From Thermoplasmata archaeon (GTDB lineage Archaea > Thermoplasmatota > Thermoplasmata > Lutacidiplasmatales > UBA184), in contig JAKAVQ010000003.1 in the NCBI GenBank assembly GCA_021817245.1, positions 124,001 to 188,000 on the forward strand: a stretch of 64,000 nucleotides of DNA, written 5' to 3'. Shown here piece by piece: positions 1 to 64,000 of this stretch (its first letter is position 1; the number at the start of each line of letters is the position of its first letter). Position numbers and translations under genes: made by a program. The notes under the pieces are model-generated. The model saw nothing but the letters and a program-made list of their open reading frames with translations, searched no databases and was not told the origin of the DNA.

Positions 1-1200
1 GGCTTGGGCGCCGAGAAGGCCCGCGAGGCTCTCCAGCTGGTCTTTCAGCCCCACGGCCGCATCCCGGTCCGGCGGCGTGCCTCGCTCGGCAAAGATGGCC
101 TTGACGCGGAGTTCCCGACCCTCCCTATCGAACTGGAGGTCCATCCGACCCACGAAACGCTCTCCGGAGAGGATCGGGAGGACCCACATTCCGAACCGAC
201 GCTTCTCGGGAGGGAGGAACTGCTCGCGGACGTAGTCGAACCCGAACAGCGTCTGCGCGCGCCCCTGCATCTGGACCATGTTGTCGAACGGGGGGAGGAG
301 GGCGACACGGGGCTCGAGCGTCTCGCTTTCCAGGCGTTCGAGGAGCGGGACGTCGTCGTCGTGGAGGTAGCGGGTCTCCTTCTCGACGACGCCGCGGACG
401 ACCACTTGGTGGATCCGGGACGCGTCTTCGAGGTCCCGAACCGCTCCGCGAAGGTCCCGGTATTGTCCCCGGAGATAGTAGTAATTGATCTCCCTCGGCG
501 TGGCGACGCCGAGGCCCCGGATCGCCTTCTGGACCGCCGCGCGGTCGGTTTCGCTCGCCGAGAGCGGTCGCCTCTCCACCCAGGGCGGGAGGAACTGATC
601 CGTCCGCCCCCACAGGTTCTGGTTCCGTGCGTGGCCGACCACCATGACTTCGCCCTTCATGTGCAGATACTCGAGCAGCTGGGCGACGTCGCTCCGGGGC
701 GTCCATTCGCCGTCATTCCGTCGTGTCCGAGCATGGTCGGAGAACTCGCTCACGCGGCGGGGTCCGGACTCCAGCTCCTTCAGGATCCTCTTGCGGAGCC
801 TCCCGTGCCCGGTGAGGAACTTCCTGGCCCGTTCCCGCTGGGAACCCCACGAACCGGAGAGCGAGTCCGGGAAGCGCTGCATCAACGAGGCGTAGAGGGG
901 GTAGTCGTCGGTCGCGACGAGGTTCGCGATCGGTGTCCAAAGGAGAAGAAGCCGCTTCTCCTCCCACATCAAGCGGTCCAGGACCGAACTCGGAAAGGGG
1001 CCCAGTCGGGCCCAGATCGAGAGGAGGTGGGAGGGTGCGACCACCCCGACCGGATCCCACTGGACGTACGGAAGCGTGGGGACCATCGCAACGATCTCTT
1101 CGGGGTTCGCGCGGCTCGGCCCGGGGCCCGAGAGGTGCTGCTTCGTCACGATCAGGCGACGGACCGCACCCAGCGAGGCAGAGATCGGTGTCCGACTCAC
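1..1200 (-). CDS. YcaQ/AlkX-like winged-helix DNA glycosylase (partial)
   Basis: The gene runs off the left edge; 400 codons are visible from a GTG at 1200 and the C-terminus is missing. Translation of this strand matches the YcaQ/AlkX/AlkZ family (HTH_42, formerly DUF1006), DNA glycosylases that remove alkylated bases and unhook interstrand crosslinks. The early catalytic motif is visible as Q47-W48-D49 in PYVQWDPV. The QxD form is typical of AlkX, while AlkZ has QxQ. Further family-like stretches are EINYYYLRGQYRDL and PFDNMVQMQGRAQTLFGFDY. A TATA-like box at 1227-1235 sits about 30 bases before the GTG and no ribosome binding site is seen, so a leaderless start is likely. The long open frame on the other strand here is a shadow of the G+C-rich codon pattern. 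Confidence 0.82.
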   Translation of the reverse strand, partial: MSRTPISASLGAVRRLIVTKQHLSGPGPSRANPEEIVAMVPTLPYVQWDPVGVVAPSHLLSIWARLGPFPSSVLDRLMWEEKRLLLLWTPIANLVATDDYPLYASLMQRFPDSLSGSWGSQRERARKFLTGHGRLRKRILKELESGPRRVSEFSDHARTRRNDGEWTPRSDVAQLLEYLHMKGEVMVVGHARNQNLWGRTDQFLPPWVERRPLSASETDRAAVQKAIRGLGVATPREINYYYLRGQYRDLRGAVRDLEDASRIHQVVVRGVVEKETRYLHDDDVPLLERLESETLEPRVALLPPFDNMVQMQGRAQTLFGFDYVREQFLPPEKRRFGMWVLPILSGERFVGRMDLQFDREGRELRVKAIFAERGTPPDRDAAVGLKDQLESLAGLLGAQA

Positions 1201-1835
1201 GGGATCGGCCCGGGAGGGGGACCGTTCTAGATAAGGGGGTGCGCGGGCGTGGCGCGGTGCAGGGCGCCGTTCCCGGGGCACCCGAAGCGACGGGCGGGGC
1301 AGACCGCGGGAGCGACCCATCGGCCCGGGGGGACGCTGCCCCCTGCACGAACGTCCTCGTCCCAGCGTCATCCTCCCTGCCCGTGGTCGCCGGTAGCTCT
1401 CCCGCGGCGGTGCGCCGGTCGATGACGTTCGTCGCGGGGAACGAGCGCGCTCCCGAGAGCTATTCGGCCGGCTCACCCTCCGCTCCGTTCGAAGGAGCGG
1501 TTCCCCGTGGTCGGGGCGAACCGGTGCTCCTCTCGAGACGGCCCGATGACCGCTCGAGGGGTCCGCGACGAGGGACCGGAGGACGGATCCCGAGCCCGTC
1601 GGTCGATCCTCGAAGGGGCGGCGTCCGCCTTTCCCCGTCTCCCTCGCCGACTTCCCCCGGTGGCCGGACGGTGAGCGGCTGCCGCCCTTCGTGAGCATGT
1701 CCCCGAAGCCTGGGGGGAAGGATCGTCGGCCGGGAAGCCAGGGTCGCCCCCGACGGTGGTTCGGCCTCCCACTCGATCGGTCGAGGCGTCGGTCATCCCT
1801 ATGAACGGCACCGGGCTCCGAGGCCGGCGACCCCG
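1201..1835. other. Intergenic region, no gene recognised
   Basis: About 635 bases lie between two divergently transcribed genes. Open frames on both strands encode only low-complexity Arg/Pro/Gly/Ser-rich sequence expected from random high-G+C DNA. The only element I can point to is the TATA-like box for the glycosylase at 1227-1235. Confidence 0.5.
1227..1235 (-). promoter_or_regulatory. TATA-like box of the glycosylase gene
   Basis: Read on the minus strand it is CTTATCTAG, an A/T-rich island in G+C-rich DNA centred about 31 bases upstream of the GTG at 1200. This spacing fits archaeal TBP binding ahead of a leaderless transcript. Confidence 0.45.
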
Positions 1836-3239
1836 ATGACGGAGTATCGGCGTCCTCGGAAGCGAAGCGTCGGCGTTGCCGGGGGCGCCCATCTTGCGCT
1901 CTTGATGGTCGCCGTTACTCTGGTGAGCGCCGTATCCCTGCCCGCCGTTGGCTCCGGGGCGATGGGCTCCTTCGCGCCTTCGCACGCGGTGGCTCTCGGG
2001 CGCCCGCCGGGGAATGCGGCTCGGACGATCGCCGAGACCTCGAGCACCGGACCGGCACCCTTGGGGACGATCGCGACGATCGGGGTCGACTCCCAGCCGT
2101 ACGGACTCGCCTACGACAACAGCACCGACCTTCTCTACGTGGTCAATTCGGGTTCGAACGACGTCACGGTCGTCCGGGGGTTTACCGTGATCGCGACCGT
2201 GCCGGTCGGGTCCGGGCCGAACTATGCGGTCTATGACGCGAGCGACGGCGACGTGTATGTGGGCAACACGCTCGACAATACCGTCAGCGTGATCCACGGC
2301 ACCTCCGTGGTGGCGACCGTACCCACGGGAGCCTACCCGTTCCGCCTGGTCTACGACGCGGAGAACAGTTACGTCTACGTCCTGGACCAGCTCTCCGAGA
2401 ACCTGACCGTGATCCAAGGCACCTCGGTCGTGGGCGCCGTCGCGGTCGGGCCCGGACCGATCGCCGCCACGTGCGACCCCCGGACCGGCGACCTCTGGGT
2501 CACGACGCACGCGGATGCGGCGGTCCTCGTGCGGCAGCTTTCGGTGGTCACCACCATTCCGGTCGGCCGGGACCCCCAGTCCGTGTCCTACGTTCCCGCG
2601 ACCGGAGGCGTCTACGTGGCCAACACGGAGTCGAACAGCGTGAGCGTGCTAAACCTCACGTCAGTGGTGGCGACCATCGGGGTCGGGAGCTATCCGATCG
2701 CACTCGCGTACTCGAGCCTCCAAGGATACCTCTACGTCGCGAACTACTACTCGGCCAATGTCAGCGTGGTCGGAGGGCTGGCGGTCGTGGCCACCCTGCC
2801 GGTCGGCGCGTATCCGAATGCGATGGCCTTCGATGCGGGCGACGGGTACGGCTTCGTGGCAAATGCCCACTCGGACAATTTGAGCGTGATCCGCGGAACC
2901 TCGACGGTGGGCAGCATCGCGGTCGGTGCCGAACCCGTTTCGGTCGTTTACGCCCCCTCGACCGGATACCTCTACGTGGCGAACTACGGGGAAGGGACGG
3001 TGACCGTGCTCGGGCCGTCGCCGGCCTCGGGTCTCCCCACGTGGGCCTATGCATCCGCGATCGCCCTCCTGTTCTCCGCGGCCGCCGCGATCATGATCGG
3101 GGTCGAGCGCCGCCGGCGGGAGACTCGGCTCCCCCGGTCCCGCACCGAAGTAGGACCGACGCGAACCGAGACGCAAAAGGACCCTTCCGCGATCGAGCAA
3201 GCGAGAGAAGACCCCGACCCGCATCCGGGAGCTCCGTGA
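1836..3239 (+). CDS. YVTN-family beta-propeller surface protein
   Basis: The 467-residue product is probably an exported protein anchored in the membrane. Residues about 10-45 form a basic-plus-hydrophobic signal region. Residues about 68-400 hold eight repeats of about 40 residues, each with a VATxxVG start, a central YV(A/V)N strand and a VSVxxGTS end, the pattern of YVTN/NHL-type beta-propellers. A hydrophobic helix near residues 403-422 followed by ERRRRE looks like a C-terminal membrane anchor, with a short charged cytoplasmic tail. In archaea such proteins are often surface-layer or adhesion components, but the substrate or partner cannot be read here. The stop codon overlaps the GTG of the next gene, so the two are probably co-transcribed. 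Confidence 0.85.
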   Translation: MTEYRRPRKRSVGVAGGAHLALLMVAVTLVSAVSLPAVGSGAMGSFAPSHAVALGRPPGNAARTIAETSSTGPAPLGTIATIGVDSQPYGLAYDNSTDLLYVVNSGSNDVTVVRGFTVIATVPVGSGPNYAVYDASDGDVYVGNTLDNTVSVIHGTSVVATVPTGAYPFRLVYDAENSYVYVLDQLSENLTVIQGTSVVGAVAVGPGPIAATCDPRTGDLWVTTHADAAVLVRQLSVVTTIPVGRDPQSVSYVPATGGVYVANTESNSVSVLNLTSVVATIGVGSYPIALAYSSLQGYLYVANYYSANVSVVGGLAVVATLPVGAYPNAMAFDAGDGYGFVANAHSDNLSVIRGTSTVGSIAVGAEPVSVVYAPSTGYLYVANYGEGTVTVLGPSPASGLPTWAYASAIALLFSAAAAIMIGVERRRRETRLPRSRTEVGPTRTETQKDPSAIEQAREDPDPHPGAP

Positions 3240-4015
3240 CGCGAACCCTCCCCGCCTCGCGCCCACGGGCGTCGAGGAGGCCCGGTCGAGCGGGGTTCTC
3301 GATCGGTGTCGGTCTCGTCGTGGTCGGATTCGGCCTGTTCCTCTTCTCCGAGGCGTTCCCGGCCGGTCTCCTCCTGCTGCTCCTGGGCGTGATCCTGCTG
3401 TTCGGGTGGGCCCTCGCCGGAACGCCCGGACGGGGGAGCGAAACTGCGGGAGCCGGCGCACCCGGGAGCGCAATCGGTTCCCGCGACCTGGTGCACCGGG
3501 TCGCCGAGCTCTGGTCCCGCGACCCGAAGGGGATGGCGATCGACCTCCTTCGGGTGGGGGTGGGCTTCGTCTGGGCGCTGAACCTCCTCTTCGTCGTGAA
3601 CCCGACCAACCAGTTCTTTCTCACCTTCCAGAACGTCGCGCTCTCCTTCGCTCCGACGAGCCTCGGGGGTCCGGGAGTGGCGGATTTCGTCGCGGCCCAC
3701 TCGGTGGCGTTCGCGTGGATCACGGCCGCTCTGACCGCTTACCTGACGGTGGCGTTCGTGTTCGGGATCACCACTCGGCTCGCGTGCCTCGTGGGGGGGG
3801 CCGCCTCCATCGTGTTCCTGCTGACCCAGTTCCTCAGCACGTTCGAGATGCCCGGAGGGACGGACGTCGGCCCGCATCCTCTCTACCTGCTCGTCTATCT
3901 GGTGTTGTACACCGGCGCCGCCGGTCGCTACTTTGCGGTGGACCACTGGGTGTGGGTCAGCGGCCGGGCGCGGTTTCCCCGGCTCTCGCGCTGGGTGGCC
4001 GCCCCTCGTCCGTGA
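3236..4015 (+). CDS. DoxX-like membrane protein
   Basis: The 259-residue product starts at a GTG that overlaps the previous stop (GTGA); a longer open frame upstream is only a shadow of the propeller gene. After a basic N-terminus there are two hydrophobic segments (about residues 25-65). A DoxX/DoxD-like block of four further segments then spans about residues 100-245, including WALNLLFVVNPTNQFF and a PHPLYLLVYLVLYTGAAGRYF segment. DoxX-type proteins act in membranes as quinone-linked or thiol/sulfur-redox partners; in acidophilic archaea DoxD is a thiosulfate:quinone oxidoreductase subunit. No DoxA partner is adjacent, so only the fold family is assigned. The overlap with the propeller gene suggests a surface or membrane-linked role. 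Confidence 0.7.
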   Translation: MTRTLPASRPRASRRPGRAGFSIGVGLVVVGFGLFLFSEAFPAGLLLLLLGVILLFGWALAGTPGRGSETAGAGAPGSAIGSRDLVHRVAELWSRDPKGMAIDLLRVGVGFVWALNLLFVVNPTNQFFLTFQNVALSFAPTSLGGPGVADFVAAHSVAFAWITAALTAYLTVAFVFGITTRLACLVGGAASIVFLLTQFLSTFEMPGGTDVGPHPLYLLVYLVLYTGAAGRYFAVDHWVWVSGRARFPRLSRWVAAPRP

Positions 4016-4215
4016 GGGGCCGGCACCTCGCCCGTGGTCGATCGCTAGGGAAGGGAGCGGCCAAACCGGCGGCCGGGAGCGGCGCGGACCCACCCGTGAC
4101 CCATCCGCACCGACGGAGGCGGGCGCTCGGCCGGGCCATCGCATGCCGGGAGACCTCCCGGCGGGAGGAAGACCGATCCCACCCGAGCGGTCGCTCCGCT
4201 CGACGCGCCGGCGGA

Positions 4216-5010
4216 TCAATCGACGCGAAACAGTTCGATCTTCGCGCGGACGCGATGGTGCAGCTCCTCCGGGTCGAACTCGAGGTCGTACTTGCGAAAG
4301 TATCGCCGAAGGGCGAGAGCTCCCTTCTCGAGCGAGCGAAGCGCCTCGTGCAGACGGATCCCCGGGGGCGCTCCGAGCCGGTCGACGCGGAGCGCCGCCG
4401 CGAGATCGATGAACCAGGGCCTCTCCTCGTGCACCAGGATGTTGAACGGGCTCAGGTCCGAGTGGACCAGGCCGGCTTCCGCGAGCCCTTCGATCCCCTC
4501 CACGGTAGCGCTCAGGAACGTCTCGGGGTCGGCGAGGTGCACCTGCTGCAGCCTCGGCGCCACCGCTTCGGCGGTCCCCAGATACTGCATGGAGAACATG
4601 TTCTCCACCCGACGACCCGGCTCGGGTACCCGGGCCCCGCCCTGCCACGCGTATGTCAGGAGCTCGAGCTCCCGCGAGGCGCGCTGCCCCATCGGTTCGA
4701 GCTTGACCGACCCCCCTCCCCGATGCGAGGTCCGGTACTGCCGGTAGGCCTTGACCGCCCGCAGTTGCCGTCCGTCCCGGCAGAGGTAGACGTCCGCCTC
4801 CTTCCCAGATCCCAAGAGCTGGCCCACTTCCGTGGCCAGTCCCGAAGTAACGATCGCCTCCGCTACGTCTCGGTACGTCGGTTCGGCGAACCCGAGACGA
4901 CCCGTGCGGACCTTCCAGTGCACGCTCTCGTCGAGGTATCCTGCGTTGGGCATCGATCGGAGGGACCACGCCGAGAGAACGGGAGATGGAAGGACGCGGA
5001 TGCCCGGCAC
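4216..5010 (-). CDS. RIO-type serine/threonine kinase
   Basis: The 264-residue protein is an archaeal RIO-family atypical kinase/ATPase, a family that acts in late small-ribosomal-subunit maturation. The flexible nucleotide loop is GSGKEADVY (residues 67-75), with the ATP-binding lysine probably K87 in RAVKAYR. The catalytic loop is HSDLSPFN (183-190) and the metal-binding segment is FIDLAAA with D202. STGKEA-like spelling and the lack of a long N-terminal winged helix favour the RIO1/RIO3 side over RIO2. A second possible start is Met20. It is transcribed away from the epimerase-like gene at 5205, with an A/T-poor 194-base gap between them. Confidence 0.9.
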   Translation of the reverse strand: MPGIRVLPSPVLSAWSLRSMPNAGYLDESVHWKVRTGRLGFAEPTYRDVAEAIVTSGLATEVGQLLGSGKEADVYLCRDGRQLRAVKAYRQYRTSHRGGGSVKLEPMGQRASRELELLTYAWQGGARVPEPGRRVENMFSMQYLGTAEAVAPRLQQVHLADPETFLSATVEGIEGLAEAGLVHSDLSPFNILVHEERPWFIDLAAALRVDRLGAPPGIRLHEALRSLEKGALALRRYFRKYDLEFDPEELHHRVRAKIELFRVD

Positions 5011-5204
5011 CCGGAAGGACGAAGTTCAGTCGGTCCACGGCGCGCTGGCATCCACATCGATCGCCATCTTCCGTGAACCTCCCGGCCCTGGGCCGTTGGA
5101 AGCGACCGCGCACCGGTATCTAAGGGCTTGCCCGGAGCGCGCGGCCCTGGCGGGGATCTCGGACCCGCGGGGCGATCTCCGGAGGAGTCATCAATGCGCC
5201 ACGG

Positions 5205-6212
5205 TTGCCTCGCTTTCGAAACGTGCCCGCGATCTCCGGACCTCCCCCCACCGCCGGCGAACGCCGGCCGACCGGTCGGGCCCTCGTGGCCGGGGCCGCC
5301 GGGTTCCTGGGCCGGGAGATCGTGCAGGCGTTCTCGCGCCAGGGGTGGGAAGTGCGTGGACTGATCCGCGACCCCTCCAAGGCCGACCGGGTCCGTTCGG
5401 CCGGGGGCGTGCCGGTCGTCGGGGACGTGCTCGATCGCGCAACGCTCCAGCGGCACTCCGAGGGGTGCAGGGTATTGATCCATCTCGCGGCGAACCCGAC
5501 AATGGACCCGGACCTGCCCGAGCTCGAGAGAGAGGTGCGGGTCCAGGGCACCGTCAACCTCGTGGCGGCGGCGCGGGCCAGCGGAGCGCGTCGCCTGGTC
5601 GTCGGATCGGGCTATTGGGTGTACGCCGACCAGCCGGGGCCGATCACGGAAGTGTCCGCCGTCGATCCGCAGGGGGAGTCCCGCATCAACTTCGACACCG
5701 AGCGAGCCGGGCTCGAGGCGAACGCCCCCTCCCATCTCGAGGTGGTCGTCGTCCGGCCCGGGATGGTGTACGGCGACGGAGCGTGGTTCCGACCGGTCCT
5801 CGAGGCGGTGCGCGCGCGGACGTATCGTGTCATCGACGGGGGACGGAACGCCTGGTCGTTCGTTTCGCTTCCGGACACGGCCGTCGGCTTCTACACGGTC
5901 GCACTCGACGGTCGCCCGGGCGAGATCTACAACATCGTGGACGGGAACCCGCGCCCCTGGATCGACTTCGTGTCGTACGTGGCCGCGCGTGTGGGGGCCC
6001 ATCGCCCGGAGAGCGAGAGCTTCTCCGAGGCTGTCGCGAAGTACGGGCCTACGGTCGCCACGCACCTGCGGGCGAACCGGGCCGCCTCTGTCGCCAAGCT
6101 GACGGCGCTGGGCTGGAGGCCCGAGTATCCGCGCTTCGAGGAGGGGATCGACGCGCTGCTCGCTCAGATGGGACTCGGAGCCGCAGCTCCCCGTCCGCCA
6201 CCCACCGGTTGA
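5205..6212 (+). CDS. NAD-dependent epimerase/dehydratase-like (extended SDR) protein
   Basis: The 335-residue protein has an extended short-chain dehydrogenase fold. The nucleotide-binding glycine pattern is GAAGFLG (G30, G33, G36), followed by an acidic GDVLD segment and LIHLAANP, which fit NAD(P)-dependent sugar epimerases and related enzymes. The usual catalytic YxxxK is not present: the aligned site reads F163-DTE-R167. It may therefore be an atypical SDR that binds nucleotide without classical chemistry. The first start is TTG at 5205 and a GTG at 5223 is also possible, since conserved sequence begins near residue 26. The C-terminal 20 residues are Pro/Ala-rich. The substrate is unknown. 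Confidence 0.75.
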   Translation: MPRFRNVPAISGPPPTAGERRPTGRALVAGAAGFLGREIVQAFSRQGWEVRGLIRDPSKADRVRSAGGVPVVGDVLDRATLQRHSEGCRVLIHLAANPTMDPDLPELEREVRVQGTVNLVAAARASGARRLVVGSGYWVYADQPGPITEVSAVDPQGESRINFDTERAGLEANAPSHLEVVVVRPGMVYGDGAWFRPVLEAVRARTYRVIDGGRNAWSFVSLPDTAVGFYTVALDGRPGEIYNIVDGNPRPWIDFVSYVAARVGAHRPESESFSEAVAKYGPTVATHLRANRAASVAKLTALGWRPEYPRFEEGIDALLAQMGLGAAAPRPPPTG

Positions 6213-6399
6213 GAGCGGCGTCGGCCCTCGCACCGGTCGGAGCGGAGGGCACGGTCGTGGGCCGTCCGTCGGGAGCATTTGCGCGCGGGGGACCTACGGC
6301 GGCCGGCCGGATGCGGTCCGCGGTGCGGGAGCTTCGTTCGAGGGCGATGGAGGGCAGCGAGGGACGCCGTCGACGTCGGGAGACCTTCATGCCGTGCGT

Positions 6400-7125
6400 T
6401 CAGCCTGCGCGCACGGCCACGATCGGCCGACGCGCTCCGGCCAGCACGAGCGCGGGCGCCGTGACCGCGAAGAACGGAGCTACGAGGAGAAGGAACTGGG
6501 CCCCCGGAAGAGTGACGAGCGCCCCAAGGAAGGGTCCCACAAGCACGAGCAGGAGGAGCAGGTAGAGCACCGCGCCGCCCGAAAGCGTGCCGAGGACGAA
6601 CCGGCGCGAGGCGAAGAAGAGCCCCAGAACGATGCCGAGGCCTCCCAGCCAACCGAGCCAGAAACCGACGAGTCCGGAGTAGGCGCCGACGGGCTGGTTC
6701 GAGCGCATGCAGGAGAGCGCGTGCGAGGGAGCGCCCTGTAGGCAGGAGGCGAGGGACTCCGTCGATCCGAGGACGTAGGCCGCGAGAACCACCAGGAGCA
6801 GGAAACCGATCGAGCCGACGAGGCAAAGCGCCGAAGCGACGCGGAAGCGGGGGTCCACCGCTCGCAGGACGGCGAAGCTTCTCCGGTAAAGCAGGAGGGA
6901 GAGGAGAGAGAGAATCGCCCCGGCGAGCAGGAGGATCGAGAGGTAGCGGAAGAAGGTCGGCCCGAGCGCGAAGAACCCCCCGGGATCATAGGTCGCGATG
7001 TAGAGGAAGACGAGCGGAAGGGCGATCGCCAAGACTCCCGCCGCGAGCCCGAGACCTCCGCCCAGCGCAAGGCGTCGTGCGCCGGTCTGGTCTTCTCCGC
7101 GAGCCGGCGAGACGTTGGCACGCAT
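6400..7125 (-). CDS. Multi-pass membrane protein of unknown function
   Basis: The 241-residue product is strongly hydrophobic with about six membrane-spanning segments (roughly residues 22-45, 55-80, 95-120, 145-170, 172-200 and 205-232). A loop containing CLQGAPSHALSC with two cysteines lies between segments three and four. Similar architecture is seen in archaeal DUF973-type membrane proteins, but I cannot confirm that assignment from sequence alone. A palindromic A/T-containing stretch (ccttaagg) at about 7150-7157 is correctly spaced to be its TATA element. It faces the epimerase-like gene convergently. Confidence 0.65.
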   Translation of the reverse strand: MRANVSPARGEDQTGARRLALGGGLGLAAGVLAIALPLVFLYIATYDPGGFFALGPTFFRYLSILLLAGAILSLLSLLLYRRSFAVLRAVDPRFRVASALCLVGSIGFLLLVVLAAYVLGSTESLASCLQGAPSHALSCMRSNQPVGAYSGLVGFWLGWLGGLGIVLGLFFASRRFVLGTLSGGAVLYLLLLLVLVGPFLGALVTLPGAQFLLLVAPFFAVTAPALVLAGARRPIVAVRAG

Positions 7126-7573
7126 CCGGTGGGGCGAACGCCTTCCGCCTTAAGGTTCTCCGGGCCCGGTCGGGGGCCGTTGCAAACGGCGTCCAAGAGG
7201 CCCGATCGCGGTCCCTCGACTCCGCGGCCGCTCGTCATTTCGCATCGGCGGGGCGAACCCGCACGGGACGCCGCTCCGGCGCAACTCGGGGTGCCCCGCA
7301 GACCGGGTCGTGTTCTCCGAAGATGCGGTACCCGAGAGCCCGGCGGGGGGGACACGCTCGAGGTCGCCGGATGCCCATCCGGCTGCGGGAACGTCCACCG
7401 AAAGGTCCGAAAGCTACGACCGCCCCTCCGGGCGGCACCGCAAGTGCCGGGGCGAGACCGGAGGCCGGCCCTCCGGAGCGCCGAAAGGCGAGGGGCGCGG
7501 CGGTCGGAGCGACGCCAGTAGAACACACCGGGGATGAGCAACCCTGATTGTATCCACGGTGGTGTCCGCGCAG
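7126..7573. other. Intergenic region between divergent genes
   Basis: This 448-base gap separates the membrane protein from the cyclase-like gene. It holds a TATA-like ccttaagg near 7150-7157 for the minus-strand gene and ttgtatcc near 7547-7554 for the plus-strand gene. A minus-strand open frame across the gap has no recognisable domain and is not annotated. Confidence 0.45.
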
Positions 7574-8356
7574 ATGGCGTCCCCGCTTTCGCGGACGAGG
7601 CTCGACACCGGGTTCGGTCTCGAGGAGACCCTTGCCCGGCACGGCCCGACGAACGCACGGGACCAGCTGAGCGGGGACGGTCTACGCAACCTTTCCGCGA
7701 CGGGATCGACGCCGATCAAGGCGGCCGTCGTGGTCGGCGACCTTCGCATGTCCGGCCTCCTGATCCGCGAGGCGGTGAGCACCGCCCTCTTCGCCCGGTA
7801 CATCGTCGGGTTCACGGAAGCGGTGCGGGGGCTCGCGGCCTCCTTCAACGGCTGGTTCGACAAGTTCACCGGAGACGGCTTCATCGCGTTCTGGATCTAC
7901 GAGGCCGAGGACGACATCGTGCGCTCCCTGCCGGATTTCTGTCGTTCGATCCTGCCCGCTTCCGAAAACCTCATCGACAATCTCAAGCGCAATTCGCGGA
8001 ACTTTCCGGTCGGGGTCGGTCTCTCGATCGGCATCGACGCCGGTCCGTGCGAGCTCGTCCGCGTGGGCGACGCGCTGACGGTCGTGGGCAGCCCGATCGT
8101 CGGAGCGACCCGGATGGTGTCGGGGGCCCGGGCGGGCCAGGCCCTGGTGAACGTGGGCCTCGGAACGGCCTTCGAGCGCCAGAGGGACCGGCTCGAGAAC
8201 CTGGGGGTGCGGCTCTCTAAACACGTCGTCCCGACGAAGGAGTATCCGGAGGGTCAGGAGGCCTACGAGATGGAGTTCGTCTCGACGCCGGTGCGCGGTC
8301 GTTCTCCCCGGAAGGCGTCGGAGCGATCCCGGAACGCCGGACGGCCGACGGAGTGA
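7574..8356 (+). CDS. Class III adenylate/guanylate cyclase-like protein
   Basis: The 260-residue protein contains one class III nucleotide cyclase homology domain (about residues 50-235), which in the family converts ATP or GTP to the 3',5'-cyclic nucleotide. The two metal-binding aspartates are visible as D56 in VVVGDLRMSG and D101 in FTGDGF, with a preceding lysine (K97). The third motif reads VVGSPIVGATRM: the arginine is kept, but the position normally held by asparagine in GDxVNxAxR is valine. Activity is therefore uncertain. No sensor or membrane domain is present. I chose ATG 7574 because a TATA-like ttgtatcc lies 20-27 bases upstream; GTG 7559 is possible. The stop overlaps the GTG of the next gene. 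Confidence 0.75.
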   Translation: MASPLSRTRLDTGFGLEETLARHGPTNARDQLSGDGLRNLSATGSTPIKAAVVVGDLRMSGLLIREAVSTALFARYIVGFTEAVRGLAASFNGWFDKFTGDGFIAFWIYEAEDDIVRSLPDFCRSILPASENLIDNLKRNSRNFPVGVGLSIGIDAGPCELVRVGDALTVVGSPIVGATRMVSGARAGQALVNVGLGTAFERQRDRLENLGVRLSKHVVPTKEYPEGQEAYEMEFVSTPVRGRSPRKASERSRNAGRPTE

Positions 8357-9198
8357 CCGATCCGACCGTGGCCGCGGGAGGGCGTTCGGAACCGCGACCC
8401 GGAGGACGAGGGGGCACGGGTGGAGGTCCGTCCGGGGCCGCTGGACTCCCGAGAGGGGATCTGGCGCCGATGCGGTTCGCGCGGGTGGCGCCGGCGGTGA
8501 CGCGCGCGCCCCCCGGCTACGAAGGACGGTTCGACCTCGCCGGCTGGCAACTCATGGGCAAGGTCTTCCGCCTCGCCCCGCGTCCCGCCTCGCGTCGTCC
8601 GTACCTGGTCGACCTCGGTGCCGGTCGGGGCCGAGACATGCTCTACTTCGCTCGCCGCGGTTTTCGGGTCCTCGGGATCGATATCGACCCGACGGGGTTG
8701 GATCGAGCTCGCCGTCGGGCTTTCCGGTTCGGCGTCCGCATCCGTACTCGGGTCGCCGACCTTCGCACGGTCCGCCTGGACGGCCCGTTCGAGGTCGTGT
8801 TCTCCACCTCGGCGCTGAACGCGATCCCGCCGGAGCTGCGGTCCCTACGTTTCTCCCACTACCGTGCCGTGACGTCCCCGGGAGGCATCCACGCCGTCAA
8901 CGCGTTCGTTGGGGGTCCGCGCGACCCGCCCGGTCCCGACCGCGAGGCGGAGCAGAGCCCCTTCGCGCCCGGTGAACTCGCGTCATACTACCGAGGATGG
9001 GAGATCCTGAGCTCGGAGAGGTTCGCGCTCGAGTGCCGGTTCGGTGGTCCGGAACATCGGCACGTTTGGGACATGCTCGTCGCACGATCGCCGGTCCGAG
9101 CCCGCGCGATCGCGGAGCCGGGGCTCCGGCCCCGCTCGGAGAGGTCCGGCCCGGCGCGTCGTCCGCCCGGAACGGTTCCGACCCGAGTGGTCGTATAG
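8353..9198 (+). CDS. SAM-dependent class I methyltransferase
   Basis: The GTG start overlaps the stop of the cyclase-like gene, so the two are translationally coupled. The 281-residue product has a low-complexity N-terminal 40 residues and then a Rossmann methyltransferase core. Motif I is LVDLGAGRGRD (about residues 85-95), the acidic end of strand 2 is GIDID, and the post-II region contains ADLRTVRLDGPFEVVFST. The arrangement resembles TehB/UbiE-like small-molecule methyltransferases. An alternative start at Met40 (8470) would remove the low-complexity leader. The substrate cannot be inferred; the C-terminal 40 residues are Arg/Pro-rich and probably disordered. Confidence 0.75.
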   Translation: MTDPTVAAGGRSEPRPGGRGGTGGGPSGAAGLPRGDLAPMRFARVAPAVTRAPPGYEGRFDLAGWQLMGKVFRLAPRPASRRPYLVDLGAGRGRDMLYFARRGFRVLGIDIDPTGLDRARRRAFRFGVRIRTRVADLRTVRLDGPFEVVFSTSALNAIPPELRSLRFSHYRAVTSPGGIHAVNAFVGGPRDPPGPDREAEQSPFAPGELASYYRGWEILSSERFALECRFGGPEHRHVWDMLVARSPVRARAIAEPGLRPRSERSGPARRPPGTVPTRVVV

Positions 9199-9220
9199 CG
9201 ACGACGCGCTACCCCCGGTC

Positions 9221-10099
9221 ATGTGGAGCCGGTGGTACGGAACGATCGTCGAGAAGGTTCGTGGCTGGGCCGGCTCCGACCCCGCGGTGCGCGCTGTGCT
9301 CATCGTCGGTTCCCAGGCACGGACGATCGTCCCGGCGGACGCGTACTCGGATCTCGACCTGGTGATCTTCCACGAGATCCCCGATCGACTGATCGACTCG
9401 ACCGACTGGGTCCACCAGTTCGGGACGGTGCTCCTGACCACGGTCGAGAAGACCGCTGTTCTGGACAGCCGCGAGCGCCGCGTCCTCTACGCCGACGGAA
9501 GGGACGTCGATTTCTCGATCTTCCCGACGGCCGCGCTGATGCTTGTCCGCGGGAGCCCCGAGGCGCTCTCGGTGCTCTCCCGAGGCGTCGAGGTCCTCGT
9601 TGACAAGGACCAGCAGCTGACCTCGCTTACCGAGCCGCGGTCCGGTCCGGCCGGCGCCTCCGACCACGGCCTGGGGGAAGAGGAGTTCCAGTCGGCCGTG
9701 GCCGACTTCTGGTACCACGTCCTATGGGCGGCGAAGAAGCTGCGTCGGGGAGAGCTCTGGACCGCAAAGCAGGCGATCGACGGATACCTCAAGTCCCTCC
9801 TGGTCCAGATGGTCGGCTGGCAGGCGATCCTCCGGCGGGGACGTTCCGTCGACGTCTGGCACGCCGGTCGCCTCCTGGAGCGTTGGGCCGAGCCGGAAAC
9901 GCTCGCGCGACTGCCGGCCACATTCGCGGGCTACGGAGACCGGGACCTCTTGAGGGCGCTCGGGGAGACAGGCCGACTCTATTCGGACCTGGCCCGTGAG
10001 GTCGCGGAGGCGAAAGGGTGGAGCTATCCGGTCGCGGCCGAGCGGGCAGTACGAGCGCTGACGGAAGCGGTCCTGGAGATCTCTCCCTCCTCCGGCTAG
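9221..10099 (+). CDS. ANT(6)-like aminoglycoside nucleotidyltransferase family protein
   Basis: The 292-residue protein begins at ATG 9221, 22 bases after the methyltransferase; a longer frame reaching back into that gene is ignored. It shows the nucleotidyltransferase signature GSQAR (residues 30-34) followed by SDLDLV with metal ligands D44 and D46, then a third acidic site in DGRDVDFSIF. This matches the AadE/ANT(6) group (PF04439), which adenylylates streptomycin-type aminoglycosides. A helical C-terminal domain of about 150 residues (FWYHVLWAAKKLRRGELW...) agrees with that family. In an archaeon the natural substrate could be something else. It is probably the third gene of the cyclase-methyltransferase operon. 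Confidence 0.75.
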   Translation: MWSRWYGTIVEKVRGWAGSDPAVRAVLIVGSQARTIVPADAYSDLDLVIFHEIPDRLIDSTDWVHQFGTVLLTTVEKTAVLDSRERRVLYADGRDVDFSIFPTAALMLVRGSPEALSVLSRGVEVLVDKDQQLTSLTEPRSGPAGASDHGLGEEEFQSAVADFWYHVLWAAKKLRRGELWTAKQAIDGYLKSLLVQMVGWQAILRRGRSVDVWHAGRLLERWAEPETLARLPATFAGYGDRDLLRALGETGRLYSDLAREVAEAKGWSYPVAAERAVRALTEAVLEISPSSG

Positions 10100-10509
10100 C
10101 CGGTCTCCGGTCTCGAGGCGAGACGGCCCCCTCCCCTCGCCGACGTGGGCTCCCCGAACGCACTTCGGGACCGATACCGCTAGGGGTCGCACCGTGGGCG
10201 CGAACGAAGCGATCGGCCGGCAATCGGTCCCGCTCCGTGTCCCGACCGGCCCGGCGCTATCGGGAACGCCCCAGCGTGGTCGGGTCGGACGATGCGGACG
10301 CTCGCCCCGCGCGGTGGTGGGGCCGGCGGCCACATCCCTCTCCGGCGTGGCGAGCACGCCGTGTACCCGGACGAGGCCGCCCCGCGCACGGTAGAGCTCC
10401 CGAGAGAGCCCGGGAGACGCGTTGAGATCGTGGGAAGGGGCCCCCGCTCGATAGAGCGAGGGTGGGAGGGGAGAGGCCGACCGTGCTCGGCGGGCCGGCG
10501 GGCAGCTCC
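10100..10509. other. Intergenic region, no gene recognised
   Basis: About 410 bases separate the convergent nucleotidyltransferase and SRPBCC genes. Open frames here are Arg/Pro/Gly-rich and lack any domain. No convincing terminator or promoter was seen. Confidence 0.4.
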
Positions 10510-11394
10510 TCATTCCGCGGCGGCCGTCCGCACTGCGGACGCGTCCTCCTCGAACTCGGTCGACCACAGCTCGCGCACGGCCCGCTCAAGCCGGTCGAGA
10601 GGGATCGTGGAGGAGGTGAACTCCCCGTGGGCATCGATCTGGGTCGTCGCTCCCCTCGGGCGGTAGAGGTAGATCGTCTTCGAGCCCCTCAGCGGACCCT
10701 CGATCCACTCCACGCCGAGCGCCACGGGCTTGAGCGGGGTGACCCGCTGCACCTCCTTCGTCCAGCGCCCCTGCTCCCACCTCCGCTCGAGGGAGACGAG
10801 GAAGGACGACCCCGGGAGCGCGGTGCAGCCTGGGCTTCGGGTGGACCGGTGGCCCCGATCGTGGCGCCCCTCCGCGAGCAGGTACTTCCACACGACGTCG
10901 ACCCGGGCCGCGAACCGACCCCCGGTATGGGAGAGGCGGAGGGAAGTGGGCTTCGCCCCACGCTTTCCCCTCGCGAACTCGGAGAGGCCCGCGAGGTCGT
11001 CCGTGCAGGCGCTCTCGACGATCTCCCGCGCCTCCCGGGCGAGCTCACGCTCCGGGATCGTGCTCGAGACGATCTCCCCGTAGACGTCGACCTGCGTCTT
11101 CCCACCCCGGGGCGAGTAGACGAGGGCCATCGCCGTCCCCGTCATCGAGCTATCGAGCTCCTCGTTGAGGATCCCCACCGGCGCGAGATCGGTCGTGCGA
11201 CCGGCGAACCGCTCCCACCGGCCCTGGCGTCTGCGCTCCGCGTCGATCCGCCGGGAAGAGGGCGTGAGCTCCTTGACGGTCAGGTACCGCAGCCCGTCGC
11301 GGTGCGCGAGGTCGTGCTGTTCGGACGCCATGTACTCCCAGACGATGTCGATCGGCGCGTCGAGCAGGGTTCCGAGCTCTTCCACGTACACCAT
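10510..11394 (-). CDS. Tandem SRPBCC (START-like) domain protein
   Basis: The 294-residue protein is made of two similar halves of about 145 residues. Each half has the order: domain entry with a W-x-Y (PIDIVWEYMASEQHD in the first, RVDVVWKYLLAEGRHD in the second), a middle GRW strand, a YSPRGGKTQVD or YRPRGATTQID strand, and a final helix beginning STIP. This pattern fits polyketide-cyclase/START-like SRPBCC folds with a hydrophobic ligand pocket. The pairing indicates an internal gene duplication. No catalytic residues can be assigned. It stands alone between the nucleotidyltransferase and a VOC-family gene on the same strand. Confidence 0.65.
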   Translation of the reverse strand: MVYVEELGTLLDAPIDIVWEYMASEQHDLAHRDGLRYLTVKELTPSSRRIDAERRRQGRWERFAGRTTDLAPVGILNEELDSSMTGTAMALVYSPRGGKTQVDVYGEIVSSTIPERELAREAREIVESACTDDLAGLSEFARGKRGAKPTSLRLSHTGGRFAARVDVVWKYLLAEGRHDRGHRSTRSPGCTALPGSSFLVSLERRWEQGRWTKEVQRVTPLKPVALGVEWIEGPLRGSKTIYLYRPRGATTQIDAHGEFTSSTIPLDRLERAVRELWSTEFEEDASAVRTAAAE

Positions 11395-11663
11395 ACGTCA
11401 CTCGCGGAGGAGGCAATCGCTCGAGCGGCGCCTCGGCGCGCGGCCCGAGCCCTCCCGTCGAATAATACCCGATGTGTCGCGCGACCCGAACAGGGTCGGT
11501 ACCACCGAAAGTCCGCCCCGGGTCTCGGGCCGGCGGCGCGCGCCGCTCCTTCCGCGAAGCCGCCCCAGGTCTCCGCCCGCAACATCGCTGTCGTCCTCCC
11601 GCGATCGTCCCTTCGAGGAGATTCCGCGGGGATGCCGGGCCGCCTCGCGCATCGCACCGCCCG

Positions 11664-12062
11664 TCACTTCGGGAAGTGCGAGATCTCCCACAGGTTCCCT
11701 TCGGGGTCCTCGAAGAAGGCGAAACGCTGGCCGTTGGGCCGCGTGGCGGGAGGGCGAAGGAACCGAACGCCCCTGGCCCGGAGCTCCCCGTACTCACGGT
11801 CGGTGTCTTCAAGGAATACCGCGAAGTAGTTGCGAGAGACCGGGACCTCGTCGGGGAGAACCCGCTCCGGCGGGATCTCCTCGGCGAGCCCGCTTGCGGC
11901 GACCAGGGCGAGGCCGGGTCCTCCCTTCTTCGGGAACGTAAGGTAGGCGAACTCCGGGCTCAGCTCCTTCAGGTCGAGACCCAGGCAGTCCCGGTAGAAC
12001 TCGGCACACTTCCGCACGTCCCGGACCGCCAACGCATAGGCGTTGAGGTGATCGATCGACAC
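11664..12062 (-). CDS. VOC/glyoxalase-family protein
   Basis: A 132-residue single-module vicinal-oxygen-chelate protein. It opens with the first beta-alpha-beta unit (DHLNAYALAVRDVRKCAEFYRDCLGLDL) and ends with FFEDPEGNLWEISHF, the usual C-terminal strand with a metal-binding Glu. H5 and the C-terminal E are candidate metal ligands. Members include glyoxalase I, dioxygenases and antibiotic-binding proteins, so the substrate is not defined. Confidence 0.85.
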   Translation of the reverse strand: MSIDHLNAYALAVRDVRKCAEFYRDCLGLDLKELSPEFAYLTFPKKGGPGLALVAASGLAEEIPPERVLPDEVPVSRNYFAVFLEDTDREYGELRARGVRFLRPPATRPNGQRFAFFEDPEGNLWEISHFPK

Positions 12063-12347
12063 TAGGGCTTCGTTCCTACGGCGTTCTCCCGACGAGCCGT
12101 TCGGGAGCCGCGAGCGTTCCTGAGTATTTCTGGGGCCGGGAGGTTAGGTCCGAAGACGGTGGTGCCGGGCCGAAGAGAACCGCGCGCGCCTCACCGATCC
12201 GCCCGATTGCCGGGCGCCCGGGAGCGACCGGCATCCTCGCCTTCCCGGGGCGACTTGTCGGGTACGCGCGGAGAGTGGATACCGCTTCGTCAAGGGAGCC
12301 GGACCGTCAACGGCAGCTGCCCGGGACCGATGGGCTGACGATGACCG

Positions 12348-13493
12348 ATGGATGCTGCGTCCGTGGCCGATCCCATCGCCGGGTCGCCGCCCGACCTGGT
12401 CCTTCGGTTCCCCGCGGAACGCTCCCCCGAGCAGTTCCTCTCGCAGTTCCTCCGGCAGCTCGCCGACGGGCTCGGTCGCGCGGGATTGCGTCTCGAGCTG
12501 AGGGAGGGCGGTGCGCTGTCGGAGGGCGACACCCGGTTCGGTTCGGTGGTGTTAGGGCCGGAGAACCGCGAGATCGGGGTGGAGATCCGACCGGTGAACT
12601 GGGCCGAGTCTCCACCGGCGCTCCTCAGCCTCCGGGTAGAACCGACCGCGCGTACTGGCAGCGAGCTCACGATCGAAGTACGCGGATGGCCGAAAGTGCT
12701 CGAAGCCGCCGGCGGGACCTTTGAGGAGTGGACAGCGGCCGCGCTGCTACCGGCGGTGCTCCGCGAGCTGGCGCCGGGTCCGCTCGGCGAATGGGTGATG
12801 GACCAGCAGGCACGGCGACCCGCGGGAGCGGCCGCCGTCGAGACGTATCGCGACCCGACCTACCACTGGCCGGGCTTCTTGCTGATCCGCGACCGCCTCC
12901 GGCTGACTCCGAATGACCGCCTCCTCGAGGTCGGCTTCGGCGGTGGGGCGTTCCTGAAGAGGGCGCTCGAGTCGGGATGCTCGGCGAGCGGGGTCGATCA
13001 CAGCCCCGAAATGGTCCGTCTCGCGGGTGTGGAGAACCGTGCCGCGGTCGAGGCTGGGCGCCTCCGACTGTTCGAGGGAGACGCGGGCGCGCTTCCGGTG
13101 CCGGGAGATGCGTTCACGGCCTGCGTATGTCCGATCGCGTTCAGTTTCTTTCCCGACCCATCGGCATCTCTCGGGAAGATGCTGCGGGCGCTTCGGCCGG
13201 ACGGGCGGCTCGCGCTGTTCGTCGAAACGGCCGCTCTGCGCGGATCCCCGGCCTCGCCCGAGCCGTTCGCCTCCCGCAGCCGCTTCTACGAGCCCGGGGA
13301 GCTTGCCGAGCTCGCCCGGTCGGCCGGGTTCACGGACGTCCGGGTCGAGGAGCCCGCGCTTCTGCCCTACGCCAGGGCCGCGCACCTGCCTCAGGAGGTC
13401 GCGAGCGCCTTCGAAGGCACGGGCGGGGCGATGCTGCTGCTCGCCCGGAAGCCCCGGGCGAGGTCGGAAGACCTCCCACGCACCGAGCACTGA
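12348..13493 (+). CDS. Class I methyltransferase with an extra N-terminal domain
   Basis: The 381-residue product has a UbiE/Methyltransf_11-type methyltransferase in its second half. Motif I is LLEVGFGGGAFLK (about residues 195-207), the next acidic strand is GVDHSPEMV, and post-motif sequences include GDAGALPVPGDAFTACVCPIAFSFF and LRPDGRLALFVE. The first 150 residues do not belong to the methyltransferase fold. They contain beta-rich sequence with ELTIEVRGWPKVL and FEEWTAAALLPAVLREL, perhaps a small binding domain; I do not recognise it. The start is ATG 12348. No neighbour points to the substrate. Confidence 0.75.
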   Translation: MDAASVADPIAGSPPDLVLRFPAERSPEQFLSQFLRQLADGLGRAGLRLELREGGALSEGDTRFGSVVLGPENREIGVEIRPVNWAESPPALLSLRVEPTARTGSELTIEVRGWPKVLEAAGGTFEEWTAAALLPAVLRELAPGPLGEWVMDQQARRPAGAAAVETYRDPTYHWPGFLLIRDRLRLTPNDRLLEVGFGGGAFLKRALESGCSASGVDHSPEMVRLAGVENRAAVEAGRLRLFEGDAGALPVPGDAFTACVCPIAFSFFPDPSASLGKMLRALRPDGRLALFVETAALRGSPASPEPFASRSRFYEPGELAELARSAGFTDVRVEEPALLPYARAAHLPQEVASAFEGTGGAMLLLARKPRARSEDLPRTEH

Positions 13494-13766
13494 TCGTTCC
13501 CCCTGGACCGGCGCACGCGCCGGGGCGGTCCGACTCGCCCGGAAGGAAGACCGTCCGCTCCGAGTCGACGTACGCCTCTTCGTGGGCCGGCGGCGGACGC
13601 GTGCCGACGGGGAGCGCGGTCGGGAGCTCCCCGTGGGAGCACCCCCCCGGCGGGCCACGGACGACTGGAGGGGTCGATTCGAGGATCTCGTTACGGTCCC
13701 GGAGCGCCGGACGTGGGGCGCCGGGCGACGAAGCGACCTTCTTCCCCCGGCCCCTTCGGGTGCGAC

Positions 13767-14765
13767 GTGGACGACCTCGACCTCTCACTGCTGCGCGCGA
13801 TGTATCCGCGACGCAGCTGGTCGGTCTGGGGCATCGATCCCCGAGTGACGGTACTCGAGGCGGCGCGAGCGGTCGGTCTGGGAAGGAACGCCGCCCGACT
13901 TCGCCAGCGTCGTTGGCGGGCCGAGGGCTTCTGGCTCGGGACCGACGTCTGGCCGAACCCGGCGCTCTTCGGTGCCGGAGTCGCACGGTACGAGCTGCTC
14001 CTGGCAAGCACGCAGCGGGCCGACGAGGTGCTGGACCGTCTGGATGCCGTGGAGGGGGCCTTGCGCGCCTACACCGGGTACGGCGACGAGCGGTCGCCCC
14101 ACCCGGGCACCTCCGTGTCGGTCCTGTGCATCGACGGGACGCGCGGGGCCGTGAGCGGCCGACGGCGAGAGCAACTCCGGCGACTCGTCCCCGAACGGGG
14201 GGTCCGGGGACCGTTCGCGATGACCCCTCCGCGCCCGACCTACACGCCGGATCGGCTCGACTGGCGCATCGTCCGGGCCGCCCGGGCCGCGCCCGACCAC
14301 TCGAGTCGGCGGCTCGCGAGGGACCTCGAGATACCGGAGCGACGCGCCCGACGGCGCTGGAATTCCCTAATCGAGGGGCGATGCCTCTGGTACATTCCGA
14401 ACTTCGACTGGAGCCGGTCTCCCAGCGTGGTGTTCCACGTCGTGAGCGACGCGTCCGAGCACGTTCGGGCAGTGGCCCACGCGATGGAGAGCGTCTATCC
14501 GCACCTCCTCCCGCTCGAAGTGGACCCCGCGGTCTACGGGAACCGGCTCGACCCCCCGGAGGGGCTTGTCGTGGCCCGGGTCCCGGTCGCCTCGGCCGCG
14601 GCCGTGCAGCAGGTCGCATCCCGTCTCCTTGCGATCCCTCACGTACGGACGGTCGCCCCCGATTACCCCTTGCAGGCGCGCTCCTACGATCGCTGGTTCG
14701 CCCAACAACTGGCCGACCCTCCGGACGGCGCGGACCGGCCCACCGAACCGGCCGACTCGCAGTAG
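13767..14765 (+). CDS. Duplicated Lrp/AsnC-like winged-helix regulator
   Basis: I place the start at GTG 13767, where the sequence VDDLDLSLLRAM looks like a classic Lrp/AsnC N-terminus; the frame continues upstream to GTG 13713 without conserved sequence. The 332-residue product has two units. Each begins with a D-x-x-x-L/I-V/L-R winged helix (residues about 2-60 and about 172-225, the second starting TPDRLDWRIVRAARAAPD) followed by a RAM-like ligand or dimer region. Single-chain duplicates of this kind occur in archaeal regulators. DNA targets are unknown; no operon partner overlaps it, and a SnoaL-like gene follows 120 bases later. Confidence 0.65.
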   Translation: MDDLDLSLLRAMYPRRSWSVWGIDPRVTVLEAARAVGLGRNAARLRQRRWRAEGFWLGTDVWPNPALFGAGVARYELLLASTQRADEVLDRLDAVEGALRAYTGYGDERSPHPGTSVSVLCIDGTRGAVSGRRREQLRRLVPERGVRGPFAMTPPRPTYTPDRLDWRIVRAARAAPDHSSRRLARDLEIPERRARRRWNSLIEGRCLWYIPNFDWSRSPSVVFHVVSDASEHVRAVAHAMESVYPHLLPLEVDPAVYGNRLDPPEGLVVARVPVASAAAVQQVASRLLAIPHVRTVAPDYPLQARSYDRWFAQQLADPPDGADRPTEPADSQ

Positions 14766-14885
14766 CCCCCGACCTGCCCCGCGGAGACTGACCGATTCGC
14801 CCTCACCGGTGAGCCAACCGTTCTTCCGCTCGTCCGACGGTGGGGGTTTCGGCGCTTCGCGCCGAACGAACCGAGGTCTACGAAG

Positions 14886-15275
14886 ATGAACAACGCGGAA
14901 ACGAGAGGGGTGTTGGAGAAGTATTTCCACGGCCACGACGCATCGGTCCTGGACGACAGCGCGGAGTTCACGGTGATGGGCACCGGCCAGCGGGCCCGGG
15001 GCCGGCGCGAGGTCGAAGGGCTCCTCGAGTTCTTCTACCACCGGGCCTTTGATGCGAAGGCCGAGACCAAGAGTCTCGTCGTGGACGGCGACCATGCGGT
15101 ACTCGAGGCCGATTTTGTGGGCCGGCATATCGGCGAGTTCGGCGACCTCAAGCCGACAGGGAAGTCGGTCCGGGTGCCGCTGTGCGTGACGTACTCGCTC
15201 CGTGACGGTCGGATCGTGGCTGCCCACATCTACTTCGAGATCGATGCGCTCCGAAGGCAGATCGGAGTCGCCTGA
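14886..15275 (+). CDS. SnoaL-like / NTF2-fold protein
   Basis: A 129-residue protein with the layout of the SnoaL-like NTF2-fold group: an N-terminal helix (NAETRGVLEKYF), central strands with GTGQRARGRREVEGLLEFFYHRAFDA, an acidic pocket-lining DGDHAVLEADFVGRHIGEF segment, and a closing YSLRDGRIVAAHIYFEID strand. Members are often small-molecule isomerases or cyclases or binding proteins. No substrate is evident. Confidence 0.75.
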   Translation: MNNAETRGVLEKYFHGHDASVLDDSAEFTVMGTGQRARGRREVEGLLEFFYHRAFDAKAETKSLVVDGDHAVLEADFVGRHIGEFGDLKPTGKSVRVPLCVTYSLRDGRIVAAHIYFEIDALRRQIGVA

Positions 15276-15550
15276 GCGGCCGAGGCCCCGCATCGAGAGG
15301 CGCTCGGCCGGAGGTTGACGGGGTCGCCCCGGCGGACACCGGAACGGGTCTTGGGGGATCACCGCGACGACCCGGGTCGGGCCCCCCACGAGCTTCACCC
15401 GCGTCGCGACCGACGGAGCGGGCGCCCGGGGGGGAAGGCACGGCCCGCGCCCCCCTACGCGGAGGCGGTGCGACCGGGAAGCGGGGGGCTCGTCCGCCGA
15501 CCACGTCCATGCGGCCCCCCCCGAACGATTCCGAACGGCCGGGCCGGTTC

Positions 15551-16588
15551 CTAGCGCGCGGGAGGCTCGTCCATCCGGAGGAGCTGCTTTCCGACGTTAT
15601 CTCCCGAGAACAGCCGCGCGAGGCCTTTCGGCGCCTCTCGGAGTCCCGAGAGCACATCCTCCTTGGACTTGAGGCGGCCCGATCGCAGTAGCGGTAGGAG
15701 CGCGGCGAACGCCTCGGAGCGACGCGGGAGGTAGTCGCGACCGAGCAGGCCCTGCATCCGCCCGTTGACCATGATCAGGCTGGCGTAGTTCTGAAGCCCC
15801 GGAGGCGCCGGATCGGCGCGGTAGAGGGAGGTGATGCCGCAGAGGACCACCCGACCTCCGGGACGGAGGTGTTCCAGTACCCGGTCGAGCGTCGGCCCCC
15901 CGTGATTATCGAAGTAGATGTCGATGCCTTCGGGGCAGAGCTCCGAGAGGCGCTTCCCGACGTCCTCGCTCCGGCGGTCGATCACGGCGTCGACCCCGGC
16001 CTCTTCGAGGAGCCATTCCCGCTTCGCCCGGCTCCCCGCGATCCCGATGACCCGTAGACCGTAGATTTTGGCCAGCTGGGTGGCGATCGACCCGACGCCG
16101 CCGGCCGCGCCCGAGATCACGAACGTCTCGCCCGCTTTGGGTTGGGCGACCTCGTGCACTCCAAAGTAGGCGACCAACCCGGTCAATCCCAGCGCGCCGA
16201 CGGCCCACTCCGGCGGGACCCCGTCGGGCACCCGGTAGACCGGGGTGAACCCGGTTCCGTCCGTGACCGTGTAATCCTCCCAGCCCATGTGGCCATGAAC
16301 GATGTCGCCGGAGGAGAACTCTGGATGGCGGGACTCGACGACCTCCGAGACCGCCAGCGTGTGCATCACCTCGCCCAGCGGGAGGCCGCCCTCATCCGGG
16401 GCGGCGGGATCTCGCTGGACGATCATGAGGACCTGCGTCGGATCGAAGGAGAGCCATCGATTGTGGACCAGGAGCTTCCCCTCGGTAAGGTCCGGGACCG
16501 GTGCCTCCTCGAAGCGGAAGTTCGCCTCGGAGACCTCGTCCGTGACGCGCCGGGCCAGCACCCAACGCCGGTTCACCCGATGAGGCAC
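15551..16588 (-). CDS. Zinc-independent NADP-dependent oxidoreductase (MDR superfamily)
   Basis: The 345-residue enzyme resembles the leukotriene-B4 dehydrogenase / CurA / quinone-reductase branch of medium-chain reductases, which reduce alpha-beta double bonds with NADPH. The N-terminal GroES-like part includes RWVLARRVTDEV and the Rossmann part has GAAGGVGS (about residues 156-163) followed by AGSRAKREWLLEEAGVD. No structural zinc cysteines are visible, as expected for this branch. Residue length is normal for the family. An A/T-rich actatatcc at about 16643-16652 on its strand is a possible promoter, which would leave a leader of roughly 30 bases. Confidence 0.88.
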   Translation of the reverse strand: MPHRVNRRWVLARRVTDEVSEANFRFEEAPVPDLTEGKLLVHNRWLSFDPTQVLMIVQRDPAAPDEGGLPLGEVMHTLAVSEVVESRHPEFSSGDIVHGHMGWEDYTVTDGTGFTPVYRVPDGVPPEWAVGALGLTGLVAYFGVHEVAQPKAGETFVISGAAGGVGSIATQLAKIYGLRVIGIAGSRAKREWLLEEAGVDAVIDRRSEDVGKRLSELCPEGIDIYFDNHGGPTLDRVLEHLRPGGRVVLCGITSLYRADPAPPGLQNYASLIMVNGRMQGLLGRDYLPRRSEAFAALLPLLRSGRLKSKEDVLSGLREAPKGLARLFSGDNVGKQLLRMDEPPAR

Positions 16589-16681
16589 GTTCGAATCCTC
16601 CCGTCGGTCGGTCGGCCGCGGCCCCCGCAGGTCTCGGACTTGGGATATAGTTGATTTGGTGAACTCGCGCCGGAGGGCCCG

Positions 16682-17686
16682 CTAACGGGCCTCGTCGACT
16701 CGTTTCTGTACGAGGAGCGCTCTCAGCGTGATCCACTTGCTCGGTTTCCCCGGCGTCTCGAGCAGGAGGGGCCGGATCTTCGCCTTGTCCGGGTGGCTCC
16801 GTACTCCTGGCCCGTGGTCCGGGTGGGCCCGGTCGAGGAACCAGGTCCCGTCCGGTCGGCGCTTCTCGTGAAGGAGATCCAGCGCCGGATTCAGCCGCCG
16901 GTCGCCGGCGTAGCCGAGCTGGGTAAGGACGTCGAGCCCGACGAGAACGTCGTAGTAGTAGTGGTTCGGGTAGTGGAAGCGCGACCAGGGGGGGTACTTT
17001 CTCCCCTCATCGAGCAGCTTGCGTTCGAGGTAGAACTCCGCCCCCCTCTCGATGGCCCGCGCGATCCGGGGGGAACGCTTGGGCGGGGGGAGCGACGCGA
17101 AGGCGGCGAGCGCCTCCCAGGCGTCCAGAGTGCCGGGGGTCCCCTGGGAGCAGTTCCAGCCACCGTCCTCTCGCTGGTCGTCGACGAGCCAGTCGTACAG
17201 CCACTGGACGCGACGGTCGTCGCCGTACCCGAATCGAGTCAGCATGCGCGCCGTGTTGCCGGCGATGCAGACCTCCTCATGGTAGTAATTGACGGGGGAG
17301 CTGAGCCGGAGCTTGTACTCGAACATGAGCTCCGCGAGCTTCCGGATCCGGGGGTCGGAGGCGTCGAGGCCAAGGTCCGCGAGCACGAGGGCCCTCCAGT
17401 TCGTGGCCAGGAATGGGGGGTGGTAGAGGAACTCCACCCACTCCTGCACGTTCCGAGGGGCTCGCGGTTCCCAGAACCCCTTCGGCCCTTGCTGACGGAG
17501 CTGGTCCGCGGCCCAGCCGGTACGGCCGATCTGGGAGCGCGCCTCCCGGGCTTCGGGGTCCTCCACGGTGCGATCGAGCAGTTGCACGAGCGTGTGGTAG
17601 CGGACCGCGGGCTGGTCCCCTTCGAGCAGCCAGTCGATCAATTCCCGGTCGGTGTCGCCCTTGCCGGTCCAGGATCGCTCTTCCAT
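16682..17686 (-). CDS. Prenyltransferase/squalene-cyclase-like alpha-toroid repeat protein
   Basis: The 334-residue product starts at ATG 17686; the open frame continues upstream without conserved sequence. Successive helical hairpin repeats carry the QREDGGWN and RPDGTW signatures seen in the squalene/hopene cyclase and prenyltransferase (alpha/alpha)6 barrel. Others have the spacing of the same repeat without the full motif. No DxDD cyclase acid motif or CaaX-type zinc site is visible and the chain is half the length of a squalene cyclase, so a catalytic role is doubtful. A TATA-like ggtcatatacc at about 17721-17731 lies upstream. It faces the ABC permease gene divergently across about 220 bases. 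Confidence 0.65.
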   Translation of the reverse strand: MEERSWTGKGDTDRELIDWLLEGDQPAVRYHTLVQLLDRTVEDPEAREARSQIGRTGWAADQLRQQGPKGFWEPRAPRNVQEWVEFLYHPPFLATNWRALVLADLGLDASDPRIRKLAELMFEYKLRLSSPVNYYHEEVCIAGNTARMLTRFGYGDDRRVQWLYDWLVDDQREDGGWNCSQGTPGTLDAWEALAAFASLPPPKRSPRIARAIERGAEFYLERKLLDEGRKYPPWSRFHYPNHYYYDVLVGLDVLTQLGYAGDRRLNPALDLLHEKRRPDGTWFLDRAHPDHGPGVRSHPDKAKIRPLLLETPGKPSKWITLRALLVQKRVDEAR

Positions 17687-17880
17687 GTTCGGCGAACCGT
17701 GAAACCCCGGTCGCTCTCGCGGTATATGACCCCCTTCGGAGGGTTCGTGAAACACCGTTCTCCCGCTCGGAAGCGGGAAGAGCTTCACTTCCGCGCCGAG
17801 AAGAACGGGCTCCGGGCCTGCCGGAACGGACCTCGGAGATAGCTCCCGTGCGGCGCTGCGGCGCACGCCCTCCCGTGTTC

Positions 17881-17890
17881 CCTTATCAGG
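17881..17890 (+). promoter_or_regulatory. TATA-like element of the ABC permease gene
   Basis: ccttatcagg is 17-26 bases upstream of ATG 17907 and is the only A/T-rich stretch in the immediate upstream region. It supports ATG 17907 over the in-frame TTG at 17895. Confidence 0.35.
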
Positions 17891-17906
17891 TTCCTTGGCT
17901 ACGCCG

Positions 17907-18629
17907 ATGGAGGTGGCGACCGTGGATCCCCCGACAAAGGATCCCACCCTGCTCGGCATCACCGTGCGGCGCTCGCTCGTCCTCGGCCGGATGTTCCTCC
18001 TCGCGGGTCTGATCTACGCCGTCGTCTTTTCGCTCGTCCTGGGCCTCACCGCCGGACCGGGATTCGACGAGGCGTTTCCCCTGCTCCTCCCGGTCTTCGC
18101 GGTCATCGCCTCGATGGGAGCGCTCATGGTCTTCTCGAGCGACCGGATCAAGGGGGTGCTCGAGTATCTGCTCGCGTACGGCTTCTCCTCCCGTCGGCTC
18201 TTCGTCAACGTCCTGCTCGCCGGGTTCGTTCTCGCCGTGATCCTGGTCGGGGTCTCGACCGCGGTAGGGCTCGGGGTCCGCTTTGGAAGCGGGCAGGGGG
18301 TCTCGGCCGTGTTCGTCGAGCTCCTCCTCGCCTACGGGCTTCCGATGACCTTCGCCTCGGTCGGGTTCGCGGTGACCGTGGGAATGTACTGGACGTCCCT
18401 CTCCTCGCCCCGATCGGGGATCAACAGCCCGGTCGGGCTCGCCCCGATCGTGGGGATTGCGCCTCCGCTCATAACCCTGGTGCTGGTGGGCTTCCTCGCG
18501 GCGACGACCTCGCTGCCGTTCGAACTGGTCGCCGGGCCGGCGGTCGTCGTGGTCGCGCTGGTCGTCCTCGCCCTGCTGGCCCAGGTCGATCGCTTGCTGC
18601 CGCTCGAGCGCCTTCTCTCGCCGACCTAG
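17907..18629 (+). CDS. ABC transporter permease
   Basis: The 240-residue protein has six predicted membrane segments (about residues 22-45, 55-78, 95-120, 135-160, 175-200 and 205-232) and the topology of an ABC-2-type export permease. A short amphipathic DRIKGVLEYLLAYGFSSRRLF segment between segments two and three is in the position where such permeases contact the ATPase. The ATP-binding gene begins 14 bases downstream, so the pair probably forms one exporter. The cargo is unknown. Confidence 0.8.
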   Translation: MEVATVDPPTKDPTLLGITVRRSLVLGRMFLLAGLIYAVVFSLVLGLTAGPGFDEAFPLLLPVFAVIASMGALMVFSSDRIKGVLEYLLAYGFSSRRLFVNVLLAGFVLAVILVGVSTAVGLGVRFGSGQGVSAVFVELLLAYGLPMTFASVGFAVTVGMYWTSLSSPRSGINSPVGLAPIVGIAPPLITLVLVGFLAATTSLPFELVAGPAVVVVALVVLALLAQVDRLLPLERLLSPT

Positions 18630-18643
18630 GAGGGGGACGGACC

Positions 18644-19540
18644 GTGGCGGACGATCCCAGGGCGAGCCGGGCCGCACCGGACCCCGGATCGATCGAGGGG
18701 GGGATCTCCTGCCGCTCCGTGAGCTCGGGCTACCTGGGGAAAGCGGTCTTGAAGGGGATCTCGTTCGACATCGACCGACCGGCGATCTACGTTGTCCTCG
18801 GCCCGAACGGGGCCGGAAAGACGACGCTGTTCCGCACGCTCGCGGGGATCCTCCGGCCCTACTCCGGCGAGGTGTGGGTCGGGGGGGAGCGCATCGGTCT
18901 CCGGAGCGCCCGCAACCGGCTCCACTACCTCTCCCACATGGACGGGATCCCCGACGGGCTGAGGGTGCGCGAGACGCTGGACTTCTACGCCCGGGTCGAG
19001 CGCGCGAGCCCGGCGGACGTCGACCGGGTCCTCGACCTCCTGGAGATCCGGCCGATCGCGGACCGCTTTCTCACGGCGCTGAGCGCGGGACAGAAGAAGC
19101 GGCTCTCCGTCGCTCGGACCTTCCTGCGCGAGCGGGAGATCTACCTTCTCGACGAGCCCACCACGAACCTCGACCCGAAGGCCGCGCGCGAGATCCGGGA
19201 GCTCATCCTCGGGCTCAGCCAGAACAAGATCGTCCTCTACTCTTCGCACAATCTCTTTGAGGCCCGGGAGATCGGGCAGTACGTCCTCGCGATCAAGTCG
19301 GGGCAGCTCGGGGTGTTCGACCGCCTCGAGAACCTGCGCACCGCCCGCTACGTGGTCGGGGTCCGGGTCCTCGAGGCGAGCGCGGCCCTAGCCGACTGGC
19401 CCCGGGAAGGCGACTACTTTCTGCGCGAGCTCGCCGGGCCCGAAGCGGTGCCGGCGCTCCTGCGGGACCTCGAGTCGCGCGACGTGAAGATCCGGGAGGT
19501 TCGCGAGATGAACAATCCCCTCGAGGAGCTGTTCACCTGA
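18644..19540 (+). CDS. ABC transporter ATP-binding protein
   Basis: The 298-residue ATPase has Walker A GPNGAGKTT (residues 53-61), signature LSAGQ (146-150, an LSGGQ variant), Walker B IYLLDEP (about 166-172) and the switch histidine in YSSHNLF. The N-terminal 20 residues are low complexity and the C-terminal 80 residues form an accessory domain typical of ABC-2 exporter ATPases. It starts with GTG and follows the permease by 14 bases; the two are one operon. It energises transport at the inner face of the membrane. Substrate is not indicated. Confidence 0.92.
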   Translation: MADDPRASRAAPDPGSIEGGISCRSVSSGYLGKAVLKGISFDIDRPAIYVVLGPNGAGKTTLFRTLAGILRPYSGEVWVGGERIGLRSARNRLHYLSHMDGIPDGLRVRETLDFYARVERASPADVDRVLDLLEIRPIADRFLTALSAGQKKRLSVARTFLREREIYLLDEPTTNLDPKAAREIRELILGLSQNKIVLYSSHNLFEAREIGQYVLAIKSGQLGVFDRLENLRTARYVVGVRVLEASAALADWPREGDYFLRELAGPEAVPALLRDLESRDVKIREVREMNNPLEELFT

Positions 19541-19729
19541 TCGGATGAGCGAGATCACGGATCGATCGATGCGGTTCCGTGGGCCCGGCGTCCGTCGGGC
19601 TCGATCCCGTGCCGGGTGGCGGTGTCGATGCTCCCGGGGCGCGGGCGGGGAGAAGCCTGCCGTGCGGAGCCCGGGGGGCCCGGAAGGTCGACGCGACGAA
19701 AAAGGGGTCTCGGAGCTCCGATCGGTCCG

Positions 19730-20764
19730 ATGAGCGCGCCGGGGATCCACCGACCGGAGGTATTGGTCCTGGGGGCGACCGGGTTCGTGGGCCGGGCCCT
19801 GGTGGCGCGTCTTACGGGGTCCGGCGTTCCGGTCCGGGCCCTGGTGCGACGCCGAGCCCGGGCGGCCGAACTACCGGCGGGTACCGAAACGGTGCCGGGT
19901 GACGTCGTGGAGGGGACAGGTCTGAGGGCGGCGCTCCAAGGCGCGCGGGTCGTCTACTACCTCATCCACTCCATGGGAGCCCGCGAAGGGATCCGCGACT
20001 TCGCGGCCCTCGACCGGACCGCCGCTCGGAACCTCGTGGCGGCCGCGGAGGCGGAACACGTGGACCGGATCGTCTACCTGGGCGGGCTCGGAGACGACGC
20101 ACCGGTCGCCTCGCACCACCTCGCCAGTCGCCGGGAGGTCGGGGAGATCCTCCGTTCGGGATCCGCTTCGGTCACCCAGCTCCGCGCGGGGATCGTGATC
20201 GGGGCCGGCGGCTCCTCGTTCGAGATGATGGTCCAGCTCGTGGAGCGGTTGCCCGCGATGATCTGCCCGCGCTGGATCGATACGCGCTGTCAGCCGATCG
20301 CCCTCGACGACCTCGTACGGTACCTGATCGAGTGCGGGCACGCAGCGCGGACGCGCGGAGCGAGCTTCGACGTCGGAGGACCGGAGGTGCTGCCCTACTC
20401 GGAGATCCTCCTGCGGATCGGGACCGAGGTGGGCCGGCGTCCCTGCCTCCTCGTTCTACCGCGATTCACACCGTCCCTCTCAGCCCACTGGGTCGGCTTC
20501 ATCACCGACGTCCGGCCGGATCTCGCCCGGCCGATCATCGACGGAATGTACACCGAGGCCGTCTGCCGGGACTCTCGGCTCCGCGACCTCCTTCCGGGTC
20601 CCCTCTCGGGCGTGGACGGCGCGATCCGAGCGGCGCTCGCGGAACGCGCCCGCGCCTCCCCCGCGTACCGAGTGATCGGCGGACGGCTGCCCCGGTGGTT
20701 CGAAGGAAGGATCCTCCGTCTCTCTCGTCCCGCAAGCTTTCCCGCCGGGCCGGGGGGAAGCTGA
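19730..20764 (+). CDS. NAD(P)H-binding atypical SDR protein
   Basis: I use ATG 19730 (MSAPGIHRPEVLVLG) because the conserved fold begins there. The 344-residue protein has the dinucleotide motif GATGFVG near residue 16, then VRALVRR, GDVVEG and YYLIHSMG, the pattern of the NDUFA9/YbjT-like atypical SDR group. These bind NAD(P)H and act as reductases or as assembly or regulatory proteins. YxxxK is not evident; a YLGGLGD segment replaces the usual catalytic region. The C-terminal 130 residues include a probable lipid- or partner-binding part. Confidence 0.8.
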   Translation: MSAPGIHRPEVLVLGATGFVGRALVARLTGSGVPVRALVRRRARAAELPAGTETVPGDVVEGTGLRAALQGARVVYYLIHSMGAREGIRDFAALDRTAARNLVAAAEAEHVDRIVYLGGLGDDAPVASHHLASRREVGEILRSGSASVTQLRAGIVIGAGGSSFEMMVQLVERLPAMICPRWIDTRCQPIALDDLVRYLIECGHAARTRGASFDVGGPEVLPYSEILLRIGTEVGRRPCLLVLPRFTPSLSAHWVGFITDVRPDLARPIIDGMYTEAVCRDSRLRDLLPGPLSGVDGAIRAALAERARASPAYRVIGGRLPRWFEGRILRLSRPASFPAGPGGS

Positions 20765-20881
20765 CCCGCCGGCGCACCGTCCCGCCCGGAACGGCGTCCC
20801 GGTCCCTTCGGCCCTGCTCTGGGCGACGCGGTCGGGGCGAGCGGGTAGAGCCGTCATGAGCCGGCGCGGCTCACCACGTCC

Positions 20882-21898
20882 ATGAAGCTCCGCCGGCTCG
20901 GAGGCACCGGGACGCTCGTCAGCGAGCTCTGCCTCGGAACGATGACGTTCGGGTGGACGGTCGACGCGCCGGGCAGCCATCGGATCCTCGACCGGTTCGC
21001 GGAGGCGGGCGGCAACTTTCTCGACACCGCGAACGTCTATTCCTCGGGGAACTCCGAAGAGATCGTCGGGGACTGGCTCGCGGGCCGGGACCGCGCGAGC
21101 GTGGTGCTCGCGACCAAGGCGCGGTTCCGAACCGCCGACGGAGCGAACGACCTCGGACTTTCCCGAAAGCACCTTCTGCACGCCGTCCGCGCGAGTCTGC
21201 GTCGGCTCCGGACGGACCACGTCGACCTTCTCCAGGTCCATGCCTGGGACCCGCTGACCCCGCTGGAAGAGACGTTCGGGACCCTCCACCGGCTGGTCGA
21301 GGACGGGCTCGTCCGATATGTCGGCGTCAGCAACTACCGGGCGTGGCAGTTCGAGAAGGCGCTCCAGCTCACACGGGCCCGAGGGTGGCACGCGCCGGTC
21401 AGCCTGCAGTCCCAGTACAGCCTCTACGCCCGGGCGACGGAGTTCGAGCTCCTGCCGATGTGCGTCGCGGAGAACGTCGCGATGCTCCCCTGGAGCCCGC
21501 TGGCCGGTGGCTTCCTCTCCGCCAAGTACGGGGCGGGGGTGCGCGCTCCCCCGGCGGGAACCCGGATCGCGGAGGCCACGGACGCCGAGTTCTATGCCCA
21601 GCGGTTCGAGAACGAGCGCGCCACGAAGACCGTGCGCGCGGTCGAGGCGGTCGCCCGGGAGACCGGGAAGACCCCGTCCCAGGTGGCGTTGAACTGGCTG
21701 CTCTCCCGTCCCGGGGTCACCGCGCCGATCCTCGGGGTCCGGACGGTGGAGCAACTCGCCGAGGACCTCGGCGCGGCCGGTTGGAGCCTCACGCCCGACC
21801 AAGGGGAGGCGCTCAACTCCGCGAGCGAGCTCTACGTCACGTACCCGTACGACCGACGAGCCGAGGAGCAGCAGGGCGGCGATCGTCGGCTCTCCTAG
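20882..21898 (+). CDS. Aldo/keto reductase
   Basis: The 338-residue enzyme is an NADPH-dependent aldo/keto reductase with a TIM barrel. The catalytic tetrad is visible: D in FLDTANVY, Y in the same segment (NVYSSGNSE), K in VVLATKARF and H in LLQVHAWDP. Downstream motifs YVGVSNYRAWQ, SLQSQYSLYAR and PILGVRTVEQL match the family's NADP-binding end. Closest in style to the YghZ/Tas-type group. Length is normal. It starts at ATG with no strong promoter visible; it converges on the peptidase gene. Confidence 0.93.
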   Translation: MKLRRLGGTGTLVSELCLGTMTFGWTVDAPGSHRILDRFAEAGGNFLDTANVYSSGNSEEIVGDWLAGRDRASVVLATKARFRTADGANDLGLSRKHLLHAVRASLRRLRTDHVDLLQVHAWDPLTPLEETFGTLHRLVEDGLVRYVGVSNYRAWQFEKALQLTRARGWHAPVSLQSQYSLYARATEFELLPMCVAENVAMLPWSPLAGGFLSAKYGAGVRAPPAGTRIAEATDAEFYAQRFENERATKTVRAVEAVARETGKTPSQVALNWLLSRPGVTAPILGVRTVEQLAEDLGAAGWSLTPDQGEALNSASELYVTYPYDRRAEEQQGGDRRLS

Positions 21899-22038
21899 CC
21901 GCTCCCGGGGTGGGTTCCCCGACCGTCGGACCTCGGGCGCGGTCCGGGCGTTCGCGCGGGGGAGGGCGCAGCGGAGGTCCACCCGGCTCCGCGTCGAACG
22001 TCGGGGGGTGGCCGGACCGCTCTCCCGTTCGGGCCGAA

Positions 22039-24054
22039 CTACCAGATCCGCAGAAGTGGCGTCGCCGCCCGGCCGGACGGAGCGGGTGCCGTGCCGAACG
22101 CTTCGTGGAAGGCGGGGAACGTCACGAGAGGCGTGACGGCCCGGTACCGACCCGGAGAGTGGGGGTCGAGCAGGAGGCGACGCTTCAGCTCCGCGTCCGT
22201 GTAGTTCGCCCGCCAGACCTGCGCCCACGAGACGAAGAACCGCTGCTCGGGTGTCAGACCGTCGATCGTCGTCCGTCGCTCCGGGTGCTCCGCCAGGTGA
22301 CGCTGGAGCGCCTCGAATGCGATGCTCACTCCGCCGAAGTCGGCGATGTTCTCCCCGAGCGTGAGCTCTCCGTTGATGTGCTGGCCGGGGAGCGGCTCGG
22401 CGGCGGAGTACAGCTCGACGACCTGCCGGGCCCGGCCGGCGAACTCCTTCGCGTCCGCGTCCGTCCACCAGTCGCGGAGGTTCCCGCTCGCATCCGACTT
22501 CCGGCCCTGATCGTCGTAGCCATGCGTGATCTCGTGCCCGATGACCGCGCCAATTCCCCCGTAGTTGACGGCGTCGTCCATCGTCGGATCGAAGAACGGA
22601 GGCTGCAGGATACCGGCCGGGAAGAAGATCTCGTTCTGGGTCGGCTCGAAGTACGCGTTGACGGTGGGAGGGGTCATCCGCCACTCCGCACGGTCGACCG
22701 GGCCGCCGAGACGGTCGAACTGGCGGCGGAACTCGAACTGCTGGGCCCGTCGCACGTTCCCGACGAGATCGTCCGGCGCGATCGGGACGGAAGAGTAGTC
22801 CCGGAACTTCTGCGGGTGTCCGATGTGCGGGAGGAAGCGGTCGAATTTCGCGAGCGCCTCCCGCCGGGTCGTTTCGGTCATCCAGTCGAGGTGGTTCAGC
22901 CGGTCGCGGAACACTGCCGATAGGAAACGGACCATCTCGGCCATCTTCTCGCGGGCGGCGGCCGGGAAGTGTTGCTCGACGTACAATTGACCGAGCGCCT
23001 CCCCAAGGTGCGCGTCCACTGTCCGGGCAGCGCGCTTCCAGCGCGGCTCGGGGACCGATTGCCCGAGCAGCGTCCGGTGGAAGAACGCAAAGTCCTCGGA
23101 CTCGGCCGCGTCGTGAAGGTAGGGGGCGTTCGCGTGCAGAAGGTGCCAGCTCAGGTAGACCTTCCAGGACGCGAGGGGCCGATCGGCAAGGCGCTCTTCG
23201 ATCGCCGAGAGGAACTCGGGCTGACCGACCACCACGAACGGAAGTCGTTCGGCCCCCACGATCGCAAGGTACTCGGCGAGCGGGAGGTGGGGCCAGCGAC
23301 GTGCGAGCTCGGCGGTCGCCACCCGCGTGTAGTTCTTCTCCCGATCGCGGAGCTCCGCACGGGCCCGGCTCGCCTTCGCGAGATCGGTCTCGAGCTCGAG
23401 AACGATCCCCGCGTCGGTTTCGGCGACGTCCGGCGCGGCCCCCCAGAGCCGGAACATCCGCTCGACGTGGGCTCGGTAGGCCGCCCGTACGTGCGCGAGG
23501 TCGTCCGAGAGGTAGTACTCCCGCGTCGGCAGGGAGAGCCCACCCTGGTAGAGGTAGAGCGCGTACCGCGTGCTCTCCCGGAGGTCCGGATCCGAGAACG
23601 GCTCGAAGAGGGCGGAGATCCCTTGGGCGTGGAGCCGGGCGGTGGCCCCGAAAAGGCTCTCGACGCTGTCGATCCTTCCGATGGCCGCCCGCTCGGACTC
23701 GATCGGGCCGAAGCCGGAAAGCTCCCGACGCGCGGTGTCGATCGACGAGGCGTAGAGCTCTCCCGCCTGGCGTCGGGGACCCGGCGGAGACTTCGCCGAG
23801 ACCTCCCGCGCCCGCTCCAGGATTTGGTGGACCAGCGCGAGGTTCCTATCGGCAAGCTCCCCGAACGCCCCCCAGGAGGACTTGTCGGCGGGGACCGGGT
23901 GCGTCCGCAGCCAGTTCCCCGTCGCATAGCGATAGAAGTCCTCCGCCGGAGGGACCGACCGGTCCATGTTCCGGACCGAGAACGCGAGGTCCGGCAGCTC
24001 CTCGGGGGTCGCTCGATCCTCGGAGCCCTTGTCTCCCATCGTGGTTCCGGTCAT
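22039..24054 (-). CDS. M13-family (neprilysin-like) metallopeptidase
   Basis: The 671-residue protein belongs to zinc peptidase family M13. The zinc motif HEITH is at residues 507-511, the third ligand is in ENIADFGG near residue 565, and the substrate-binding NAYF segment (VNAYFEPTQNEIFFP) lies upstream, all in canonical order. There is no signal peptide or membrane segment at the N-terminus, so the enzyme seems cytoplasmic, as in several prokaryotic members. It probably degrades oligopeptides. A TATA-like gattttacg at 24084-24092 stands about 34 bases upstream of ATG 24054. Confidence 0.93.
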   Translation of the reverse strand: MTGTTMGDKGSEDRATPEELPDLAFSVRNMDRSVPPAEDFYRYATGNWLRTHPVPADKSSWGAFGELADRNLALVHQILERAREVSAKSPPGPRRQAGELYASSIDTARRELSGFGPIESERAAIGRIDSVESLFGATARLHAQGISALFEPFSDPDLRESTRYALYLYQGGLSLPTREYYLSDDLAHVRAAYRAHVERMFRLWGAAPDVAETDAGIVLELETDLAKASRARAELRDREKNYTRVATAELARRWPHLPLAEYLAIVGAERLPFVVVGQPEFLSAIEERLADRPLASWKVYLSWHLLHANAPYLHDAAESEDFAFFHRTLLGQSVPEPRWKRAARTVDAHLGEALGQLYVEQHFPAAAREKMAEMVRFLSAVFRDRLNHLDWMTETTRREALAKFDRFLPHIGHPQKFRDYSSVPIAPDDLVGNVRRAQQFEFRRQFDRLGGPVDRAEWRMTPPTVNAYFEPTQNEIFFPAGILQPPFFDPTMDDAVNYGGIGAVIGHEITHGYDDQGRKSDASGNLRDWWTDADAKEFAGRARQVVELYSAAEPLPGQHINGELTLGENIADFGGVSIAFEALQRHLAEHPERRTTIDGLTPEQRFFVSWAQVWRANYTDAELKRRLLLDPHSPGRYRAVTPLVTFPAFHEAFGTAPAPSGRAATPLLRIW

Positions 24055-24083
24055 TGGAGATCGACGGGTCCTACCCCTGTGCC

Positions 24084-24092
24084 CGTAAAATC
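24084..24092 (-). promoter_or_regulatory. TATA-like box of the M13 peptidase gene
   Basis: GATTTTACG on the minus strand is the sole A/T-rich stretch upstream of ATG 24054, 30-38 bases away. Confidence 0.4.
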
Positions 24093-24202
24093 TCCTCGGG
24101 TCGGAGCACCCCTTGCCTTACGGGACCGGCGGTAGGGGAGCCCGCACCGGGCCGAGCCGTCAAGGAGCAAGGTTCTTCGGGGCTCTGACAGTCCGTCGGC
24201 CC

Positions 24203-25477
24203 GTGAGCGGGATCGGAGGCCGGACCGCGCCGCCTCCCGTCCGGTCGGGGGGCCTCGGTCCAAGCCCGGCCGCGAGTGGGATCGTCATCGCGATCGCGAT
24301 CGGGGTCGCTCTCAGCACCATGGGGGTGCTGGCGTTGACCCTGAGCGGCTCGCCTCCGGCCGCGGCCGGGGGACCCGTGACCTTCTCCGCCGCACGACCG
24401 GCGGCAGCGGCGCGGTTGCCGTACGGAACCTGGATCCTCGAATCCGCGTTCGGACTCGATCTCTGGAACGCCACCACCTTCACGGAGGACTACTCGGCGA
24501 TCTCCTCGAACTGCACCCTTACGCCGCTCGACGGGCCACTACCGGCGGCGCTCGAGATCCCGGGATATCGTGGAGATCTCTCGACCGGCGCGGCGGTCAT
24601 TTGGTTCTTTACCTACGTGCAGCCGGCGACGAACACCTCGGCCGCGGTGATGGTCGTCAACGGCACGGCGGTCGGGATCGGGGAGATCTCCGGGGCAAGG
24701 TGCGTCGAGCTTCCGGGCGGCTTCACCGGAATTCCGTTGAACGTCTCGGGCAGTGCGTCTGCCGCTCGGGTCGTCGACCAAGGCGGTGCCTCCGCGTACC
24801 TGGCGGCCTACCGAACCGGGGCCTCCCTCGCGATGTCGCTGTATCCGTCCTATGCCCCTCCCGGCTCACCGGGAGCGTTTCCGCAGTGGAACTTCGCCTA
24901 CTCGCCGTGCGGCGGGCTCTCTCCGCAGAACCTCACCGGCCCGACCGACGGGATCAGCTTCGACGCGAACGTCGACGCCGCCAACGGGACCTTGGTCTCG
25001 GCCGGTCCGTCTCCGGTGAACTGCCAGTTCAACGGGTCCGGATCCGTGAGCACGATCTTCAGCGTCTTCTCGCTCGGCAGTGCCGGATTAGCGATCGGGG
25101 CGGGAACGACCGGAACGGTCGCGAGCCAGGGGTGCTCGAGCGGGGATTACTGCTACGATCTGCCCGTGACGCTCGCGTCGGGCGGAGTCGACCCGGCGGA
25201 CTTCGCCGTCTGGGTGCAGTCCGCTTCCGGCGCCACGACCGGAATCCCGGTGGGATACGCCCTCGAGAACGCCACGGGTGGAGTGCTCGTCTACTCGATG
25301 GGGTCCGAGGAACTGACCTGGCAGCCGGCGGCGGGGAACTCGACCGTTCCTCTCACCGTGGGCGACACTCTCTGGGTCGACATGGGAGCGACCGATCCTG
25401 CGGGAGCGGGCTACTCTCTCGCGGTCACCGGGATTGGCGCCTACTACGGCTCCAGCGAAGGCTTCAGCCTCCCCTGA
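24203..25477 (+). CDS. Secreted or membrane-anchored glycosylation-rich protein
   Basis: The start is taken at GTG 24203; the open frame reaches 24113 without conserved features. The 424-residue protein has a single N-terminal hydrophobic segment (about residues 22-50, SGIVIAIAIGVALSTMGVLAL), a signal anchor or pilin-like leader, followed by an extracellular beta-rich region of Ser/Thr/Gly/Asn-rich sequence. At least nine N-x-S/T sequons (such as NAT, NCT, NTS, NGT, NVS, NLT, NGS, NST) suggest N-glycosylation outside the cell. Several cysteines lie in the extracellular part. No domain is recognised; a surface role is inferred. Confidence 0.7.
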   Translation: MSGIGGRTAPPPVRSGGLGPSPAASGIVIAIAIGVALSTMGVLALTLSGSPPAAAGGPVTFSAARPAAAARLPYGTWILESAFGLDLWNATTFTEDYSAISSNCTLTPLDGPLPAALEIPGYRGDLSTGAAVIWFFTYVQPATNTSAAVMVVNGTAVGIGEISGARCVELPGGFTGIPLNVSGSASAARVVDQGGASAYLAAYRTGASLAMSLYPSYAPPGSPGAFPQWNFAYSPCGGLSPQNLTGPTDGISFDANVDAANGTLVSAGPSPVNCQFNGSGSVSTIFSVFSLGSAGLAIGAGTTGTVASQGCSSGDYCYDLPVTLASGGVDPADFAVWVQSASGATTGIPVGYALENATGGVLVYSMGSEELTWQPAAGNSTVPLTVGDTLWVDMGATDPAGAGYSLAVTGIGAYYGSSEGFSLP

Positions 25478-25637
25478 CGGAATCGGAATCGCTCGGCCCG
25501 TCGCCGGGGCATGTCGCCACGGAAACTTGGAGGCTGGCGTCCGGTCGCCGTCCGGGCAGTCCGCCGGCGATCCCGACGACCGTGGACGCTCCGAGCGGGG
25601 ACGATACGGCTTTCACGCATCGCGTCCGTAGCCGCAT

Positions 25638-26018
25638 ATGGCTCGAGGCGTCGACGTCGGCATCTATCTGCGTCCCGGTCTCGACGATGACAACTTCATC
25701 GCCACGGCGCTCGGGAATCTCGCGGCCTACCGGTTGCAGCAAGAACGCAACGAGCGCCTCGAGTGGCAGGTCCTTCGGGTGCAGGGAACGGGACGTCACC
25801 ACTACCGGCTCGTGCTCCGTCATCCGGACCGGCGGCTCGACCTCGGGTTCAAGTCTCAGTTGGAGGGAATCCTGAGCGACCTCTCGAACGAGTCGGTCGA
25901 TCAGCCTCGGGAACGCCTTCGCGCCGCTGAGGCCACCGGACTCAAGACCACGTCGATGCGGACCGTCCCCCAGGAAGTCGACTTCTGGCGGGACGACTTC
26001 TGGAACTGGCTCGGATAG
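25638..26018 (+). CDS. Hypothetical protein (126 residues)
   Basis: A small protein with no family I recognise. It is charged, with aromatic-rich ends (IYLRPGLDDDNF near the start, DFWRDDFWNWL at the C-terminus) and no membrane segment, so it is probably cytoplasmic. The regular codon pattern and the start at catATG make a real gene likely. A gatacggctt stretch near 25606 could serve as a promoter element. It marks the left edge of the poorly coding accessory region. Confidence 0.5.
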   Translation: MARGVDVGIYLRPGLDDDNFIATALGNLAAYRLQQERNERLEWQVLRVQGTGRHHYRLVLRHPDRRLDLGFKSQLEGILSDLSNESVDQPRERLRAAEATGLKTTSMRTVPQEVDFWRDDFWNWLG

Positions 26019-27078
26019 TCGGGCCCGCTCGCCCAGTAAGCGAGGCGAGGAATGCTCCGGCCCTCGAAGAGGATGGTCGGGCGCCCGAGGGGATCACGCG
26101 CCCCCGCGAGATCGATCTTCCGGGCGAGAGTCGTGGTCACTGGGACGGCGCGCTCGCTCCGGTTCGGTGGCCCTCGCGCTCGGGACCGTTCGCAATCGTT
26201 CCTCGGGCCGGAGGGGGTGCCCATCCGCGGAGGTCCCGCCCGACAACGGCTGGGCGCGCTGCTCGAAGAACTCCGTCGGGCGCGAACGGCTTCGGGCGAC
26301 CCTCTGGATCTCGAGTAAGAGAGGCCAACGCCCGCGGCAGCGCATCCGCCGGCACGTCATGCGGGGGTGCCGGATCACGAATTCCTCCGGGGAGCGTCCG
26401 GAACTCGCTCGACCGCGGTCGACGGTGAATGAACACGCTCGTCGACTCTACGACGGACCGTCGCTCCGGAGTGGTGGAAATAGACTCGAGAGAGTAGTTC
26501 TCTCACCGGCCTCCGCCGAGGATCGGGCGATCACCGAGGTCGGCCATGATCGCGATCGCACGGTCCCTCGGACGGCCGCACCGGGGGCAGGAATTGTGAA
26601 CCCCCTCCGTCGCCGGTATCGACCGGTCGGGGCGAGCGGGGGGTTCTGCCGCGTACCGCGGGCCGGCCCACCCCCTCCCCACCAGAGATGCGTTGGTGGC
26701 GCTTCAGCGAGCGACCGGGTCCTGCGAAGGGTCGGGAAGCGACGCGTATCGGGCTGCCGGCTCGGCGGTCGGTAAACGGAGTTTCGTCCGGGGAGGACAT
26801 TGCTCCGCGCTCCGAAGGGGGAGCCGGACCCGCCCGACCTGGCCCCTCGCATGGTCTCGGCAACGCGGGCGTCCCACGTATGCCGCGGACGGGCCGCGTG
26901 CGCCCCCCCGCCTCGGGATCCCCTTCGAGGAGAGGTCCCTCCGCCATCGGCTGGTGCGCGCTTCAACGCGTCTCGACATACCGCACGACCGCCATGTTCC
27001 TCGCGGGTCCGGTCGGAACGGCTCCCGTTCCCATCCAAGCAAACGTTCAAAGACCCGCCCGTACGGAACCGAGAGACG
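26019..27078. other. Long stretch without a recognisable gene
   Basis: About 1,060 bases contain only short Arg/Pro/Gly-rich open frames on both strands with no domain or start context that persuades me. The stretch includes somewhat more A/T-containing patches than the core region. It may be decayed coding sequence of the accessory region, but I see no remnant with recognisable homology. Confidence 0.45.
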
Positions 27079-27231
27079 ATGGTCGCGGAGTTCACGATTC
27101 ACTGCTGCCTCTGCGGGAGCACACTGTTCACCGCCATCGACGTTCGGGCCTCCGACTCCGGGGCGACCTGCTCGGAGTGCCAACGCGTGATCGATCAACG
27201 CCCTGACTGGGCCCGCGTGGGCCGACCCTAG
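27079..27231 (+). CDS. Small zinc-ribbon protein (50 residues)
   Basis: From ATG 27079 the frame encodes 50 residues with two CxxC knuckles, C9-x-x-C12 (CLC preceded by a further Cys) and C31-x-x-C34, separated by 18 residues, the spacing of a zinc ribbon. No other domain is present. Such mini-ribbons in archaea are often nucleic-acid-associated or partner proteins; nothing here defines the role. The frame extends upstream without conserved sequence, so the short start is preferred. Confidence 0.5.
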   Translation: MVAEFTIHCCLCGSTLFTAIDVRASDSGATCSECQRVIDQRPDWARVGRP

Positions 27232-27641
27232 TCGGCCAGGGAAACGAACGATCCGCACCGGGGATCGCCGCGCCTCACGCGCGGGAATCTTTCAAGACGG
27301 GCGGGAGAGAACTCCGTTCTGCCGCTTTCGGTCTCGGCACGCCTCCCCGGGGGTGGCCCCGTGAACGTTACCGGGCGTCGTCGTGCATCGGCCGGGTCGG
27401 TGCCCTTCCCATCCGCGAGTGCCCGCTCGTACCGTGGTCTACCGTATTCCGCCATCCGGAGCAGCAACGCGCGAACGGTCTGGGTCACGCGAAGCGGTAG
27501 GTCGTCGCGCCCTCGGCACCTCACCGCGTCGCTCGCCCGGAGCCGGTGAGCACGCGTCCGGATTCCGTTCGTGGCGTTCGGAACGCAAAGGGGCGAGCCC
27601 TCTGCCACGCGGGACCCTGATGATCGCCGCGTACCGGCCGC
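27232..27641. other. Intergenic region, no gene supported
   Basis: About 410 bases. A minus-strand frame of 126 codons is open here and contains a plausible helix (TQTVRALLLRMAEYGRPRYERAL), but the rest is low complexity and I do not call it. Confidence 0.35.
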
Positions 27642-28154
27642 CTACTTCGAACGCGCATCGAGAGTACGGCGGAAGTGGACCAGACTGGCGCGCTCCTCAT
27701 AGCCGAGGGCCCTGTGGGCACGCCGAGAAGTTTCGTTCCCGACCTCGGTGTCGGAGGCCATCTCCTGGCAGCCTTGCGCCCGTGCCCACTCCTCCGACGC
27801 TCGGAACAGCGCTCGGCCAACTCCGCTCCTGCGGAATCGAGGTTGGACGTACCAGCCCTCGAGGTATCCGACCGGGGAAGAGCGACATCCGTCCGCAAAG
27901 GGGCGCAGGTCGACCTCCGCGAAACCTACCGAGCCTATCGCGTCGACCTCGGCCAGCAGCACGGTCGCCAGCATCGAAGCCCGCCACATTCGGCCGTTCT
28001 TCCAAGTGTCGAGGAGCTTGTCCGCATCCAGACCCAGCTCTTCGAGGTCGTGCTTCGGCCATAGCTCGTGCCTCAGTCGGATCCAGGTGTCACGGTCCCG
28101 AGGGGTCAGCGGGCGTACCTTCAGCTCCTTCCACGGTCTCGGCGGCGCGCCCAT
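27642..28154 (-). CDS. AAC(6')-type aminoglycoside N-acetyltransferase-like GNAT
   Basis: Starting at ATG 28154, the 170-residue product matches aminoglycoside 6'-N-acetyltransferases of the AAC(6')-I group within the GNAT superfamily. Conserved points are LRHELWP near the N-terminus, GFAEVDLR, GYLEGWYVQPRFRRSGVGRAL carrying the acetyl-CoA R-x-x-G-x-G loop, and the EMASDTEVGNETSRRAHRALGYEE stretch that lines the acceptor site. The enzyme would acetylate an amine on an aminoglycoside or similar cation. Its 5' end resembles a 33-bp repeat seen at three other gene starts to the right. An unrelated GNAT fragment lies upstream in the same frame. Confidence 0.78.
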   Translation of the reverse strand: MGAPPRPWKELKVRPLTPRDRDTWIRLRHELWPKHDLEELGLDADKLLDTWKNGRMWRASMLATVLLAEVDAIGSVGFAEVDLRPFADGCRSSPVGYLEGWYVQPRFRRSGVGRALFRASEEWARAQGCQEMASDTEVGNETSRRAHRALGYEERASLVHFRRTLDARSK

Positions 28155-28902
28155 CTCGGTAGTGGCATCGAGCGATCGGAGCACGGATAAGGGCTTCGCG
28201 GTCGCGCGTCCCTCTCGTTCATCGCGACCGGTCCTCGGACCCCTCTCGCCGTGGGGGGCCCGACGCCGGCGCACCGGCTCCGCGTGCGGGGATTGCGCCG
28301 GCGTCCTCCCCTCGGGAATCCAGAGGTGATACTCCTCCGCGGTGCGATAGCCGATCTTCTCGTACACGGGGCGACCCATCCGGGAAGACTGAAGGCGGCG
28401 CCGGCGGCACCCTTCTTCTTGCCCTCCGACGGCGGCTCGCTTCGATGACGTATATCTCAATTCCGTTGCAGCCGCTGGCCCGATCGAACTTACCTCGGGA
28501 TTTGCCCGGGATTGCGCATCCTGCGACGGCGATGCCGGCCCGCATCTCGGATCCGGAACCCGTTCGACAGACCGACCCGACCGCGTCGCGCCGGCGAACC
28601 GTCACCGGTTCGCGGTGGCCGAGAACGCGCGCGTACGGATGTGGCCCTAGACTCCGCGCGAGCCAGAACTCTGCCGCGTAGTCGACTTCGGTACCTCCCT
28701 ACCCCGCTTACCTTCGCGGGCGCTCTCCCGACGACGTAGCTCACCGGGACCAGCCGCCATCCGCGGCGACTCCTCCGCCGTCCCCAGCCTCCGCCCCGCA
28801 ATCGCCCTCCCCCGAACCTGCCCCCCCCAGTGGTGAGGCCCGACATCGCCCACGAGCACGCGAAGCCGATTGCCGGCCCCAAGGCAGGGCCCGTCGCGTC
28901 GA
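28155..28902. other. Gene-poor stretch holding a broken GNAT fragment
   Basis: About 750 bases between the AAC(6')-like gene and the MFS gene. The only recognisable coding trace is the GNAT fragment at 28314-28391. Remaining open frames are low complexity. Confidence 0.45.
28314..28391 (-). pseudogene. Fragment of a GNAT acetyltransferase C-terminus
   Basis: Codons here read LQSSRMGRPVYEKIGYRTAE and then EYHLW, the typical C-terminal strand-helix-strand of a GNAT domain (motif B, with the conserved Y-E-K-x-G-Y/F-R). No acetyl-CoA loop or N-terminal half precedes it in any frame, and the frame then continues with random sequence into the start of the AAC(6')-like gene. It is best read as the remnant of a second acetyltransferase gene that has been lost. 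Confidence 0.55.
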
Positions 28903-30162
28903 CTAGGGGACGGTGTCCAAGGTCTCCACCTTGGCGGAAGTTCGTGGGTCGTACCCGAACTTCCAGAGGGGCCGCAGGAAGAGGTATCCGACACCGGTCG
29001 CGAGGGAGCCCACGGCGGCGAGGAGGAACGTGAAGGAGAGTCCGGAGGTCACGATCAAGATTCCGCCCAATACTTGGGACGCAGGTATGGCCGCGTAGCT
29101 GATCGCGCTGTCCGTGGCGAGATACCTTCCCTGAAGTCTCGCCGGTACGAGGACTTGGACCGAGCTCAGCCAACTGACGTTCAGGATTCCTTGCCACACA
29201 CCGAACGCCAGGAACAGCGGTAACGCGACCGGGATCAGCGGCAGAAGAATCAACACCAGGATTGCGAAGCCGTCGGTTAGACCGGTCAGAGCCCAGATCC
29301 GCCCGGTAAAGCGCGTAAGTCGGAAGCGGCCGACCGCGAGCCCACCGACTCCCCACCCGGCCGCAAGGGCTGCCTCTATTCCGCCGTACACAATGGCGCT
29401 CCCGTGCAGTGTCTGGGAGGTGTAAACCACGAGAAACGTCATGACGATCGACCACAGAAAGTTCGACACAAGCGCAACGATGGTGAGCTCGAGAAGTCCC
29501 AAGGTGTGTCGAAGGTAGGCCAATCCCTCTCTCACTTGGTCGAGGAGTTTTTCGGAAGCGGCTGCGGTCTTCGACGCGGAGGTCGTGGTGCCGATCAGCG
29601 CGATAAAGAGGGCGCCGACCAAGTATGCGGCAGCGTCGACACCCAGACTTGGAACGGCGCCGAGAGCGACCACGGCGAACCCGGCCGCCGCGCTCCCGGC
29701 AATCCCGACGATCGATTCCGAGGACTCAAAGAGTCCATTGGCCCGATCCAGATGCTCCCGGGCGACGATCTCGGGAAGCAAGGCTTGGGCGCCGGGCCCA
29801 AAGAAGGTAGCGCAGATCGCAAAGACGACGGACGCCAGCACGATCAGCGCGAGATTGAAACCGAGGAGGTAGAGCGCGATTACCAGCGCGCCCATGGCCG
29901 CGCCCCGCCCGAGGGAGGAGACGACGATCACGCCACGCCGGCTGTATCGATCGACCACGGTGCCCGCGAACAGGCCAAACGCGACGGCGGGAACGAACTC
30001 CGCGAGACCCACGTACACTACGGCAAGGGCAGAGCCGGTGTCGGCGAACGTGTACCAGATGAGCACGACATATCCGAGAGTGGAACCAAAACGCGAGACG
30101 ACACGAGCGCTCCACAGACGAGTGAAACGTTGGTTCGTCCATAGCCGGGACCAATCGCTCAT
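28903..30162 (-). CDS. MFS efflux transporter
   Basis: The 419-residue product has about eleven to twelve membrane segments and the MFS_3 layout. It starts with MSDWSRLWTNQRFTRLWSAR; the loop between segments two and three is FAGTVVDRYSRRGVIVVSS (the D-R-x-S-R-R motif A), and the two six-helix halves are separated by a polar linker near residue 195. Family members export drugs or other small molecules by proton antiport. The frame is open another 130 codons upstream, but that part is unlike a transporter and a TATA-like cttactatac at 30191-30200 is correctly placed for ATG 30162. A second possible start is ATG 30210. Confidence 0.88.
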   Translation of the reverse strand: MSDWSRLWTNQRFTRLWSARVVSRFGSTLGYVVLIWYTFADTGSALAVVYVGLAEFVPAVAFGLFAGTVVDRYSRRGVIVVSSLGRGAAMGALVIALYLLGFNLALIVLASVVFAICATFFGPGAQALLPEIVAREHLDRANGLFESSESIVGIAGSAAAGFAVVALGAVPSLGVDAAAYLVGALFIALIGTTTSASKTAAASEKLLDQVREGLAYLRHTLGLLELTIVALVSNFLWSIVMTFLVVYTSQTLHGSAIVYGGIEAALAAGWGVGGLAVGRFRLTRFTGRIWALTGLTDGFAILVLILLPLIPVALPLFLAFGVWQGILNVSWLSSVQVLVPARLQGRYLATDSAISYAAIPASQVLGGILIVTSGLSFTFLLAAVGSLATGVGYLFLRPLWKFGYDPRTSAKVETLDTVP

Positions 30163-30190
30163 CGCCGAAGGCCGGGCTACGGTGACATCG

Positions 30191-30200
30191 GTATAGTAAG
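30191..30200 (-). promoter_or_regulatory. TATA-like box of the MFS gene
   Basis: CTTACTATAC on the minus strand lies 29-38 bases before ATG 30162, supports that start, and argues against the longer N-terminus. Confidence 0.45.
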
Positions 30201-30252
30201 TAACTCGCATGGACGTGCCGCATCGTACGTCCTGCGTTCGCCCGCACGTGCG

Positions 30253-30792
30253 GTGCCTGCAGGCCCATCCAATCCCGAACCCTTTCCGCCGACCGACCCC
30301 ACCCGCCTCCGCACGAACGCCGTCGAGGTTCTGCCGAGCATCGGCCATGGCTGGGACCTCCCGATCCTCGCGATCTCCGAGGCGAAACGACTGTGGCCGA
30401 GCGGTCAGCTCCGGTTCAGCGCGGGGCAGTTCGAGAACGCGCGGAGCGGCTTCGCGGACTACGCGCGGGACGGTGAGAGCGCGAAGAAGTCGCGTGCCCG
30501 CGTGAACCGCACGAACCTCGAAGATCTGGAGGAAAAGGTCCTCATGCTGCACGAGCTACATGCGAAGTTTGAGGAAGACGACCGCGGGAGAGTCGTTGGA
30601 CGAGCGGCCGGGGTGGAATCACGATGGAGGTGTCGTAGGCCGGTGTCCTCACCCTTTCCCCCACGCGGAGGAGTCCGCGGACCGATCGGTCGACATGCTC
30701 GACCCACCAACCGAAGCGGCCCATCTCGGATCCTTTTTGGTCCGGTTCGTGGTGCCGGCTCCCGGGTCGGAATCGGTTCAGCTCGATCGTAA
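30253..30792 (+). CDS. Possible hypothetical protein, perhaps decayed at its 3' end
   Basis: This GTG-initiated frame of 179 codons runs antisense to the discarded upstream extension of the MFS gene. Its middle, about residues 20-112, has amino-acid composition that looks coding, with an amphipathic NRTNLEDLEEKVLMLHELHA helix, whereas residues after about 115 are Arg/Pro/Gly-rich as in random sequence. It may be a genuine small gene whose end has been lost, or chance. No family is recognised. Confidence 0.25.
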   Translation: MPAGPSNPEPFPPTDPTRLRTNAVEVLPSIGHGWDLPILAISEAKRLWPSGQLRFSAGQFENARSGFADYARDGESAKKSRARVNRTNLEDLEEKVLMLHELHAKFEEDDRGRVVGRAAGVESRWRCRRPVSSPFPPRGGVRGPIGRHARPTNRSGPSRILFGPVRGAGSRVGIGSARS

Positions 30793-31027
30793 ACTGGTGG
30801 ACAGGATTGTCGAGCTACGCGAACTCGCCAAGCGAGCTGTGAGTTCGAGTCGTCTGACGGGATCCGAGCGCCTTAAAGAAACAAATTGAACGATGGGGAC
30901 TGCGCACGCGCAACTCCGTGTAGAGGGGCCAAATCGGGGCGGTCCTCCCAACCACGGAACGGAAAGGACGTCTGCTCGATTCAGTAGGCGCCGGTTCGGT
31001 CTCGGATCGAGCTTGTGATTCGTCGCC

Positions 31028-31060
31028 CGCGCCCATCGCGGTCCCATCATCAGACGCGCG
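31028..31060. repeat. 33-bp gene-start repeat, copy A
   Basis: One of three copies in 1.7 kb that differ at only a few positions. On the minus strand each copy contains GATGAxGGG, then a GC-rich spacer, then ATG and G/AGCGCG. In this copy the potential ATG (31036-31034) opens a frame without recognisable product. See copies at 32125 and 32665. Confidence 0.75.
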
Positions 31061-31107
31061 TGTCCCTTCGTGAAGGTCGCGTCGTCCAGACGCTGGTCGC
31101 CGCGTCG

Positions 31108-32133
31108 TCACTCCCCGAGAATCTTGAGACCGAGGTGCCGTCGAGTCGCGTCGTGTATCCAGAGTCCCGGGGCTCGACAGTCACTGCGGCTGAAGTGGAA
31201 CCCCCGTTGTCGATACAGCCGCACGGCATCTGTCGGATTCTGAAGGGACACGGTCAAATCAACGTAGGCAACACTCCTCGAAGCAAGATTACTCAGCGCT
31301 CGGTCAATGAGCGCGGATCCGATTCCCCGGCCCCGGTGGCTCGGACTCACCTCCAGATCCTGGATGTGCGCCGATTCGTCTCTCCGCGTGACCAGCACGG
31401 CGCCGACGACCCTCTTCTCGATCGTCGCCACGAACGAGGCATCCCAGTCGAGTCGGGAGGGGCGCGCTGCAAACAGCGATCTCAGGTAGCGGCTCCCCCA
31501 CAGCGCGGTATCACCGCCGGGACCGAACGCCGCGTCGATGTGTTCGCGGTATGCCTGAATGGCGGCGACACCCCCGACGTGCTGCCGGCGGAGCCTCTCG
31601 AGATGGACATCTCCGGGTGGGTCTCGGGCCGTACGGAGCCCGCGAGGGTCGATCTCTAAACGCCTTCGCTCGATGTGGCGGAACCCGAGTTCGCGCATCA
31701 CCAAGGGGAAGCTTCGTGGTGCAATCGGCTGCATGCTGTCACTGACGGTGAAGATTGGTCCGCTGCCGAACAGTGCCCGCATCTGATCACGCAGGATCGA
31801 GGCCGTGCGGTGGCCGTGGGTAAGATAGAAGGTAGACAACTGAAGCCCGGCTTGGTGGCGAGACCGCAGGCAGAGCACGAACCCGATCGGTGAGCCGTCA
31901 CCCTGTCTCAAGACTCGGGACAGTTGCTTCCCAGCCTTCGCGTGGTTACGATCATCGTCCGCGATGCGGGCTCCGCGACTCGGGTACACGAACACCATGT
32001 CCCGGCGATACCTCCGCCAGAGATCGGGCGTCACCCGCTCTGTCGGGAGCTCGCGGAACGTGGTGCTACTCCCCTTGGTTGAAACACGGCCGGCCGGACC
32101 GCTCGTGCGGGGCACTCGGCGCGCCGCGCTCAT
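31108..32133 (-). CDS. Tandem GNAT-family acetyltransferase
   Basis: The 341-residue product begins at ATG 32133, which lies inside copy B of the 33-bp repeat; an in-frame GTG at 32154 is also possible. The C-terminal domain (about residues 210-335) is a clear GNAT fold with the acetyl-CoA loop RGRGIG within EVSPSHRGRGIGSALIDRAL and a closing RLYRQRGFHFSR. The N-terminal half ends in VMRELGFRHIERRRL, which resembles the closing strand of a second GNAT domain that lacks a clear CoA loop. The acceptor is unknown. Confidence 0.75.
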   Translation of the reverse strand: MSAARRVPRTSGPAGRVSTKGSSTTFRELPTERVTPDLWRRYRRDMVFVYPSRGARIADDDRNHAKAGKQLSRVLRQGDGSPIGFVLCLRSRHQAGLQLSTFYLTHGHRTASILRDQMRALFGSGPIFTVSDSMQPIAPRSFPLVMRELGFRHIERRRLEIDPRGLRTARDPPGDVHLERLRRQHVGGVAAIQAYREHIDAAFGPGGDTALWGSRYLRSLFAARPSRLDWDASFVATIEKRVVGAVLVTRRDESAHIQDLEVSPSHRGRGIGSALIDRALSNLASRSVAYVDLTVSLQNPTDAVRLYRQRGFHFSRSDCRAPGLWIHDATRRHLGLKILGE

Positions 32134-32157
32134 CGCGGTCCCGTCATCGAACACGCG
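32125..32157. repeat. 33-bp gene-start repeat, copy B
   Basis: It covers the start of the tandem-GNAT gene: the ATG at 32133-32131 is inside the repeat. It differs from copy A at about four positions and from copy C at about four. Confidence 0.8.
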
Positions 32158-32193
32158 GTCCGCTCAGGAATCGTGCGTCGAGAGGGGGGCTCG

Positions 32194-32292
32194 TCAGAGG
32201 GAACGAGCCGTCAAAGCGAACAGAACCACCGCGCCGGCGAGGATCGCCGCAACGACCGCAGCAACCACGACCGAGTCAATTGGATCGTACAT
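32194..32292 (-). CDS. Small single-span membrane protein, or tail of the preceding gene
   Basis: From ATG 32292 this frame encodes 32 residues, MYDPIDS followed by one hydrophobic helix of about 20 residues and TARSL. The same frame is open back to 32427, directly after the TAA of the two-CxxC gene, and that upstream part (AKAFTAAERARGARG..., then LDRDTGCE) also has coding-like composition but no start codon. Two readings are possible: an independent micro-protein, or a membrane-anchoring tail once joined to the zinc protein and now cut off by a stop codon. Confidence 0.4.
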   Translation of the reverse strand: MYDPIDSVVVAAVVAAILAGAVVLFALTARSL

Positions 32293-32427
32293 CTCGCACC
32301 CGGTGTCACGGTCCAGCGGTTCAATACCATATCGGCCGTTTAGTGCGCGGGTGAACTCACGGCCGAGCGTTTCGCTCCCACGCGCTCCCCGTGCTCGTTC
32401 AGCGGCCGTGAAGGCCTTGGCCCGGAT

Positions 32428-32673
32428 TTAGTACTTCAACAGGAGGAGCCGACACGTCGGGCAGCGGTAGCCGTCGAACCAAACCATTCCTCCCCGCGTA
32501 TAGTCCCCGATCTTCTCTCCACCGAGGGCCAGGGTTGAGCGTTTCTTGTGCCATTTCGCCCCTCCGGTAATCGACTCGGCGGCGACCGAGCCCGGCTCCA
32601 TGGCGGATTGACAGTACGGACACGTTTGCGGGGGAACACCATCCTGCACGGGGCGGTCTCGCGGCGCGCTCAT
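32428..32673 (-). CDS. Small two-CxxC zinc protein (DUF6487/PF20097-like)
   Basis: The 81-residue product starts at ATG 32673 inside copy C of the 33-bp repeat. It has a CPYC knuckle followed by QSAMEPG near residues 18-28, a central charged-aromatic region with AKWHKKRSTLALGGEKIG, and a second knuckle in YRCPTCRLLLLKY at the C-terminus. That pattern matches small DUF6487-type proteins of unknown function that probably bind one zinc. The stop is TAA, and an open frame with a membrane helix continues beyond it. Confidence 0.7.
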   Translation of the reverse strand: MSAPRDRPVQDGVPPQTCPYCQSAMEPGSVAAESITGGAKWHKKRSTLALGGEKIGDYTRGGMVWFDGYRCPTCRLLLLKY

Positions 32674-32697
32674 CGCAGGCCCGTCATCGGACGCGCG
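32665..32697. repeat. 33-bp gene-start repeat, copy C
   Basis: It covers the start of the two-CxxC protein gene. Right of it lie 214 bases with no recognisable gene and then the end of the IS21-family element. Confidence 0.8.
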
Positions 32698-32976
32698 CGC
32701 CCCACATCAAGCCTCGGGGCTCGCTCGGCAAGGTGAATCTCGCTCGCCCCCGCGGCATGATGGGGACACGGGCTCGCGTCCCGCTCGAATCGCGCGGCGC
32801 GAGCCCTGCGCGCTCGCTTCGCGCCGATGACCGCGAGAAGCGCACAACCCGCCTCCGAAACCCCTTCGACCGCGACCGACTCTGCGACCGCAGCCCGCAC
32901 CGTGCTCCTGATGTCGATGGGCCTGGTAATTTCCCCACTTCTGGGCTTTGATTTTTCCCCACTTCGATTTAAACAC

Positions 32977-33793
<817 letters not shown>

Positions 33794-33797
<4 letters not shown>

Positions 33798-35098
33798 CGC
33801 GCACCTCCCGAGGTGAGGAACTCATCGTAGACCGCCAGCGGCCGCTCCTCCACCTCGGGGATGGGCGCCGCGGCGTGGGTGCGGAGGTACTCCGAGAGGT
33901 TCCGCTGACGTGCCGCTGAGTAGAGCCCGACGAAGTGTTCCTTGATCCGGACCACGGCCCCGCTCCCCCCGCGCAGCTCGTGACGACAGACCTCCTGGTT
34001 GTCCACCTCGATTAGGAGTTGGCGGTCTCTCAGGCGCAACAGGGCCTCGCGGCCCGCATACCGCCAGGGGACTGAGCAGCGGTTGCCGCCGAACGACACG
34101 AAGCACTCGCGCGAGACCTTGCGAGTCTCGCTCACCGTCACGGGGAAGAGGGGCCGTGCGTCGAGTGCATGGAGGTGCTCTTCCTCGAGGAGGTCGAGGG
34201 AGATCCGGCCCGTCGTGGCGTGGACCCGCTCGGCGTTGACGGTGTTGCACCACCGTTGCGCTTGGCGGTTGAGGTCGCCGAGGCCGGTGAACGGCCGACC
34301 GAGGAAGAAGTTCTCTTTGACGAATCGGATCGTGCGCTCGATCTTGCCCTTGGTCTGGGGGCGGTAGGGCCAGCACAAACGAGGCCGGAACCCGTAGTAG
34401 GCGGCGAACTCGCCGTACTGTCGGTTCCACTGGTGCTCGGCGGTGAGGAGTGCCCGCTCGAAGACGACCTAGGTCATGTTGTCATGCAACAGGTCGTCGG
34501 GGTAGCCGCCGAGGTAGTCGAACGCATTCAGGTGGCAGCGGATCAGGATGGGGGTGGTGATCCGGGTGACGAACTCGACGTAGCGGCAGCGGGAGTAGTC
34601 GAGGATCATCGAGAAGCCGTAGAGGTGGCGGCGCACCCCGTCCTCCTCGAGGTATCCGAAGTGGCCGAAGTCGACCTGCGCCTGCTGGCCGGGATCGGTC
34701 TCGAATCGAACGACGGCGGCGATCTCCTTCTGCTGCCTCAGCGGACGGACGAATCGCTTGACCAAGTCATAGCCACCGGCATACCCTTGGCGTTGGATCT
34801 CCTCGAGAAGACGGACCGACGAGAGGGGATGTTGCGCGATCCGTGCCTGGAGATACGGCTTGAACGGGTCCAGCAAACTCGGCGCCTCGACCCGAGGATG
34901 CCGTTCTCCGGGAGGGCCGAGATGCAGGAGGCTCCGAACGGTCTTTCGATCGAGGTCGAGCTCGCGGGCGATGGCACTGATCGACATTCTCTCGGTCGAC
35001 ATCCGACGAATCTCTGCCGGCTGTTCCAGTCGAAGCACCTGGTTCCTCCCCCGCACCCTCTCTTCCAAGGGCCCGGGAGGGGTGGGGAGATTCGACAT
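33794..35098 (-). pseudogene. istA: IS21 transposase, interrupted by in-frame TAG
   Basis: The first 209 codons (35098-34469) encode the N-terminal HTH (MSISAIARELDLDRKTVRSLL) and the start of the DDE catalytic core (QQAQVDFGHFGYLEEDGVRRHLYGF). A TAG at 34471-34469 replaces what should be a sense codon (family sequence LLHDNM-x-x-VVFERAL). The same frame then continues for 224 codons through VVFERALLTAEHQWN, PYRPQTKGKIERTIRFVKENFF and the C-terminal domain to 33794. The reading frame is otherwise intact, so the stop is the only visible lesion. Its stop overlaps the istB start (ATGA). Confidence 0.88.
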
Positions 35099-35133
35099 CC
35101 CACTTTCGGGGAGATTCGCTGTCCCACTTACAC

Positions 35134-36444
35134 CTCAAACCGATCTCGATACTCGGAACGGAGATCGCCCCCGACGACATCCTCATCCAACGGCTCAGCG
35201 AGGCGCGCATCCGAGAGAAGGCGGAGAGGCGTGAGGGATGGGCGGCGCGAGCCCTCGGACTGAAGATACTCGTCAATGCCGCGAGCTACGGGGTCTTCGT
35301 TGAGGTCAACGTCAAGCGGAAGAAGGGCGAGATGGAGGTCTGCGGGCTCGACACTGAGGAGACCTTCGAGGAGGATGGCGCGAAGGTCGAGGAGGTGGGC
35401 GAGCTATTCTCGCCGCTTCTCGGGGCCACGATTACGAGCGGGGCGCACCTTCTCCTCGCGGTGCTCGACACCGTCGCCAAGCGAAAGGGCGCAGAGGTGG
35501 TCTATTGCGAGACGGACTCGGCGTTCGTTACGCCGTCGACGGCTGCGCCCGAGATCGCGCGAGTCTTCGACGCCCTCAACCCCTACGCAGTGACGTGCCC
35601 CTTCCTCAAGGGCGAGACCGAAGAGAAGGCTCCGAAAAGAGACTACCCGAAAGGGTCTACCGACAGAGCGCCTCGGTTCTTCGGACTCTCCTCCAAGCGC
35701 TACTGCCTGTTCGTCCAGGATCGCTTCGGGCGCCCTGTCGTCTTCAAGAAAGGAGCGTCGGACCACGGACTCGGGATGTACCAGGTTCCCGAGGACCGAG
35801 AGAAGTTCACGAAGCGCGTCTGGGAGCGGCTGATTGCCGCCGCTCTCGACGGTGACGACGACTTCTCGGAGTTCGGATACCTACCCGCGACGGCTCAGTT
35901 CGCGCTCACGACCCCCGCCCTCCTACCGCGCGTCTCGAAGATCGATGGGATTCGGCCGTTCGGCTTCCTGACGATACGATACCTCGACCCCGCCGCGCTC
36001 CCCGAGGGAGCAGAGACGTTCGAGCTACGGCCGTTCATCTCCCCGAAGGAACCTGCTTGGCTGTCCCTCGCCGAAGAGGACAGGGCGAAGACGTGGGCTC
36101 ACATCATCAAGGGCTACGCCGAGCATCGAGATCGGAAGTACGAGGTCGGAGCCGACGGCCGAATCGTTCGCCGCTCCGTCCTGGTCCGAAAGGATTCGCT
36201 GGTTGGCTTGGGCAAGGGAGGGATGAAGCTCGCTGCCCGCCTGAAGCTCGGCAAGGCCGCTTCAGCCGACCCGTCCATCTTCATCGACTGAAAGCGCCGC
36301 CTGCACGGGATGGGGAGGGCGGAGGCGCGGGGGCTGGGGCTGCCCTGGCACGCGGTCACGAAGTGGAAGGCGGCCCTCCGTCAGCACGGGACTCTTCGAA
36401 AAGACGCGCTCGGTAGGCTGGAGCGCGCATTGGTCGCGGGCTGA
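35134..36444 (+). pseudogene. C-terminal remnant of a mobile-element-type family B DNA polymerase
   Basis: Immediately right of the IS end an open frame continues in one register to 36291 and carries family B polymerase motifs. Motif B is K-ILV-N-AAS-Y-G (35263-35292), inside LKILVNAASYGVFVE. Motif C is YCETDS at 35503-35520 (YxDTDS, with the first Asp replaced by Glu). FFGLSSKRYCLF and KKGASDHGLGMY follow, typical of the large PolB-like proteins of integrated elements and plasmids. After a TGA at 36289-36291 the same frame continues 50 codons with a basic HTH-like tail (KRRLHGMGRAEARGLGLPW...) to 36444, as in those proteins. The N-terminal exonuclease half is absent, so the gene was truncated by the IS or a deletion. 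ATG 35332 could still open a 319-residue product. Confidence 0.7.
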
Positions 36445-36565
36445 CGAGACATGCGGACGGTCGCCCGAAAGGGGCGAGCGGGGCGGCGTGATCTGCGGGG
36501 GCGAGGGCGTTCCAAGGGGGGCTGGTCCCACTTTTGGGCCTCCCTAGTATAGCGCCGGGGGAACG

Positions 36566-36638
36566 TGGGCCGGGGCGGATTCGAACCGCCGATCTTCGCG
36601 TTGTAAGCGCGACGTCGTCACCGCTGGACCACCGGCCC
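36566..36638 (-). tRNA. tRNA-Val (anticodon UAC)
   Basis: The 73-base gene folds with acceptor GGGCCGG/CCGGCCC and discriminator A, a D arm with A14 and G15, anticodon stem TCGCG/CGCGA with loop CTTACAA (anticodon TAC, decoding GUA), and T arm GGCGG-TTCGAAT-CCGCC. There is no intron and no encoded CCA. The 5' 21 bases overlap the 3' end of the arcS frame on the same strand. The gene borders the accessory region and is a possible integration target. Confidence 0.95.
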
Positions 36639-38486
36639 GCCGTCCGTGGGAGACGCCTCCTCGGAGATGGGGCTGTCGGTGCGGGCGTGCTCCCGGTGAC
36701 GCACCCGGACCGCAAGCCCGCGCTCGAGCTCGCCCAGGAGGGGACCCGGGAGGAGGGCCTCGCCCACCGCCGCGAGCGCGCCGTCTCGCAGCAGGACCAC
36801 CGAGTCCCCGACTCGGATCTCGGGGTCGGCGGCGCGGACCCCGGGCACGAACAGGTCGCCGGTCAGGGGCAGCTTGGGGTCGACCTCGATCGCGAGCGGG
36901 TACGGCGCACCGATCTTCCGGGCCCCGGCCACCGTGAGGTGGAAGAGGCCTCGCTCCTCCCGTACGGTCGCGAGATCGACGTGTCCGTCGGTGAGCCGCT
37001 GGAACCACGGCCTCCCCGCGAGGCGGATCGGCGAGGAGAAGAGACGGTCCGCCGTTGCGCGTCCAAACTGCACGCTCGCGAGCTCTCGCAGTTCCTCCCG
37101 GACGACGGCGAGCGGTCCCCCGGCGACGGGCCGGGTCTCGGCGAGCGAGTCCTCGACCGCGCGACGGAGGCTCGCAAGGGCCTCGGCGGACGTGGTCCGG
37201 CCGTCGGCGATCGTCCAGCGGACGTCGGGCCCTTCGGGGAGCTCCTCCGCGAGGAATCGGTACTCGTCCGGATCGAGGTGGACCACCGTCGAACGGTACG
37301 CGCCGGCACGTCGGAGGTGCCCGATCCCGGCGCGGACGACCGCCCGCTCAGGTTCGGTCCACGCCCCGGTCACCGGGATGTCATACTGACGGGCCGGGGG
37401 CACGTCTTCGAGCTCCTGAGGCACCGCACCGATCGGCGAGCTCACCGAAACCAGGTGCACCCTCTCGAGGCCGGGGAGGCCCTCAAGGGCCGAGAAGAAC
37501 CGTCGGTGGGAGCGCGAGCGTCGGTACGGCTTGGTCTTCGAGCAGGGCACGACGAGCATCACCGACTTCGACGGGGGCGGACGGTAGCGCTCGAGCAGCC
37601 GGGCGCGGAAGCGGGCCATCTCGGGGCGTCGGTGCGCTTCCGCGTAGACGTACGCGCGGCTGCCGGCGCCCAGAAGGGAAGCGCGTTCCTCGATCGGGCC
37701 TGCGAGATCGGCGTCGGCGTATCGCAGCATCTCGGCGAGCGCCGGCTCGGCACCGAGGCGCGCCTCGACGAGCTCCCGCAGCTGACCCCGACGGATCGCC
37801 GCCCGGGTCTCGGCGATCGCCCGCCGGTAGAGCGCGTCCGTGTGGACGGCGAGGGGTCCCGGAGGGTCGACCGAGCAGGCCGCACAGTCGCACGCCCGTT
37901 CGCGTCGTACGCTCTCGGGGGTAGCCGATCCGAGCGTGAGGTCGAGGAACTCTCCGTCGAGGGTCCGGAGCGCGCCCTCGGTGGTGTCGACGAGATCGAC
38001 GCCGAGGTACGCGAGGAACGCGACCCGGTGCGGGAGCGCCACCCGTGGTGCCCAGAGCAGTGGGGCCGCGCCGACGGCGGACCGCACGTCCCGCATCGCG
38101 GCGACGAACGGGCGGCCCTCGTTCCAGAGGACCCGTGCATTGCCGAGCACGACCAGTTCGGGCCGGGCGGCGCGCAGCGCGCGGGCCGCGTCTCGGTCGA
38201 ACGGAACATGAAGCAGGTAGGCCGACGGGCCGATCGGGTGAACGCCGCGTTCGGTGCCCGCGACCTCGGGGGCCAGCACCGGGAAGGTGAGCTCGATGCG
38301 GATATCGCTCCGACCGAGGCCGAGTCGCCGCTCGCCGATCGCTCCGGGCCGCTCCTCGACCCGGAGCTCCTCGACTCCGCCCTCCGGTCCGGCTGTGACG
38401 AGCGCGGGCACCTCGAGAGAGAGCGGTCCGACCGACGCGCGGCCGAGGAGGGCGAGGCCATCGAGCCGCTCGACCGTACGCACCAT
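36618..38486 (-). CDS. arcS: Archaeosine synthase
   Basis: The 622-residue protein matches archaeosine synthase (ArcS/TgtA2), which converts preQ0 at position 15 in the tRNA D-loop to archaeosine. The catalytic motif PCSKTKPY is at residues 314-321 (C315 is the candidate nucleophile). A TGT-like N-terminal domain ends in a C-x-C-x-x-C zinc-type cluster (CDCAACS, 199-205), and a C-terminal PUA domain covers about residues 530-600. Its last seven codons and TGA lie in the 5' half of tRNA-Val; the stop is at tRNA nucleotides 19-21. It is followed by a 118-codon hypothetical gene upstream on the same strand (25-base gap). Confidence 0.92.
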   Translation of the reverse strand: MVRTVERLDGLALLGRASVGPLSLEVPALVTAGPEGGVEELRVEERPGAIGERRLGLGRSDIRIELTFPVLAPEVAGTERGVHPIGPSAYLLHVPFDRDAARALRAARPELVVLGNARVLWNEGRPFVAAMRDVRSAVGAAPLLWAPRVALPHRVAFLAYLGVDLVDTTEGALRTLDGEFLDLTLGSATPESVRRERACDCAACSVDPPGPLAVHTDALYRRAIAETRAAIRRGQLRELVEARLGAEPALAEMLRYADADLAGPIEERASLLGAGSRAYVYAEAHRRPEMARFRARLLERYRPPPSKSVMLVVPCSKTKPYRRSRSHRRFFSALEGLPGLERVHLVSVSSPIGAVPQELEDVPPARQYDIPVTGAWTEPERAVVRAGIGHLRRAGAYRSTVVHLDPDEYRFLAEELPEGPDVRWTIADGRTTSAEALASLRRAVEDSLAETRPVAGGPLAVVREELRELASVQFGRATADRLFSSPIRLAGRPWFQRLTDGHVDLATVREERGLFHLTVAGARKIGAPYPLAIEVDPKLPLTGDLFVPGVRAADPEIRVGDSVVLLRDGALAAVGEALLPGPLLGELERGLAVRVRHREHARTDSPISEEASPTDGGPVVQR

Positions 38487-38511
38487 CTCGTTCCTCGAGC
38501 CGCCCCCGGGC

Positions 38512-38868
38512 TCAGTCGGTCGATGTCGCTTTCGCGACCTTGCGGCGCGGGCCCGAAGAGGGAGCCGCCGCGGGGAAGACCCCCTGCCAGGAGGCGATCA
38601 TCGCCTCCCGACGATCGGCGCCGGCCTCGGTACGCCCACGCCGTCCGAAGAGCGGGTCGTGGGTCTCCCGGACGTCGCGTAGGAACGCCGCGGGGTCCCC
38701 GCTCGCCTTCTCGAAGCCATACAGGATGAGCTCCCGCAGGAAACTCGACCGGCCCCGCCAGCCGATCCGTCGGCGGACGGTGGGGTTCAAGTGGCGCTTC
38801 GCGAGTCGCCAGACCTCGTTCGTCGTGCGGTAGTCCCGGGCGGAGAGTCCGATCATCACCTGCGGCAT
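38512..38868 (-). CDS. Hypothetical protein next to arcS (118 residues)
   Basis: Start at ATG 38868 (MPQVMIGLSARDYRTTNE); ATG 38856 is a second option. The first 60 residues are helical and basic with YRTTNEVWRLAKRHLNPTVRRR and FLRELILYGFEKASG, and the C-terminus is Arg/Lys/Ala-rich. The composition suggests a nucleic-acid-binding role, but I recognise no family. It ends 25 bases before the arcS start on the same strand, so co-transcription is likely. Confidence 0.6.
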   Translation of the reverse strand: MPQVMIGLSARDYRTTNEVWRLAKRHLNPTVRRRIGWRGRSSFLRELILYGFEKASGDPAAFLRDVRETHDPLFGRRGRTEAGADRREAMIASWQGVFPAAAPSSGPRRKVAKATSTD

Positions 38869-38941
38869 GGCGGAGGGCGGGCAGGAGGCGGGGGCCTTTG
38901 TACCTATGCCCTCGCCCGGAAGTAGGGCGCCCCGCCAAGCC

Positions 38942-39823
38942 TCAGCGACCGATCGGCAGGTAGACCGCGCCGAGGACCCCGGCCAGGTAGAGAAGACCGA
39001 GCGCGACGTGGCGGTAGAACGGCACCCGGGTCGCGGTCGGCGCCCGGGCCAACTGGAGATCCGTGACGGCCGCCAGGAGCGCCATGGCTCCGAGGGCGAC
39101 GTAGTAGGCCAGCCCGAGCCCGAGCTCGACGCCGAACGCGGCCAGCAGCGCGAGCGCCGCAGCGTGCAGGATCGGCACCAGGGCGACCGACCGCCCGACT
39201 CCCCAGCGAAGCGGGACGGAGAAGAGCCCGAGCTCGCGGTCGCTCTCGAGGTCCCCGAGGCTGTGGATCGTCTCGAACGCCGTTCCCCAGGCGAGTAGCC
39301 CACCGACCGCGAGCAGCACGACGGCGGGGAGGGTGCCTCCGACCGCGATGTAGACCGCGGCCGGGGAGATCGCCTCCGCGAGCCCCAGGAACGCGGTCGT
39401 GAAGGAAGTGACCCGCTTCGTGTAGCTGTAGCCGAGCACGATCGCGAGGGCGACCGGGGCGAGCAGGAACGCGAGCGGATTGAGGAAGTAGGCCGCCGCC
39501 ACCAGCACGGCCGCGTTCGCCGCGGCGAGGCCGAGCGCGAACCCGGGCGAGGTCTTCCCCGCGGGGATCGCCCGAGCCCGGGTCCGGGGGTTCCGTGCGT
39601 CGAGGTGGCGGTCCGCCCAGCGGTTGAAGCTATGGCCCGCGTTCCGCGCCGCGACGAACGCGATCACGATGAGGGCGACGGTAAGGAGCGCCGGGCGACC
39701 GTCCGTCGCGAGCAGCAGGAAGGCCAGGGCGAACGGCAGGTTCAGCCCGAGCATCTGGATCTCGAGGAACCGGCCGAGTCCTCGGGCCCGGCCCGGCGGG
39801 CGCGTCGCGCCCGGCCCGCTCAC
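38942..39823 (-). CDS. ubiA: UbiA-family prenyltransferase
   Basis: The GTG start overlaps the ubiD stop (GTGA). The 293-residue membrane enzyme has about nine membrane segments and the two UbiA acid motifs: N-x3-D-x3-D in NRWADRHLDARN (about residues 67-78) and a second in LGDLESDRELG near residue 190. These bind Mg-diphosphate of the prenyl donor. It would attach a polyprenyl chain to an aromatic quinone precursor. Immediate coupling to ubiD, with a UbiE methyltransferase in the same window, points to menaquinone or ubiquinone-type synthesis. UbiA relatives also make archaeal ether lipids, but the ubiD partner favours quinones. Confidence 0.9.
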   Translation of the reverse strand: MSGPGATRPPGRARGLGRFLEIQMLGLNLPFALAFLLLATDGRPALLTVALIVIAFVAARNAGHSFNRWADRHLDARNPRTRARAIPAGKTSPGFALGLAAANAAVLVAAAYFLNPLAFLLAPVALAIVLGYSYTKRVTSFTTAFLGLAEAISPAAVYIAVGGTLPAVVLLAVGGLLAWGTAFETIHSLGDLESDRELGLFSVPLRWGVGRSVALVPILHAAALALLAAFGVELGLGLAYYVALGAMALLAAVTDLQLARAPTATRVPFYRHVALGLLYLAGVLGAVYLPIGR

Positions 39824-41301
39824 GATCGGGGTCGCGCGAAGAAGCGGGCGAGGATCGGGTCCTCCTTCAGGAGGCGCTCGGCCGCGCGCGCGGCTTCGGG
39901 GTCCGAGCGGATCTCCTCCGGCCACGGGCGGGGGAAGCCGTCCTCGGGCCGCTTGCGGGTCGCATCGATCCCGACCTTCGCGCCAAGGTTCGGCACCGGG
40001 TTCGAGATCGACAGCTGGTCGACCGGTCCCTGCGCGAGCTCGAAGTCCCGGCCGGGGTCCGCCTGAAGCCCAATCCGGTAGAGGACCTCGGAGAGGTCGT
40101 GGACGTTGACGTCGTCGTCGACGACCACGACGTATCGGACGAACATCATCTGGCCGAGTCCCCAGAGCGCGTGCATCACCTTCCGGGGGTGATCGGGGTA
40201 GGCCTTGCGGAGGGAGACGATCGCGACGTTAATGAACAACCCCTCGAGCGGGAGGTTCATGTCGACGATCTCGGGCAGCACGAGCCGGATCACGGGCAGG
40301 AAGATCCGCTCGACAGCCTTCCCGAGCACGGCGTCCTCCGTCGGCGGCTTTCCCGTGACGGTCGTGAGGTAGGTCGGCCGCTCCCGGTGCGTGACCCGGG
40401 TCACGTGGAAGACCGGGAACGGCTCGGGGGCGGAGTAGTAGCCGGTGTGGTCTCCGAACGGGCCCTCGACGCGCCGCTCGGTCGGGTCGACGTACCCCTC
40501 GAGCACGATCTCGGCCTGGGCGGGGACCTCGAGATCGATCGACCGCGCGGCGGTGAGTTCCACGGGATCGGAGCGCAGGAACCCCGCGAAGACGAAGTTC
40601 GAGATCCCTTCGGGGACCGGCGCGAGCCCGCTGAACATCGTCGCGGGGTCCGCGCCGAGCACGGCAGCGACCGGCATCTTCTCGCCGCGGGCGGCCCACT
40701 TGCGGAGGTTGTTCGCTCCGACGCGGTGGAGCTGCGCGTGGAAGCCGAGCGTGTCCTTCCCGTACTGTTGGAGCCGGTAGATCCCGGTGTGCGACTCGCC
40801 GGTATCGGGGTCCTTCGTGATGACGACCGGGAACGTCACGGTGCGACCCGCGTCCCCCGGCCAGCACTTCAGGATCGGGAGCCGGTCGAGGTCGACGGTC
40901 GGCTCCTCGACCTCCTGGACCGGACCCGAGCGGACCCGCTTTGGGGCGAGGGAGCGGAGCGTCGAGAGCGTGTCGATCGTCCCCGAGAGGTCGCGCACCG
41001 CCCCGAGGATGCCGGCGGGAGGGCGGAGCCGGACGAGACGCCCGACCCGCTCCGCGACCGCATCGGCCGACTCGGCGCCGAGGGCGAACGCGATCCGTCG
41101 GGGGGATCCCAGGAGGTTCGTGACGACCGGGATCGGCCCGTCCGAGACGTTCTCGAAGAGGAGCGCCGGACCGTCCGCCCGCAGCACCCGTTGCGTCACC
41201 TCGGTGATCTCGAGGTCTCGGGAGATCGGGCGTCGGACGCGCAGAAGGTCGCCCTTCGCCTCGAGCCCCTCGAGGAACTCTCCGAGCGAGCGGAACGTCA
41301 C
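39820..41301 (-). CDS. ubiD: UbiD-family prenylated-FMN decarboxylase
   Basis: The 493-residue protein is full length for UbiD, the enzyme that removes the carboxyl group from aromatic or polyprenylated quinone precursors using prenylated FMN. Conserved stretches visible include PVVTNLLGSPRRIAFALG, HTGIYRLQQYGKDTLGFHAQLHR, EGPFGDHTGYYS, EDAVLGKAVERIFLPVIRL and NVAIVSLRKAYPDHPRKVMHALWG. It overlaps ubiA at its 3' end. A UbiX partner for cofactor synthesis is not in the window. A TATA-like box at 41324-41332 precedes ATG 41301. Confidence 0.95.
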   Translation of the reverse strand: MTFRSLGEFLEGLEAKGDLLRVRRPISRDLEITEVTQRVLRADGPALLFENVSDGPIPVVTNLLGSPRRIAFALGAESADAVAERVGRLVRLRPPAGILGAVRDLSGTIDTLSTLRSLAPKRVRSGPVQEVEEPTVDLDRLPILKCWPGDAGRTVTFPVVITKDPDTGESHTGIYRLQQYGKDTLGFHAQLHRVGANNLRKWAARGEKMPVAAVLGADPATMFSGLAPVPEGISNFVFAGFLRSDPVELTAARSIDLEVPAQAEIVLEGYVDPTERRVEGPFGDHTGYYSAPEPFPVFHVTRVTHRERPTYLTTVTGKPPTEDAVLGKAVERIFLPVIRLVLPEIVDMNLPLEGLFINVAIVSLRKAYPDHPRKVMHALWGLGQMMFVRYVVVVDDDVNVHDLSEVLYRIGLQADPGRDFELAQGPVDQLSISNPVPNLGAKVGIDATRKRPEDGFPRPWPEEIRSDPEAARAAERLLKEDPILARFFARPRS

Positions 41302-41323
41302 GAGAACGAGCGAGTCCCGCCGG

Positions 41324-41332
41324 TTATTAATA
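41324..41332 (-). promoter_or_regulatory. TATA box of the ubiD-ubiA operon
   Basis: TATTAATAA on the minus strand lies 23-31 bases upstream of ATG 41301, the strongest A/T island in the intergenic region. Confidence 0.6.
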
Positions 41333-41354
41333 GGCGCCGCGCCCGGGGCCGAAG

Positions 41355-41364
41355 GTTCATATCG
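41355..41364 (+). promoter_or_regulatory. TATA-like box of the HTH_10 gene
   Basis: gttcatatcg is 24-33 bases upstream of ATG 41388. With the ubiD box only 23 bases away on the other strand, this is a compact divergent promoter. Confidence 0.45.
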
Positions 41365-41387
41365 GAACCCCGGCTCCGATCGGGAGG

Positions 41388-42119
41388 ATGCAGTCCGTTA
41401 CGCTCGAGCTCCGGACCGACGACCTCGCGCTCCTCGGCGTGATCCCGGAGGGGCTGTTCGAGAAGTACGAGGAGATCGAGCTGCTCGAGACCCTGCGGCT
41501 CGAGCAGGGCTGGCGGCTCCAGCTCCTGCGCGTTCGACGCCGCGGGGCCCTCAAGACCGCGGCCGAGCTCGAGCGGGAGTCCCGGCGCATCCGGGCGATG
41601 TACGGGCTCGAGAGCTTCGAACTGGTGGAGCGGCGTCCCCGAACGCGCGACTACATCCTCCTCGTCCGCCAGCGGAACCCCGAGCGCCTGCGCCGCCTGC
41701 TCTCGCTCGCGGGAGGGGAGATCTCCCCGACCGCACCGTTCCGCCTGACGCCCGAGAAGGTCGTTGCGTCGTTCCACGGCGAGGAGCGGGCCCTCCGCCG
41801 GGTGTTGAAGCGGCTCGACCGGGAGGAGTTCCCGTACCGGGTCCTGCGCGCTTCGGGACGGCCGCAGCTTCCCGAGGAGGCCCGAGAAGCGCTCACGCCG
41901 CTCCAGGCCAAGCTCGTCGCCCGCGCCTGGGTGCTCGGCTACTACGCGGTCCCGCGCCGGGTGACCCTGACGCGCCTCGCGCGTCACTCCGGTCGCAGCG
42001 CGCCGGCCTACGGCAAGGTCCTTCGAAGGGCGGAAGGCCGGCTCGTCCAGCGCTGGCTCGCGACCGAAGGGGGTTTCCTCGAGGAAGCCGGTGGGCCGAC
42101 GGTCGCGCGGGAACCCTAA
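41388..42119 (+). CDS. Bacterio-opsin-activator-like HTH_10 regulator
   Basis: The 243-residue protein has an N-terminal sensor-like region and a C-terminal Bat-type HTH (HTH_10, PF04967, about residues 170-230). The HTH has the usual LTPLQAKLVARAWVLGYYAVPRRVTLTRLA entry helix and the recognition region LTRLARHSGRSAPAYGKVLRRAEGRLV. Such proteins are common one-component regulators in archaea. It shares a divergent promoter with ubiD-ubiA and lies 26 bases ahead of dut, so either is a possible target or operon partner. The ligand is unknown. Confidence 0.82.
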   Translation: MQSVTLELRTDDLALLGVIPEGLFEKYEEIELLETLRLEQGWRLQLLRVRRRGALKTAAELERESRRIRAMYGLESFELVERRPRTRDYILLVRQRNPERLRRLLSLAGGEISPTAPFRLTPEKVVASFHGEERALRRVLKRLDREEFPYRVLRASGRPQLPEEAREALTPLQAKLVARAWVLGYYAVPRRVTLTRLARHSGRSAPAYGKVLRRAEGRLVQRWLATEGGFLEEAGGPTVAREP

Positions 42120-42145
42120 AGAGAGACCGCCGCTCCCGAACGGCC

Positions 42146-42589
42146 GTGCCCGACCCCACGCGTACGGTCGTCGTCGAGCGGGTCCCCGACGCGCCCGCGG
42201 TGGCGCTGCCGGCGCGGGCGACCGAGGGCTCCGCCTGCTTCGACCTCGCGGCGGCAGAAGACGTCGAGCTCGAGCGGGGCCGGGTGACGCTCGTGCGTAC
42301 GGGACTTCGCCTCCGCTGCCCGCCCGGCACGTTCCTCGAGGTCCGTCCGCGCAGCGGCCTCGGCTCCCGCGGGGTGCTGATGGCGAACGCTCCCGGGACG
42401 ATCGATGCCGATTACTCCGGCGAGGTGAGGGTGCCCCTCACGTACCTCTTCGAAGGGCGCTACGCGATTCACGTCGGGGACCGGATCGGCCAGGTCCGAC
42501 TGGTGGAGGAGCTCCCGACCGAGTTCGCGCCCGGCGAGGTCCTCCCGGTCGCCTCCCGCAACGGCGGGTTCGGCAGCACCGGCCGCTAG
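42146..42589 (+). CDS. dut: Trimeric dUTPase
   Basis: The 147-residue enzyme hydrolyses dUTP to dUMP and diphosphate. All five trimeric-dUTPase motifs are visible: ATEGSACFDL (1), PRSGLGSRG (2), GTIDADYSGEV with the catalytic Asp (3), GDRIGQV (4) and NGGFGSTG (5). It starts with GTG and ends one base before the convergent hef gene stop. Length is normal for the family. Confidence 0.93.
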   Translation: MPDPTRTVVVERVPDAPAVALPARATEGSACFDLAAAEDVELERGRVTLVRTGLRLRCPPGTFLEVRPRSGLGSRGVLMANAPGTIDADYSGEVRVPLTYLFEGRYAIHVGDRIGQVRLVEELPTEFAPGEVLPVASRNGGFGSTGR

Positions 42590-42590
42590 A

Positions 42591-44213
42591 TCAGTCGAAC
42601 TCCGTGAGGATCCGCTGGACCCTCTTCGGCTCCAGCGGGGGCGGAGCCCCACCGCGGGCGGCGTCGGCCTGGACCTTCTCGAGCATCTCGTGCATCCGAC
42701 GCTCCCGGGCGAACGCGGCGCGGTGGAGCGCCACATCCCGAGTCCCGTCGGCCACGAGGACGACGGCCCGCCCCGTCCGGGCCCGACCGGTCCGGCCGCG
42801 GCGCTGGATGGTCCGGATCACATCCGGGATCGGCTCGTAGAAGACGACGAGGTCGGTGGCAGGGATGTCGAGCCCTTCTTCCGCGACGGACGTGGCGACG
42901 AGGCAGTTCACTTCCCCCCGACGGAACCGGTCGAGGACCTCGACCTGCGACCGCTGGCTCAGGCCAACGTCCGTACCGTGCGTGGCCTGGCCGACGAACC
43001 GCGCCGGCCGGACGAGACCGTCCGAGTACTTCGCGAACTCCTCCACGAGCCGGTCGACGGTGTCGCGGTACTGGGCGAAGACGATCACCCGGGCCCCCGG
43101 GTGCTCGGCGAGCTCGCGGCGGACCGTGTCGAGCGTGATCGCGACCTTCGGGTGCTCGACCGTGAGGCGGTCGAGCCGGCGCCGGACCTCCTCGACGTCC
43201 GGGTCCCCGAGGAACGCCCGGAGGGAAGGGGTCCACCGACCACCCTCCCCGGGAATCTGGCGGGCGAGGTACTCCCGCAGCGCGTCGACCCCCTGGCTCT
43301 CGATCAGCTCGAGCGCGTGAAGACCCTTCATCGCCGCGGCCTGCGCGGTCACCGCTTTCCAGACCAACCCATTCGCCGGTCCCGACCGGCCCTCGACGGA
43401 GAGCTGCCGCTGCAGGCGGGCGCGGAGCTCGAGGAGCGTGCGTCGGTTCGCCTCTCCCCCCGGGAGGAGGTTGAGCCCCCGCAGCACCTCTGCTTGCCGG
43501 GCGACCGCGGCCCTCAGGAGGACCGCCAGGTGACGGACCTCCACCGGCACCGGGACGGGGAGCGTCTCGACGCCGATCCCGTGGACGTACGGCAGGACGT
43601 CGGGGCTCTCCTCGGTGCGGTACTCGAAGCGTTCGATCCCCAGGTTCGCCCAGACTTCGCGGATGCGTTCGAGGCGGCTGCCCGGGGAGGCGGTCATCGC
43701 GAGCACCCGGGCCCGGGGTCCGGCGCGGTTCGCCGCCGCGATGGCGACGTACGGGTAGTCGCCGACGGCCCGGTGGGCCTCGTCGAAGACGATCAGCGAG
43801 ACGGTGGCCAACGGGAACTCCCCGCTCGCAAGATCGTTCGCGATCACCTGAGGGGTCGCCACGACGACCTGCGGGGGGCGCAGCAGATCCGCCCGGCGCT
43901 CCGGGGCGATCGCCCCGGTGAGGACGAGCGGGGGCGGAGCGAAGAGGGTCCGTTCGACTTCGCGGGCGTGCTGGACGACCAGGGGCCGCGTCGGCGCGAG
44001 GAACAGCACCGAGTCCGTCGGCCGACGCAGGAGGAACTCGGCGATGACCCGCAGCGCGATCGCGGTCTTCCCGAGCCCGGTGGGGAGCACGGAGAGCGTG
44101 TCGTGATCGACGGCGGCCTCGACGACGTGGCGCTGGTAGAGCCGGTCCTCGAGGGTGCCGGGGCGCACCCGCGGGTGTTCGACCGTCCCCATCCGGCGGA
44201 CCCCGACCGGCAC
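42591..44213 (-). CDS. hef: Hef-type SF2 helicase (no nuclease domain)
   Basis: The 540-residue protein is the helicase part of archaeal Hef/FANCM, a fork-remodelling SF2 translocase. Walker A is PTGLGKT (residues 44-50), motif II is FDEAH (about 143-147), and the insert with MTASPGSRLERIREVWANLGIE and the C-terminal motif VI QRRGRTGR are present. There is no XPF-like nuclease or HhH extension after residue 540, as in lineages where the nuclease is separate. Start at ATG 44213; Met8 is a second option. It overlaps no gene and shares a divergent promoter with the glycosyltransferase at 44255. Confidence 0.93.
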   Translation of the reverse strand: MPVGVRRMGTVEHPRVRPGTLEDRLYQRHVVEAAVDHDTLSVLPTGLGKTAIALRVIAEFLLRRPTDSVLFLAPTRPLVVQHAREVERTLFAPPPLVLTGAIAPERRADLLRPPQVVVATPQVIANDLASGEFPLATVSLIVFDEAHRAVGDYPYVAIAAANRAGPRARVLAMTASPGSRLERIREVWANLGIERFEYRTEESPDVLPYVHGIGVETLPVPVPVEVRHLAVLLRAAVARQAEVLRGLNLLPGGEANRRTLLELRARLQRQLSVEGRSGPANGLVWKAVTAQAAAMKGLHALELIESQGVDALREYLARQIPGEGGRWTPSLRAFLGDPDVEEVRRRLDRLTVEHPKVAITLDTVRRELAEHPGARVIVFAQYRDTVDRLVEEFAKYSDGLVRPARFVGQATHGTDVGLSQRSQVEVLDRFRRGEVNCLVATSVAEEGLDIPATDLVVFYEPIPDVIRTIQRRGRTGRARTGRAVVLVADGTRDVALHRAAFARERRMHEMLEKVQADAARGGAPPPLEPKRVQRILTEFD

Positions 44214-44226
44214 GGAGCGGCCACGC

Positions 44227-44236
44227 CTTTATTAGG
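44227..44236 (+). promoter_or_regulatory. Shared A/T-rich promoter element between hef and the glycosyltransferase
   Basis: ctttattagg lies 19-28 bases before ATG 44255 and 14-23 bases before ATG 44213 on the other strand. It is the only A/T-rich site in the 41-base gap and could serve both directions. Confidence 0.45.
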
Positions 44237-44254
44237 GCGGGTCTACGCCGGGAG

Positions 44255-45442
44255 ATGCTCCCCCTCTTCGAGGTCGCGCTCCTCATCGCCGGGGCGGTCA
44301 CGGTCCTCCTCTACCAGGGAGTCGCGCTCCTGCTCGCCGCCGAGATGCCCCGGCTCGACCCGGCCGCGGACGCCCCCGCGCCGGCGCCGCTCGTCAGCGT
44401 CGTGATCGCGGCGCGCAACGAGGCCGATGAGCTCCCCGCTACGCTCGACAGCCTGCTGGAGCAGGACTACCCGAACCTCGAGATCCTGGTCGTCGAGGAC
44501 GGCTCGACCGACGGCACCCGAGCCGTGATCGACGCGCGGGTGCCGCGGGTCCGGTCCATCGTGCCCCCCCCGTTGCCGGCGGGCTGGGTCGGCAAGAACT
44601 GGGCGTGCTGGATCGGTGTCCAGGCGGCGCGGGGCGAGCGGCTCCTCTTCCTCGACGCCGACGTGCGGCTGCACCCGACGGCCGTGCGCACGGCCGTCGC
44701 CTGGGCGGATCGGGAGGGGGCCGACCTCGCGACGATCGCGCCGGCGATCGAGATGAAGGGGTTCTGGGAGCGGGTCGTGCTGCCGTTCTACGTTCAGGTC
44801 GTGCTGACGTACTTCCGCGCGCCCCACGTCAACCGGGACCGTTCCCGCACCGCCATGGCGAACGGCCAGTTCTGGCTCGTCCGCCGCGAGAGCTACACCG
44901 CCCTCGGGGGTCACGCCGCGGTCCGGTCCTTCGTGCTCGAGGACGTCGCGATCGCCCGCCGATTCCGCGCCGCCGGCCGGCGGCTGCGCATCGCCTGGAC
45001 CCCGGAGCTCGCGGTGACCCGGATGTACCGTGACCGGCAGGAGATGTTCGAGGGCCTGCTCAAGAACGTTCACGGTACGGCGTACTCCTCGCTCCGCCTC
45101 GTCGGGTTCCTCGCCGGACTGGTGGGCCTCTTCTGGCTCCCGCTCGGGCTGCTTCCGCTCGGTGGGCTCGTCGGGAGTCCGCTCCTCGTGGGGGTCGGGG
45201 CGTTCCTCTACTTCGCGCTGTTCGGCAAGCACGTCGTCTTCGCGCGGGCGGTCGGCGCCCCCGCTGTGTACGGCCTCCTCTATCCGCTCGCCGTCGGGTT
45301 CTACGTGGTCCTCGTGGCGACCTCGCTCGCGCGGGGTCGGAAGGGTCGCCCGATCATCTGGAAAGGGCGGGCCTACGCGATCGACCCGGGCGTCGGGGCC
45401 GGTGAGACGATGGCGTCGTCCGATCAACTCCGGGCCCCATGA
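44255..45442 (+). CDS. Membrane family-2 glycosyltransferase
   Basis: The 395-residue enzyme has an N-terminal membrane helix (residues 4-30), a GT2 catalytic domain with SVVIAARNEADELP, EDGSTDGT, the metal-binding LDADVRLHP and a later FVLEDVAIARRFRAAGRRL, and three to four C-terminal membrane helices (about residues 285-370). This order matches CrtQ-like and related membrane GT2 enzymes that act on lipid or carotenoid-linked acceptors. Donor and acceptor are unknown. An aldehyde dehydrogenase gene follows 102 bases later on the same strand. Confidence 0.88.
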   Translation: MLPLFEVALLIAGAVTVLLYQGVALLLAAEMPRLDPAADAPAPAPLVSVVIAARNEADELPATLDSLLEQDYPNLEILVVEDGSTDGTRAVIDARVPRVRSIVPPPLPAGWVGKNWACWIGVQAARGERLLFLDADVRLHPTAVRTAVAWADREGADLATIAPAIEMKGFWERVVLPFYVQVVLTYFRAPHVNRDRSRTAMANGQFWLVRRESYTALGGHAAVRSFVLEDVAIARRFRAAGRRLRIAWTPELAVTRMYRDRQEMFEGLLKNVHGTAYSSLRLVGFLAGLVGLFWLPLGLLPLGGLVGSPLLVGVGAFLYFALFGKHVVFARAVGAPAVYGLLYPLAVGFYVVLVATSLARGRKGRPIIWKGRAYAIDPGVGAGETMASSDQLRAP

Positions 45443-45544
45443 CGAGCCCCCGGGGGCCGAGCTGCCTTCCCGACCGATGCCGGTTCGCGGGCGCCGAACC
45501 CCGACCGAATCGCTGAAAGACCCCGGCGCGGTGGGCCGTCCGTT

Positions 45545-47017
45545 ATGGCGACTTCGTCCGAGCCGACGTTCGACCTGTTCATCGGGGGCCAGGAGGTCCC
45601 CGGCCACCGAGGGGACCGGCAGGTCCTCTACGATCCCGCGACGAACCATCCCCTCGGCCGCGTGGCGGTCGCCGGAGTGGAGGATGCGGGGGCGGCGATG
45701 GAGAGCGCCGAGCGGGCGTTCCGGGAGTCTCCCTGGGCGCGGGACGACGGGGCTCGACGAGGAAAGGCGCTCGGCCGCCTCGCCTCGGCGCTCGAGGCCG
45801 ATCTCGAGTCGTTCGCCCGGCTCGAGACCGAGAACATGGGAAAGCCGCTCCGCGAGTCCCGGGGCGACATCGGGTACGTCGTCCGCACGCTCGAGTACTT
45901 CGCCGGTCTCGCCGACAAGGTCGAGGGAGAGACGATCCCGGTCCCCGGCGCGCGCTTCGACTACACCATCCCCGAGCCGCTCGGAGTGACGGTCCACATC
46001 GCCCCGTGGAACTACCCGCTCCTCCTCGCGATCCGCTCGGTCGCGCCGGCGCTCGCCGCCGGGAACTCGGTCGTTCTTAAGCCCGCGAGCCTGACCCCCC
46101 TCACCGCGCTCCGCTTCGCCCGGCTCGCGAAAGCCGCGGGGGTGCCGGACGGGATCCTCAACGTCGTACCGGGGCCGGGGCGCGAGGTCGGCGAGGCCCT
46201 CGCGCAGGACGCACGCTGCCGCTCGATCACGTTCACCGGGAGCGGCGAGGTCGGCGCGCGCATCGCCGAGATCGCCGCCCATCGGCTCGTCCCCGTGACG
46301 CTCGAACTCGGAGGAAAGGGCCCGGTGGTGGTCTTCGCGGACGCCGACCTCGACCGAGCTACGAAAGGCATCGGCTACGGGATCTTCCAGAACGCGGGCC
46401 AGATGTGCTGGGCGAGCTCCCGGCTGATCGTCCACGAGAGCGTGCGGGAGACCGTCCTCGAGCGGGTCCGCGCGATCGCGGAGAAGCTGCGCCTCGGGCC
46501 GGGTCTCGCGGAAGGGGTCGAGATGGGGCCCCTCGTCTCCCGGGAGCAGGTCGAGCGGGTGCTCGGGTTCGTCGAGGAGGCCCGCGGTGACGGCGCGAAG
46601 CTCCTCACCGGGGGGTCGCGGGTCACCGAGGGGGAGCTTTCCCACGGGAACTTCGTCCGGCCGACGGTGCTCACCGAACTCCCCGCAAGCTCGCGAGCCC
46701 TCCGGGAAGAGATCTTCGGTCCGGTCCTCTCGGTCCTCTCGTTCTCGGATCCCGAGGAGGCGATCCGGCTCGCGAACGACACGCCGTACGGCCTGTTGGG
46801 CACGCTCTGGACCCGCGACCTCGGGACCGCGCACACGGTCGCGCGGCGGATCGACTGCGGCATGATCGTCGTCAACGAGGCGCCGCTCACCTACCCCCAG
46901 TCGCCGTTCGGGGGGATGAAAGGGAGCGGCCTCGGCTTCGAACAGGGCCGCCGGGCGATCGCGGCCTACATGCGCCGCAAGAACGTCCTGGTCAACCTCG
47001 CGACCTCGAAGCGGTAG
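45545..47017 (+). CDS. NAD(P)-dependent aldehyde dehydrogenase
   Basis: The 490-residue enzyme is a full-length ALDH-superfamily dehydrogenase that oxidises aldehydes to acids. The catalytic cysteine is C288 in GQMCWA and the general base is E254 in LELGGKGP. The cofactor-binding PWNYPL and the C-terminal PFGGMKGSGLGFEQG are also present. The pattern lies in the GabD/succinate-semialdehyde group; the exact substrate is not determined. Confidence 0.93.
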   Translation: MATSSEPTFDLFIGGQEVPGHRGDRQVLYDPATNHPLGRVAVAGVEDAGAAMESAERAFRESPWARDDGARRGKALGRLASALEADLESFARLETENMGKPLRESRGDIGYVVRTLEYFAGLADKVEGETIPVPGARFDYTIPEPLGVTVHIAPWNYPLLLAIRSVAPALAAGNSVVLKPASLTPLTALRFARLAKAAGVPDGILNVVPGPGREVGEALAQDARCRSITFTGSGEVGARIAEIAAHRLVPVTLELGGKGPVVVFADADLDRATKGIGYGIFQNAGQMCWASSRLIVHESVRETVLERVRAIAEKLRLGPGLAEGVEMGPLVSREQVERVLGFVEEARGDGAKLLTGGSRVTEGELSHGNFVRPTVLTELPASSRALREEIFGPVLSVLSFSDPEEAIRLANDTPYGLLGTLWTRDLGTAHTVARRIDCGMIVVNEAPLTYPQSPFGGMKGSGLGFEQGRRAIAAYMRRKNVLVNLATSKR

Positions 47018-47090
47018 CCGCGAGACCGGGAACGACCCTCCGGGTTCGTACGAAACCCCAAAAGGAGCCGGCGGGGGTCAACGCCCTACG

Positions 47091-47720
47091 GTGAACGCGA
47101 GGGGTACGCCCGTCCAAGGGAGCTGGGGCGCCTGCCGCTTCTGCGGCGTGGCCGTACGCTCGGGGGCGGAGAAGTGCGAGATCTGCGGCGCTCCCGCGCC
47201 GCTTTCCGCGGCGGAGATTCCGTCCGCCCCGAAGCGCGTGCGGCGTTGGCTGCGATTCACGGGGCTGTTCCGGAGCCTCATCGTCGTCGGGGTGGTGGTC
47301 GGGATCACCTACGCGGTCGTGTCGGCCGTCATCCAGGGTCCGCCGGTCCTCACGGGTGACCCCCTCACGACCGCGACCACGTACGTGCTGGCACCCGGCA
47401 ACTTTAGCATGTTCTGGGGCGAGATCACCGGCGGGGACTTCGTGATCGGCAACTTCTCGTCCGTCCAGCCCGCCGGCACGAACATCGCGCTCAACGTCTA
47501 CAACACGACGCAGTGGATCGCGTTCGCCAACCACTCGGTGACGAACGCCTCCTGGTCGGTGGCCCCGACCGACAGCGGCCGCATCGTCTTCTCCGCGCCG
47601 GTGACCGCGAACTACTACTTCGTCTTCGTGAACCCGTACCCGCGGTCGTCGCACCTTTCGATCGCCTTCTACGAGACGACCCAGTACGAGTCGAACGTCG
47701 CCGGTGGCGGATTCTACTGA
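47091..47720 (+). CDS. Zinc-ribbon/membrane protein with an extracellular beta domain
   Basis: The 209-residue protein has three parts: an N-terminal zinc ribbon (CRFC and CEIC, about residues 15-33), a basic linker, one membrane helix (about residues 62-82), and an extracellular domain of about 120 residues with several N-x-S/T sequons (NFS twice, NTT, NHS, NAS). The ribbon would lie in the cytoplasm. Archaeal proteins of this layout are common, with unknown function. Start at GTG 47091. The last codons overlap the convergent kptA gene by 7 bases. Confidence 0.7.
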   Translation: MNARGTPVQGSWGACRFCGVAVRSGAEKCEICGAPAPLSAAEIPSAPKRVRRWLRFTGLFRSLIVVGVVVGITYAVVSAVIQGPPVLTGDPLTTATTYVLAPGNFSMFWGEITGGDFVIGNFSSVQPAGTNIALNVYNTTQWIAFANHSVTNASWSVAPTDSGRIVFSAPVTANYYFVFVNPYPRSSHLSIAFYETTQYESNVAGGGFY

Positions 47721-48388
47721 GTGGGCGACCCGTCCGACGGAGCGGGTCCGGGCGGCGATTCGATCCGTTGCAGGTACTCGGCCGGGACCTGGTCGACGAC
47801 GTACACGGTCTTGCCGGCCTTGCGGATCACGAGCCCATCCCCGCGCGCGCGCTTCGCGTCGACCTCGAGGATGATCGGATCCGGTGTGCGGACGGACCCG
47901 GCGGACCTCGCGTCCTCCGCCGTTTTCGACAGATGGACCTTCTTGCGGTCCGAGGGACGCAGGCCGACCTCGAGGACGATGCCGGCCTCCTCGGAGGTCA
48001 CGGGATAGTACAGGAGGTCCGGGATGTTCTCGGTGGGAAGGTCGGGCTCGACCTCGACCGTGTGGCCGTAGGTCGCGCGGACGCGGTCGTCGCGGACCTC
48101 GTAGCGGCCCTTCGCGTCAGTCTCGGCGATCGCGACCAGGTGCTGGGTGCGGAGCCAGTGGTACGCCGGGTGCTTCTGCGAGATCGCCCGGACGATCTGC
48201 GGCAGCGAGACCCATCCCTGGGGGTCGATCGCGAGCTGGTAACGGTCGGGGAAATGCCGCAGGATGCCGGTGAGGATGCGACCGAGGTGGTCGAGCTCCC
48301 GGTCGTTCATCAGGAACTTCCCCGGATGCCCGCAGACCGGGCAGACCTCTGCGCGGAAGTACCCGTGCTGGGCGCACTCCTTCAGCAT
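47714..48388 (-). CDS. kptA: RNA 2'-phosphotransferase with N-terminal zinc ribbon
   Basis: The 224-residue protein is a KptA/Tpt1 homologue, which transfers the 2'-phosphate left on RNA by splicing ligation to NAD. The KptA core begins near residue 30 with LGRILTGILRHFPDRYQLAIDPQGWVSL; HWLRTQHLVAI, YYPVTSEEAGIVLEVGL and KKVHLSKT hold the conserved Arg and His residues. The N-terminal CPVCGHPG (about residue 16) with the earlier Cys5-Ala-Gln-His8 forms an extra zinc ribbon typical of archaeal KptA. rpo11 ends 11 bases before its start, so the two are one operon. Confidence 0.9.
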   Translation of the reverse strand: MLKECAQHGYFRAEVCPVCGHPGKFLMNDRELDHLGRILTGILRHFPDRYQLAIDPQGWVSLPQIVRAISQKHPAYHWLRTQHLVAIAETDAKGRYEVRDDRVRATYGHTVEVEPDLPTENIPDLLYYPVTSEEAGIVLEVGLRPSDRKKVHLSKTAEDARSAGSVRTPDPIILEVDAKRARGDGLVIRKAGKTVYVVDQVPAEYLQRIESPPGPAPSDGSPTQ

Positions 48389-48398
48389 GGCGTCCGCC

Positions 48399-48686
48399 TC
48401 ACGCCTTGACCTTGTCGGCCTTCTTCTCGAAGTCGGTGAGGAGGTCCCCGTAGAGGTCGGTGAGGTCCTTGAGGACCCGCTTCAGCACCTGCTGGGGGCG
48501 CTCGCCCTTCGTCTTCAGAAGGAGCGTCGGTCGCTCGAGGTACGGATGCCCGAGGTAGTACCGGGCCTCGACGACCTTCTCCTCCTTCTGGAGCGCCTCG
48601 ACCAGGGGGATGAGGATCGTCTCCTCCCCGCGCGGGAATTCCACGCGCAACAGGTCGTGCTCCTTTTCGACGACGTTTAGCTCCAT
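48399..48686 (-). CDS. rpo11: RNA polymerase subunit L (Rpo11)
   Basis: The 95-residue protein is the archaeal RpoL/Rpo11 subunit, which pairs with Rpo3 in the alpha-like dimer. It shows the ferredoxin-like N-terminus MELNVVEKEHDLLRVEFPRGEETIL, the conserved YLGHP segment (about residues 43-48) and the basic helical C-terminus. Length is normal. kptA follows 10 bases downstream. A cttaag-containing stretch at about 48720-48729 may be its promoter. Confidence 0.95.
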   Translation of the reverse strand: MELNVVEKEHDLLRVEFPRGEETILIPLVEALQKEEKVVEARYYLGHPYLERPTLLLKTKGERPQQVLKRVLKDLTDLYGDLLTDFEKKADKVKA

Positions 48687-48783
48687 CGGCGAACCCGAGA
48701 GAGGGGGCCACCTTCGCCCTCTTCTTAAGCGTGGCGGGACGGCGGAGCGCCCGGCGCGCCTCCGGGGCCGGGTCCCGACGCGG

Positions 48784-48793
48784 ATAATATAAT
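48784..48793 (+). promoter_or_regulatory. TATA box of purD
   Basis: ataatataat is the cleanest TATA box in the window, centred 30 bases upstream of ATG 48818, with no ribosome binding site between. Confidence 0.65.
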
Positions 48794-48817
48794 CTCGCCC
48801 CGTTCCCCGTCCGGCCG

Positions 48818-50224
48818 ATGCGCTTCCTCGTGGTCGGGGGTGGGGCCCGGGAGCACGCGATCGCCCGGACCCTGGAGCGGGCCGGAGCGAAGCTCGCGGT
48901 CGCGAGCGCGAATGCGAACCCCGGCCTTGACCGTCTCGCGGAGCGGTCGGTGCGGCTCGACCCGACGGACGCGACCCGGGTCACCGAGTTCGCCCGGGAG
49001 GCGCAGGTCGACATCGCGGTGGTCGGCCCCGATCCACCGCTCGCCGCGGGCGTTGCGGACGCGCTGCGCGCCGCCGAGATCCCGACCGTTGGCCCCGACC
49101 GCGCGGCCGCGCAGATCGAGTGGTCGAAGTGGTTCTGTCGGGACCTCCTCGCGCGCCGGGGCGTCCCCGGTCAGCCGCGCTGGGTGGCGCCGACGTCGGT
49201 CGCGGAAGCGGAACGCATGGCGGCCGACTTCGGGGCGCCGTTCGTCGTGAAGCCGAGCGGCCTCACCGGCGGCAAAGGGGTCTGGGTTCAAGGGGCGGAC
49301 TTCACCGAGCCGAAGGACGGCGCGATGTATGCGAAGTCGCTCCTCCTCCAGGGCGGACGCGTCCTCTACGAGGAGAAGCTCGAGGGCGAGGAGTTCAGCC
49401 TGATGGCGTTCGTCACCGACTCCGGCGTCTATCCGATGCCGACGGTGCAGGACTTCAAGCGGGCGCTCGAGGGCGACCAGGGTCCGAACACCGGCGGGAT
49501 GGGGGCGTACTCCCAGCGCGACCACCTCCTGCCGTTCCTCTCCAGTGCGGATCGGGACCGGGCGCTCGAGATCGTCGAAGCGTCGGTCCGCGCGCTGCGG
49601 GCCGAGGGGCTCACCTACCGCGGGGTGCTCTACGGGGGTTTCATGCTCACCCGCGACGGTCCCCGGCTGCTCGAGTTCAACGCGCGGTTCGGCGACCCGG
49701 AAGGGGTCAACGTCCTCACCCTCTACGAGGAAGGGGACTTCGCCGAGCTCCTCGCCGGCGTCGCGCACGGGACGGTGGACCCGAACCTCGTGCGCTTCCG
49801 GCTGCGGGCGACCGTCCTCAAGTACGTCGTCCCTCCGGGCTACGGCGACCGCCCGCGTACCGGTGGCATCCTCGAGCTCGACGAAGGGGCGATCGAAGCC
49901 GCGGGGGTCCACGTCCTGTACGGGAGCGTCGATGCCGCAGGTCCTGGGGCGGTGCGCCTGACGTCGTCCCGGGGCATCGCGCTCGTCGGCGAGGCGAGCG
50001 CGATCCACGAGGCCGGCAGCCGAGTGGAGTCGGCGTTGCGTTTCGTCCGTGGGGACTTCTACGTTCGTCACGACATCGGGACGAAGGAGGACCTCGCGCG
50101 GCGGTGGGAGCACATCCGCCGCCTGCGCGCGCCGAACGCGAAGGCGTCGCCGCTGCCTCTGAGCGTCGCCCCGCCGGACGCGCCGCCGGCGAGCCACGGG
50201 GCGCCCGAGACGCTCCTCGGCTGA
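48818..50224 (+). CDS. purD: Phosphoribosylamine-glycine ligase
   Basis: The 468-residue enzyme is the ATP-grasp ligase of purine synthesis that joins phosphoribosylamine and glycine. The N-terminal domain opens MRFLVVGGGAREHAIART; the ATP-grasp domain has VKPSGLTGGKGVWV, EEKLEGEEFSLMAFVTD and GPNTGGMGAYS; metal-binding LEFNARFGDPE and the C-terminal VVPPGYG close the catalytic core. Length is somewhat above the bacterial size because of an extended C-terminus. It has its own TATA box at 48784 and no other pur gene is in the window. Confidence 0.95.
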   Translation: MRFLVVGGGAREHAIARTLERAGAKLAVASANANPGLDRLAERSVRLDPTDATRVTEFAREAQVDIAVVGPDPPLAAGVADALRAAEIPTVGPDRAAAQIEWSKWFCRDLLARRGVPGQPRWVAPTSVAEAERMAADFGAPFVVKPSGLTGGKGVWVQGADFTEPKDGAMYAKSLLLQGGRVLYEEKLEGEEFSLMAFVTDSGVYPMPTVQDFKRALEGDQGPNTGGMGAYSQRDHLLPFLSSADRDRALEIVEASVRALRAEGLTYRGVLYGGFMLTRDGPRLLEFNARFGDPEGVNVLTLYEEGDFAELLAGVAHGTVDPNLVRFRLRATVLKYVVPPGYGDRPRTGGILELDEGAIEAAGVHVLYGSVDAAGPGAVRLTSSRGIALVGEASAIHEAGSRVESALRFVRGDFYVRHDIGTKEDLARRWEHIRRLRAPNAKASPLPLSVAPPDAPPASHGAPETLLG

Positions 50225-50246
50225 GGCACCGGGTCACGCCGGAAGG

Positions 50247-50255
50247 GGTTATCAC
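50247..50255 (+). promoter_or_regulatory. TATA-like element of the tfs-asnS operon
   Basis: ggttatcac is 24-32 bases upstream of the GTG at 50279. Confidence 0.4.
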
Positions 50256-50278
50256 CCCCCGACCGGTCGAGAGGGATC

Positions 50279-50590
50279 GTGAAGTTCTGTCCTCAGTGCA
50301 AGCGGCTCATGCGGCCGGACAAGGCCGCCGGTGTCTGGCGCTGCGCCGCCTGCGGAACGAAGGTCCCGCTCGGCGAAGCAACCCCGGTGCTCCATGCGGC
50401 GGCGACGCGCCGGTCGATGGACGTCGTCGAGACGAAGATCGCGACGCTCCCGAAGGCAGAGGAGACCTGCCCGAAGTGCGGGAACGGCGAGGCGTACTGG
50501 GTCCTCCGCCAGACGCGGGGGGCCGACGAGCCCGAGACGCGGATCTTCGAGTGCACGAAGTGCGGCCACAAGTGGCGGGAGTATCAGTGA
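50279..50590 (+). CDS. tfs: Transcription factor S
   Basis: The 103-residue protein is an archaeal TFS, the TFIIS/RPB9-like cleavage factor that rescues backtracked RNA polymerase. The N-terminal zinc ribbon is FCPQC...CAAC and the C-terminal ribbon is TCPKC...CTKC, with the catalytic acidic pair in GADEPET on the hairpin. GTG start at 50279. The asnS GTG overlaps its stop (GTGA), so the two are coupled. Confidence 0.95.
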   Translation: MKFCPQCKRLMRPDKAAGVWRCAACGTKVPLGEATPVLHAAATRRSMDVVETKIATLPKAEETCPKCGNGEAYWVLRQTRGADEPETRIFECTKCGHKWREYQ

Positions 50591-51888
50591 GCGTCCCGTT
50601 CGCTTCGGTGGAGACCGCCTTCCTCCCCGATGCGGTCGGGCGGCCGGTCCGCCTGCGCGGCTGGGTGCTCCGCTCGCGCTCCTCCGGCGGGATCTTGTTT
50701 GTGGTGCTGCGCGATCGTTCCGGATCGATCCAGGTGACCGGCAAGAAGGACGTCCTCGGGCCCGAGGCGTTCGCCGCGGCCGAGCACGTCCAGGTCGAGG
50801 GTGCGATCGCCGTCGAGGGGACCGTCGCGACCGACCCCCGCGCGCCGGGCGGCCGAGAGGTCCGCGCCCAGCGGATCGACGTCCTCGACGCCGGCGCGCC
50901 GTTCCCGATCTTCTCGGACCAGACGGAGGAGTTCCGGCTCGACCATCGCCACCTCGCGATCCGCTCCCAGGAACACGTCGCGACGTTCCGGGTGAAGGCG
51001 GAGCTCCTCCGGGCGTTCCGCGATTTCCTTGACCGGGAGGGGGTGCTCGAAACGACCCCGCCGGTTCTCTCGGGGAACGCCGCCGAGGGCGGCGCCGAGG
51101 CGTTCCGGTTCGACTACTTCGGGCGTCCCGCCTACCTCTCCCAGACCGCGCAGCTGTACCTCGAAGCGCTCCTCTTTCCGAACGAGCGGGTCTACGCGCT
51201 GACGCCGTCGTTCCGGGCGGAAAAGTCCCGCACGCCCCGGCACCTCACGGAGTACCTCCACCTCGAGGTGGAGCTCGCCTGGTGCGACCTCGACGGGCTG
51301 ATGGACTTCACCGAGCGGATGATCGTCGCCGGGGCGCACGCCGTCGCCGATCGGCGCCCCGCCGAGCTCAAGCTGCTCGGCCGGCCGCCGGCGGAGCTCG
51401 CGGCGCTCTCCGCGCCGTTCCCGCGCCTGTCGTACGCCGCGGCGATCGACCGGCTCAGCGCCGCCGGCCTCCCCCTACGCTGGGGAAGCGACCTCGGCAC
51501 CGCCGAGGAGCGGGCGCTCACACTCGAGGAGAAGGCGCCGATCTTCGTCACGCGCTACCCGCGGGAGCTGAAGGCGTTCTACATGCTCCCGAGCGCCGAC
51601 GACCCTCGCACCGTGGAGGCGGCAGACCTCCTCGCGCCCGAGGGGTACGGCGAGATCGTCGGCGGCTCCTGCCGCGACACCGACCTCGAGCGGCTGACGC
51701 ATCGGCTCGAGGAGAACGGCGTCGACCCGAAAGAGTACGACTGGTACCTCGACCTCCGGCGCCACGGGAACGTCCCCCACGCCGGTTTCGGCCTCGGCGT
51801 CGAGCGGGTCCTGCGCTGGCTGTTGCGGCGGGAACACATCCGGGAGACGACGCCGTTCCCGCGCACGCCCTCCCGCCACACCCCGTGA
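50587..51888 (+). CDS. asnS: Asparaginyl-tRNA synthetase
   Basis: The 433-residue enzyme is a class IIb aminoacyl-tRNA synthetase. The OB-fold anticodon domain lies in residues 15-105 (VRLRGWVLRSRSSGG). The catalytic domain has motif 2 FRAEKSRTPRHLTEYLHLEVE and motif 3 GFGLGVERVLRW. The specificity-related YLSQTAQLYLEAL and FPRTPS end favour AsnRS over AspRS. Start at GTG 50587, overlapping tfs; a longer frame upstream is a shadow of purD. Confidence 0.9.
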   Translation: MSVPFASVETAFLPDAVGRPVRLRGWVLRSRSSGGILFVVLRDRSGSIQVTGKKDVLGPEAFAAAEHVQVEGAIAVEGTVATDPRAPGGREVRAQRIDVLDAGAPFPIFSDQTEEFRLDHRHLAIRSQEHVATFRVKAELLRAFRDFLDREGVLETTPPVLSGNAAEGGAEAFRFDYFGRPAYLSQTAQLYLEALLFPNERVYALTPSFRAEKSRTPRHLTEYLHLEVELAWCDLDGLMDFTERMIVAGAHAVADRRPAELKLLGRPPAELAALSAPFPRLSYAAAIDRLSAAGLPLRWGSDLGTAEERALTLEEKAPIFVTRYPRELKAFYMLPSADDPRTVEAADLLAPEGYGEIVGGSCRDTDLERLTHRLEENGVDPKEYDWYLDLRRHGNVPHAGFGLGVERVLRWLLRREHIRETTPFPRTPSRHTP

Positions 51889-51984
51889 GGCGTCGCTCGC
51901 TGCCGGGAGCCTCGACGCGGTGGGTAAGGTTCAATACCGACCGTTCGTCTCGCCCGCACCGTACGCCGACGCGGAGAGACTGAA

Positions 51985-52524
51985 GTGGCTCAAGGCAACC
52001 GACCGGAACCGGCGGCATCCGCCGCGGGACCGTCCTCCGCGCCCGAGCGGGCTGCGGGCGCGCTCCTCGTCGAGCGCATCACCCACCAGGACGTCCCGGC
52101 GGTCTGCGCGCTCTACAAGAAGGTCCTCGACGCGGAGGCGTCGGGCCTTCCGACGCCGATCGCGAAGTCCTGGCAACCGACGCCGCTCGAGTTCACGAGC
52201 TGGATGGAGGGCGTGACGTACTTCGCCGCCCGGCGGGACGGCCGCGTGGTCGGCGTCGTCGGCTGCGAGACGGTCGACGGGAGCGCCCACCTCGTGCGCC
52301 TCGCGGTCGACCCGGAGGCCCGGCGTCAGGGCGTCGCGACCGCGCTGCTCCAGACGACCCTCGACTGGGCTCGACGGGCGAGCCTCCCCGCGGTCTGGGC
52401 CGATGTGCTCGACCGCTTCCGCCCGGCCGCCGCCCTCTTCCGCCATGCGGGCTTCTCGGAGGTCGGTCTCCTCCACAAGCGCTGCTTCCACGAGGACGTC
52501 CGATTCTTCGAGCGGGTCTTGTAG
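51985..52524 (+). CDS. GNAT-family N-acetyltransferase
   Basis: The 179-residue protein has a GNAT fold with the acetyl-CoA loop in DPEARRQGVATALL (about residues 109-123), preceded by VVGCETVDGSAHLVRLAVD and followed by ALFRHAGFSEVGLLHK. A low-complexity N-terminal 25 residues precedes the fold. RimI-like in layout but with no RimI-specific signal visible. Substrate unknown. It starts with GTG; a gtaaggttcaatacc stretch at about 51923-51937 may be its promoter. Confidence 0.8.
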   Translation: MAQGNRPEPAASAAGPSSAPERAAGALLVERITHQDVPAVCALYKKVLDAEASGLPTPIAKSWQPTPLEFTSWMEGVTYFAARRDGRVVGVVGCETVDGSAHLVRLAVDPEARRQGVATALLQTTLDWARRASLPAVWADVLDRFRPAAALFRHAGFSEVGLLHKRCFHEDVRFFERVL

Positions 52525-52548
52525 TCGCCCGCCGTCGCCGTCGGACGG

Positions 52549-53532
52549 CTAGCGTTCGCTGGGCGGTGGACGCGTCGGCCGGTTCGGCGGGAGCCCGTGC
52601 CGTTGCTGAAGCGCCCGCAGGCGCCGCAGACCCTCCTCGGGGCGCCCGTGGAAGAACTCGCGGGACCCGCGGGCGAGCTCGATCGCCTCGAGCTCGGTCG
52701 GGATCCCGTGGCTCCGCTCATCGAGCAGGTAGTCGCCGTACTCGGTGATGTACTTCGGAAGTCCGACCTTGAGGCGATTCACCGCCTGGAGGCGCAGCGC
52801 CCGGATCTGTTGCTTGAGCGATGCGAGCTTCCCGGCGCGAAGCTCGCTCTCGAGGTCGTCGGCGATCTCCCCGGGGTCCTGGGGCGCCTCCACGCCGAGC
52901 GCCTGCATGTCCTTCAGGAGCGCGATGACCCGCTCCAGCTCCTCGCGGGCTTGGTCGAGGTGCCGCTCCTTGAGCGCGACGACCCGGTCGACCTGCTGGA
53001 ACGTCGCGAGCGCCTGGGGGAGGTCTCCGCTCCGCGCGGCGTGGAGCGTCTCCTCGATCTGTTCGCGCTCGAGCCGGCTGTCGACCGAGTACGCCTCGAG
53101 CCGGGTGAGCCGCGCCTTCGCCCGCTTCTCCCACTCCTCGAACGCCCCCGCGACCCGCTTCTGGGCGATCCGCTCGATCCCCCGGACGACCTCCGCCCAC
53201 GGCTCGGGGTTCGGGTCGGATCGCGCCGCCTCCTCCGCCCATGCGGGGAGCTGCGGGAGCTCGACCCCGAGCGGTTCCGCGCCTTCGGCCCACTGCTGGA
53301 GGCGGTGGAGGCGCCGCGCGAGCTCGATCGCGAACGGGTTGGTCGGCGAGCCCGAGCTGCGCCGCCCGAGCGGGCGGGCGCGTCCCGCCCCGGACGGGGT
53401 GGACCGTGCGGCGGCGTCCGGGACCGCCGGCGCGGGGTCGGCGGCCTCCCGCGGCGCCCGGCACTCCGGGCAGACCCGGTCCTCCGGGCCGAGGGGAGCG
53501 CCGCAGCGGGGGCAGAGGGAATCCTCGGTCAC
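52549..53532 (-). CDS. Zinc-ribbon protein with long coiled coil
   Basis: The 327-residue protein begins with a double-CxxC ribbon (CPRCGAPLGPEDRVCPEC, residues 7-24) and a Pro/Ala-rich linker. A long charged helical region (about residues 100-300) is rich in E/R/L heptads, including REQIEETLHAARSGDLPQAL and AREELERVIALLKDMQALG. No enzyme domain is present. Such archaeal proteins are likely structural or scaffold proteins, with unknown role. It begins just before the tRNA-Leu gene on the same strand (28-base gap), so it lies directly downstream of tRNA-Leu. Confidence 0.65.
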   Translation of the reverse strand: MTEDSLCPRCGAPLGPEDRVCPECRAPREAADPAPAVPDAAARSTPSGAGRARPLGRRSSGSPTNPFAIELARRLHRLQQWAEGAEPLGVELPQLPAWAEEAARSDPNPEPWAEVVRGIERIAQKRVAGAFEEWEKRAKARLTRLEAYSVDSRLEREQIEETLHAARSGDLPQALATFQQVDRVVALKERHLDQAREELERVIALLKDMQALGVEAPQDPGEIADDLESELRAGKLASLKQQIRALRLQAVNRLKVGLPKYITEYGDYLLDERSHGIPTELEAIELARGSREFFHGRPEEGLRRLRALQQRHGLPPNRPTRPPPSER

Positions 53533-53560
53533 GGACGTCGGCTCCTTCGAAGTGGAGGGA

Positions 53561-53645
53561 TGCAGGGGGTGAGATTCGAACTCACGAACTCCTACGAGAC
53601 CAGGACCTCAACCTGGCGCCTTTGACCAAGCTGGGCCACCCCTGC
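53561..53645 (-). tRNA. tRNA-Leu (anticodon GAG)
   Basis: The 85-base class II tRNA has acceptor GCAGGGG/CCCCTGC with discriminator A, anticodon stem CCAGG/CCTGG with loop TTGAGGT (anticodon GAG), a long variable arm TCTCGTAGGAGTTC and T arm GTGAG-TTCGAAT-CTCAC. It has no intron and no encoded CCA. A ggttatc-type A/T element lies about 35 bases upstream on its strand. Confidence 0.95.
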
Positions 53646-53766
53646 ACGGTGGGTCGCGCGTACGGGGGCCGAGCGATAACCTTTGCGAACGTGGACCGCC
53701 CCGGTGGCCCCGGAGCGCGCTCCCGGACCAAAAAGGCTTGTGTACGGGCGCGGTCGTGGGGAACCG

Positions 53767-54123
53767 ATGTCCGACGGGGCGTACGACGGAACGACCGTCT
53801 TCATCGGCCAGAAACCGACGATGACCTACGTCTTCCAGGTCGTCACGCAGCTGAACGCCGGGATCGGCCCGGTGATCGTCAAGGCCCGGGGCAACGCGAT
53901 CGGCAAGGCCGTCGACGTGGTGGAGGTCGTCCGGCGCCGCTTTCTCGAGGGTCAGGTCGATATCGGCTCGATCTCGATCGATACCGAGCGACTGGTGAAC
54001 CGGGAGGGACGGGACGCGAACGTCTCGTCGATCTCGATCCCGCTCACCCGGACGGGCCCGCCCCCGACGCGGGCGTCGCCGGTGGCGGCGGGACCGGGGG
54101 CGTCCGGGGGACCGGTCCGGTAG
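53767..54123 (+). CDS. alba: DNA/RNA-binding protein Alba
   Basis: The 118-residue protein has the Alba core: VFIGQKPTMTYVFQVVTQL (binding-loop lysine present, but the usual KKP is QKP), KARGNAIGKAVDVVEVVRRRF and a strand SISIDTERLVN. Alba coats DNA and RNA in archaea. The core ends near residue 97 and is followed by about 22 residues of Pro/Ala/Gly-rich tail, longer than typical. That tail overlaps the convergent membrane-protein gene by 80 bases. Start at ATG 53767, with an A-rich ccaaaaagg about 33 bases before it; an in-frame start at 53683 is less likely. Confidence 0.9.
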   Translation: MSDGAYDGTTVFIGQKPTMTYVFQVVTQLNAGIGPVIVKARGNAIGKAVDVVEVVRRRFLEGQVDIGSISIDTERLVNREGRDANVSSISIPLTRTGPPPTRASPVAAGPGASGGPVR

Positions 54124-55942
54124 GCGGGCGGTCCCGTACGACCCAGGTCCCCGCCCAGCGGTCGCCGATCCGCTGTCGGTCGGCGGAGAGATGGATGACG
54201 AGCGCCCCGAACGTGCCCAGGAGGGCGACCCCGGCGACGACGAAGGCGACGACCCCGGCGAGCGCGAAGGCGGCCCCGGGCAGGGCGATGCCGTCGACCG
54301 TCACGCTGCCGAACGTCCCCCACTTCGCTCCGAAGGCGACCACGAGCGCGCCCCCGAGACCGAGAACGGTCAGCACCGGGAGGATCGACGCGTTCCGCAC
54401 CAGGGCGGTCAGGAGGCCGATCCGGCCGAGGGTGCGGTCCCGCACCTCGAGGTGGAAGACCCGCTTCCCGGGCGAGGTGCCGGTCCACGCTTCGCTGACC
54501 GCGCGGTACAGGAAAGCGAGCGCGATGAAGCCGTAGATCGCGCCGTTGAAGGCGAGGCTCGAGAGGACGTCCGAGAGGTCTCCCGGGGTCGCGAGCACGA
54601 TCCCCGCCCAGATCGCCAGCGCCGGAACCCCGACGATCGCGAGGTCGAGGAGGAAGCCGAGCGTTCGGAGGCGGAGCGTCCCGAACCGTCCGTCCGCCAT
54701 CACCTCGGCCCCCCGAACGAGGGCACGGGCGGTGAGCCAGGCGCGGAATCCTTCCCGTCCGTCGGCGGTGGGTGTGCGGGCGATCGCGTCGAGGCTCGCC
54801 TGGTCGCTCACCACCCAACCGGGGACCTTGAGCCCCTCCCACGGCCGGTCGGGCGGGGCCGGGGGTACGTCGAGAAGGAGGCGCGTCCGGTCGGCGGCCG
54901 ATCGAGCGGCGCGCGCCGACGCGTCCAGCGACTCCGGCAGGTGGCCGTCGACGCCCGCCCGGAACGCCCGGGCGAGCTGCGCGCCGGGCGACACCCCGAA
55001 CGCCGGTGCGGCCGTCCCGAGCGGCGCGCGCGAGTGGCCGAGGAGCCGATGGGTCGCGTAGGCGCTCGCGAGCGCGAGGAGTCCGGAGAGGTAGACGAGA
55101 TCGAGGACCCCGGCGCCGCCGATCGAATAGAGGCCGGGCGGTCCGTTCCCGTACAGCGGCGGCTGCCGCAGGAGGTCGGCTCCGATCAGCACCCCGACGG
55201 TCGTCGCGAGGTAGACCAACGGAAGCGCGAACCCTTCACGGCCCGGGAAGACGCGGGGGGCGAAGAACGCCGCGAGCACCCCCGCCCCGATCGGTGGGAG
55301 GAGGTAGAACGGGAACGGCTCGGTGATCCCGACGCCGGGGATCGCCGACGACGCGGCGAACGTCGTGTAGAGAACCCCCGAGAGGAGCACCAGAAGGAAG
55401 GCGAGCGCCGGGCCGTCGGCCACGGTGCCGGGGGATCCGGCCGGGGGCCGGCCGTAGAGCCCGTAGGCGACCGCCGGGACGAGGACGGCGATCGGCAGGA
55501 CCAACAGCGTGGTCGCGGCCGCGACGTCGCCGCCGAGCGCTCGCGCCAGCCCTTCTGCGAGCGGGGCGGAGACCGGGAGCACGAGGAAGAGCCCGACCCC
55601 GCTCTCCACCGCGATCAGGACGAACAGGCGCCCGAGGAACGCACGGGCGCGGCCGGTGTACCGTCGGACCGCGAGGAGGCCGACGAGCAGCGGGAAGACC
55701 GCCCCGCCGAAGCTGACGGCCAGGACGTCGTTCGAGATGAGCGCGAACGGCAGTACCGCGAAGCTGGCAAGGACCGCGCCGGGCAGGAGGAGCCAGAAGG
55801 CGCGGCGACCGAGTCCGAGGCTCTCCGAGAACGGCCCGTCCTCCCAGGCCACGAGGTAGAGGAACGCCCACAGGAGCCCGGGCACCGAGAGGGCAGCGGC
55901 GTTCGCGAGGATGTCGTAGGAGAGCTGGGCCGGATCTACCAC
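54044..55942 (-). CDS. DUF1614/RDD-like multi-pass membrane protein
   Basis: The start is GTG 55942 (VVDPAQLSYDIL); a much longer open frame upstream is a shadow of the lyase gene. The 632-residue protein has about eleven hydrophobic segments. The N-terminal part (ending near residue 325) with SNDVLAVSFGGAVFPLLVGLLAV resembles DUF1614-type membrane proteins. The C-terminal part (about residues 425-590) has the RDD layout, with R-L-R-T-L-G-F-LLDLAIVG, SPGKRVFHLEVRD and GDRWAGTWVV. A soluble helical linker of 100 residues lies between. The function is unknown; RDD proteins are often associated with ion antiport. The Pro/Ala tail overlaps alba. Confidence 0.7.
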   Translation of the reverse strand: MVDPAQLSYDILANAAALSVPGLLWAFLYLVAWEDGPFSESLGLGRRAFWLLLPGAVLASFAVLPFALISNDVLAVSFGGAVFPLLVGLLAVRRYTGRARAFLGRLFVLIAVESGVGLFLVLPVSAPLAEGLARALGGDVAAATTLLVLPIAVLVPAVAYGLYGRPPAGSPGTVADGPALAFLLVLLSGVLYTTFAASSAIPGVGITEPFPFYLLPPIGAGVLAAFFAPRVFPGREGFALPLVYLATTVGVLIGADLLRQPPLYGNGPPGLYSIGGAGVLDLVYLSGLLALASAYATHRLLGHSRAPLGTAAPAFGVSPGAQLARAFRAGVDGHLPESLDASARAARSAADRTRLLLDVPPAPPDRPWEGLKVPGWVVSDQASLDAIARTPTADGREGFRAWLTARALVRGAEVMADGRFGTLRLRTLGFLLDLAIVGVPALAIWAGIVLATPGDLSDVLSSLAFNGAIYGFIALAFLYRAVSEAWTGTSPGKRVFHLEVRDRTLGRIGLLTALVRNASILPVLTVLGLGGALVVAFGAKWGTFGSVTVDGIALPGAAFALAGVVAFVVAGVALLGTFGALVIHLSADRQRIGDRWAGTWVVRDRPPTGPVPRTPPVPPPPATPASGAGPSG

Positions 55943-55988
55943 AGAGCTCGTGCCTCCACGGGGGCTCCGTCCGAGGGCGCGAAGGGGC

Positions 55989-55999
55989 CTAAACGTTTT
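55989..55999 (+). promoter_or_regulatory. TATA-like box of the lyase gene
   Basis: ctaaacgtttt lies 25-35 bases upstream of ATG 56024 in otherwise G+C-rich DNA and is the likely promoter. Confidence 0.5.
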
Positions 56000-56023
56000 G
56001 TCGCGGGTCTCGCTCGTCCCCGC

Positions 56024-57424
56024 ATGGTCCCGCCGCGCACGGAAGAGGACTCGTTGGGCTCCCGAGAGGTCCCCGAGAACGCCTACTGGGGGATCCAGAC
56101 GCTCCGAGCGCGCGAGAACTTCCCGGTGAGCGGGCTGCGCAGCTCCCGGCATCTCGTGCGGGCCTACGCGCTCCTGAAGCTTGCCTGCTGCCGGGCGAAC
56201 GTCGCGGCCGGCGGCCTCGACGCCGAACGGGGCCGAGCGATCGGCCGGGCGGCGGAGGAGATGGCCGACGGGAAGTTCGACGGCGAGTTCCCGATCGACG
56301 TCTTCCAGGCTGGGGCCGGCACCTCCTTCCACATGAACGTCAACGAGGTGCTGGCGAACCGGGCGCTCGAGATCCTCGGGAAGCCGCGGGGCAGCTACCG
56401 CGAGGTGAGTCCGAACGACCACGTGAACCGGGGGCAGTCGACGAACGACACCTATCCCTCCGCGGCCCAGGTCGCGACGCTCTTCGCGCTCCAGGAACTG
56501 CGCGGCGCCCTCGCGACGCTCGTCGCGAGCCTCTCGCACAAGGCCGAGGAGTTCGCGCGGGTGCCGAAGGCCGGCCGGACCCACCTCAAGGACGCGATGC
56601 CCGTGACGCTCGGCGCGGAGTTCCGCGCCTACGCGACCGCGCTCACCCGGGTGCTCGAGACGCTCCCATCGGTGGAGCGCGGGCTCGCGGAGATCCCGCT
56701 CGGCGGAAGCGCGGTCGGCAGCGGGGTGAACTCGGTACCGGGGTTCCGGGCGGCGGCGGTGAAGGAGTACGCCGCGCTTTCGGGGCTCCCGCTCGCCGTG
56801 GCGCGCGACCCGTTCGAGACGATGCAGAGCCGCTGGCCCCTCGGGGCCGCGTCGGCCTGGCTGCGGACCCTCGCACTCGAGCTCGTGCGGATCGCGAACG
56901 ATCTTCGGCTGCTCTCGAGCGGGCCGGCGACGGGGTTCGACGAGATCCGCCTGCCCGAGATCCAGCCGGGGTCGTCGATCATGCCGGCGAAGGTGAACCC
57001 CTCGGCCGCCGAGGCCCTCGACATGGTCGCCTTCCACGTGCTCGGCGCCGACGCGGCGACCGCCTACGCGGTCTCCGCCGGGCAGCTCGAGATCAACGTG
57101 ATGATGCCGCTCGCGGCCTTCGAGGTCCTCTTCGCCGCCGGGATTCTTTCGAACTACCTGCCCGTCTTCGCCCGGACGTGCGTCGACGGGATCTCGGCGA
57201 ACCGGCCGCGGCTCGAGCAGTTCCTCGTCGAGTCCGCGGCGATCGCGACCGTGCTGACCCCGCGCTTGGGCTACCTCAAGGTCGCCGAGGTTCTCCACGA
57301 GGCCGAGCGCTCCGGCCGCCCGGTGCGGGAGCTCCTCGTCGCGCGCGGTCTCCTCTCCGCCGCCGAGGTCGAATCGCTCCTCGGGGAGGCCGCGCTCCTG
57401 AAGATGACCGAGCCGGTCCCCTGA
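56024..57424 (+). CDS. aspA: Aspartate ammonia-lyase / class II fumarase family
   Basis: The 466-residue protein belongs to the fumarase/aspartase superfamily. The signature GSSIMPAKVNP is present. The N-terminal DSLGSREVPENAYWGIQTLRA and GTSFHMNVNEVLANRA read like aspartate ammonia-lyase (aspartate to fumarate plus ammonia), while class II fumarase usually has a different N-terminal spelling. The catalytic residues are in the signature loop and TNDTYP region. I favour aspartase but cannot exclude fumarase. It is divergent from the DUF1614/RDD gene, and trmB follows 53 bases later. Confidence 0.85.
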   Translation: MVPPRTEEDSLGSREVPENAYWGIQTLRARENFPVSGLRSSRHLVRAYALLKLACCRANVAAGGLDAERGRAIGRAAEEMADGKFDGEFPIDVFQAGAGTSFHMNVNEVLANRALEILGKPRGSYREVSPNDHVNRGQSTNDTYPSAAQVATLFALQELRGALATLVASLSHKAEEFARVPKAGRTHLKDAMPVTLGAEFRAYATALTRVLETLPSVERGLAEIPLGGSAVGSGVNSVPGFRAAAVKEYAALSGLPLAVARDPFETMQSRWPLGAASAWLRTLALELVRIANDLRLLSSGPATGFDEIRLPEIQPGSSIMPAKVNPSAAEALDMVAFHVLGADAATAYAVSAGQLEINVMMPLAAFEVLFAAGILSNYLPVFARTCVDGISANRPRLEQFLVESAAIATVLTPRLGYLKVAEVLHEAERSGRPVRELLVARGLLSAAEVESLLGEAALLKMTEPVP

Positions 57425-57477
57425 ACGGCCCTTATCCGCACCGTTAAGTCCCCACCGACCGTATTCCGCCTCTCCGC

Positions 57478-58233
57478 ATGGCCGCCATCGAAGAGACCGC
57501 TGTCGCGCTCGCGAACCAGTCGAGCGACGAGTTCCGCCAGGCGACGGACGTTCTCGGCAAGGTCGGCCTCACGCGCTACGAGGCCCGGGCGTACATCGCG
57601 CTCGTCGCCCGGGGGGTCGGCGACGCGACGAGCGTCGCGACCGCGGCCGGGATCCCGCGGACGAGCGCCTACAAGGTCCTCGAGTCGCTCGCCGGCAAGG
57701 GCTACGCCCAACCGACCGGCGGCAAGCCGATCCTCTTCCGGCCCACCCCCCCGCTCGACGTCGCCGACTCGCTCAAGGGGGCGATCCAAGAGGTCTTCGA
57801 GAAGCTCGCGCTTCTCCACCGGGTCGTCGCCGAGCACGGCGAGCCCCAGCTCGTCTACCTCCTCTCCGAGCAGGAGAAGGTCGTGGCAAAGATCGGCGAC
57901 CTCCTCGACCAGGCCTCCCGGACCTTCATCCTCACGACGCCGCAGGTCGCCGAGCTGCGGGACGAGCTCGGGAAGAAGATCCAGCACGCCGTGAAGCGCG
58001 GCGTCCAGGTCACGTTCATCACCGCGCCGCTCCAGCGCGTTCCCGAGGGTGTCGAGTACGTCCCCCGGGAGAACCTGCGCGCGACCGAGGTGCTCGCGGA
58101 CGGGGAGCACGCGCTCCTCGCCGCCCCGGGGCTCGACGCCTGCGGCTTTACCGACAACCCGATCCTCATCGCCCACCTGCAGCAGTTCCTCGAGGTGATC
58201 CTCGAGAAGGGACCCGACGTGGTCCCCTCCTAG
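57478..58233 (+). CDS. TrmB-family transcriptional regulator
   Basis: The 251-residue protein has the TrmB winged-helix domain at residues 20-90 (VGLTRYEARAYIALVARGVGDATSVATAAGIPRTSAYKVLESLAGKGY) and a C-terminal PLD-like ligand region (VVAKIGDLLDQASRTFILTTPQVAELRDELGKKIQHAVKRGVQVTFIT). TrmB proteins regulate sugar and central metabolism genes in archaea. The sugar-binding extension is short. Possible targets include the adjacent lyase gene; no operator was identified. Confidence 0.9.
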   Translation: MAAIEETAVALANQSSDEFRQATDVLGKVGLTRYEARAYIALVARGVGDATSVATAAGIPRTSAYKVLESLAGKGYAQPTGGKPILFRPTPPLDVADSLKGAIQEVFEKLALLHRVVAEHGEPQLVYLLSEQEKVVAKIGDLLDQASRTFILTTPQVAELRDELGKKIQHAVKRGVQVTFITAPLQRVPEGVEYVPRENLRATEVLADGEHALLAAPGLDACGFTDNPILIAHLQQFLEVILEKGPDVVPS

Positions 58234-58266
58234 GGCGTCCCCCGGCGCGCCACGGAGGCGAGGGCG

Positions 58267-59130
58267 GTGTCGACCCGACGTCCTCCCTCTCCGGCCGATA
58301 GGGTCCGCGAACGGTTGCGGGCGGTCGCCGGCGACCGGTGCGCGGACGCGATGCCCCGCGGCTACCAGCGGCTCGGCCGCGTCCTCGTGCTCCGACTTCC
58401 CTCGCTCCTTCGGCCGTACCGAGAGCTGATCGGCCGGGCGTGGCAGCAGGAGCTCGGCGTCACAACGGTCCTCGCCGTCCGAGGCCCGGTCGAGGGGGAG
58501 CTCCGCACGCCGCAGCTCGATCTCCTCGCCGGCACTGAGACCGAGACCGAGGTCGTCGAGCACGGCTGTCGATGGCGGTTCGATGCCGCGCGGATCCTCT
58601 TTGCTCGGGGGAACCGGACCGAGCGGGCGCGGATCGGTTCTCTCGTCCGACCGGGCGAGGAGGTCCTCGACCTGTTCGCCGGCATCGGCTACTTCACGGT
58701 CCCGGCCGCCCGGGCCGGCGCCCACGTCGTCGCGGTCGAGAAGAACCCCGTCTCGATCCGGTACCTCACGGAGAACCTCGCTCGGAACGGGATCGCCGAT
58801 CGCGTGACGGTGCGGGCGGGGGACAACCGGGTCGTTCCGCTGCCCGTACGGTCCGTCGATCGCGTCCTCCTCGGCTACCTGCCGGACGCGCTCCCCTGGG
58901 TCCCGCGCGCGCTCTCGGCCGTCCGGTCGACGGGGGGCGTGCTGCACGTCCATCGGGTCGTCGATGCCCGGGACGCGGTCCCGGTCGCCGAGCGGTCGGT
59001 CGCGGAGGCCGTGGGGGCGGCGGATGGGGTGCTGCTCGCGCCGCCCGCCGGGCGCGAGGTCAAGCCCTACGGACCGGGCCGGACCCACGTGGTCGTGGAC
59101 GTCCGCGCGCGGCCGCCGCCCGCGGGGTGA
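58267..59130 (+). CDS. taw2: tRNA wybutosine/wyosine-type methyltransferase-like (Taw2)
   Basis: The 287-residue enzyme has a TRM5/TYW2-type fold. Motif I is DLFAGIGYF (residues 135-143), the acidic strand is VVAVEKNP (about 154-161), and the family-specific LGYLP (about 199-203) replaces the N-P-P-y of other methyltransferases. That tripeptide and the ARGNRTER stretch before motif I fit TYW2/Taw2, which adds the aminocarboxypropyl group of wyosine at position 37 in archaeal tRNA-Phe. Trm5 methyltransferase is the alternative. It starts with GTG 34 bases after trmB. Confidence 0.85.
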   Translation: MSTRRPPSPADRVRERLRAVAGDRCADAMPRGYQRLGRVLVLRLPSLLRPYRELIGRAWQQELGVTTVLAVRGPVEGELRTPQLDLLAGTETETEVVEHGCRWRFDAARILFARGNRTERARIGSLVRPGEEVLDLFAGIGYFTVPAARAGAHVVAVEKNPVSIRYLTENLARNGIADRVTVRAGDNRVVPLPVRSVDRVLLGYLPDALPWVPRALSAVRSTGGVLHVHRVVDARDAVPVAERSVAEAVGAADGVLLAPPAGREVKPYGPGRTHVVVDVRARPPPAG

Positions 59131-59144
59131 GCCGGTCCGGGGAT

Positions 59145-60272
59145 CTACGCGGGAGGCGGGGCCGGTGCCCGCGCGGAGAGGACGCGGATCGCCTCGGGGA
59201 ACGCCCGGGCGAACCGCTCGATGTCCGACGCCGGGTTCGAGAACGAGACCCGGACGAACCGCTGTCCGTGGCTCGGGGAGAGGTAGTTGCCGGCCCGGAC
59301 GAAGACCCCGTGCCGGTAGAGCAGCTCCTCCTGGATCGCGTCGGGCGTGAGGCCGGTCGCCGCGGTGTCGATGACCATCATGTTCGCCCGGGAGGGGTAG
59401 ACGGGAAGCGAGGTCGACGGGACGCCCGCCACGACCTCCCGAACGCGCGCTCCGTTCGCGCGGGTCTGGCGGAGGACCTCGCCGATCCAGCGGGGCTTCG
59501 TGCGCAGCGCGGCGCGGGCGGCGACCTGCGCGAGGACGTTGACACCGAGGTCGTTGGTGTTGAAGCGGGCGATCCGGGAAGAGAGCTCGGGGCGCGCGAG
59601 GAAGCCCCCGATCCGCATCCCGGCGAGACCGCAGTTCTTCGAGACCGACCACACGGTCACGGTCTCCTCGGGCGAGAACTCCGCGGCGAGAGCGTGACCG
59701 TCGGAAAAGTCGCGGTAGGTGATGTCGTTGAGGAGGTAGAGGTGGTGATCGTGGGCGATCTCCGCGATCGCGCGGACCTCCTCCCGCGAGTAGCCGGAGC
59801 CGAGCGGGTTCAGGGGGTCGATGAGGAGGATCATCTTCGTCCGGGGTCCGATCGCCTCGCGGACGCGCTCGGGAGTGAGGCGGTACGGCGGCGCGTAGAT
59901 GTCGAGGTTCCGGGTCCGCGCGCCGGCGAGCTCCACGAATCGGTGGATGATGAGGTAGCTCGGGTCGGAGGCGACGACCTCGTCCCCCGGGGCGAGGAGC
60001 GCCCGCGAGATCATGTACAGCGACTCGGTGCCTCCGCCCGTGAGGAACGGGCGCTGGCCCGCGATGCCGAGGTCGGCCGTGACCAGGTCGAGGAGCTCGG
60101 GGTCGCCGCTCGCGAGGGGATAGCCCTCATACCGGCGCTCCCGGATTGCCTCCTCGAGGGCCTCCCGGATCACCTCGGGCGGGACGAGGTGGTTCGTGTT
60201 CTGGGAGAGCCATGCCACCTCGGTCCGGTGCGCGTGGGCGTAGCGGAACGCGTCCCCCGACGGGCTCGACAT
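59145..60272 (-). CDS. PLP-dependent class I/II aminotransferase
   Basis: The 375-residue enzyme has an aspartate-aminotransferase-type fold. PLP lysine is K212 (from ATG 60272) in SVSKNCGLAGMRIGG. Other points are FLTGGGTESLYMISRAL, DPLNPLGSGYSREEVRAI, LLNDITYRDFSDG and the C-terminal VRVSFSNP. Its layout resembles HisC or aromatic aminotransferases, but no histidine-operon neighbour supports HisC. The start ATG 60272 suits a nearby TTAAG promoter better than the TTG at 60278. UbiE ends 25 bases upstream, suggesting an operon. Confidence 0.88.
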   Translation of the reverse strand: MSSPSGDAFRYAHAHRTEVAWLSQNTNHLVPPEVIREALEEAIRERRYEGYPLASGDPELLDLVTADLGIAGQRPFLTGGGTESLYMISRALLAPGDEVVASDPSYLIIHRFVELAGARTRNLDIYAPPYRLTPERVREAIGPRTKMILLIDPLNPLGSGYSREEVRAIAEIAHDHHLYLLNDITYRDFSDGHALAAEFSPEETVTVWSVSKNCGLAGMRIGGFLARPELSSRIARFNTNDLGVNVLAQVAARAALRTKPRWIGEVLRQTRANGARVREVVAGVPSTSLPVYPSRANMMVIDTAATGLTPDAIQEELLYRHGVFVRAGNYLSPSHGQRFVRVSFSNPASDIERFARAFPEAIRVLSARAPAPPPA

Positions 60273-60296
60273 GGCCAAGGACGGTCCGGGAGACGC

Positions 60297-61094
60297 TTAA
60301 CGACTTGGGATGGCGCCGCCCGCGCCGGCCTCGCCGAGGTACGCCGTTACGATCCCGAGCGACTGCGGCCACGCCTCGGCCCGGGCGAACCCGGCGGTCT
60401 GCAGCGTCGCGAGGAACGCCGGCCGCCTCGGAAGGGTGCGAAGCGACTCGGGTAGGTAGCGGTACGGTCCCGCGCTCCCCACGAGCCGGCCGAGAGAGGG
60501 GACGACCCGGTCGAAGTAGGCGTGAAAGAGACGGCCGAACGCCCTCGAGGTCGGCTCGGTGATCTCGAGCGTGAGGAGCGTCCCGCCCGGTCGCAAGACC
60601 CGCCGCATCTCGGCGAGCGCCGCGCCGAGGTCGGAGAGGTTGCGGGCGACGAACGCGTTGGTGACGAGGTCGAAGGCGCCGTCGCGGAACGGGAGCCGGA
60701 GCGCGGTCGCCCGGCCGAGATCGAGCCGGGCGCGCACGTCGCCCGCGCGGGTCGCCGCGTCGACCTTGGTGAGCATCGCCCCGGTGAAGTCGGTCGCGAC
60801 GACCCGGGCACGGGGATAGTGGTGCGCGACCTGGCGGGCGAGCTCCCCGGTGCCGCAGCCGACGTCGAGCGCCCGTTCGAGCGGGCCGGCGGAGCGGAAC
60901 CGGTCGAGGTCCCAGAGCGCCCGGGGGCGCCAGAGATAGTCGTTGCCGAGCGACGCCAAGTGGTCGAACCACTCGTACCGCTCGGCGATGTGCGTGAACA
61001 TCGCCCGGACGTCCCGCTCGAACGTCGGGAGCCCCCGGTCCGGGTACGGGGAGCCGTCGGCCGCAAGGCGTCCGGGCTCGGTCCTGCCGGCCAT
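60297..61094 (-). CDS. menG: UbiE/MenG-type demethylmenaquinone methyltransferase
   Basis: The 265-residue protein is a class I methyltransferase of the UbiE/MenG group, which methylates the quinone ring in the last steps of ubiquinone and menaquinone synthesis. The N-terminal FDHLASLGNDYLWRPRALWD and motif I LDVGCGTGELA (about residues 80-90) are typical, followed by DFTGAMLTKV and the MenG-like LEITEPTSRAFGRLFHAYFDRVVPSLGRLV. It fits the ubiA-ubiD pair 20 kb away. The aminotransferase gene lies downstream on the same strand. Confidence 0.88.
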   Translation of the reverse strand: MAGRTEPGRLAADGSPYPDRGLPTFERDVRAMFTHIAERYEWFDHLASLGNDYLWRPRALWDLDRFRSAGPLERALDVGCGTGELARQVAHHYPRARVVATDFTGAMLTKVDAATRAGDVRARLDLGRATALRLPFRDGAFDLVTNAFVARNLSDLGAALAEMRRVLRPGGTLLTLEITEPTSRAFGRLFHAYFDRVVPSLGRLVGSAGPYRYLPESLRTLPRRPAFLATLQTAGFARAEAWPQSLGIVTAYLGEAGAGGAIPSR

Positions 61095-61118
61095 CGCCCT
61101 AGCAGCGCGGCGCGGCGC

Positions 61119-63560
61119 TTAAGGAGGCTCCCGGCCCGCCGCGGCGATCGCGGCCGCAAGCTCCCGCGCCCGGGCCGAAAAGTCGGGCCGGAGGTCGTGG
61201 AGCCCGCTCTTCTCGGCGTCGGTGAGGCGGTCCCGGGCCTCACCGAGGTCCCCACGTCGGAGGGCGAGCGCCGCGAGACGGTAGAGCATCTCGGAGACCT
61301 CCGGACCGAGGTGCATCTCCCGGGCCCGGGCGAGCGCTTCCTGGAAATCCGTCTCGGCCTCGTCGAGGCGATCACGGCCCTCCGCGACCATGCCCCGGGT
61401 CATCGCGAGCTGCTGGTCGCCGAGGTGGTCGCCGATCGGAGAAAGCACGCGGGCGGCCCGCTCGAGTGCGGGGAGGGCCCGGTCGACGTGTCCGAGCTCC
61501 GCCTCCCACTGGGCGAGGTTGAGGCAGCAGTACCCGATCCAGATCGGCGAGCGGGACCGCTCGGCGGCTTCGAGCGCGATCGCGAGATCCCGCAGCGCCT
61601 CCTCCGGTCGTCCCGCGCCGTACTCCAGCACCGCGCGGTTCATCAGTACCCGGGCCCGGGCCGCGTGGTCCTCGACGGTGCCGAACAGCTCGGCGGCCCG
61701 GGCGTAGAGCGCGAGCGCCGGTTCAAAACGAGCCGCCCCGAGCGGGACCATGGTGTTCGCGACGTCGACCAGGGCATGGCCCTGCTCGAGCGCGGTCCCC
61801 TCCGCTTCGGCGATCTCGAGCGCCGCCCGCTGGTGCGCCTCGGCGGGAGCGAGCTCGCCCCGGCGCCAGAAGACGACCCCCAGGACCCGGTGCGCCGCAA
61901 ACAGGTCGCGCGACGTGCCGACCCTCGCAAGCACCCCCATCGCCTCGTTCGCAAGATCTTCCGCCGCGCCGTAGTCGCTGCGGTCGGTCTTCGTCTGGGC
62001 GAGCCCGAGGAGCGCCCGGCCAAGCTCGAGGTCGAACTCCGGCCGCCGGCGCGCGAGCTCCACCGCTTCGGCGAGCCGGCGTTCGGACGCCGGCAGATCC
62101 CCGAGCTCGTCGAGAAGGCGGCCCATCTCGGTGAGCAGGCGGATCTCGAGACGGGGGTCCCGGTCGGGCCGCCGTCGCTCGGACTCGAGCGCCCGCGCGA
62201 GGTGCGCCACTCCGGTCTCGAAGGCGAACGCCCGGGTCGCCCGCTGCGCGGCCTGGAGGTTGTACTCGACCGCCCGCGCATCGTCCCGGCCGAGGTAGAA
62301 CTGCCGCGCGAGCTCGGCCTCGTCGACGTCGCCCTTCATCGCGAGCGCCCGGCCGGCCTTGCGATGCAGGATGTGGCGCCGGGTCTCGGTGAGCGGGGAG
62401 TAGACGTTGGCCCGGACCGCCTCCGTGACGAACTCGTAGACCTCCCCGCCCTTCTCCCGGACGAGCCCCCGCTGCACGAGGCGATCCAGGCTCTCGGTCA
62501 CCCGCTCCTCGTCAAGGCCCGCGACCGCGGCCAGGCTCGAGAACCCGAACTCCTTGCCGAGCACCGCGGCGTAGGTCAGGAGCCGCCGGTCGGAGTCGCT
62601 CAGGGCCCGGAACCGGGAGAGCAGGATCTCGGTGACGTTGTTCGCAGAGGCCGCGGTCCCCGGTGGGCGAACCCCGGAGCCCGTGACGGCCCGCACCAGC
62701 TGTTCGATGAAGAACGGATTCCCCTCGGTCTGCGCGTGCCAGCGGAGGACGTCGGCGGGATCGGCCGCACGCCCCCCCAGGATCCAGCGGACGAACCCCG
62801 TCACCTCGGCGATGGAGAGGGGGCCGAGGGATACCGTGCGGACCGCCGGATGCGACCGGAACGCCTCGACCGCCCCTCGCCGGTCCTCCGGGACCTCCGC
62901 CGGGGCCCCGACCGTGGCCAGAAGGGCGATCGGATGTCCGGAGAGACCGGAGGCGAGCCGACGCACGACCTCGAGCGAGGAGAGGTCGGCCCAGCCGAGG
63001 TCGTCGATCGCGAGCAGCACCGGGCCGTCCCGGCCGAGGTCGACGAGCCGCTCCGTCAGCCGGGTGAGCATCTCCTCCCGGCCCGCCCCGAGGCCCTCGA
63101 TCGCGGTCGAGCCGAGGGGGGCCAGGATCCGTTCGAGGTCGTCCGGCGTCGACTCGGTTGCGCCCCGCGCCGGGGCAGGAGCCCCGACGAGGACCGGCTC
63201 GGAGACGAGGGGAGCGAAGATCGGAGGGAGCTCCCCCGGCAGCGCGACCTCCGGTCCGAGCGACTCCTCCTCCAGCACCGGTCGTAGGAGGTCGCCCACG
63301 AGGCCGAACGGCGGCGGCAGCTCCTCCGGGAGCGAACGGCCGACGCGCACGCGGAAGCTTAGTTCCCGGCCCCGCGCGATGGCCGCGGCGAGCACCCGGC
63401 TCTTCCCGATCCCCTGCGGGCCGGCGAGGAGCAGCGCCTCGCCCCCGCCGAGCCGCGCCCGGTCCAGGGTCCGGTCGATCGCCCCGAGCGCGTCCGCCCG
63501 CCCGAAGATCGGACGGGACCGGTCGTGCGCGGGGCCCGCGGTGTCGCGCGCAGGGGCCAT
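61119..63560 (-). CDS. Large AAA ATPase with TPR repeats (MalT/STAND-like)
   Basis: The 813-residue protein starts with a P-loop ATPase: Walker A AGPQGIGKS (about residues 43-51) within the FGRADALGAIDRTLDRA entry typical of AAA_16 domains, and Walker B VLLAIDDLGWAD (about residues 183-194). A winged-helix-like region at about 310-400 follows, and then the C-terminal half (about residues 410-800) of tetratricopeptide-like repeats. No DNA-binding output domain is present at the C-terminus. Such STAND-type ATPases act as signalling switches; the trigger is unknown. A TATA-like box is at 63587-63596. A related TPR gene lies immediately upstream. Confidence 0.85.
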   Translation of the reverse strand: MAPARDTAGPAHDRSRPIFGRADALGAIDRTLDRARLGGGEALLLAGPQGIGKSRVLAAAIARGRELSFRVRVGRSLPEELPPPFGLVGDLLRPVLEEESLGPEVALPGELPPIFAPLVSEPVLVGAPAPARGATESTPDDLERILAPLGSTAIEGLGAGREEMLTRLTERLVDLGRDGPVLLAIDDLGWADLSSLEVVRRLASGLSGHPIALLATVGAPAEVPEDRRGAVEAFRSHPAVRTVSLGPLSIAEVTGFVRWILGGRAADPADVLRWHAQTEGNPFFIEQLVRAVTGSGVRPPGTAASANNVTEILLSRFRALSDSDRRLLTYAAVLGKEFGFSSLAAVAGLDEERVTESLDRLVQRGLVREKGGEVYEFVTEAVRANVYSPLTETRRHILHRKAGRALAMKGDVDEAELARQFYLGRDDARAVEYNLQAAQRATRAFAFETGVAHLARALESERRRPDRDPRLEIRLLTEMGRLLDELGDLPASERRLAEAVELARRRPEFDLELGRALLGLAQTKTDRSDYGAAEDLANEAMGVLARVGTSRDLFAAHRVLGVVFWRRGELAPAEAHQRAALEIAEAEGTALEQGHALVDVANTMVPLGAARFEPALALYARAAELFGTVEDHAARARVLMNRAVLEYGAGRPEEALRDLAIALEAAERSRSPIWIGYCCLNLAQWEAELGHVDRALPALERAARVLSPIGDHLGDQQLAMTRGMVAEGRDRLDEAETDFQEALARAREMHLGPEVSEMLYRLAALALRRGDLGEARDRLTDAEKSGLHDLRPDFSARARELAAAIAAAGREPP

Positions 63561-63586
63561 CGTCGCACGTCGGAGCCCGGCTCCCG

Positions 63587-63596
63587 GTTAAAATAC
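63587..63596 (-). promoter_or_regulatory. TATA box of the AAA/TPR gene
   Basis: GTATTTTAAC on the minus strand is 27-36 bases upstream of ATG 63560, the best A/T island nearby. Confidence 0.55.
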
Positions 63597-63619
63597 CCCT
63601 CGGCCGGCACCCGCCGGAG

Positions 63620-64000
63620 CTACCGGTCGGTGGGAACGGCTCCGCTCGGCTCCGTCGCCGCGACCTCACCGAGCTGCCGGCCGAGCTCCTCGAATCCCGC
63701 GGCGAGGTGCGGTCGCACGCTCGGCAGGTCCAGTTGGGCGGCGACGCGCCAGGCCGCCCGAGCCCCCTCGAGGTCGCGGGTCTTGTGCCGCAGCCGCGCG
63801 AGGTGGTACTGCACCTCGGCCCGGTCGGCGGGCAGGCGGAGCCGCTCGCACATCTCGCTCGCGATAAGGTAGGCCCGCTCCGCTTCCTCCCACTGGCCGC
63901 GCTTCTCGGCGATCAGCCCTCGGTTCTGGGCGACCTGCTCGAGCCCGAGTCCGTCGGAAAGGCGCGCCAGGAGCCGTCCGGCCTGCTCGTTGTCGCGCTC
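63620..64000 (-). CDS. TPR-repeat protein (partial, C-terminus)
   Basis: Only the last 126 codons are visible, since the gene runs off the right edge. The sequence holds tetratricopeptide-like helical pairs (EKRGQWEEAERAYLIASEM, AEVQYHLARLRHKTRDLEGARAAW), similar in style to the C-terminal half of the AAA/TPR gene at 61119. It is probably a second member of the same family in tandem, 59 bases upstream on the same strand. Confidence 0.75.
   Translation of the reverse strand, partial: ERDNEQAGRLLARLSDGLGLEQVAQNRGLIAEKRGQWEEAERAYLIASEMCERLRLPADRAEVQYHLARLRHKTRDLEGARAAWRVAAQLDLPSVRPHLAAGFEELGRQLGEVAATEPSGAVPTDR

Follow-up and report, generated by a model that had tools for sequence, protein, structure and literature searches.

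Same-strand arrays of a ~55-bp repeat in Lutacidiplasmatales genomes: a candidate recombination site of mobile gene cassettes

Three copies of a repeat on the minus strand of the window (the whole 64,000-nt stretch of DNA that was analysed) belong to a family of sites that recur, in arrays of short segments, in related archaeal genomes. We estimate at roughly two in three the probability that this repeat serves for directional recombination and ends every unit in an array of mobile cassettes, with a fixed head and a tyrosine-type recombinase acting in trans. Comparison of genomes revealed a conserved site sequence, arrays kept on one strand, homologies that break off at the site, and units both duplicated and shared; we infer recombination as the cause, and propose a crossover point, insertion at the head and a type of enzyme.

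The repeat in the window and in related genomes

An earlier note on this DNA described three copies of a 33-bp repeat covering the starts of minus-strand genes. The three copies are indeed present on that strand, with 0, 2 and 3 mismatches to a 25-base core that matches three times in the window vs a mean of 0.00 in 100 shuffles. The unit length had to be revised, as the conserved sequence is ~55 bp long and runs ~28 bp further upstream; its consensus, from reading the relatives' loci, is roughly CGCGACCTTCATGAAGGGCGCGCGCGGTCGATGACGGGACCGCGATGAGCGCG. Full copies, identified by core and profile matches, are located on the minus strand at 32664–32721 (copy C, at the array head, holding the ATG of a zinc-ribbon gene), 32124–32181 (copy B, holding the ATG of a GNAT gene) and 31027–31085 (copy A). 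Copy A opens just a 73-codon frame (30815–31036, minus strand) of doubtful coding status, with no Pfam match.

The repeat contains a dyad, CGCGGTC and GACCGCG, with a spacer of 6–8 bp between the arms; perfect GGTC..GACC arms are found in 17 of 54 copies. Such arms with a short spacer resemble, we presume, the core site of a tyrosine recombinase. The dyad is able to pair, and RNAalifold yields two pairs. A specified 10-pair hairpin was 84.4% paired vs 84.3% in shuffles, with covariation equal to that of the shuffled control, which lends no support to the hairpin as a conserved structure. The repeats had no match to any RNA family in Rfam at gathering scores, and this reading was dropped. No exact match to the core was found in viral contigs.

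In the window's own genome (2.31 Mb in 31 contigs) a degenerate pattern of the repeat has three exact matches, all of them the window copies, and two more places with three mismatches that look like chance. The profile model R1 finds 3 copies at E ≤ 1e-5, 5 at E ≤ 1e-3 and 7 at E ≤ 0.01. The earlier note had looked to the whole genome for at least four further copies; the own genome has three strong copies in total. Taken alone, so few copies would lead to that note's verdict of chance or local duplication, a verdict that the related genomes overturn. With up to three mismatches, the pattern has 49 matches in 24 of 61 genomes of the genus (own included) vs 6 for a reversed control, and many of the 49 are clustered on one strand.

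A sequence-only model built from 54 copies, whose E-values are, according to the tool itself, approximate, matches 62 of 78 genomes of the genus (E ≤ 0.01), 55 of 103 genomes and five of seven genera of the family (E ≤ 1e-3; Lutacidiplasmatales, Thermoplasmatota), and 15 of 200 genomes sampled from the class (E ≤ 1e-5). All 15 belong to the Lutacidiplasmatales family; outside the family the 200-genome sample gave zero matches at E ≤ 1e-5. The genomes compared are different species, which sets the comparison at species level, and two of them (G024 and G044) were counted separately in the genome tallies despite a likely shared contig. Site-bearing genomes include the MAGs Thermoplasmata archaeon AcS5-107, SubAcS13-64 and JOPF287, the first of which is among the Lutacidiplasmatales genomes tabulated in PMC9287336 (in excerpt). 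The window's genome, being labelled as of the same genus, falls in this order too.

A chance origin of the repeats was ruled out by the shuffles, the reversed-pattern controls and the copies in relatives. Simple local duplication is excluded because the genes in the window's two intervals are unrelated and other genomes also have the site.

Arrays, units and their boundaries

An nhmmer profile search (E < 0.02) collected 140 copies in 51 non-redundant loci. The profile was derived from copies in loci chosen for having copies. The loci counted had likewise been selected by their matches, so the counts describe the arrays and give no unbiased rate. One locus, L030, was excluded from the counts of arrays, gene starts and homology ends. 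L030 (G044:C83) and L027 (G024:C6) are short contigs from bins of different species with equal repeats and scores in mirror order, and probably represent the contig of one population binned twice.

All 85 pairs of neighbouring repeats with less than 4 kb between them have both members on one strand; the median spacing is 843 bp, and the three spacings of 56, 62 and 213 bp may reflect split or tandem matches. The longest of the arrays read has 15 copies (L025, in G024); G062 (L105) and G005 (L109) have arrays of seven copies each. Ten-fold order-3 Markov shuffling of ten loci gave one match of at least 16 bits vs 65 in the real sequence. Site quality showed no significant polarity along six arrays (best case rho −0.49, p 0.06). 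GC content in three array stretches is 61.7–61.9% vs 64.8–67.7% in flanks from the same two genomes, and 64.4% in the window island vs 69.7–72.1% in the remaining window.

Single copies of the repeat also stand apart from arrays in several genomes. This would suit a MITE-like small mobile repeat, with copies inserted independently of each other; such insertion predicts random orientation, however, while close pairs agree in 85 of 85 cases, and we regard this origin as very improbable.

Behind the two-repeat array of G062:C2 there are two transposase-like genes, IS110-like by eye (L108, 10618–12940). The G024 array contains the last 282 bp of a tyrosine recombinase gene twice, at 97% identity (L025, 14470–14751; L050, 2744–3025), in a duplication that adjoins a ~1.7-kb segment itself present in two copies.

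The window array holds two units, both with genes on the minus strand identified by Pfam. The interval from copy C to copy B (540 bp) contains the gene of an 81-aa two-CxxC protein, DUF6487 (32428–32673); the interval from B to A (1097 bp) contains the gene of a 341-aa GNAT acetyltransferase (31108–32133), of which no relatives were confirmed in the genome contigs.

In other arrays the same unit could be found more than once. A glyoxalase unit (Pfam Glyoxalase_6) is present in L025 in two copies of 97% identity with repeats at both ends; the similarity extends from inside the left repeat to the last bases of the right repeat, and the DNA outside is unrelated. A Kelch-type unit of the same locus is repeated at 72%. 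A RibD_C-type unit is common to L052 and L113, loci of two genera, with 85% identity over 858 bp, and an ornithine-cyclodeaminase-like unit is common to L095 and L119 (89%). In L119 the similarity of the latter starts 61 bp inside the unit, and the left repeat is unrecognisable.

Between loci, 74 homologies with a length of 130 bp or more arrive at a repeat from its upstream side. Relative to the repeat's 3′ end, all 74 terminate between −28 and +26: 48 at −1 to +2, 62 within 8 bp and 12 further away. Continuation by 27 bp or more beyond the repeat was seen in none. These homologies were drawn from 27 loci, and the pairs are non-independent. The idea of a recombination site in a cassette array, one of several offered in the earlier note, is thus supported by same-strand arrays, by homology breaking at the repeat and by units duplicated or common to genomes.

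The boundaries are not uniform. Two shared units (L052, L119) stop ~25 bp before the end of the site, past the first arm only. The two copies of the glyoxalase unit have identical first arms and differing right-hand spacers; on this ground the crossover was tentatively placed in the spacer, and it probably occurs between CGCGGTC and GACCGCG, with the left-hand copies slightly favouring a later point.

The mechanism that we propose is as follows. A unit would consist of one segment, mostly of ~0.4–2.4 kb, plus one site, and units would stand head to tail behind a fixed head formed by a long palindrome and a divergent gene. Most likely, a tyrosine-type recombinase provided in trans joins or excises units between directly repeated sites, with the crossover probably in the 6–8 bp spacer; new units would enter at the head. 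Among these species-level genomes no excision, circles or strain-level gain or loss were seen. This speaks against the mechanism, as do the lack of a recombinase consistently next to arrays, the missing orientation bias of the units' genes, the gene-free intervals, the mixed boundaries and the lack of clear polarity along arrays.

The earlier note had a gene start in each copy. This is correct for copy B with the GNAT gene and for copy C with the two-CxxC gene, each of which includes the ATG; it is doubtful for copy A and untrue of many copies in relatives. Two repeats of L041 also stand at the start of recognisable genes, for a nucleotidyltransferase and a HAD hydrolase. An ATG is located within the last 14 bases in 57 of 141 repeats and is missing there in 84; in an alignment of the first 30 copies, 17% carry G instead of the T of that ATG. 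Frames of at least 100 codons are opened by 16 of the 57 ATG-bearing repeats; the two remaining frames attain this length in 6 of 114 cases, and one of them is often blocked by the TGA in ATGAGC. Predicted genes between repeats (at least 60 codons, with an overhang of up to 60 bp allowed) show no orientation bias, with 26 on the repeat's strand and 25 on the opposite one. No predicted gene was found in 45 of 85 intervals, by a gene finder that was trained on 15 window genes and that foreign genes may escape. Given these counts of ATGs, long frames, strands and gene-free intervals, the link to start codons holds in places, not as a rule.

A shared translation-initiation leader, also suggested at first, finds no support as the main function in view of the ATG and long-frame counts, the lack of strand bias and the gene-free intervals. 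More broadly, the repeat could be a conserved leader, promoter or start-codon motif serving expression, with no part in recombination. The recognisable genes with an ATG inside the repeat, in the window and in L041, and the excess of long frames agree with this; the many repeats with no ATG, the substitution of G for T and the coincidence of unit boundaries with the repeat argue against it, leaving it a very slim chance.

Array head, candidate recombinases and genomic place

By homology to the heads of relatives, the array head of the window is a long imperfect palindrome with divergent start codons (32664–32872). Copy C makes up its right arm, and the left arm is at 32825–32845 with three mismatches. 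The window head is 70–80% identical over 132–222 bp to the heads in L025, L026, L031, L034 and L039, and at the 3′ end of copy C its homology to other genomes' heads breaks off. A long palindrome whose other arm starts a divergent gene was found in 8 of 20 scanned loci, window included, and further heads turned up in loci beyond the first 20. Heads of 70–88% identity part ways at the repeat, and therefore have different first units behind them.

The divergent head gene of the window (plus strand, 32827–32910, end approximate) retains its first ~28 codons (MTARSAQPASETPST...) and is cut by an IS21-type element; its remainder was not found within the window. The element consists of an istB-like gene (32976–33797, minus strand; Pfam IstB_IS21, E 7.4e-58) and an istA-like transposase gene in two frames, 34469–35098 and 33794–34378 (33794–35098 in all, minus strand), matching Mu-transpos_C_2 at 1.3e-12 and rve at 1.4e-6, the latter under the curated cut-off. 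As the element breaks the head gene, the window has a short array of two full cassettes with a dead head gene of its own.

Head proteins have ~210–250 residues with two conserved blocks. Matches to the head gene were found in 35 of 106 genomes of the order, all 35 in the Lutacidiplasmatales family. The protein has no match in Pfam or PHROGs, and its structure model (pLDDT 69.7) has no PDB match at E ≤ 0.001; thus, a known recombinase fold is unsupported, and the head protein as the recombinase was set aside. The head gene represents a new protein family. A link to viruses was likewise rejected, since viral contigs yielded neither the exact core nor any relative of the head protein that could be confirmed.

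Behind several heads, spaced 3′ fragments of the head gene alternate with other genes, all fragments being on the head gene's strand; such series lie to the left of the heads in L135, L105, L136, L087 and L025 (G062:C9, G031:C38, G071:C28, G024:C11). The own genome has a second copy of the head gene, lacking the usual start, in L085 (14929–17476; G000:C20:74928–77475). Another own-genome locus, L139 (G000:C14:234000–245656), has two head-gene fragments and one weak repeat (E 0.006).

The arrays might also have formed in another way: small non-autonomous elements ending in the site may have been inserted serially at the fixed head and then have decayed, which would imply an insertion hotspot, with neither excision nor reshuffling and with no working cassette system. 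The gene-free intervals are in line with such accretion, as are the pile of head-gene 3′ fragments on the other side of the head and the several copies of the head gene that are truncated or frame-shifted. Against it, the 97% glyoxalase duplicate in one array and the unit present in two genera indicate movement or copying by units, and we judge both the accretion and its implied hotspot unlikely, if worth keeping in mind.

A search for the enzyme gave candidates that could act in trans. Locally, none of the five PF00589 matches of the own genome is on the window's contig (C24), which speaks against a tyrosine recombinase next to this array, and no recombinase was seen to adjoin arrays consistently. 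The integron integrase model TIGR02249 had no match over cut-off in 78 genus genomes. An Xer/IntI-like match exists in 69 of the 78 (E ≤ 0.001); the common match, a protein of ~310 aa, is Xer-like and skips TIGR02249 positions ~180–238, the integrase-specific stretch.

A divergent tyrosine-recombinase family, with the motifs GLRPG, K, RPYVLR, GH and Y read from the alignment by eye, is present in 47 of 106 genomes of the order (20 of the 35 with the head gene and 27 of the 71 others), at varying places. Its best solved relative is an XerC-like recombinase (E 1.9e-4, N-terminal part only), and its structure model is poor (pLDDT 52.5). Members are located ~4 kb from the head in G071, ~15 kb from it in G062, and directly behind the head-gene copy of G000:C20, where part of a second one follows at the contig end. 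Either the Xer-like protein or the divergent recombinase could be the enzyme acting in trans.

With regard to genomic place, an ArcS-like gene and tRNA-Val occur together in 12 of 12 relatives. In five of them (L179, L180, L181, L183 and L184) a conserved block begins ~0.4–1.5 kb from tRNA-Val and comprises a 285-aa gene or a phosphatase-like gene, two kinase-like genes and a 518-aa gene (names by eye). The block's kinase-like genes are ~73 kb from tRNA-Val on the same contig of the own genome, and in G051 (L096) the distance between the block and an array head is ~3 kb; the interval therefore varies, and it contains arrays in two genomes. Judged from these sequences, the interval between tRNA-Val and the block fits a variable locus occupied by arrays.

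Adjoining the IS21-type element and tRNA-Val there is a remnant of a family-B-like DNA polymerase (35332–36291, plus strand, with an upstream frame from ~35150), read by eye from KILVNAASYGVF and YCETDSAF and with no Pfam match. A 79% identical piece of it is found in G007, ~0.8 kb from the same tRNA-Val.

Comparison with known systems and meaning

Integrons and dif modules are, to our knowledge, the main known kinds of mobile cassette array. The arrays share with integrons a head-to-tail order of non-homologous units with one related site each in the same orientation (85 of 85 pairs), a head whose gene is read divergently, accessory genes such as those for GNAT and glyoxalase, and a unit duplicated within an array. 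They differ in several respects. The attC core boxes GTTRRRY / RYYYAAC are found in 0 of 54 aligned repeats, and no IntI exceeds the cut-off (0 of 78 genomes), the divergent head gene having no recombinase match at all. The site is conserved in sequence, with no covariation for a fold; the head is palindromic, and genes of units have both orientations.

Since an integrase over cut-off and the core boxes are missing and a conserved fold finds no support in covariation, we do not class the arrays with integrons; from sequence, it looks as if they work like an integron without being a member of that group. A canonical integron in an archaeon, or an attC cluster with no integrase, has the similar overall plan in its favour, and integrons have been reported in archaeal MAGs (PMC9668308, in excerpt). 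Besides the core boxes and TIGR02249, the hairpin that pairs no better than in shuffles and the interval genes that are not co-oriented speak against this identification, which we consider highly improbable.

The dif modules of Acinetobacter plasmids (pdif sites for XerC-XerD; PMC13141974, in excerpt) resemble the arrays in having small gene modules parted by short sites, in which a short spacer lies between two recombinase arms and on which a recombinase of the host may act in trans. As described in that excerpt, pdif sites alternate in orientation and are plasmid-borne, whereas here the orientation is the same in 85 of 85 pairs and one array is on a 1.22-Mb contig; the sites here are also longer (~55 bp) and a fixed head is present.

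A third comparison is with integrase islands at tRNA genes. The window island is beside tRNA-Val, where five of 12 relatives keep the block while the others and the own genome differ. In contrast with such islands, the units are mostly shorter than 2.4 kb, often with one gene or none, and the repeated site is no tRNA end.

Among the literature matches listed (titles; open-licence PMC papers), there was no report of such arrays in Thermoplasmatota, and the words integron, cassette, integrase and mobile are absent from the main text of PMC9287336, on Lutacidiplasmatales.

Tentatively, and at somewhat less than even odds, we suggest that the Lutacidiplasmatales have a cassette-capture system of separate origin from integrons, built on a ~55-bp site and a palindromic, bidirectional head, with a head protein that has no known relatives. 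Such a system would store genes in units placed head to tail and trade them between genera, and its site may supply start codons. If this is true, arrays of swappable small units would have arisen more than once, with an independent family of sites in archaea; an uncultured soil lineage would have a concrete route of gene transfer, and the hunt for its recombinase would have a testable site.
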